Source: a virus. Taken from it: 25,981 bases of DNA. The notes below the pieces were generated by a model. The model had not been told where the DNA came from. It worked only from the letters and a program-made list of their open reading frames with translations, and ran no database searches. A program made the translations under genes and the position numbers. The stretch is from IMG/VR virus record IMGVR_UViG_3300022818_000058, positions 1 through 25,981 of that record. The stretch is one strand, 5' to 3'. Below, piece after piece: positions 1 through 25,981 of the stretch (its first letter is position 1; the number at the start of each line of letters is the position of its first letter).

Positions 1-596
1 TACCCCGGACACCGAACATAATCATCATTCGATTTAAGTGTCGAAACCTTTGCCCTGTTGTCAACAAAAGTGTTCGTTGCTCCAACAGTACAAATGTCTA
101 AATACACTTCACCATCCGGAATTGGGGTAGGAACCGCAGTTTTAACTAACTGCACTTGCTTCTGCGTCCTCCGGGTAGTTTCTATGTCTACTCTTATATC
201 TTTTAGCTCATTCGTTATTCCTGCCCCACCGCTCAAATTACCGCTCTGTACGAGGGAGTCTGCCCAATCAACTTCGGCCTCAAATACCCGCAGATGAACA
301 ACATCAGCTTGAGCTAACCCCGCTATAGACATAGCACCTAAAATATCTATGAACTCTCCGAGGGCCACAAGTGTGTCTGCCGGGATGGTGAGTGTTCCTG
401 CCACCAACGTCATAGTGCTTTTAGCAACAAACCCATCGTTTATCATTTTGCTCATTGAAAGGTTACGCTTATAATTCTGGACTTTCTGCAGTTCATTTAA
501 TTCTACTTCCAACACCGGCGAACCCGCACCGAATTTTACAACCGCAAAGTTCTGTTCTGGGTCAAAAATATCTTCAGTGGTAAACAAAACGGCCAT
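1..596 (-). CDS. Phage tail-fibre/baseplate-associated protein, N-terminal part (cut by left window edge)
   Basis: The frame is open from the ATG at 596 to the left edge (about 198 residues) with no stop, so the C-terminus is missing. An excellent ribosome site (AAAGGAGGG, about 8 nt before the ATG) fixes the start. The N-terminus reads MAVLFTTEDIFDPEQNFAVV, followed by GSPVLEVELNELQKVQNYKR. An early FDP..N, a hydrophobic G.PVL.VELNELQ stretch and a helical segment are seen in N-terminal domains of tail-associated structural proteins that lie distal to tail protein I (the DUF4815-like group is my best guess). Its position, last in the tail cluster after baseplate J, tail protein I and a fibre-like gene, fits a fibre, fibre-attachment or baseplate-periphery protein. 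I see no enzymatic motif. The family assignment is tentative; a phage virion role is likely from context. Confidence 0.6.
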   Translation of the reverse strand, partial: MAVLFTTEDIFDPEQNFAVVKFGAGSPVLEVELNELQKVQNYKRNLSMSKMINDGFVAKSTMTLVAGTLTIPADTLVALGEFIDILGAMSIAGLAQADVVHLRVFEAEVDWADSLVQSGNLSGGAGITNELKDIRVDIETTRRTQKQVQLVKTAVPTPIPDGEVYLDICTVGATNTFVDNRAKVSTLKSNDDYVRCPG

Positions 597-611
597 TCAA
601 TTTTCCCTCCT

Positions 612-1127
612 TTAATTGAACATAAGCTCAACCACACGCTCTACTTGTATATTTGCTGTCTTAACAAGCACAGGATGGGTCTTATGGTTAATCATTATTC
701 CTGAATCTTGGGCAAGAGAAGCATCCCCACCGAATATTCCTAACTCCCGCCAGGTGCCATTACACTCGCCTTCCCCAAACAGCAATGTAATTCTAAGCTT
801 ATTTGTTATGGTTTCTGTCGGGTCTCCGTTAATGTCCAGAAATACAATATTATCTGACGGAATTACCTTTCTACCAATTTCTGCAACAAGAATTATATCT
901 GTTACTGCCGGGGCGGGTGGGACAACCGGATCCCAAGCGACAAGACCCTCACCTATTCCCCAGTACGTTGCCCCTAAATAGCCGTCCTCACCTTTTAGGA
1001 GTGCCGCAACAAGTAACCCTATACTGCTTACTATGCAGTTATCTTCCCAATCTCTTACTTCTTTCCGCCCGTCAGCATAACATATTGTGTCCTTAACTCG
1101 TCCCACCGCATTAGGCATTTTGTTCAC
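612..1127 (-). CDS. Putative tail-fibre/tail-collar-like structural protein
   Basis: The product has 171 residues from the preferred start. The frame stays open up to 1217, but that longer form overlaps tail protein I by 65 nt and has no ribosome site. A GTG at 1127 is preceded by GGAGG with 8 nt spacing, giving VNKMPNAVGRVKDTICYADG; an ATG at 1160 (8-nt overlap with the upstream stop) is the alternative. The sequence shows RDWEDNCIVSSIGLLVAALL, then GYLGATYWGIGEG, a middle section with TITNKLRITLLF, and ELGIFGGDASLAQDSGIMIN near the end. The short, Gly-rich ELGIFGG segment recurs in phage proteins between tail protein I and the fibres. It lies directly downstream of tail protein I, so a fibre-adaptor or baseplate-edge role is inferred. 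No catalytic motif is visible. Confidence 0.6.
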   Translation of the reverse strand: MNKMPNAVGRVKDTICYADGRKEVRDWEDNCIVSSIGLLVAALLKGEDGYLGATYWGIGEGLVAWDPVVPPAPAVTDIILVAEIGRKVIPSDNIVFLDINGDPTETITNKLRITLLFGEGECNGTWRELGIFGGDASLAQDSGIMINHKTHPVLVKTANIQVERVVELMFN

Positions 1128-1152
1128 ACTACTTTCCTCCATACTCAATAGC

Positions 1153-1959
1153 TTAGTCATTAAATCTACATCCGGAGTTAAAATTCTGTCTGTGGTTAAA
1201 TGGTACTGTGCTATCAAATGACAACCTTATCGTAGCACTACCAAAAGCCTCCGCCGAAGGAATCCCTAACGAGGAAATTGTTTTCTTTATCGTATCTACG
1301 GACAAGGATGAATCCCAAACATCCGGTATAACATCATCGTAGGCCATAACATACGTAAAAAGGCACGTTACCGGTCTAAATACTTCCATTACAGCACAAA
1401 TAGTATTGAGCAGGACAGTTGTTTCTGCTCCTTCAATCGGGTAATGAAACAAAATCTGATACGTCTTTTTCACGCCATAAAAGGACTGGTACAGAATATT
1501 ACTGCCTGATACAAACTCATCTAAAATAGTCAGACTCCAGTCATCTTCCTCTATACTAGCCGAGTAAGTGAGAAACATATTCGCATCAAGCATTCTCGTA
1601 ATATCAACCTGAAATCCCGACAGAACCCTAGCCAGGTAGCTCAAAATACTTGCTGTGGTTTTACGTTTGTAAATTTCTGTAATCACTTTCAGCAACTTAC
1701 GGAAAGGTACAAGCGGAATACCGAAGTCATTTGACAGACCCAGTAAAGAACCCACTAACTCCGCTTGCTCATCCGTACAGGTGTCTAAGTCGATAATGTT
1801 AGGGAGCCTGTCTAACTCTCGCTGTATCACGCCGAATCCCGCTTCATCACAGGCTTCGAGAAATCTTTTTAGCTGAAGATTATTTTTTTCATCCTCACTC
1901 CGCCAAACATCAGGGAGTCGGCCGTACAAATAAAGGCCGAAATCTTTATACGAGGCCAA
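1153..1959 (-). CDS. Phage tail protein I (baseplate wedge component, P2 gpI-like)
   Basis: 268 residues. It belongs by sequence and position to the P2 gpI family: the N-terminus (MASYKDFGLYLYGRLPDVWR), then EDEKNNLQLKRFLEACDEAG, D..PNIIDLDTCTDEQAELVG and a helix (RKLLKVITEIYKRKTTASIL) are typical. In contractile tails this protein forms part of the baseplate wedge with baseplate J and links to the fibres. The start is a TTG: GGGAGG lies 8 nt upstream, inside the last codons of the baseplate J gene, while the nearby ATG is immediately followed by TAG and cannot serve. The C-terminus runs into the next gene. Two phrases, VLLNTICAVMEVFRPVTCLF and the preceding FHYPIEG, fit the family's C-terminal half. 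Only 5 nt separate it from the J gene, so translational coupling is likely. Confidence 0.85.
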   Translation of the reverse strand: MASYKDFGLYLYGRLPDVWRSEDEKNNLQLKRFLEACDEAGFGVIQRELDRLPNIIDLDTCTDEQAELVGSLLGLSNDFGIPLVPFRKLLKVITEIYKRKTTASILSYLARVLSGFQVDITRMLDANMFLTYSASIEEDDWSLTILDEFVSGSNILYQSFYGVKKTYQILFHYPIEGAETTVLLNTICAVMEVFRPVTCLFTYVMAYDDVIPDVWDSSLSVDTIKKTISSLGIPSAEAFGSATIRLSFDSTVPFNHRQNFNSGCRFND

Positions 1960-1964
1960 CTACA

Positions 1965-3398
1965 TTACCTCCCTTCAGTTACCGTAACCGTTGCTGTATC
2001 GAGCTGAATTACTGACGTTGCTCCGGGTTCTGTATCATCTAAATCAATGTTTACTGACCGTACTCCCGGGACACCCATTATTAAATCAACTACCGCTGAC
2101 CGAACATACGGCTCATCAAAATCAAACTCGCCCTGAGCGAAGAACGCCGCAATAGCCAGGTCAATAGCAGTTTTCACCTCGGCGTTAGCATAGCTTGGAT
2201 ACGCTTTAACTGTTACAGTCAAATCAATCGGATACCAGGTAACTGCGTTAACATTCAAGTCAGTTCCGATTATTATTCTGTCTGCAAAGAAATCCTCAAT
2301 TATTGTTCTATCCCCCGATGGTAGTACAGTACTACCCTCAACCATAACATATAATTCAACAATAACCTGAGTAACATCTTCCACCGCCAAAGCAGTTTGA
2401 ACATTATCCAGGGTCATAGCTAAATCAGCAAAGTCTTGCCTCGTAACAGCCCGGTCTAATGTCTTTAGCAGTAACGGAGCTTGCTTTTTAGCGGAAGCAA
2501 TACTTTCTTTATCCTGGCCGGCAAGTAAAGCGGAAGCATCCGGATTTGTTGTTGTCAGAACTCCTGCCAATGGAGTAACCATTTTCGTTATTGTATTCGT
2601 CGCAACATTCCCTGCTAACCCACCGCCAACTTTATAGTCAGCTAATATTCCGTTCTGTTTTACTACTGGGATTTTACCCGAAACCCCGTCACCAAACCGT
2701 ATTCTCGCTTTATCCATCTCATCAACCAAGAACATATAGTGTCGTGACGTGTCTAGGCTATCAACAAAATTATTAACCCTTGTCCAAAGTTGAAAACCTA
2801 ACCCTTCATCAACATATATTTGTAGGCTATCCTCAATAACCGATGTATAACTGATAACAAATTCCTGGTCTGCAGTTCCCCCACTTGAACCTAAAATATC
2901 GTCTGTAATTGATACCCCATGAGTAACCGTTGTACTATAAGTGTACGCACCATTAGCATATTCATTACCCACCATCCCGGCCGGAATAATTACTTCTTCG
3001 TCGGTTTCAAAAGTCTGCACCTCAATCGAACCTACGCCTGAGGTCTTAACCTTGAACCCCACCGGTATGACAAAATCTGTGGCTTGCGGGGTAATCGTAA
3101 AAATCTGCGTGTATTGTGCCGCGATACTGTTATACATCGTATATCCTATTAACTCAGTCAGTCGTATTACACTCTCCCGGTCTTTAGCCGTAGACAGAAA
3201 AATCTCGTTCGCAACAACGTCATTATAATAACTAAGCACATCGAGTCCGTGAGACAGTAGTTCAATTAGAACTATCCCCGCGTCTGATGTGCTAAAATCC
3301 GAGTACTCAGGAATTTTCGAAGTTAACAAAGCTATCAGGTCTGCCCGAAAGCCATCATAATCTTTTGAGCTATAATCTACATTTGCCCGTACTTTCAT
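1965..3398 (-). CDS. Baseplate J-like protein
   Basis: 477 residues, the usual size. The N-terminus has the characteristic pattern of the family: NVDYSSKDYDGFRADLIALL, then FSTSDAGIVLIELLSHGLDV and LSYYNDVVANEIFLSTAKDR, followed by ESVIRLTELIGYTM. The middle holds a beta-rich section with RIRFGDGVSGKIP and the C-terminal part has AVTRQDFADLAMTL. In P2/Mu and T4-like tails this protein (gpJ, gp6 equivalent) makes the inner ring of the baseplate wedge together with gp25-like and tail protein I, both of which are its direct neighbours. The ATG start overlaps the stop of the gp25-like gene (ATGA), with GGGGTGG a few bases before it. Nothing looks broken. Confidence 0.93.
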   Translation of the reverse strand: MKVRANVDYSSKDYDGFRADLIALLTSKIPEYSDFSTSDAGIVLIELLSHGLDVLSYYNDVVANEIFLSTAKDRESVIRLTELIGYTMYNSIAAQYTQIFTITPQATDFVIPVGFKVKTSGVGSIEVQTFETDEEVIIPAGMVGNEYANGAYTYSTTVTHGVSITDDILGSSGGTADQEFVISYTSVIEDSLQIYVDEGLGFQLWTRVNNFVDSLDTSRHYMFLVDEMDKARIRFGDGVSGKIPVVKQNGILADYKVGGGLAGNVATNTITKMVTPLAGVLTTTNPDASALLAGQDKESIASAKKQAPLLLKTLDRAVTRQDFADLAMTLDNVQTALAVEDVTQVIVELYVMVEGSTVLPSGDRTIIEDFFADRIIIGTDLNVNAVTWYPIDLTVTVKAYPSYANAEVKTAIDLAIAAFFAQGEFDFDEPYVRSAVVDLIMGVPGVRSVNIDLDDTEPGATSVIQLDTATVTVTEGR

Positions 3399-3787
3399 TG
3401 TACCACCCCGCCCATCGGAATTTCTAGCGAAACTCTGATTCCGTAGTCAATAATCTCGTACTCTATACCAATTACTACATTTGTGTCATCCAAGTACACG
3501 TCAATATCATCCATGGTTATCCGTATCCGGGGCTCCCATTTCTCCAACGCTTGTACTACTTCAAAGGCAATTAAATTAGCAGAAGCAATATCGGTTGGAC
3601 TAAACAAGAAGGTGTCAATATTTGACCCGAACTCCGGTTCTTGAACTCTCTCACCAATCCTCGTCTTTAAAATCTGTATAATGCTCTCCTGAATATGCTG
3701 TGGGTCTAAAAATGTAGTCGTAGACATGGCCACGCCACCTTTATTACCAACACGAAAAGGAAAACTTATCCCAGTGTACCCCTTCAT
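3395..3787 (-). CDS. gp25/GPW-like baseplate wedge protein
   Basis: 130 residues. The core RIGERVQEPEFGSNIDTFLF is the hallmark of the GPW/gp25 family, whose T4 member gp25 nucleates sheath assembly and links the inner baseplate to the first sheath ring. The rest, SANLIAFEVVQALEKWEPRI and IGIEYEIIDYGIRVSLEIPM, matches the family's C-terminal half. The ATG at 3787 has GGGAGGTGG just upstream. A second possible start is the ATG 20 residues in (MSTTTFLDPQ), which would remove a short unusual leader (MKGYTGISFPFRVG); that leader itself resembles the normal N-terminus of such proteins, so the long form is kept. It ends with a 4-nt overlap into the baseplate J gene. Confidence 0.93.
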   Translation of the reverse strand: MKGYTGISFPFRVGNKGGVAMSTTTFLDPQHIQESIIQILKTRIGERVQEPEFGSNIDTFLFSPTDIASANLIAFEVVQALEKWEPRIRITMDDIDVYLDDTNVVIGIEYEIIDYGIRVSLEIPMGGVVQ

Positions 3788-3820
3788 ATTCTACCACCTC
3801 CCTGAATTACAGACCAGTTA

Positions 3821-4357
3821 TCAAGGTAAAAACTGGGCTGTATGCGTAATTTGACTATCATCAACATAACTTATTGACATACTTGTGGCGGTCATCGTTA
3901 TTATTGACGACCCAAATTCTAAAATTGTGCTAGTAGCATTTAGCGTTAATTTTGCTGACCCAAATTCCAAAATAGTACTCGCGGCTCCCAATGTTACCTT
4001 TGCTGACCCTAACTCTATTTTTAACTTCGTTGCGTCTACTGTCATCTTTGCTTCATTTTCAAATTTTCCGATACGAACTACATCCGTCGCTTCAGGGGGA
4101 ACGCCACCCTGTGTCCACCATGACCCCACCCATATAGGCAAAGCAGGTTTACCTTCTTCAAATTCAACCCAAACACCTGAACCAACTTTCGGAATAATAC
4201 AAAGTCCCCCACCGGAGAACGCATACGGAGTACAAGGCAACGCCCAAGGACTTACTCCCTCACCATATACCCGCGGGCATTTTACTCTTACTCTCCCCAT
4301 CCCATTCGGGTCGGCATTATCTAAAACAACGGCCCGGTATTTACCAAAATAACTCAT
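3821..4357 (-). CDS. Baseplate spike protein with gp5-type OB-fold and repeat needle
   Basis: 178 residues. The N-terminal half (about 1-95) is a gp5/gpV-type OB-fold: MSYFGKYRAVVLDNADPNGM, GRVRVKCPRVYG, then CIIPKVGSGVWVEFEEGKPA and PIWVGSWW, all characteristic. The C-terminal part (about 108-160) holds three tandem 16-residue repeats of type (K/S)(L/T)(K/I)(I/L)E(L/F)GS, with LEFGSAKLTLNATSTILEFG as the clearest piece. Sixteen equals two octads, the periodicity of the intertwined beta-helix of T4 gp5C, so a trimeric membrane-piercing needle is inferred. Unlike T4 gp5, there is no lysozyme domain between the two. It starts by an ATGA overlap with the LysM hub gene upstream and probably sits on the hub. 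No terminal PAAR-like tip is visible in this window. Confidence 0.88.
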   Translation of the reverse strand: MSYFGKYRAVVLDNADPNGMGRVRVKCPRVYGEGVSPWALPCTPYAFSGGGLCIIPKVGSGVWVEFEEGKPALPIWVGSWWTQGGVPPEATDVVRIGKFENEAKMTVDATKLKIELGSAKVTLGAASTILEFGSAKLTLNATSTILEFGSSIITMTATSMSISYVDDSQITHTAQFLP

Positions 4358-4950
4358 TTAGGAATCACCAACTCTTTCCCCACCGGCAGACTCGTTAATT
4401 CACTTTCAGCTATCCCGTTAGCCTCGGCAATTTTTGTCCACAGACTACCGTCACCGTATTGTGCTTGAGCTATAGCCCAGAGCGAATCTCCGCTAACCAT
4501 ACTATATTTCTGGTTTACCACCGCAGGAGTTATCGCCCCATTAACCGCAGGAATTGTTGGCTCAATAAGATTTTCACCCTTTTTCAAGAACTTACCGAAA
4601 CCGCTTCTTTCCACAGTAACCGTTTGAGAATACCCATCGTCCTTCGAAAAAATATGCCTAACCTTGGTCATGTGATACATACCTGACAATCTTGACCCCA
4701 ATCCGGAAAGCACACAATTTTGCCCCGACATGAGCAAATTCATCGGGGTAACTTTTGCTTCACCCTCGATAATCGTTTCAGCTTCAACAAACTCTTTTAA
4801 TGCTTCAGCATCCGCATCCGTAACCGGTTGAGTCATCGGAGTAGCTTCTTCCGCAGGAGAAATTTGGGCCGGCCCTGACCCTGAACCTGAACCACTACCA
4901 TCTTCTCCTACTACTGCATATTGTCCCCCACCTAAATATTTCTGTGCCAT
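4354..4950 (-). CDS. Baseplate hub C-terminal-type protein with LysM domain
   Basis: 198 residues. Residues 17-26 are a flexible Gly-Ser stretch (GEDGSGSGSGSGPAQ). A middle segment, GLGSRLSGMYHMTKVRHIFS followed by DDGYSQTVTVERSGFG, resembles the last domain of late control D/gp27-like hub proteins. The C-terminal ~50 residues are a LysM domain (YSMVSGDSLWAIAQAQYGDG, then IAEANGI and LPVGKELVIP). LysM domains in hubs either bind peptidoglycan or serve as structural adaptors. The ATG overlaps the previous stop (TAATG), with GGAGG 7 nt before it. Together with the gene just upstream it looks like a hub protein divided into two polypeptides: the upstream gene carries the first two hub domains and this one the last. 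Confidence 0.8.
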   Translation of the reverse strand: MAQKYLGGGQYAVVGEDGSGSGSGSGPAQISPAEEATPMTQPVTDADAEALKEFVEAETIIEGEAKVTPMNLLMSGQNCVLSGLGSRLSGMYHMTKVRHIFSKDDGYSQTVTVERSGFGKFLKKGENLIEPTIPAVNGAITPAVVNQKYSMVSGDSLWAIAQAQYGDGSLWTKIAEANGIAESELTSLPVGKELVIPK

Positions 4951-5765
4951 TATTCTACCTCCACATACTCGCCGGCACCCTTATACTGGTATTTTCGCGA
5001 CCCTGAAGCATCTGCCGGCTCACCATTCAAATCCCTTGCCGTATCACTATCAGCGGTTCCTGTTTCGGTTTCCCCGGTTGTAGCATTAATATCAGATTTC
5101 TCTACTGACTCTTTTTTCTTGGCTTTAGTAATCCTCGGCGTAAAACTAATCAAATTATATCTATCACAGCGATAAGCAAAATGACCCCACGGGTCTAAAA
5201 GCACTTCTTTCTTCTTATACGTCAAGACATTACCACAAATTCTTACTTCAAACCCGTCCTCCCCGGCCATGTCCATAATAAACTGAATGTCTGTTTTCTC
5301 ACTCTGGGAAAGTGTCTCCGCAACTTCCGGAGACTCATCAGCGTAGCAGGTAAAGCCATATTCCGCACAGATAGCTTGAACCACAGAACTTCTAGCCATT
5401 CCATCCCATGTCCTTTTCTTTTCCTTTCGGTTCATCAGATACGAATTGTCCATGCAGGTAATAGTCAAAACTGGACAACCTTCTTCTGGATAGTCTATAT
5501 CAATCGCGGCAATATAGCCCTCAAAATTCCACCTCGGCAAATGCGACCACCCACCTGTTATTACCACAGGCGTTTCCTCAACAAATATTGTATCCTCAAG
5601 CAAAAATAAGTCTGGGTCGTTAATTGTAATCTTAACGGTACTGGACGTAGAAACTGAATCCTCGTACTCAACGGAGTCAATCATATCCATCCGGTAAGCA
5701 TCCAGAGCAATTCCGGCAACACTAATTGTCAACAGCATAGATAGAATTTTAGGTTCAGGAACCAT
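4950..5765 (-). CDS. Phage late control D / gp27-like baseplate hub protein (N-terminal domains)
   Basis: 271 residues. Features of the GPD family: an N-terminal beta-barrel with DMIDSVEYEDSVSTSSTVKI and NDPDLFLLEDTIFVEETPVV, a G..W...F.G.I segment (WNFEGYIAAIDIDYPEEG), then WDGMARSSVVQAICAEYGFT and SEKTDIQFIMDMAGEDGFEV, which is the common 'S..E.D..F...LA...G' hub pattern. The C-terminal 60 residues are low-complexity and charged (KAKKKESVEKSD, then ETETGTADSDTA) where a full GPD protein would continue into its last domain; that domain seems to lie in the next gene. Hub trimers cap the tube and carry the spike. The ATG overlaps the end of the gpX-like gene by 11 nt. Confidence 0.88.
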   Translation of the reverse strand: MVPEPKILSMLLTISVAGIALDAYRMDMIDSVEYEDSVSTSSTVKITINDPDLFLLEDTIFVEETPVVITGGWSHLPRWNFEGYIAAIDIDYPEEGCPVLTITCMDNSYLMNRKEKKRTWDGMARSSVVQAICAEYGFTCYADESPEVAETLSQSEKTDIQFIMDMAGEDGFEVRICGNVLTYKKKEVLLDPWGHFAYRCDRYNLISFTPRITKAKKKESVEKSDINATTGETETGTADSDTARDLNGEPADASGSRKYQYKGAGEYVEVE

Positions 5766-6048
5766 ACGATTTTCTCACTTCCTCATACGCCGGTATCATA
5801 AGCGTATCCCCTGGCTTAACCTCGCACTCTAACTTAAACCTTGGGTTCGCTTCAAGGAGTACCCACCATAATCTAGGGCTACCAAAACATTTAAAAGCAA
5901 GTTTATCTAGCGAATCCCCCGCTTGAAAAATATATGTCCAGGCCCCTACCTTGCTAAATGACTCTCTTTCCCTCCGCATAAATGACAGCGTTGTTTCCCT
6001 TAGCGTTAGCGGGGTATGCGTATAGCGTGAACCCTGAAATATTCCCAT
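5755..6048 (-). CDS. Small LysM/gpX-like tail protein
   Basis: 97 residues. The C-terminal half is a LysM-type fold as in P2 tail protein X: TYIFQAGDSLDKLAFKCFGS, LWWVLLEANPRF and VKPGDTLMIPAY. The N-terminal 35 residues (GSRYTHTPLTLRETTLSFMR) are basic and may anchor it. Proteins of this type sit between the tube-initiating complex and the hub and are needed to start the tail. The position, between a CIS-tube-like gene and the hub gene, fits. The ATG at 6048 follows the upstream stop by 2 nt (TAAGGATG); a G-rich GGCGGTG precedes it. The end overlaps the start of the hub gene. Confidence 0.85.
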   Translation of the reverse strand: MGIFQGSRYTHTPLTLRETTLSFMRRERESFSKVGAWTYIFQAGDSLDKLAFKCFGSPRLWWVLLEANPRFKLECEVKPGDTLMIPAYEEVRKSYGS

Positions 6049-6050
6049 CC

Positions 6051-6479
6051 TTACACCGCCTTTAAACTCAACTTGGCTATAGCCTTTACCGGGTTCAAAT
6101 TTGAATCAAACTCTGAATAATCCATGGCAAGAGTTTCTAATATGCACTCTTTAACGTACCACCCGAAAGCATAAATCAATGTCGGCGGAGGCGTAAACTT
6201 TACCCCAGTTTTCGCCGGGCATAAGAAGTTATTCAAAAATGCAACGTACTTCTTAACCTCCCCGTTATGCCCAAAAAGGAACAACTCGACCTCCACCGCC
6301 TTTGACTGACCCCGAACAAAATGAAACTTTGGATATGGGCCTCCTGGGGAAGCCATCTCTTTATATGTCACGCCATGGGAGTCGCTGAACCCCTCCGGAT
6401 TAAACAAAAAGGGGACAACCATTCCCGAACCCGTATCCTTAATATACCCCCGCGTCCTTGCTTTAACTTTTTCACTCAT
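6051..6479 (-). CDS. CIS-tube-like / tail tube initiator protein
   Basis: 142 residues. The phrases VPFLFNPEGFSDSHGVTYKE, FHFVRGQSKAVEVELFLFGH and KFTPPPTLIYAFGWYVKECI match the N-terminal domain shared by XkdP-like and contractile-injection-system tube proteins (CIS_tube family), where an 'F.FNPe' start, an 'l.veL.l' strand and 'pP.l.f.wG' are typical. These proteins form the first layer between tube and hub. It follows the tape measure gene: that gene's stop codon and this ATG are 3 nt apart, with GGGGTGAT upstream as ribosome site. In related phages this domain and the LysM domain are one protein (XkdP); here they are two adjacent genes, this one and the gpX-like one. Function is inferred from fold-level similarity and position. 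Confidence 0.78.
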   Translation of the reverse strand: MSEKVKARTRGYIKDTGSGMVVPFLFNPEGFSDSHGVTYKEMASPGGPYPKFHFVRGQSKAVEVELFLFGHNGEVKKYVAFLNNFLCPAKTGVKFTPPPTLIYAFGWYVKECILETLAMDYSEFDSNLNPVKAIAKLSLKAV

Positions 6480-6482
6480 TTA

Positions 6483-9479
6483 TCACATCACCCCTATCGG
6501 CTGATATGCCGCCATATTTCGAAGCTGTTGTCGTCTGGCTAATTTTTTCTCTATTTCTTCTACGAACTTCCCGGCATCATACTCAACATTTCCGGTTGAG
6601 GTAATCTGAACTGCGCCGGCCTCAATAATAATTCTGTTATCTTGTGCTCCCTGTGTTGCAGTTACTCCACTAGTACTTCCGGGAGTCGCCCCCAAGAATG
6701 ACGAAAGCCGTTGTGTCAAATTATCATTTACCACAACTTCACCGGCATGGAGCATAGCAGTACCCTGACTCTTAACAAATCCTCCCGAGGCCATCGGATA
6801 TTGTAATTGTGGTTCCTCAGGAACAGGCTGTCCCTCACCTGCGGCGGTATCTGCCCCGGCAAACCAACCCCGAACACTTGCAATCGTGCTAGTAACCCAA
6901 CTAAATTTACCGGCTAGCCAATTAAAGAACTCAAGAGCGGCCGCCTTTGGGTCATTCCATAAGAGCATAAACCAATCTTTTACAACCTGAATTTTAGCGT
7001 TTATTAACTCCATCTTTGTGTTAAACCAATCTGTTACGGCACCCCATAACCAACACCACTCACCATAAATAAAATCCTTCAGATCAACAAAGGCTTGCTT
7101 GATATAATCCCAGTTCTTAACAAGCAAATAACCCAGAACTATAATCGCCGCTAGGAGCATGATGACCCAACCCAAAGGCGTAGTCAATAGAACAACTCCT
7201 AATGCTCCTGCGGCCCAGGCAACATAAGCTAATGCTACTCCTACTTCCCACAATATTGATGCTATTTTAACTGTAACAAGAATCCCGGCTATTATTCCCA
7301 GGGTTTCACCAAACTCTATCCATTTATCAAGTTCCAACCTGTTCGCCTCAGTTGCAACCCCACCCACCGCCGGGGCCACGCCTGTAATGTTGTACTTTAG
7401 GCTGTTAATCCACTCCCCAAACTGTTTTACTTTACCTATGCAGAAATTGACATTATCTGTAACCACCCGGGTTACTTCTTCCCACCCATATTTTATGCCT
7501 TTCCATAAGGCTTCAAACCTCATCTTCAAATCCCAGAAGTGTTCCATATTTGCCAGTATCCCAAGTTCACGAAGCTTATTAAGCGTTTCGTCGGAAATCG
7601 TATAGTCATTCCAGGACTCACATAGAGCTTGCCATAAAACTCCGGCTTTGACAAGCCACACGGTCATCCTATCCCAAGTACTGCCGGTTCCTTCTAACTC
7701 CCGAACACTTTTCATCATGCTCTCACAATTCATTCCCAGTATCTCTTTCGCCCGGCCAAAAGTGTTCTTAACATTATCTCCGAAATTTGTAACAATAGTC
7801 CTGATATGCAAAAAGTCTGTTTTCCAGACCAGATACAAAAGCCCTACAACCGCAAATAATCGTAACAGGGTAAACATCAACCCACGTAAGGCCGGAACAA
7901 CTTTGGACGTAATACTTCCGGCAAAAGTCTTAAACTGCCCACCATAAACTTTAAGCAACATTGAGCCTGTTAACAATCCCCCATTTGCCGCGAGAGTAGC
8001 ATCAGTAACTAATCCTTGGGCTATGGCAAATTTTACGGCCTGTCCTGAAGCGGCCAAAAATCCTGCTCCCACCATCATTAGCAAACCAATAAGAACAGAG
8101 GTCATTCCACCGACTATAAGCAACAGTCCGGCAAGACCTAACCCCCAACCGAGAACCCTAACCAACATAGGATGTTCTTCTGCGAAATACAAGAACACAT
8201 TCAAAATTTTAGTCAGGTTAGACACCACAAAATCAATTACCGGTTGTATCTGTTGCCCTAATAAAATACCCATAGTTTCAACAGAACCCGACCACAACTG
8301 ATTTATTCCTGCCGAAGTAGCTAAGAAAGCATCCGAGGCACTCTTGGCCATACCATCTACTGAACCCAGACTTGCTACCAGTTCATCAAGCGTTTTCTTT
8401 CCTTCTTTGCTCGGGGCCACAATATATTTTCCGGTTGCTTTATCAAACTGCATATACGCTTTTGTACCCAATTCCACAGCAGTAATCATGTTTTTAGCTT
8501 GGTCTCCGAAAACAGTTTGGAACGCTACCGCTTTCTGTTCTTGCGTCAAATCCGCTGTAGTCTTTATCAGGTCAGAAAAAATTGCCTGCATCGACCTCAT
8601 GTTTCCTTCAGCATCCCATATCGTGTCGTTGTCCAACCCTATAAGGTTCATGGCTTTAGCTTTGAACCCTTCTTTTGAGCCTGAAGCTCCCCGGTCAATC
8701 TGTGCAGAAAGCATGAGTAGCTTCCGACCAAAACCTTGAACCGTTGCTCCGGATTGAGCCGCTTCCTGACCGATGTTCCTTAACATACCACCCATGGCTA
8801 ATAGTTCTTCCATTGGCCTGTTTAATGTAGCAGGGGCTGACCCGAGGGAATTAGCAAAAGCAGAAAACTCGTTCATTTTAAACATTGTGTCTTTGCTTAA
8901 TTCTCCCCACATATCAGCGATTCTTCCGGCTTCGCTAGAAGCAAGGTTAAACTTGTTCATGGTCTGAACCATGAGGGTCGCACCTTCCTCTAAGCTAATT
9001 TCCCCGCCGGACATCATGACTAAATTCAAAGTGTCTTTTAACGAGGCAACAGACGCTTCAGTAGACAAACCGGCAGACTTCAATTGATACAGGGCTTTAG
9101 CCGCCTCTGTTGCAGAGAAAGCTGTTTCAATACCCACATCAATAGCTATCCGTTTCAGTTTATCTAACTCCGCGCCTGTCTCCCCAGTTACTACCCCAAC
9201 CATGGTCATTTCTGTCTGGAACTCTTTCGCCGCGTTATACCCGGCCTGTAATGGGGCCAAAACCTTTTTACCCAAACCCATCATGCCGGCACCAAACATC
9301 GTTAACCCTAAACCGGCTCCTGCCAAAGCTCCTACAGCTTGAGCGTTAGCATTTACGGCAGTAGTTAACTCTTGGGCACTCGCCCGAGTCTGATTAAAGA
9401 TACGTTGGGTACCCAGTAACCCGGCAGAAGCATTATCAGTATATTCAAGAACTAGCCCTAACCCAAACAGACTACTCAT
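6483..9479 (-). CDS. Tail tape measure protein
   Basis: 998 residues, the longest tail gene, located between chaperone and baseplate genes as expected. Residues about 85-400 carry the TIGR01760-type core (EFQTEMTMVGVVTGETGAEL, then AFSATEAAKALYQLKSAGLS and GFGRKLLMLSAQIDRGASGS). Strongly hydrophobic stretches at about 440-478, 530-552 and 726-788 probably insert into the membrane during DNA ejection. Near the C-terminus, ASGGFVKSQGTAMLHAGEVV (about 897-916) is the common tape-measure tail motif. I see no lysozyme or peptidase domain. The length sets the tail length: at 1.5 angstrom per residue, roughly 150 nm, an estimate from the general rule. The ATG is preceded by AGGTGAT, and the stop is followed within 3 nt by the next gene. 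Confidence 0.93.
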   Translation of the reverse strand: MSSLFGLGLVLEYTDNASAGLLGTQRIFNQTRASAQELTTAVNANAQAVGALAGAGLGLTMFGAGMMGLGKKVLAPLQAGYNAAKEFQTEMTMVGVVTGETGAELDKLKRIAIDVGIETAFSATEAAKALYQLKSAGLSTEASVASLKDTLNLVMMSGGEISLEEGATLMVQTMNKFNLASSEAGRIADMWGELSKDTMFKMNEFSAFANSLGSAPATLNRPMEELLAMGGMLRNIGQEAAQSGATVQGFGRKLLMLSAQIDRGASGSKEGFKAKAMNLIGLDNDTIWDAEGNMRSMQAIFSDLIKTTADLTQEQKAVAFQTVFGDQAKNMITAVELGTKAYMQFDKATGKYIVAPSKEGKKTLDELVASLGSVDGMAKSASDAFLATSAGINQLWSGSVETMGILLGQQIQPVIDFVVSNLTKILNVFLYFAEEHPMLVRVLGWGLGLAGLLLIVGGMTSVLIGLLMMVGAGFLAASGQAVKFAIAQGLVTDATLAANGGLLTGSMLLKVYGGQFKTFAGSITSKVVPALRGLMFTLLRLFAVVGLLYLVWKTDFLHIRTIVTNFGDNVKNTFGRAKEILGMNCESMMKSVRELEGTGSTWDRMTVWLVKAGVLWQALCESWNDYTISDETLNKLRELGILANMEHFWDLKMRFEALWKGIKYGWEEVTRVVTDNVNFCIGKVKQFGEWINSLKYNITGVAPAVGGVATEANRLELDKWIEFGETLGIIAGILVTVKIASILWEVGVALAYVAWAAGALGVVLLTTPLGWVIMLLAAIIVLGYLLVKNWDYIKQAFVDLKDFIYGEWCWLWGAVTDWFNTKMELINAKIQVVKDWFMLLWNDPKAAALEFFNWLAGKFSWVTSTIASVRGWFAGADTAAGEGQPVPEEPQLQYPMASGGFVKSQGTAMLHAGEVVVNDNLTQRLSSFLGATPGSTSGVTATQGAQDNRIIIEAGAVQITSTGNVEYDAGKFVEEIEKKLARRQQLRNMAAYQPIGVM

Positions 9480-9488
9480 TTACATCAC

Positions 9489-9635
9489 CTATTTTCCTGC
9501 ATTTGACGCCGCCTCATTTTCCGCTTCTTTCTGCTCATGCACCATTTTAACCCACATCTTTCGTTCCATTATTGGCAACGACCAAAGGGTATCTCTTTCC
9601 CAATGGTAGACATAGGCTAAAATATGCATCTCCAT
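9489..9635 (-). CDS. Small DUF6760-like tail ORF, probably the -1 frame extension of the chaperone
   Basis: A 48-residue frame from the first ATG, beginning MEMHILAYVYHWERDTLWSL and continuing PIMERKMWVKMVHEQKEAEN. The pattern (I)(A)Y.YHW....LW.LP...R..WV is that of the small DUF6760-like proteins encoded just before tape measure genes. It lacks a ribosome-binding site before its ATG, and the frame is open upstream all the way back through the end of the preceding gene, where a slippery heptamer lies. The upstream open part also reads like protein (VTTFFDRDFLANCDCEVAKM). It is therefore probably translated mainly as a -1 frameshift extension of the 9689-10468 gene (68 extra residues), not as a free small protein. 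The stop lies 9 nt before the tape measure ATG. Confidence 0.72.
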   Translation of the reverse strand: MEMHILAYVYHWERDTLWSLPIMERKMWVKMVHEQKEAENEAASNAGK

Positions 9636-9688
9636 CTTAGCAACTTCGCAGTCGCAATTTGCAAGAAAATCTCGGTCGAAAAATGTGG

Positions 9689-10468
9689 TTACATAAAATT
9701 TACGGCGTTTAACGACCCCTTAAATGACTCCCCACACATCGGGCAGGTAATTTCCACATTCATGTCCACGCCAAACCTGTTCTCCATAAGCAAGTTTATC
9801 AGGTACTCGCGGTCTTTACTTGGCAGTTTCCTCATAACATCTTCAGTTACCGAAACCTCATCGAACTTCTGAACACATCTTGTCAGAAGCAGAGTATTAC
9901 CCCGAGCCAAATTCTGTCTTGCAACCGGGTCTAATATTTCTCTGTCCAAACCGTTAGGGAACCTAATCGTTCCTGCGGTATGACATATACCTTCTCTATC
10001 CGTATACCCTTTTGGCAGACTAAATTCTAACTCACGCAGACCCTGGAACGGGAGTATTTCTAACTCCTCGGTATCTACCTCGGTAACAATCTTATTTCGG
10101 CAATTTTCTCTCGGGCAGGAATGTGACAGAGTGATAATTCCTCCCACAGATAACTCCCTGATTTTCAGGGAAACGTAATCTTGGTCTCCCACGGTCAACG
10201 CTTGTATAATTTCCCGCCATTTTTCTGGGCGAGTCTCAACCCTTGTGTATGTTCCTATTCTCATGATACATCTTTCAAGCATCACGCGAATTACTTTTGC
10301 ACCGTTGTTCTTAATATCAGGCTTCGAAATTAATTCTTCTTCTTCACCGGTCATTTCACGAATTTGAAATTCTCTATGAATCGCCCCTTTTTCATCTTCG
10401 TACCCAGCCAGTAATTCAAACACTTCTGCTTTAGATAACATTTCTTCCAATTGCTCTTTCTTCATCAT
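9689..10468 (-). CDS. Tail/baseplate assembly chaperone (T4 gp26-like), zinc-ribbon containing
   Basis: 259 residues in the zero frame. It lies between the tube and tape measure genes, where tail assembly chaperones are encoded. EMTGEEEELISKPDIKNNGA and VIRVMLERCIMRIG at the N-terminus, LTVGDQDYVSLKIRELSVGG in the middle and EDVMRKLPSKDREYLINLLM near the end match the group of T4-baseplate-like proteins of myophages (gp26-related). Two cysteine pairs, SCPRENC (about residue 137) and CPMC (about 245), could form a zinc ribbon. The start ATG has GGAGGTATT directly upstream. The gene ends GTA AAT TTT ATG TAA, holding the slippery sequence A AAT TTT two codons before the stop, so a second product of about 326 residues is expected. 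Confidence 0.75.
   Translation of the reverse strand: MMKKEQLEEMLSKAEVFELLAGYEDEKGAIHREFQIREMTGEEEELISKPDIKNNGAKVIRVMLERCIMRIGTYTRVETRPEKWREIIQALTVGDQDYVSLKIRELSVGGIITLSHSCPRENCRNKIVTEVDTEELEILPFQGLRELEFSLPKGYTDREGICHTAGTIRFPNGLDREILDPVARQNLARGNTLLLTRCVQKFDEVSVTEDVMRKLPSKDREYLINLLMENRFGVDMNVEITCPMCGESFKGSLNAVNFM
9695..9701 (-). other. Candidate programmed -1 ribosomal frameshift site (A AAT TTT)
   Basis: On the minus strand the heptamer AAATTTT is phased as X XXY YYZ with the chaperone frame (GTA AAT TTT ATG TAA). Slipping back one base turns the next codons into TAT GTA ACC and continues open for 68 codons to the stop at 9489. The site sits two codons before the zero-frame stop, and the downstream frame has no ribosome site of its own. 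I did not identify a clear downstream stimulatory structure by eye. Confidence 0.65.
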
Positions 10469-10497
10469 AATACCTCCATTTTAATTAGACAAAGCAA

Positions 10498-10518
10498 GGG
10501 GAAAGACATTCTCTCCCC
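10498..10518 (-). terminator. Hairpin between tail tube and chaperone genes (attenuator or partial terminator)
   Basis: GGGGAAAGA and TCTCTCCCC form a 9-bp stem with one A-C mismatch around a 3-nt loop. On the transcribed strand it is followed by TTGCTTTGTCTAATT, only a weak T-rich run. It is located in the only longer gap (69 nt) of the tail cluster, just after the tube gene. It could reduce transcription of the low-copy downstream genes relative to sheath and tube, or protect the 3' end of their mRNA. Confidence 0.5.
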
Positions 10519-10537
10519 TCACTTCTCCACGTTACTA

Positions 10538-10966
10538 TCAGTCTAACATACCCTCGTATTCAATGGTAATCTTTTCGATTGCCACATCACTACTGCCGGA
10601 GTCTAAATCCGGGCCTTCCCATTTAGAAATCCAAGCTTCATTCAGAGTCCAGGTTCTCTTAATGGCCCCTTCCCTGTCCAAGAGCGATATTGTAATCACG
10701 CCACGATAATCTTTATTTGTCGCGGCCTTCTTGTACAGAGCGTATAAATCAGAGGAAATCAACCCTTTCTCTGCTGTTACCGCAGAGAACTTCTCCATAC
10801 CGACCAACTTATGGGTCGTCCCAAATCCCCCTTCATTGTATTCGGTAACATCCAGTTCCCGACTCAACCCGCTTATCTTCTGGAAACCAAATCCGGCGGG
10901 AAGTCCCGGGATACCAATTTGAAACTTATACTTTAACAGAGGGTCAGCACTATAACTTCTACTCAT
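10538..10966 (-). CDS. Tail tube protein (T4 gp19-like)
   Basis: 142 residues. DPLLKYKFQIGIPGLPAGFG, then FQKISGLSRELDVTEYNEGG, KLVGMEKFSAVTAEKGLISS and IEKITIEYEGMLD form the full tail tube pattern of the T4 gp19/contractile tube family ('F.v.i.g...gF..vsGL..e.d...y.eGG', then 'lt..kG'). Hexameric rings of this protein stack to make the inner tube. Directly downstream of the sheath gene (17 nt gap), with GGAGGTAATCTGAT before the ATG. It is followed by a hairpin, consistent with high expression of sheath and tube only. Confidence 0.92.
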   Translation of the reverse strand: MSRSYSADPLLKYKFQIGIPGLPAGFGFQKISGLSRELDVTEYNEGGFGTTHKLVGMEKFSAVTAEKGLISSDLYALYKKAATNKDYRGVITISLLDREGAIKRTWTLNEAWISKWEGPDLDSGSSDVAIEKITIEYEGMLD

Positions 10967-10983
10967 ATCAGATTACCTCCTCT

Positions 10984-12423
10984 CTACGAAACCGAAGTTG
11001 TTTTCTGGCTAAATACCAGAATAACAAACTCGGCAGGTTTTTTCTTCGCATACCCGATTTCGGCGATAACCCTTCCGGCGTTCCGGATTTCTTCGGGGTT
11101 CAATTCCGCATCACATTTGACATAGTACGCTTCTTCCGGAGTCGTACCAAAGAACGCACCTTCACGCCATTTCGTGTAGAGGAAGGCTTTAATCTGGTTG
11201 GCCAGTTTCAGCCACATGGTTTCATCATTCGGCTCGAATACTGCCCATTGAGTACCCCTGTAGCAAGACGCGGCAATATTAGCATCAAGGCGAACATCTG
11301 TTACATACCGCTTTTCAGCCAGTACGGATAATGTCCTAGCACCCCAAACCACAATGCCGACGTTCCTTTTACTAATAAGGCAGTTTACTCCGAGCGGATT
11401 GAGTAGCTCAACGTCACCATTTGACAACGCTAGTTCCAACTCTCTCGCCCCACGAATAACTGCCTCAAGACCTGCAGGAGCTTTATGAACTCCGCGAGCT
11501 TCGTCTGTCCGAGCATAAATACCCATGATATGCCCGCACGGGGGACAGAGCCTCATCCTACCCTGCAAGGAAAGCGGGTCATCAACCTTAATCCAAGGAT
11601 AATAAATCGCTCCGTAAGTTCCACTATAGTCAGCCCTGTTGGTAACCATGTTCGCCGCTGTCTGGGCTAACTGTGCATCAATTATTGCGAAACAATCTTT
11701 TCTCCCATCAGTGTACGCGAAAAGTCCTGTAACAATGGTGTCAGATGTTTTGCCTGGAATTGCAATCAGGTTAATATCATCAACCACATCAAAGAACGCA
11801 AGAGCGTCAACAAAGCTCACATCAGTTAACGATGTTTCATCGCTAGCTCCGGCGGCCATTACCCCCGTACCCGCCGCGAGAACTTCTCCAACAGGAATTT
11901 CAATCCATTTGCTCACACCGGTAATAACGTTACCGAAGTAGTAATCGTCCGTAGTCGTGTTTGAAACGATTTCGAAATATTCTACCTCGATACCATCGAA
12001 CTCAACCGTTACATTGAAGGTATTTGCCGGAGTTGTGTTCGCCGCAACAGTTACCTCCAACAGAGCATTAGCCCAAACCCCTTCATCAATAGCATTAATA
12101 TCTGCCCCAGTCGATACCGGAACCTTAACTGTAGCTTTAAGGGCAGAAGGGCCAACCATTCTTTTAACCCAAGCACGACCCCCGCCATTTTCAAAGAAAC
12201 CTTTCACAGCATAAGCTAAATCCGCGTCCACCCTAAATGCAGTTACTCCGCGAGCGAATTTCAAGCAGAAATCATTCCAACTTGTAATAAAAATTGCTTG
12301 CGAGGCATCACCTTTAGGGGACAGTCCAATAAAACCGCCGGTAGCTGTCCCTAGCGATTCAATTGCGCCGGCAGAATTAGAACGTTCTTCAATATAAACG
12401 TCTGGGCGTAAATATTCTCCCAT
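10984..12423 (-). CDS. Tail sheath protein
   Basis: 479 residues. The N-terminus MGEYLRPDVYIEERSNSAGA and TATGGFIGLSPKGDASQAIF and the C-terminus (about 330-475: GVNCLISKRNVGIVVWGART, FVEPND-like FEPNDETMWLKLANQIKAFL and EIGYAKKKPAEFVILVFSQK) are classic for contractile sheath proteins, where the C-terminal arm donates a beta-strand to the neighbouring subunit. A middle Ala/Thr-rich domain (about 95-215) is the variable surface domain. The ATG directly follows the TAA of the small gene upstream, and the ribosome site AAAGGGGAT lies within that gene's last codons. Surrounded by connectors upstream and tube downstream, as expected. Confidence 0.95.
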   Translation of the reverse strand: MGEYLRPDVYIEERSNSAGAIESLGTATGGFIGLSPKGDASQAIFITSWNDFCLKFARGVTAFRVDADLAYAVKGFFENGGGRAWVKRMVGPSALKATVKVPVSTGADINAIDEGVWANALLEVTVAANTTPANTFNVTVEFDGIEVEYFEIVSNTTTDDYYFGNVITGVSKWIEIPVGEVLAAGTGVMAAGASDETSLTDVSFVDALAFFDVVDDINLIAIPGKTSDTIVTGLFAYTDGRKDCFAIIDAQLAQTAANMVTNRADYSGTYGAIYYPWIKVDDPLSLQGRMRLCPPCGHIMGIYARTDEARGVHKAPAGLEAVIRGARELELALSNGDVELLNPLGVNCLISKRNVGIVVWGARTLSVLAEKRYVTDVRLDANIAASCYRGTQWAVFEPNDETMWLKLANQIKAFLYTKWREGAFFGTTPEEAYYVKCDAELNPEEIRNAGRVIAEIGYAKKKPAEFVILVFSQKTTSVS

Positions 12424-12669
12424 TTACTTATCCCCTTTCGAGATATTTTCCGCACCGTCCTCGATGCTAGTTTTTTCCGGAACATCCTTGGGGAGCTTAC
12501 CTTTTACTTCTTTAGCCACTACCCGAATATATCCCGCCATTCTTTCAAGCCGCACTAAATCAATTTCCGCCTCTTTAACGGGTTTCTTTTCGTAAGGCTG
12601 AAAGACTATTGCAGTACCATCTTTCCTCATTACCTCAAGCGGCCGTCCTAACAAATTTACTAACAGCAA
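12424..12669 (-). CDS. Small hypothetical protein upstream of the sheath gene
   Basis: 81 residues from a TTG start: LLVNLLGRPLEVMRKDGTAI, then KPVKEAEIDLVRLERMAGYI. GGAGGTGAGGAAG precedes the TTG, giving one of two usable spacings. The product is a small basic beta/alpha-looking protein ending in a charged tail. I do not recognise the family. It is translationally joined to the sheath (stop directly followed by the sheath ATG), and small genes at this place in related phages are of unknown function or serve in sheath assembly. Confidence 0.6.
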   Translation of the reverse strand: MLLVNLLGRPLEVMRKDGTAIVFQPYEKKPVKEAEIDLVRLERMAGYIRVVAKEVKGKLPKDVPEKTSIEDGAENISKGDK

Positions 12670-12682
12670 ACTTCCTCACCTC

Positions 12683-13258
12683 CTATGGCATTGGTACATC
12701 AACCAACTCAAGCTGTTTGAAATATGGAGCTTCTTCTGTGGCTTCTTCATCAAGGAAAGCATCAATACGATATATAACACTCCGCCTAAATACCCGCTCG
12801 TCGCTTTGCCCTTCATCCAGAGAATTAATTGACCCTTCTATACACATCTGAACGGTACCTGCTACTCCATCCGTATCCAGAACAGCAAGACTTGAGAACG
12901 GATAAATCACAGACAACCATGTCCGGAGCATTGACGCTATATCTTCTCTATACAAAGCCCAGAAGTCAATTTGGTAAGTCAACTCATACGGCATAGCTGG
13001 ACTGGCCATGGTAATCATACCTGTTGTTTCATCAACAGTTGTTGCAATCTTTTCCCAATATGCTTTGTCTTTCCGAAATTCAGAGCTTAAATGCTGAATG
13101 GTAACACAGGGATACTGGGCGGTAACAAAGTCGCCTTCCGGTAATTCTACAAGGGCCGGAACTGCTATCAAAGCCCCGGTAGACCCGACAGCCTTAACTG
13201 TAGTTGCTATTAGAGCTTGTAAAGCAGTATCCACCTCTTTTACCCAAATCGACGCCAT
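12683..13258 (-). CDS. Putative tail terminator / neck protein
   Basis: 191 residues. The N-terminus MASIWVKEVDTALQALIATT, the middle QYPCVTIQHLSSEFRKDKAY and the end VFRRSVIYRIDAFLDEE fit the general layout of tail terminator proteins: an N-terminal helix, a 'P.v.I' strand, and late strands in a 'r....i.yri.a.l' form. It stands between an HK97-gp10-like gene and the sheath, the standard place for the protein that caps the tail before joining to the head. A ribosome site GGGTGGTGAT precedes the ATG. No decisive motif, so the role is mostly from gene order. Confidence 0.6.
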   Translation of the reverse strand: MASIWVKEVDTALQALIATTVKAVGSTGALIAVPALVELPEGDFVTAQYPCVTIQHLSSEFRKDKAYWEKIATTVDETTGMITMASPAMPYELTYQIDFWALYREDIASMLRTWLSVIYPFSSLAVLDTDGVAGTVQMCIEGSINSLDEGQSDERVFRRSVIYRIDAFLDEEATEEAPYFKQLELVDVPMP

Positions 13259-13262
13259 AATA

Positions 13263-13736
13263 TCACCACCCTGTAAAAATACTTCTCAACGAAGCTAGCA
13301 TCCCTTTATTAATAATGTTTTCTAACTCTTTTTCGACCGGCCTAATTAACGGTCTTGCGGGCATTTTTGACGTCCCAAATTCTAACCACATGATTAGTTT
13401 GGCGTAAGGCAACCCACTATCCTTATGAATGGCATCGGGTTTCCACCCAATAAGAATTGACCAAGTAAGCATCCCTGTTTTCTGGGATGTGATAGAAATC
13501 GAATCCCTTAACTCCCCGGTATCAACATAAATTGTATCGTGTCCTTTTAGCTTAATAGTAATCGGACTCAGAGGAGCCCAGGGCAAATCTTGGCTTTTAA
13601 TGTGCTTCACAATTGTTTCTTTAATCGTTTTTGCATCTTTCTCCAACGCCGCCCTCGCACCTTTTGAAATAACTGCAGGTAGGCTCTGTAGCATAAGCGA
13701 AGTTTTGTTCCAATCTCCAACCAATTTACTAGCCAT
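13263..13736 (-). CDS. HK97 gp10/Mu gpG-like tail completion protein
   Basis: 157 residues from the ATG at 13736. A TTG 6 nt further upstream could also start, but it lies only 3 nt after the AAGGAG ribosome site; the ATG has about 10 nt spacing and forms an 8-nt overlap with the upstream stop. Key features: KGARAALEKDAKTIKETIVK, LPWAPLSPITIKLKGHDTIY, DTGELRDSISI, and the highly typical YAKLIMWLEFGTSKMPARPL with IRPVEKELENI. 'LEFGT..MPARPF/L' is the signature of minor tail/virion morphogenesis proteins that help finish tail or head-tail joining. No sign of damage. Confidence 0.82.
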   Translation of the reverse strand: MASKLVGDWNKTSLMLQSLPAVISKGARAALEKDAKTIKETIVKHIKSQDLPWAPLSPITIKLKGHDTIYVDTGELRDSISITSQKTGMLTWSILIGWKPDAIHKDSGLPYAKLIMWLEFGTSKMPARPLIRPVEKELENIINKGMLASLRSIFTGW

Positions 13737-14157
13737 TTGCAACTGACTCCTTCGCCTCGACTTTGTAGAGCAAAAACCTATCTCCCAACATCGCTACCGG
13801 GTTAATCGTAATAATGTCAAAATCCCGGCCACGGAAGTTTAGCAAGTCTTTTTCCGAAAAAGTAGGAGACTCATTCATAAGCAACCCTTTATCCGATAGC
13901 TCGCCAGTAGCAAACAGAAATTCAGCAGTTACTCCTTTGCGTCTCCCTAACTCAGTCATTTCTTCTACTTTCGGATTAAACTTAACCCGTCCTGCAACAA
14001 CTACTTCTACCCCATAGACCTTTCCTTTTTTCTCAACATAAATCCCGGTCGGTGTCTTGGTGGTCAGCCATTTAATCGAAATATTTTCGATGTCACCTAA
14101 ATCGGATACTGCCAAAGCAACGTCCTTTTGGATATCATCTAGGTCTTTCGGATTCAT
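13729..14157 (-). CDS. Hypothetical head-tail connector-region protein
   Basis: 142 residues. MNPKDLDDIQKDVALAVSDL, then WLTTKTPTGIYVEKKGKVYG, FLFATGELSDKGLLMNESPT and FRGRDFDIITINPVAMLGDR. It has no recognisable catalytic motif. The beta-rich C-terminal half (ITINPVAMLGDRFLLYKVEA) is like that of small 'head-tail joining' proteins encoded at this position, which often carry a late 'i..i.p....g.....y...' strand pair. GGAGGTATAGTT precedes the ATG. The last 8 nt overlap the next gene. Confidence 0.55.
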   Translation of the reverse strand: MNPKDLDDIQKDVALAVSDLGDIENISIKWLTTKTPTGIYVEKKGKVYGVEVVVAGRVKFNPKVEEMTELGRRKGVTAEFLFATGELSDKGLLMNESPTFSEKDLLNFRGRDFDIITINPVAMLGDRFLLYKVEAKESVANG

Positions 14158-14159
14158 AA

Positions 14160-14594
14160 CTATACCTCCTCAACCGGGTCTCCGCCAACTAACTCATCAC
14201 TTCTACAGTCATACCGTTTAGCATTACCAACCGTTATTCCCGCAAAATTCGGCGAGGACACAATGCTCTGGTATTCTTTCTCAAGTTGCCCCGCAACCTT
14301 GAGATAATTCGTAACTCTTTCCGATTTTGCAATCGAAATTCCCTCAACACTAATGCGATACTCTTTAGCGTTCCAAGTTGCTAAAGTATATAACGCATCA
14401 ATCTGGGCCAATTTCAAAACCAAATATTCTTCGCTTTCCGGAACCGTGGCTAGCGTATATTCAGTATTAAACTTCTCCATCGCATTTGTAATCATGTCCT
14501 CAAGCTCTGGGTCAGTAAAATTCCTATTTGCAACCACGGTATCCCGGTCATTAAGCTTCAGCCGTAAGCGGGTAACCATATCAACCAATGTCAT
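14160..14594 (-). CDS. Putative head-tail adaptor (gp6/gp15-like)
   Basis: 144 residues. MTLVDMVTRLRLKLNDRDTV, FTDPELEDMITNAMEKFNTE and ALYTLATWNAKEYRISVEGI form an all-helical protein with the layout of head completion adaptors: an N-terminal 'lr..l.D......f.d.eL...i..A' and a later 'a...l....a' helix. Such adaptors form a dodecameric ring below the portal. AGGTGAGAGA before the ATG is the ribosome site. It lies two genes downstream of the capsid region and before the connector-like gene, matching the usual order. Assignment by fold layout and context. Confidence 0.65.
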   Translation of the reverse strand: MTLVDMVTRLRLKLNDRDTVVANRNFTDPELEDMITNAMEKFNTEYTLATVPESEEYLVLKLAQIDALYTLATWNAKEYRISVEGISIAKSERVTNYLKVAGQLEKEYQSIVSSPNFAGITVGNAKRYDCRSDELVGGDPVEEV

Positions 14595-14602
14595 TCTCTC
14601 AC

Positions 14603-14983
14603 CTACTTAATTCGGCCATTCTCCCGAAGCACTCTTTCCGCATCACGGGTTACTTTTAGGGGGACACCTTTCTCAAGGTGGTAGTACGTCTTACCGATAT
14701 ACGCATACTTTGTTACCATCGGAATTACTACCACTTCTTTGTCCCGGGCAATAATCGGGGTAACAACGGTAACGGTATCGGTAGTTATTTTTTCCGGGCC
14801 CTTTGAAATAGTTTTCGCCTCTCCCTCCTGAACTTCCACAAACCCCTGTTGTTCGCCCCTATCTTCCAGGTTACTTTCAATAAGGGCCGGTTCTGGGGCG
14901 GTAACAGCAATTTCTGGGGGCATAACAAATTTTTTAGCTTGTTCCACAACCGGGGCAACATCTTTCGTCTTTTTGAGTACCAT
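14603..14983 (-). CDS. Hypothetical small structural-region protein
   Basis: 126 residues from the ATG at 14983, where GGAGG has 7 nt spacing; a TTG at 14989 would be too close to the same site. N-terminal basic start (MVLKKTKDVAPVVEQAKKFV), then an acidic, Pro-rich linker (EPALIESNLEDRGEQQGFVE) and a C-terminal section VTKYAYIGKTYYHLEKGVPL followed by TRDAERVLRENGRIK. The last part resembles small phage beta domains followed by a helix (a 'g..y....G..y.v......L...g.i' layout), seen in proteins encoded beside capsid genes. No family recognised with certainty. Confidence 0.55.
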   Translation of the reverse strand: MVLKKTKDVAPVVEQAKKFVMPPEIAVTAPEPALIESNLEDRGEQQGFVEVQEGEAKTISKGPEKITTDTVTVVTPIIARDKEVVVIPMVTKYAYIGKTYYHLEKGVPLKVTRDAERVLRENGRIK

Positions 14984-14995
14984 ATCCAATCCTCC

Positions 14996-15772
14996 TTAAA
15001 TAGAAGTTTCGACGCTAGCTTTTGTAACAACCGTCGCCCCTGAAATGGTCTGCTGTGCTACAGTCAGGGTATTGATGTCTTTCGCAACACCCGCAGTAGT
15101 ATTTGCAGACGTAGGAGCGTCGGTCAACCCGGTGCAAGTACCGTTATTGATGTCAACATTAGCTGTTGCATCATTCGCGGCAGTTACTTTTGCGGTAAGT
15201 TTAACAACCGCCCCCGTTCCGGCGATTGTAAACTTCGCGGCGATAACAGCATTAGCATTGAGGGCGGCCCGAATCTTGCCAGCAACAACGGTAGCTGAAT
15301 CATCCCCAACAACATCTACATTCAGAGTTATCGGAGAACCCGCCATACCTGCAGAGGTAACAATAACTGTAGCGGTACCGGTTAAGGTAATTGTACCCAC
15401 GACAGTAGCATCCTCAACTTGAGCAACTCCGGCGGCCCATGCTCCGGAATATTCAAGTTCAACGATACAACGACCGTTGACCATAGCCGGAGTTGTGTCT
15501 CCACCGGTAATTGCAAGGGCCCCATTACCTGCGGTTACTTCTGAAACGGAAACAGTAATCGTGCCTGTAAACCAATCATGCACCCGCCCCTTTGAATCAA
15601 CGAGCAAAACTTCAACTTCTCTTGTGCCGGCCGCATCATTTTGCTGTGCGATGGCCTTGTTTACGGTAGCGGGGTTTACCTGAAAGATAATATCTCCAGA
15701 CATAGCCGCACCGATTAGCTCGTATTTATCCATGGGGACTTGATGATTTGCGTTCGTATAACCTTTTCCCAT
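14996..15772 (-). CDS. Capsid-associated decoration protein with Ig-like/beta domains
   Basis: 258 residues. First part (1-110): MGKGYTNANHQVPMDKYELI, then REVEVLLVDSKGRVHDWFTG, an Ig-like beta region with AITGGDTTPAMVNGRCIVEL. Second part (about 120-225): an Ala/Thr-rich module with TLTGTATVIVTSAGMAGSPI, AGKIRAALNANAVIAAKFTI and LTAKVTAANDATANVDINNG. Modules of this type recur in phage virion proteins of Firmicutes. It lies directly after the major capsid gene, which is the normal place for a decoration protein, so binding to the capsid surface is inferred. AAGGAGGGGACTTTTC before the ATG is a strong ribosome site, which suggests abundant expression. The composition (very Ala/Thr/Val rich) is unlike the neighbours and fits a repeated beta-structure. 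Confidence 0.7.
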   Translation of the reverse strand: MGKGYTNANHQVPMDKYELIGAAMSGDIIFQVNPATVNKAIAQQNDAAGTREVEVLLVDSKGRVHDWFTGTITVSVSEVTAGNGALAITGGDTTPAMVNGRCIVELEYSGAWAAGVAQVEDATVVGTITLTGTATVIVTSAGMAGSPITLNVDVVGDDSATVVAGKIRAALNANAVIAAKFTIAGTGAVVKLTAKVTAANDATANVDINNGTCTGLTDAPTSANTTAGVAKDINTLTVAQQTISGATVVTKASVETSI

Positions 15773-15786
15773 GAAAAGTCCCCTCC

Positions 15787-16680
15787 TTAAATAGTTTCTA
15801 AAATCAAGGTATTCAATTCTTCAATCAACCCGCCACCCATTATGGAGTACCAGGCCAGGTCATGTTTCCGGCCAAAGTCTTTAATCCCGCCATCACGCAT
15901 TTCAACCGGCAGAGCTTCTGCGAAACCATAAGCATTGTCGCCGAACATAACTGCACGGTAAACATCGTAAGTGCTGTTCGCACCGACACCGCCGTGAGCA
16001 ACGATGGGCTGTTGGGTTGTGCTGACAAAGATAACATCATCAACTCTGCCAATTTCTCCGGCGTAAATTGCACCGTAATCTTTGGCGTTCTTGAAGTCAG
16101 GGTCATCTTTCAGGCCGCGAGCTTGGTGAGGATGCAGGAAGCAGATATAGGCATCGCCGTTCCATTTACGGACATTGGCGGTTTCCATATACTCGACAGC
16201 ATCTTTAAGCAGAGCGGAGTCAAAAAGGTCACCTTCACCCAAAAGCAAACGAGTAGCCTTGTCTCCACCATAGATGACATTATCCGAACCCATGAGAACA
16301 TCGCGAAGCATTACGTCAAGAACCTTGGCATAATCCATGCCGAGCAGACGGGCTCCGGAAGCAAGAACGTCATCAAATGAGCTTTGCAGAAGTTTTTCAG
16401 AAACTGAGATTGCATTGCCATATTCAGTTACGGTAATCGGAATTTGACTTGCGGTTAAAAGCTGGGTTTCCATATCGACGTTCTCAACCAACACACCGCC
16501 GATGGTCAGGTTGTTGTACTTCATGAACGTCATGGTCAGGCCGGGGTTTACCCCTAATTCAGTTTTCTTGGTTGCAAACTGAGCGTATCTCAGAATCGGG
16601 GCGGCGGCAAACATGATGTCTTTTGAATAGACAGTCAAAACCGCTTGGGTTAATGTCGAAGTATAAGTTACAGTGGACAT
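15787..16680 (-). CDS. Major capsid protein (N4-gp56 family)
   Basis: 297 residues. The N-terminus MSTVTYTSTLTQAVLTVYSK followed by AAPILRYAQFATKKTELGVN and PGLTMTFMKYNNLTIGGVL is characteristic for the N4-gp56-type HK97-fold capsid family, as are TVTEYGNAISVSEKLLQSSF, DAYICFLHPHQARGLKDDPD, AGEIGRVDDVIFVSTTQQPI and the C-terminal YSIMGGGLIEELNTLILETI. This is the main shell subunit. AAGGAGGAAAACGA before the ATG is a near-perfect ribosome site. Between scaffold gene upstream and decoration gene downstream. No N-terminal propeptide and no protease gene are visible nearby, which suggests a shell formed with a separate scaffold without proteolysis. Confidence 0.92.
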   Translation of the reverse strand: MSTVTYTSTLTQAVLTVYSKDIMFAAAPILRYAQFATKKTELGVNPGLTMTFMKYNNLTIGGVLVENVDMETQLLTASQIPITVTEYGNAISVSEKLLQSSFDDVLASGARLLGMDYAKVLDVMLRDVLMGSDNVIYGGDKATRLLLGEGDLFDSALLKDAVEYMETANVRKWNGDAYICFLHPHQARGLKDDPDFKNAKDYGAIYAGEIGRVDDVIFVSTTQQPIVAHGGVGANSTYDVYRAVMFGDNAYGFAEALPVEMRDGGIKDFGRKHDLAWYSIMGGGLIEELNTLILETI

Positions 16681-16702
16681 TCGTTTTCCTCCTTAAAAAT
16701 CA

Positions 16703-17359
16703 TTATTTCAGTCCCATATTCCTCTTAATTGCTTCCCTGTTTTTGGCCCAATCTTCCTGGGACATATTTTTTATGTCCTCCGGCGAGATTTTCGTGGACG
16801 CATTTACTACCGGGTTTGTCGAAGTCGTTGGGACTACTTTTTTCTTTGGTGTTTCAGGAACTGGAGCAGGGACTCTATTCCCTGAAACTTTAAGAGCAAT
16901 AGCTTTATATTCATCTTTAGCCAACTCAATAGACTCATCAATTTCTTCCTGGCTGTCTCCTTTAACTAAAGCTAAAATTAGGTCGTCGCCGGCCTCCGCC
17001 AATGCCCTTTCCAAATACAGGGTGAGGTCTTTCTTCTTACCGCTTTCTTCAAGAGCAGTAATCTTGTCAGACATCATTTTAAGCTGTGCTTCGAATTTGA
17101 CCTGTGCATCAACAACAGCTTTTTCTTTGTCGTTGAGCGTGGCCCTTATCGTGGACAACTCCCCTTCCAACGTCTTGATTTTCCCGTCCCGCTTGTCAAT
17201 TTCATCGTAAAGCTTGTCTTTTTCCTGCTTACGAATCTTTTTGACAAACTCCTTGACATCTTCCCTTGCCAATACTTCCTTCAGCGTAACTACTTCAGGT
17301 TCATCATCCGAATCTAGTTTCTCATCTTCTGCTTCATCTATAGCGGGTACTTCCACCAC
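16703..17359 (-). CDS. Capsid scaffold-like protein, 5' end displaced by an inversion
   Basis: 218 residues from a GTG at 17359, the best start left in the present orientation (weak AAGGA upstream). The protein is acidic and coiled-coil: EVVTLKEVLAREDVKEFVKK, KDKLYDEIDKRDGKIKTLEG and MMSDKITALEESGKKKDLTL, with a Pro/Thr-rich linker and a basic end (DWAKNREAIKRNMGLK). This layout, just before the capsid gene, is typical of phage scaffold (DUF4355-like) proteins. The frame continues open upstream of the GTG without any normal start. Reverting the neighbouring flipped segment joins it, in frame, to MPEEEKETPQIDTTIVD, giving a 243-residue protein with a proper ATG and ribosome site. I therefore see this entry as a truncated reading of a scaffold gene. 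Confidence 0.8.
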   Translation of the reverse strand: MVEVPAIDEAEDEKLDSDDEPEVVTLKEVLAREDVKEFVKKIRKQEKDKLYDEIDKRDGKIKTLEGELSTIRATLNDKEKAVVDAQVKFEAQLKMMSDKITALEESGKKKDLTLYLERALAEAGDDLILALVKGDSQEEIDESIELAKDEYKAIALKVSGNRVPAPVPETPKKKVVPTTSTNPVVNASTKISPEDIKNMSQEDWAKNREAIKRNMGLK

Positions 17360-17383
17360 TACTTCCTTCGGGGTACTTCCTTC

Positions 17384-17393
17384 ATCAACAATA
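17384..17393. repeat. Left inverted repeat of the flipped segment (ATCAACAATA)
   Basis: ATCAACAATA here and its reverse complement TATTGTTGAT at 17604-17613 bound the flipped 210 bp. The match ends at both sides. This copy lies in the 5' part of the scaffold reading frame. Confidence 0.8.
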
Positions 17394-17603
17394 TATTGGT
17401 TTCTTTGACTGTGAATTTAGACAGTCTTGAGGATTTAATGTATGATTACTTTGAACTGTTATACGCTATAGATGAATTGGAAGAACAGTATCGTATAGCA
17501 CAGGAAACAGTTGCAAGTATCTCGCTTGAGGAAGTCCAAATTATTAAGGAGGAACGGTAAAGATGCCGGAAGAAGAAAAAGAAACACCGCAAATTGACAC
17601 GAC
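17394..17603. other. Inverted 210-bp segment between the helicase-fusion and scaffold genes
   Basis: This segment carries its coding content on the plus strand while everything around it is on the minus strand. Read in the flipped orientation, it extends the upstream protein from its final YQQ through YIGFFDCEFRQS to a TGA, then holds a 40-residue gene with its own ribosome site, then AAGGAGG and an ATG that runs in frame across the repeat into the scaffold. All three joins work at once, which is unlikely by chance. Whether the flip happened in the phage population, in library preparation or in assembly cannot be decided from the sequence. Confidence 0.85.
17438..17560 (+). CDS. Small 40-residue protein inside the inverted segment
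   Basis: Plus strand, 40 residues: MYDYFELLYAIDELEEQYRI then AQETVASISLEEVQIIKEER. GAGGA lies 5 nt before the ATG. It is probably one long helix or a helical hairpin. In the restored orientation it would sit on the same strand as its neighbours, its ribosome site overlapping the TGA of the helicase fusion (TCTTGAGG) and its end holding the ribosome site of the scaffold gene. Such tiny helical proteins between portal/MuF and scaffold genes are common in phages; function unknown. It is the only apparent plus-strand gene in the window, which is itself evidence of the flip. Confidence 0.7.
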   Translation: MYDYFELLYAIDELEEQYRIAQETVASISLEEVQIIKEER

Positions 17604-17619
17604 TATTGTTGATACCTAA
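17563..17619 (+). pseudogene. Displaced 5' end of the scaffold gene (plus strand)
   Basis: A strong ribosome site (AAGGAGG, 10 nt spacing) and ATG start the 18-residue frame MPEEEKETPQIDTTIVDT, which hits a stop just beyond the 10-bp repeat. The first 17 residues are acidic and fit the N-terminus of the scaffold protein, whose frame continues in phase (EGSTPKEVVVEVPA) from the other repeat copy. I read it as the severed start of that gene, not as an independent peptide gene. Confidence 0.75.
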
Positions 17620-20600
17620 GTAACTGGGCGGGTGTCAATTCATCGTAAACTTTTTGAGCAGCCCGGCCTTTCACCGGAACTTTTTTTATGACACTCTTTA
17701 TGTCTAACAAGGCATCTCTATATAGTGTCTGCCCTGCCTTTACTACCGCCGCTTTTTGTTCTACGACAGTAAGCTTAACGACACTTTTACCCATAACAAG
17801 TATATCTTTCTCCACAACTTTTCCCCGTAATCCTTGTCTCGCAAGCTCTTTGACAATATCAAAGCCTGATAATTTATACCCAAGCAATGTTTTTTCCTCT
17901 AACAAGTCATACATTTGTTGAGCAGTTACTTTTACCCCTTTGCTAACTGGTGAGGAACTTCTCAACATCGATACTAATTCTTTAGCATATTTATCCTCCT
18001 TCGACACGCTCGTTACTCTGGGAATTGCCGAGGCTTTCGGGGCCGGGGCTAATACTTTCTCAATATTCACAGCTACTGGAGCAGAGCTTTTCTGCAACTT
18101 CTCAAGTGCAAGTTTCTTGACTTCTTCCTCTTTCCATTTAACTGTGGCTATTTTCTCAAACATCTCTACGGCCTTATTCCGCTCATTCTCAGTTAAGTCC
18201 GAAATAATTGAAATATCACCGAAATTCACTTCTTTAATCTTGCCGTTCCAACCCATATCCTCAATGAATACTTTTATATCAATATTGTGGGCTTTCAGAA
18301 CAGCAAGTTCATCTTGGCTAAATTTGTTGTACACCTTCTGGGCGGATAACTTCATATTTCTATCTGCATCCATTACAGCGTTAAGCTTTTCAAAGGCTTC
18401 CGTATGCGCCCGGCCATACCCCAAAAGCACATCATCGGATACTTCCTTAACAACATTTTTAGTTCTCGTTGCCATGGCCATTCCAATATCCTTATTTACG
18501 AGCTTGCCAGCAACTTGTTCCACTTCAATTTCCCTATAACCCTCACGCTCAATGACCTTTAACACCTTAAAGTTTCCGGCCGTTACCGACTCTAACTGCT
18601 CCCCAAAACTGCTATAAGCTTGAATATTCAAAGACTTACTTTTACCCACAACCTTAAACAAAACAGGATTATCAAATATTTCTTCTTCAAGCGTATCCTT
18701 AACAAAGGCGGAGCTTTTCGAATAACTCCTTATCCCTGCCGAATAAACATCACCTTTCTTCAAAGACAGGTTGCGGGAAACGCCGGACTCTAACCGATAC
18801 AATATTTCTTCTTTAGCTGAAGCATTGTCAATATACTCCATCAATGCATTAACAGTCTTTACATCTCTTGGGTCGAGCTTCTCTATACCCGTCCTGGCCA
18901 TAACCCTTTCCGATACAAACGGTATGGGGGAATTTCCGGCTGAAAACTCAACCAACTCATCCTCAAGCTGAGTCAATCCCCCAACATTGAAAAACTCGCT
19001 CGGTGTTTGAGCACCGGTAAGCTTTTTCAACAACCCTTCATCTAAAACAAACTTAGTCGAAATCTGGGCCGAAGTTGACCGCAGAGGAATTTCCCTTTTC
19101 AACAAAGCTTTCATGGTCTTGGCTACTCCAATTTCATCTAGAGTCTCCGCCAGTACTGCACTATCCGTTATCTTTCGGCTGATTAATAACTCTTTAGCTA
19201 TCCTTGCATCATAAGCTGTCTGGGTCTGCAAAAAGTAATTTATTACTGAATCCGTTTTCACTCCCCGCCAGTTTCTTGCTTCCCTTTGAGCCAGTTTAAA
19301 AGCTTTATTCGGTAAGTCCCAATGAACCATAATGTTCGAGATTTCCAAGTTCAAGCCTGTAGCCCCCGCCGCATCGGTCAAGACCATCATTTTTTGGTCT
19401 GGATTTTCCTTGAATTCTTTTATCAGGGTGTTTCTTTGTGCTTTTGATATTGACGAGTCATAATACAGAACATTTTCCTCACCCAACCCCGCCCGTATTG
19501 ACTTAAAAGCATCCTTATCAGAAGTAAACACCAGAACCTTTTCCCTTGGGTGCGTTCTCTGTATCCTATCTAAAGCCGCGAATTTCTTATTCTCTTCCGG
19601 CGTTCCTGTGTTCACAATCTTACCTAGTTTCCTATCCCGCCGAGCCTCGGCCTCTGTTTTAGACAGTTTTCCTGAAACTCGCAGTTCTATAGCATCATGC
19701 TCTGCTTTTGCTATTGCTTTACGCTGTCCGGCAGACAAATTGACAGTTGAAGTCCTGTGCATAAGTCTTGCCTTTACAGAACTCTTTTTCGTTATCACTA
19801 GCGGATTTAACGCATCACGCAAATCTCGCAGGATACTTTTTTCATAAATTGTCGAAGCTTTTACAATATCCTCAAACTTTGCCTCAAACTTAACTTTTGA
19901 CTCTAATAGTCCGGGCCGTAACCAATCCAACATACCATACATATCACTTACTCTATCCTTAATAGCTGTTCCTGTCATGGCAATACGATATTTTGCTTGC
20001 AGGTCTTGGGCTAGTTCCAATACATCAGCTTTTATCATGTGAGCCTCATCAATTATCACCATGTCATACCCGCCGGCACGAAGGAATTCCATGTCATGTT
20101 CAAATTGGGTATGCGAAATAACGGTAAACCCCGGCTCAGCATTAGCATACTGCTTCATCCTTACCACCCGGGCCGAAGTAGCGAGGTTCCGAGACTTTAC
20201 CCCGACAACCATTTCCTTAATTTCTTCGTCGAACTGCTTGGACAAGTTACCGGGAGTTACTATCAAAACCCTTTTCACTTTACCCTCGGCTATTAATTCC
20301 GTCGCTGACCCAATAGCGGCATGGGTTTTGCCCGCACCTGGGGCGTAGTGAATCAAACTCTGTTTGTTCTCTTTCGTAAACCTTATACCTATCTGCTGAT
20401 CTTTAGTCAACCTGAAAGGCATCATTTTCCCTGTAGATTTATTCTGTATCTCATCCTTAAAATACGCAGGAAGCCACTCCGATTTATTTTCCTTCCCCGC
20501 CCGAATCTTTTGTAGCCGGGCAGAAAGCGTCGCCCTTTTCTCTGTGTCATAAAAAGCATTAAACTTACTTATTCCGGGTTTGTCTATGACCATAAAATTC

Positions 20601-22159
20601 GTTCCTTTAGTTTTGACCATAGCATATTCTGACTTCCGTAAACCCAACTTCGTAGCTAAATCCTCGCCCCTTTGTTTTACTCCGACCGGAACATTCACGA
20701 AAGATATTCCCTTACCACTTTTCAGTTCCAACAATAACCTTTCGTGCATCTCGGTATAACCAATAGCATCTCCGAGTTCTGTTCTCGCTCCACGCAAAGC
20801 ACTTGTTCTCAAACCCATTATGGCCCGCTTCGGGGTTCCTTCCAAAACCTGTATCCGATATGACCCTGCTTCTTTGAGCAAACCATCGGCCCGTTTCATA
20901 GAAGCAAATAGGGCCTTACCCAAGTCTCTATCCATATATTCTTCTATTGACTGAATTACCAAACCTTCTTTACCTTGTGCCCGAATTTCCACGGCCAGTA
21001 ATTTCATAGCGTTATCGAGTCCGATTTCCTCAACAATATCCGGAGCCAAATATTTTCCAATCGTATTTTTACCTAGTTCAGCATAGGCACGACTTCCGCC
21101 ACGCTGAATATATTTTTCAAGGGGCTTGCTCTTAAAACCAAAAGCCCCGTTCATTCCAAAGTCAGTTTGTTTCCTAATTCTACTTTGATAGGCTATTACT
21201 TTTTCTATTGGCCTTTTTATTGGCTCAGTAAATGGCAAGGTGTGCTTAAATTCTTCTACTGTCCACTTCCTAATATAATCCTGTGTCGAGGGGCTTACGA
21301 ATCCGGCCCCGTAATTCACCATATCTTCGCCGGCCTGGGAAAATGCTTTCCTTGCTGAAACCTGTAGCATTTTCTCTGCAATAGTAACCGGAACGATATG
21401 ACATTGACAATACGGGTGGGGATAAGCGGGCATCTCCGCACCGGAATATAATCCTGTTGGGTCAATACTTGTTTCCTGTGTTGCCAATATCCCCATAGCT
21501 TTTTCGCCTGTTCCTTCGGCGAGTTTGTCACAAATATCGTACTTCTTATGGTTCGCGTCAAGTTCCCATCTTCCTAGAATCCCGGCCTTGGCCAAAAATT
21601 CCGTCGTGGCTAATTGGTCGGCCCGGGCCATTTCTGAGGTCAGTATTCGGTCGTTCCAACGAAAAGCACTCCCACCGTGAAGTGAAAGTCCGTCACCCAT
21701 CCTATTTGTCAAATATCCCTGCACTCGGTTTTTAGCTAAACCACTTTGCTTGACGGAAGTAGCAGAGGCTACCTCTTGAGCCAAACGATTATTAGTCAGT
21801 CCTTGACCGACCTTAATTCGCTGTGCTCTGGTAGCCCCTTTAAACTTCCCTGATAATTTTCTGTTAACTTTATTCTGAATCTGTTCTAATTCCCGAAGGT
21901 TCATACCCGGAATCTTTGCTGATTTCAATACCGCTTGCATTTCCGCCATTTTCTGTTCAACAACATTACCCACAGCAGAATTAACGGAACGGCGAACATT
22001 ACCAAATAAATTCTTCACTTCTTTACCCACAGCGACATCTGTTCCGCTAGTAGCTAAAATACGAGCCCCAAATTTATTTGAGATACTCTCTGCCGAAGCA
22101 CGAAAAGTTCCATGCAGTTGTTCTCTTTCCATCGCAAGTAATTTCCGGTCAACAGCCAA
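17603..22159 (-). CDS. Giant MuF-like / SF2-SNF2 helicase polyvalent protein, possibly with ADP-ribosyltransferase domain
   Basis: 1518 residues, start TTG with GGAG about 10 nt upstream. Residues ~170-258: MuF head-morphogenesis domain (ATTEFLAKAGILGRWELDAN, KYDICDKLAEG, then MPAYPHPYCQCHIVPV with Cys/His pattern). Residues ~583-990: SF2 helicase core with Q-like RLTKDQQIGIRF, Walker A HYAPGAGKTHAA (605), DEAH box VIIDEAHM (702), motif III MTGT (728), second RecA lobe KVLVFTS (874), LTDAAGATGLNL (927) and motif VI-like QREARNWR (958). Residues ~1118-1212: possible degenerate ADP-ribosyltransferase (YR.ESG, SYSKSS, QLE, FKV). The C-terminus has repeats starting AQ.(V/M)Y. MuF fusions are packaged in the capsid and injected with the DNA; a role in early host takeover, anti-defence or DNA entry is inferred. 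The present stop is probably created by the inversion at its 3' end; the restored product has 1530 residues. Confidence 0.88.
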   Translation of the reverse strand: MAVDRKLLAMEREQLHGTFRASAESISNKFGARILATSGTDVAVGKEVKNLFGNVRRSVNSAVGNVVEQKMAEMQAVLKSAKIPGMNLRELEQIQNKVNRKLSGKFKGATRAQRIKVGQGLTNNRLAQEVASATSVKQSGLAKNRVQGYLTNRMGDGLSLHGGSAFRWNDRILTSEMARADQLATTEFLAKAGILGRWELDANHKKYDICDKLAEGTGEKAMGILATQETSIDPTGLYSGAEMPAYPHPYCQCHIVPVTIAEKMLQVSARKAFSQAGEDMVNYGAGFVSPSTQDYIRKWTVEEFKHTLPFTEPIKRPIEKVIAYQSRIRKQTDFGMNGAFGFKSKPLEKYIQRGGSRAYAELGKNTIGKYLAPDIVEEIGLDNAMKLLAVEIRAQGKEGLVIQSIEEYMDRDLGKALFASMKRADGLLKEAGSYRIQVLEGTPKRAIMGLRTSALRGARTELGDAIGYTEMHERLLLELKSGKGISFVNVPVGVKQRGEDLATKLGLRKSEYAMVKTKGTNFMVIDKPGISKFNAFYDTEKRATLSARLQKIRAGKENKSEWLPAYFKDEIQNKSTGKMMPFRLTKDQQIGIRFTKENKQSLIHYAPGAGKTHAAIGSATELIAEGKVKRVLIVTPGNLSKQFDEEIKEMVVGVKSRNLATSARVVRMKQYANAEPGFTVISHTQFEHDMEFLRAGGYDMVIIDEAHMIKADVLELAQDLQAKYRIAMTGTAIKDRVSDMYGMLDWLRPGLLESKVKFEAKFEDIVKASTIYEKSILRDLRDALNPLVITKKSSVKARLMHRTSTVNLSAGQRKAIAKAEHDAIELRVSGKLSKTEAEARRDRKLGKIVNTGTPEENKKFAALDRIQRTHPREKVLVFTSDKDAFKSIRAGLGEENVLYYDSSISKAQRNTLIKEFKENPDQKMMVLTDAAGATGLNLEISNIMVHWDLPNKAFKLAQREARNWRGVKTDSVINYFLQTQTAYDARIAKELLISRKITDSAVLAETLDEIGVAKTMKALLKREIPLRSTSAQISTKFVLDEGLLKKLTGAQTPSEFFNVGGLTQLEDELVEFSAGNSPIPFVSERVMARTGIEKLDPRDVKTVNALMEYIDNASAKEEILYRLESGVSRNLSLKKGDVYSAGIRSYSKSSAFVKDTLEEEIFDNPVLFKVVGKSKSLNIQAYSSFGEQLESVTAGNFKVLKVIEREGYREIEVEQVAGKLVNKDIGMAMATRTKNVVKEVSDDVLLGYGRAHTEAFEKLNAVMDADRNMKLSAQKVYNKFSQDELAVLKAHNIDIKVFIEDMGWNGKIKEVNFGDISIISDLTENERNKAVEMFEKIATVKWKEEEVKKLALEKLQKSSAPVAVNIEKVLAPAPKASAIPRVTSVSKEDKYAKELVSMLRSSSPVSKGVKVTAQQMYDLLEEKTLLGYKLSGFDIVKELARQGLRGKVVEKDILVMGKSVVKLTVVEQKAAVVKAGQTLYRDALLDIKSVIKKVPVKGRAAQKVYDELTPAQLLRYQQ
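17604..17613. repeat. Right inverted repeat of the flipped segment (TATTGTTGAT)
   Basis: Reverse complement of 17384-17393. This copy covers the last codons of the helicase fusion; the premature TAG of that gene (17603-17605) is created at its inner border. Confidence 0.8.
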
Positions 22160-22166
22160 AGGTTAT

Positions 22167-23633
22167 CTACTCCATTCCTGAACTCTTACTCATATCAACT
22201 ACCGGTTCTTCCCCAGTTATATCCGCCCCTCCGCCGGCCTGTTCAAACAGCAACTCTTGCTGATTTTTTTGATACTCGGCAATAGCGGCAAGCTTCTTTG
22301 TAATATCCCCATCAAATCCTAACTCTTGCAAAGCACCTTCCGGTTCTTCCAACCCTAGTTTCATCTTCTGGGCAAGAATCTGAATCTGTACTAGCTTGTC
22401 TTTTGGTAGAGGGTCTGGCCAAATAACACTCATCCTAGCCAGTTTCTTCAACAACTTCCTATCTTTGAAAACCTTATCAATAACTACTACTTCCTCCGGC
22501 ATACCAATAGCTCGCAACAACTTCAGGGCCATCATGGTAATCTTTTTCAAGCCAAAACCATAGGTCTGTCGCTTTATCCAGGTCTTTTCCAGAAGCGGGG
22601 CATACTTGATTTCCAATGCTACCCCTGACGTGTTTGAAATAGCGGCCGTTGCTCCCAAACTGTCCTCTGGGGTATTTGACAGTTCGTGCATAGCAGTTTT
22701 AATTGACGCAATAAAAGTATTTGACGCCGCTAAATCAGAAGTCAACTCTAAATTTTCAACTTTAGCTCCTAGTGGAAGCCCGCCCCAAATCTTCTTTGCA
22801 CCCTTTTCCAAATCCTTTGCTTTCGCACCGGTAATAATCGTAACCGGGGCCGCATGATAATTAATAATGTCGGACACATCAGTAGACTTTTCATTATACT
22901 CATCCTGAAGGTCAAAGACATTTACAACATCACTTTGCCCGAAATTATACCCGGCCAGGGGTATATTCGGAATATGCACGACATTAATTTCCCGAATCGG
23001 ATTAGCAATTTCGTCGGTCAGTTGTCCATCCGTGAAATATTGAATTGTATCCCGGTCAATAATCTCCTTATAAATATGAACATCATCTGACCCGGTAATC
23101 GGGTGTGGAGTGACCACGGGGTATTCAATAATCATCTGAGTCATTTTCTCCCTATTGTGCGGAGAATACGTTGGAAAGCAAATACTGCTATGCAAAACAC
23201 TTATCTTTACTTTCCCGTTAGGATAAAGCTCATCATACAAGGTGTCCTCATCGTCGGATACTTCAGCTTCTTCAACATATACTTTTACAAAACAATCCCC
23301 GGTTATTCCACCCATTTGTCCCATTTCTATTCCGACAACTTCCCGCCTGTTATAATCCCAGAACTCATTGACCAATTCTTTAACATCATTCAACTCCTCA
23401 GCGAACTGGAAGCTAAATCCTTTGCCGAATAGAAAAGCTACTGACTTATCCACGAACGCTTTACAGTAGTTCATGGTAATCAGGGTTTCCCCTTCTTCCC
23501 GCAAAGTTTCCCATTGGTCACCCAAATAATACTGCCAGTACAGGGAATAACCCTGAAGTCTTTGACGCTCAACATAACTTGGAATCAAAAAATAATTAAT
23601 CAATTCCATAGAGGCCAAGCTAGTTCTCCCCAT
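22167..23633 (-). CDS. Portal protein (SPP1 gp6-like)
   Basis: 488 residues, the usual size. The family pattern is clear: RLQGYSLYWQYYLGDQWETL, LITMNYCKAFVDKSVAFLFG, KGFSFQF, MGQMGGITGDCFVKVYVEE, NVVHIPNIPLAGYNFGQSDV, VNVFDLQDEYNEKSTDVSDI and INYHAAPVTIITGAK, then TPEDSLGATAAISNTSGVAL. The dodecameric portal forms the DNA channel at one capsid vertex and binds the terminase. The acidic C-terminus ends QAGGGADITGEEPVVDMSKS. GAGAG upstream of the ATG is a modest ribosome site. It lies 7 nt before the MuF-helicase fusion, the standard portal-MuF pairing. Confidence 0.93.
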   Translation of the reverse strand: MGRTSLASMELINYFLIPSYVERQRLQGYSLYWQYYLGDQWETLREEGETLITMNYCKAFVDKSVAFLFGKGFSFQFAEELNDVKELVNEFWDYNRREVVGIEMGQMGGITGDCFVKVYVEEAEVSDDEDTLYDELYPNGKVKISVLHSSICFPTYSPHNREKMTQMIIEYPVVTPHPITGSDDVHIYKEIIDRDTIQYFTDGQLTDEIANPIREINVVHIPNIPLAGYNFGQSDVVNVFDLQDEYNEKSTDVSDIINYHAAPVTIITGAKAKDLEKGAKKIWGGLPLGAKVENLELTSDLAASNTFIASIKTAMHELSNTPEDSLGATAAISNTSGVALEIKYAPLLEKTWIKRQTYGFGLKKITMMALKLLRAIGMPEEVVVIDKVFKDRKLLKKLARMSVIWPDPLPKDKLVQIQILAQKMKLGLEEPEGALQELGFDGDITKKLAAIAEYQKNQQELLFEQAGGGADITGEEPVVDMSKSSGME

Positions 23634-23642
23634 TTTTCACTC

Positions 23643-23900
23643 TCATTTCCGCCCTTTGTCGAAGTTGGTCAAAAGATTTTTACTCTTTATCCCAATCTCG
23701 GATATGACCCTATCATGCAACATCTCTTTCGTTCGGTGTAACCTAGCGTCTTTTTCAGGTCTTGTTTCTCCTTCTTGCCTTAAAAACGGCAATACCCTAG
23801 GGTCAATTTCGAAATTTTCTTCCCCCGTTGGGCCAGGTCGTTCTGTCTGAACTCTATCTGCTACACTATTTTTTGACATTCTCGAATCACCTTCATACAT
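23643..23900 (-). CDS. Small hypothetical protein upstream of the portal gene
   Basis: 85 residues from the ATG at 23900, chosen because TAAGGGGG (the previous stop plus a ribosome site) lies 8 nt before it. A longer form from 23936 adds 12 residues and overlaps the gene upstream by 23 nt. Sequence MYEGDSRMSKNSVADRVQTE, FEIDPRVLPFLRQEGETRPE, EKDARLHRTKEMLHDRVISE. Charged, helical, no hydrophobic segments; could bind DNA or the portal. Family not recognised. Confidence 0.6.
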   Translation of the reverse strand: MYEGDSRMSKNSVADRVQTERPGPTGEENFEIDPRVLPFLRQEGETRPEKDARLHRTKEMLHDRVISEIGIKSKNLLTNFDKGRK

Positions 23901-23913
23901 CTGCAGAACCCCC

Positions 23914-24108
23914 TTACTGGTTGAAACTCTTGGCATTTATGCCGACCTTCATCGCGGCGGTTTCTTTCCCGCTGGCTTTTGCATTGACTTTAATTCCGGT
24001 CGGAACGGAAGTACCTGACATACCGGCAATCTTTGCAAAGCTTTCTGCCCGAGAAACCTTAACTACACCGTGGATATTACTGGTATTTTTCTTTTTGGTA
24101 AAAATCAT
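23914..24108 (-). CDS. Small basic hypothetical protein
   Basis: 64 residues from the ATG at 24108, which has GGAGG with 8 nt spacing; an upstream ATG at 24126 contains that ribosome site within its own codons and is less likely. Sequence MIFTKKKNTSNIHGVVKVSR, AESFAKIAGMSGTSVPTGIK, then VNAKASGKETAAMKVGINAK. Lys-rich and Gly/Ala/Ser-rich with little hydrophobicity. It stands between a virion surface protein gene and another small gene ahead of the portal gene. Function unknown; a minor virion or internal head protein is possible. Confidence 0.6.
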   Translation of the reverse strand: MIFTKKKNTSNIHGVVKVSRAESFAKIAGMSGTSVPTGIKVNAKASGKETAAMKVGINAKSFNQ

Positions 24109-24137
24109 AGTTCTCACCTCCCTCATTCAATTTAACC

Positions 24138-25163
24138 TTATTGGTAACTCTTAACTAAATAGGTAGTCGCTCCAGTTATGACCACCGTCTTTCCGGGTGT
24201 CCCGCCAATAGTTGCTTTCAAATACCCCGAAGCCGGTACTGTCAAAGCAATACCATTAGCTGTAAAAACTCCAGGATTAACTGCGTCAGTATTGAATATT
24301 TCAATCGTTGAGATATTCTCGGTAAAAGTCAAAGTTCCTGCAACATCGTCCCCATCATCCTGCTGTTCCAATAAAACAGTCCCGACAAGTTGCACCACTC
24401 CAACAACAGCCGGAGTAATAATTTCATATGGTGTTCCCGCCGGGATATTTATTCCGTTCGCTCCGCCGATAAACGGAACCGGGGCCGCTGTTACTGCAAT
24501 AACTCCGTCAACACCGGTCATTGTGCAAGAAAATTCCGGGAGTTGGTCAATTGCTGTCGCAATCAGCAAACCAGTATTTTTAGCATCATCAAGAGTCCCG
24601 GCGGTCTTACCTAAATAAACTGTCAGCAACTCACCGTTAAGTGAGGCACTCAGGTTATCATCACTACCGGGTGCAGGAGCTATTGTCAAATCATAATTAT
24701 TTCCGGTCATTCCCGCCAGGGCAACTACAATCGTAAGCTGGGGGTCTGTTCCGCCACCATGAACACATCCTGCTGAAACAGGTTCTAAAATTGAAGTAAT
24801 CGTAATACTTGACCCAGCATTAGCGGTAATTGTTCGGTAGTAGTCAACCCCAACAATCGTCAGCTTGATACCTTTCCCGACAAAAATTCCGGTACCATAA
24901 TTCTTGGTCGTATCCGTAAATATGCTAGGCGTACCTACTATTGAAGAAACGCCTGTTAAAACAGAGCTTGGGCTATTTGCCTGAACAATCTTTTTCGTGG
25001 CCGGTTCCCAACCACTTACTCCATACCGGTAAAAATCATTCTTATCAGACTCCCAAAACTCTGAGCCTAATGGGACATTCACAGAAGCACTTGCTACTGG
25101 TTTAACGTCTGTAGACAGTCCACTAAAATGTTCACGATACTTCTTCTCTCTTGTTACCGCCAT
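24138..25163 (-). CDS. Putative head fibre/decoration protein
   Basis: 341 residues. The N-terminus EHFSGLSTDVKPVASASVNV followed by PLGSEFWESDKNDFYRYGVS and GWEPA is the widespread phage motif 'GLS.D.KPT...P.GseF.etDTg..Y.ydg..W', which marks surface or minor structural proteins. The rest is beta-rich with TIVGVDYYRTITANAGSSIT, ALAGMTGNNYDLTIAPAPGS and a last domain ENISTIEIFNTDAVNPGVFT with GIALTVPASGYLKATIGG. Encoded directly after the terminase and before the portal, away from the tail genes, so a capsid surface fibre or decoration protein is likely. GGAGGGAAAAGTTTA before the ATG is a strong ribosome site. The gene is preceded by a 272-nt intergenic region with repeats. Confidence 0.72.
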   Translation of the reverse strand: MAVTREKKYREHFSGLSTDVKPVASASVNVPLGSEFWESDKNDFYRYGVSGWEPATKKIVQANSPSSVLTGVSSIVGTPSIFTDTTKNYGTGIFVGKGIKLTIVGVDYYRTITANAGSSITITSILEPVSAGCVHGGGTDPQLTIVVALAGMTGNNYDLTIAPAPGSDDNLSASLNGELLTVYLGKTAGTLDDAKNTGLLIATAIDQLPEFSCTMTGVDGVIAVTAAPVPFIGGANGINIPAGTPYEIITPAVVGVVQLVGTVLLEQQDDGDDVAGTLTFTENISTIEIFNTDAVNPGVFTANGIALTVPASGYLKATIGGTPGKTVVITGATTYLVKSYQ

Positions 25164-25191
25164 TAAACTTTTCCCTCCTTATTTGGGCCTT

Positions 25192-25249
25192 AAATCACCC
25201 TTAAAATACTACTCTAATAATAGCCTCATTCCGCCAAACTTGCAATTCT
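25192..25249. repeat. 58-bp inverted repeat, left copy (upstream of the head fibre gene)
   Basis: From AAATCACCC to GCAATTCT, this stretch is the exact reverse complement of 25924-25981, the last bases of the window. On the transcribed strand it is the leader in front of the gene at 25163. The match breaks at 25250/25923; it may continue beyond the window at the other end. Confidence 0.95.
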
Positions 25250-25292
25250 CTTAGGCGAAGCCGCCGAAGGCGTTAGCATAGCTTCGGATAAG
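25250..25292. other. Imperfect palindrome / cruciform-like element
   Basis: CTTAGGCGAAGC (25250-25261) pairs with GCTTCGGATAAG (25281-25292) over 12 bp with two mismatches. Inside it CGCC-GAA-GGCG (25262-25272) forms a second small hairpin. No T-run follows on the transcribed strand, so it is not a clear intrinsic terminator. It begins exactly where the 58-bp repeat ends. May be an RNA structure, a REP-like palindrome or part of a packaging site. Confidence 0.6.
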
Positions 25293-25317
25293 TACACATA
25301 TTGGTGTTGGTAGAACC
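25291..25317. repeat. Direct repeat copy 1 (core TACACATATTGGTGTTGGTA)
   Basis: First of three ~27-bp direct repeats after the terminase gene. Copies 1 and 3 differ by one base over the 27 positions, copy 2 by a few more. Not followed by a gene on the plus strand. Confidence 0.85.
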
Positions 25318-25360
25318 TTTACCACATAGTGTTTATTAGTAATTATATGTTTCTTTTGTT

Positions 25361-25387
25361 AGTACACATTCCGGTGTTGGTAGAACT
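25361..25387. repeat. Direct repeat copy 2 (core TACACATTCCGGTGTTGGTA)
   Basis: Second copy, 70 nt from the first. It differs from the other copies at the centre (TTCC in place of TATT). Confidence 0.85.
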
Positions 25388-25408
25388 TCAGTTTCAGGGG
25401 TTTTAGTA

Positions 25409-25435
25409 AGTACACATATTGGTGTTGGTAGAGCC
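25409..25435. repeat. Direct repeat copy 3 (core TACACATATTGGTGTTGGTA)
   Basis: Third copy, 48 nt from the second, directly abutting the terminase stop codon. Unequal spacing (70 and 48 nt) and only three copies argue against a CRISPR array. Confidence 0.85.
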
Positions 25436-25981
25436 TTACCCTGCCCGCCTTGTCCGTTTCCTCATCTTAGACGAAGCAGGTTGTGTTTCTCTTCCTTCCT
25501 TATTAAAGAACGGGTTATCATCTATTTCAACTAAACCCATCGCTTCAGATAAGGCCGCGAGATTGCAAAGAGCAAAGCTATCAGGGTAATCATCATGAGC
25601 ACCCTTCTCATTAGGATGCTGACATACCATGAAGGTTCCCCTCCAACTCTTTTCCATGTCTAACATCTCTTGTTTAAATTTCTTCCACTTCTTATACTTC
25701 TCAACCCGCGACCCGTTTGGCAGTACCCATCTTCCCGCACCCATTTCAGCATTTAGCAATTTATACATTCTGCTTTTTGAACTCATCGAAAAAGTAATGC
25801 ACATCACGTCTACTTCACCTTCGTAGTAATGCTTAAACCTGTCTGCTACCGGGTCACCTTTACCGGTTGAGTCAATAGCCAATGCTTTAATATTGTACTT
25901 GTCCAGAAAATCAACTATCTGGTAGAATTGCAAGTTTGGCGGAATGAGGCTATTATTAGAGTAGTATTTTAAGGGTGATTT
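25436..25981 (-). CDS. terL: Terminase large subunit, C-terminal nuclease domain (cut by right window edge)
   Basis: The frame is open from the stop at 25436 to the window edge, 181 residues. The segment LDKYNIKALAIDSTGKGDPV holds the 'iD.TG.G' acidic motif of the RNase H-like terminase nuclease, and EKGAHDDYPDSFALCNLAAL holds the last motif ('k.DD..DSlal'), so this is the C-terminal headful or cos cutting domain; the ATPase lies outside. The end is basic (SSKMRKRTRRAG). The first 20 or so residues (KSPLKYYSNNSLIPPN...) are encoded within the 58-bp inverted repeat and may not be genuine terminase sequence. The +1 frame continues past the stop for about 32 codons with duplicated LPTP(I/E)CVLTK motifs, so the C-terminus may have been shortened by a one-base difference in a GGG run. 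Confidence 0.88.
   Translation of the reverse strand, partial: KSPLKYYSNNSLIPPNLQFYQIVDFLDKYNIKALAIDSTGKGDPVADRFKHYYEGEVDVMCITFSMSSKSRMYKLLNAEMGAGRWVLPNGSRVEKYKKWKKFKQEMLDMEKSWRGTFMVCQHPNEKGAHDDYPDSFALCNLAALSEAMGLVEIDDNPFFNKEGRETQPASSKMRKRTRRAG
25924..25981. repeat. 58-bp inverted repeat, right copy (at window end, inside terL frame)
   Basis: Exact reverse complement of 25192-25249, ending at the last base of the window. It lies in the reading frame of the terminase, where it is open but not recognisably terminase-like. Confidence 0.95.

Follow-up and report, generated by a model that had tools for sequence, protein, structure and literature searches.

Every gene of the virus record IMGVR_UViG_3300022818_000058 lies on the minus strand, in the order terminase fragment, portal, MuF-like/SNF2 helicase fusion, scaffold, capsid and then tail genes. 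Within the head-gene operon of this window, by which the whole analysed stretch of 25,981 bases is meant, a piece of 230 bases (17384-17613, arms included) has the opposite coding sense. The locus thus raises the question of whether this piece has been flipped, and whether such a flip would be a genetic switch or an accident. A first-pass annotation had listed an invertible switch, a one-time inversion and an artefact as possible causes. That list was right, and inversion relative to the ancestral order is confirmed by related phages. Its cause is most likely accidental, at a chance repeat, either in the phage or in amplification, library making or assembly, rather than a genetic switch.

The plus-strand island and its bounding repeat

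A codon-usage model was trained on the minus-strand genes of the window and employed to score both strands across the 26 kb. The plus strand scores as coding only at about 17380 to 17610, so the reversed coding sense described in the first-pass annotation holds, as one clear island. A second strand difference lies near 25231-25261, where neither strand scores as coding. The interval between the terminase fragment and the next gene, 25164-25435, carries no coding signal on either strand (windows examined, 25231-25380).

The features of the locus are listed in Table 1. The two arms bounding the segment match exactly over 10 bp, as had been reported, with 210 nt between them, and their similarity ends at 10 bp on either side. 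Such a repeat is unremarkable in itself. Repeats of at least 10 bp at a spacing of 60-600 nt occur at chance frequency, with nine pairs in the window against a mean of 9.45 in mononucleotide shuffles. When a grid of breakpoints was scored by coding alone, ignoring the repeat, the optimum fell at about 17390-17412 and 17612-17622, that is, at the repeat arms. In a flip test, each of the window's 167 inverted-repeat pairs with arms of at least 8 bp was flipped in turn and minus-strand coding was rescored. The score rose for three of the 167, all of them overlapping the 17384-17613 segment, with the largest gain, +28.4 bits, obtained for the 17384-17393/17604-17613 pair. Neither the coding-score scan nor the flip test found another flip in the rest of the window.

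Table 1. Positions of the repeat arms, the inverted spacer and the neighbouring genes in the window
Feature	Position	Strand	Remark
Left arm of the 10-bp inverted repeat (ATCAACAATA)	17384..17393	+	In the restored frame, part of the scaffold N-terminus (TIVDE)
Right arm of the inverted repeat (TATTGTTGAT)	17604..17613	+	Encodes YQQ at the MuF-helicase end
Inverted spacer	17394..17603	+	Sole clear plus-strand coding island of the window
Small ORF	17396..17560	+	54 codons from TTG; 40-codon version from an internal ATG
Displaced scaffold ribosome-binding site AAGGAGG, ATG (17564) and first scaffold codons MPEEEKETPQIDTTIV	17548..17610	+	Cut off from its gene by the flip
Scaffold gene as left in the record	16703..17359	-	GTG start, 218 aa; 243 aa when restored
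MuF-like/SNF2-type helicase fusion	17603..22159	-	1518 aa; ends at the right breakpoint
Major capsid gene	15787..16680	-	Query for finding the nearest relatives

Restored gene order in the light of related phages

Re-inversion of the segment changes three neighbouring features. The scaffold gene grows by 25 residues and gains an ATG with a strong ribosome-binding site, the AAGGAGG and ATG being joined to it in frame. The small ORF lands on the operon strand. The MuF-helicase end acquires a 12-codon extension, YIGFFDCEFRQS, running to a tidy stop, with GAGG before the small-gene ATG. In the flipped form found in the record, none of the displaced parts has decayed: the small ORF is still open, and the first codons of the scaffold and its strong ribosome-binding site are intact.

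The nearest relatives by capsid are five records representing about two lineages, with identities of 70-74% for L082 and L083 and of 69% for L094, L095 and L097. In all five, a gene of 99-105 residues lies directly before the scaffold on the same strand. The plus-strand ORF of the window matches the C-terminal half of the small gene of L002 (46% over 46 residues, E 7e-6; 49% over 47 residues in a second comparison). The DNA at 17548..17610 resembles the small gene-scaffold junction of L002, where AAAGGAGGAATGAGGTAAATG is followed by the scaffold, much as AAGGAGGAACGGTAAAGATG is followed by the scaffold once the window is restored. Farther relatives such as L007 and L086 lack the small gene; their MuF gene is followed directly by the scaffold, again on the same strand. 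With the small protein alone as query, no relatives were found, and capsid searches of bacterial genomes gave only distant matches, in Terracoccus and Streptomyces assemblies.

Comparison with homologous phages at the MuF-scaffold junction had been proposed as a check, and it places the small gene on the operon strand wherever the gene is present. Because the relatives carry it on that strand before the scaffold, and because the junctions are alike, sequence comparison indicates that the restored gene order is ancestral and that the segment of the record is inverted relative to it. By the same comparison the left junction can be regarded as secure. Both the in-frame scaffold start and the move of the small ORF to the operon strand, claimed in the first-pass annotation, were reproduced by re-inversion, and homologues confirm them. 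The operon is functional in its restored form, with MuF-helicase, small coiled-coil gene, scaffold and capsid on one strand.

If no inversion had taken place, the plus-strand ORF would be a native gene of the opposite strand. Nothing beyond the sequence as given favours this idea, the scaffold start and coding continuity come back only on flipping, and the relatives, with their homologues on the operon strand, refute it; its probability is close to nil.

The right junction and the MuF-helicase end

At the other end of the segment, the MuF-like head protein encoded at 17603-22159 is fused to a SNF2-type helicase and carries a further C-terminal extension of about 515 residues. In the relatives the helicase stops about 500 residues sooner, and the small gene has twice the length. 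The small gene of the window (17396-17560) is without the N-terminal half, about 57 residues, of the relatives' gene, and the missing part would fall at the right breakpoint. No relative of the C-terminal 515 residues was found in the phage collection, and the last 365 residues as query likewise found none. Comparison of the MuF-helicase C-terminus with itself gave no internal repeat that might show truncation at the breakpoint. The right junction, which is placed by the repeat and the ORF, is thus not secure, because the extension has no homologue against which to check it. Some DNA may be missing here, lost along with the flip or at a much earlier time.

The proposed repair at the MuF-helicase end has no independent support. 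The change in the ORF was reproduced, but the extension YIGFFDCEFRQS has no homologue and the relatives lack the C-terminal extension altogether, so it speaks only weakly for a repair. To count three independent repairs, as the first-pass annotation had done, was an overstatement, given that this junction is uncheckable and that the small gene is shorter than the relatives' copies.

Two further observations concern the same region of the relatives. The SNF2-type helicase of L083 (L083:3-2363) seems to carry an intein at its Walker A motif (GAGKG; the insert ends in HN, followed by THTAMG), unlike the helicase of the window, which has none. Between helicase and small gene, L094 carries a gene of 104 residues (L094:6523-6837) that is shared with L003, L095 and L097. 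It resembles a Prp-type cysteine protease and may be the capsid-processing protease.

Origin of the flip

An active invertible switch (inverton) turning normal scaffold translation off and on would control capsid assembly. Orientation would matter for a segment that holds the ribosome-binding site and start of the scaffold, and a promoter-like site at 17418-17446 would, after restoration, be directed along the operon. Invertons are segments bounded by inverted repeats and carrying expression signals, and their flanking repeats are described as 10-40 nt long (PMC11892184). The exact 10-bp repeat found here has the minimum length, extends no further and is of a kind frequent by chance. Neither arm is present in the relatives L082, L083 and L003, so the repeat is not conserved. 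As signs of a serine or tyrosine recombinase, Resolvase and Phage_integrase matches were sought in the window and in six related records, all of them fragments, and none was found. Promoter-like sites are at background (2 versus 0.9), no terminators turned up, and the new scaffold leader showed no signal in RNA folding (z 0.27). The segment is known here in one orientation. On the repeat, the recombinase search and the promoter-like sites, a switch is very unlikely, and it is highly improbable that a phage- or host-encoded recombinase reversibly flips the segment, switching scaffold and small-gene expression and making capsid assembly phase-variable. The proposed control of capsid assembly by the flip found no support.

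A real inversion could also have become fixed in the phage lineage, in which case scaffold translation would now begin at GTG 17359. With AAGGA four bases upstream, this codon could still support weak synthesis of a shortened scaffold protein, and the scaffold N-terminal residues that would be lost are poorly conserved among relatives. Fixation is nevertheless unlikely, since no decay is visible in the small ORF, in the strong ribosome-binding site or in the scaffold codons that were displaced. The earlier statement that the flip would shut off normal scaffold translation is overstated: the normal start is lost, yet the GTG could act weakly.

Under the preferred reading of an accident, a spacer of about 210 bp would recently have flipped between two 10-bp inverted repeats that arose by chance, the first within the scaffold gene and the second at the end of the MuF-helicase. 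The most likely route would be template switching by a polymerase or some other strand exchange mediated by the repeats. It would have taken place either in a part of the phage genomes or while the DNA was being amplified, made into a library or assembled, after which the flipped form would have entered the assembled sequence. The flip is probably recent, because the small ORF and the scaffold ribosome-binding site and start are undecayed.

In yeast, template switching between arms of at least 9 bp inverts spacers of 2-5 nt (PMC8604942). The present case is alike in its short perfect arms (over 9 bp there, 10 here) and in a spacer inverted precisely between them while flanks and arms stay, the left junction and the orientation being confirmed by relatives and the right junction placed by the repeat and the ORF. 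It differs in its spacer of 210 nt and in being one assembled sequence. Most chimeras of multiple-displacement amplification are inversions whose priming relies on 2-21 nt of complementarity (Lasken and Stockwell 2007, PMC1855051). They share with the present case a short-range inversion joined at a short complementary stretch, but have one junction, usually with a deletion, whereas here both junctions lie at one repeat pair. Neither published pattern matches exactly. Two points count against an accident: the spacer far exceeds those of the yeast cases, and a clean flip requires two junctions where a single amplification chimera yields one. Both junctions also needed enough reads for assembly, as would be expected of a flipped form that is common in the population.

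In a narrower version of the accidental reading, whose probability overlaps with that of the whole, the flip arose only in vitro, as an amplification or library chimera or as an assembly or gap-closing join at the 10-bp overlap, and is absent from all phages. With the normal scaffold start lost, the flip is unlikely to have become fixed in a productive population and should not be the majority form there. The preference of amplification chimeras for short-range inversions at such complementarity points the same way. The source is a public viral collection, and searches with exact words from inside and beside the segment found no second record of the same virus, within a search that may not have covered near-identical records. 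Some assembler gap-closers may accept 10-bp overlaps, a possibility given no weight here. Against an origin solely in vitro, a 10-bp repeat is shorter than the words of De Bruijn assemblers and by itself cannot mislead them, so that chimeric reads would be required at both ends; the rest of the record, too, is free of other flips. This version is a serious candidate, with a probability a little short of even.

If the flip is only an accident, it serves mainly as a warning: a short inverted stretch in a public viral record can conceal one gene, give another a wrong start and escape notice. Such flips can be detected by combining coding score with relatives. If both orientations were found in one population, this would be the first hint known to us of a phage switching its capsid scaffold by DNA inversion.
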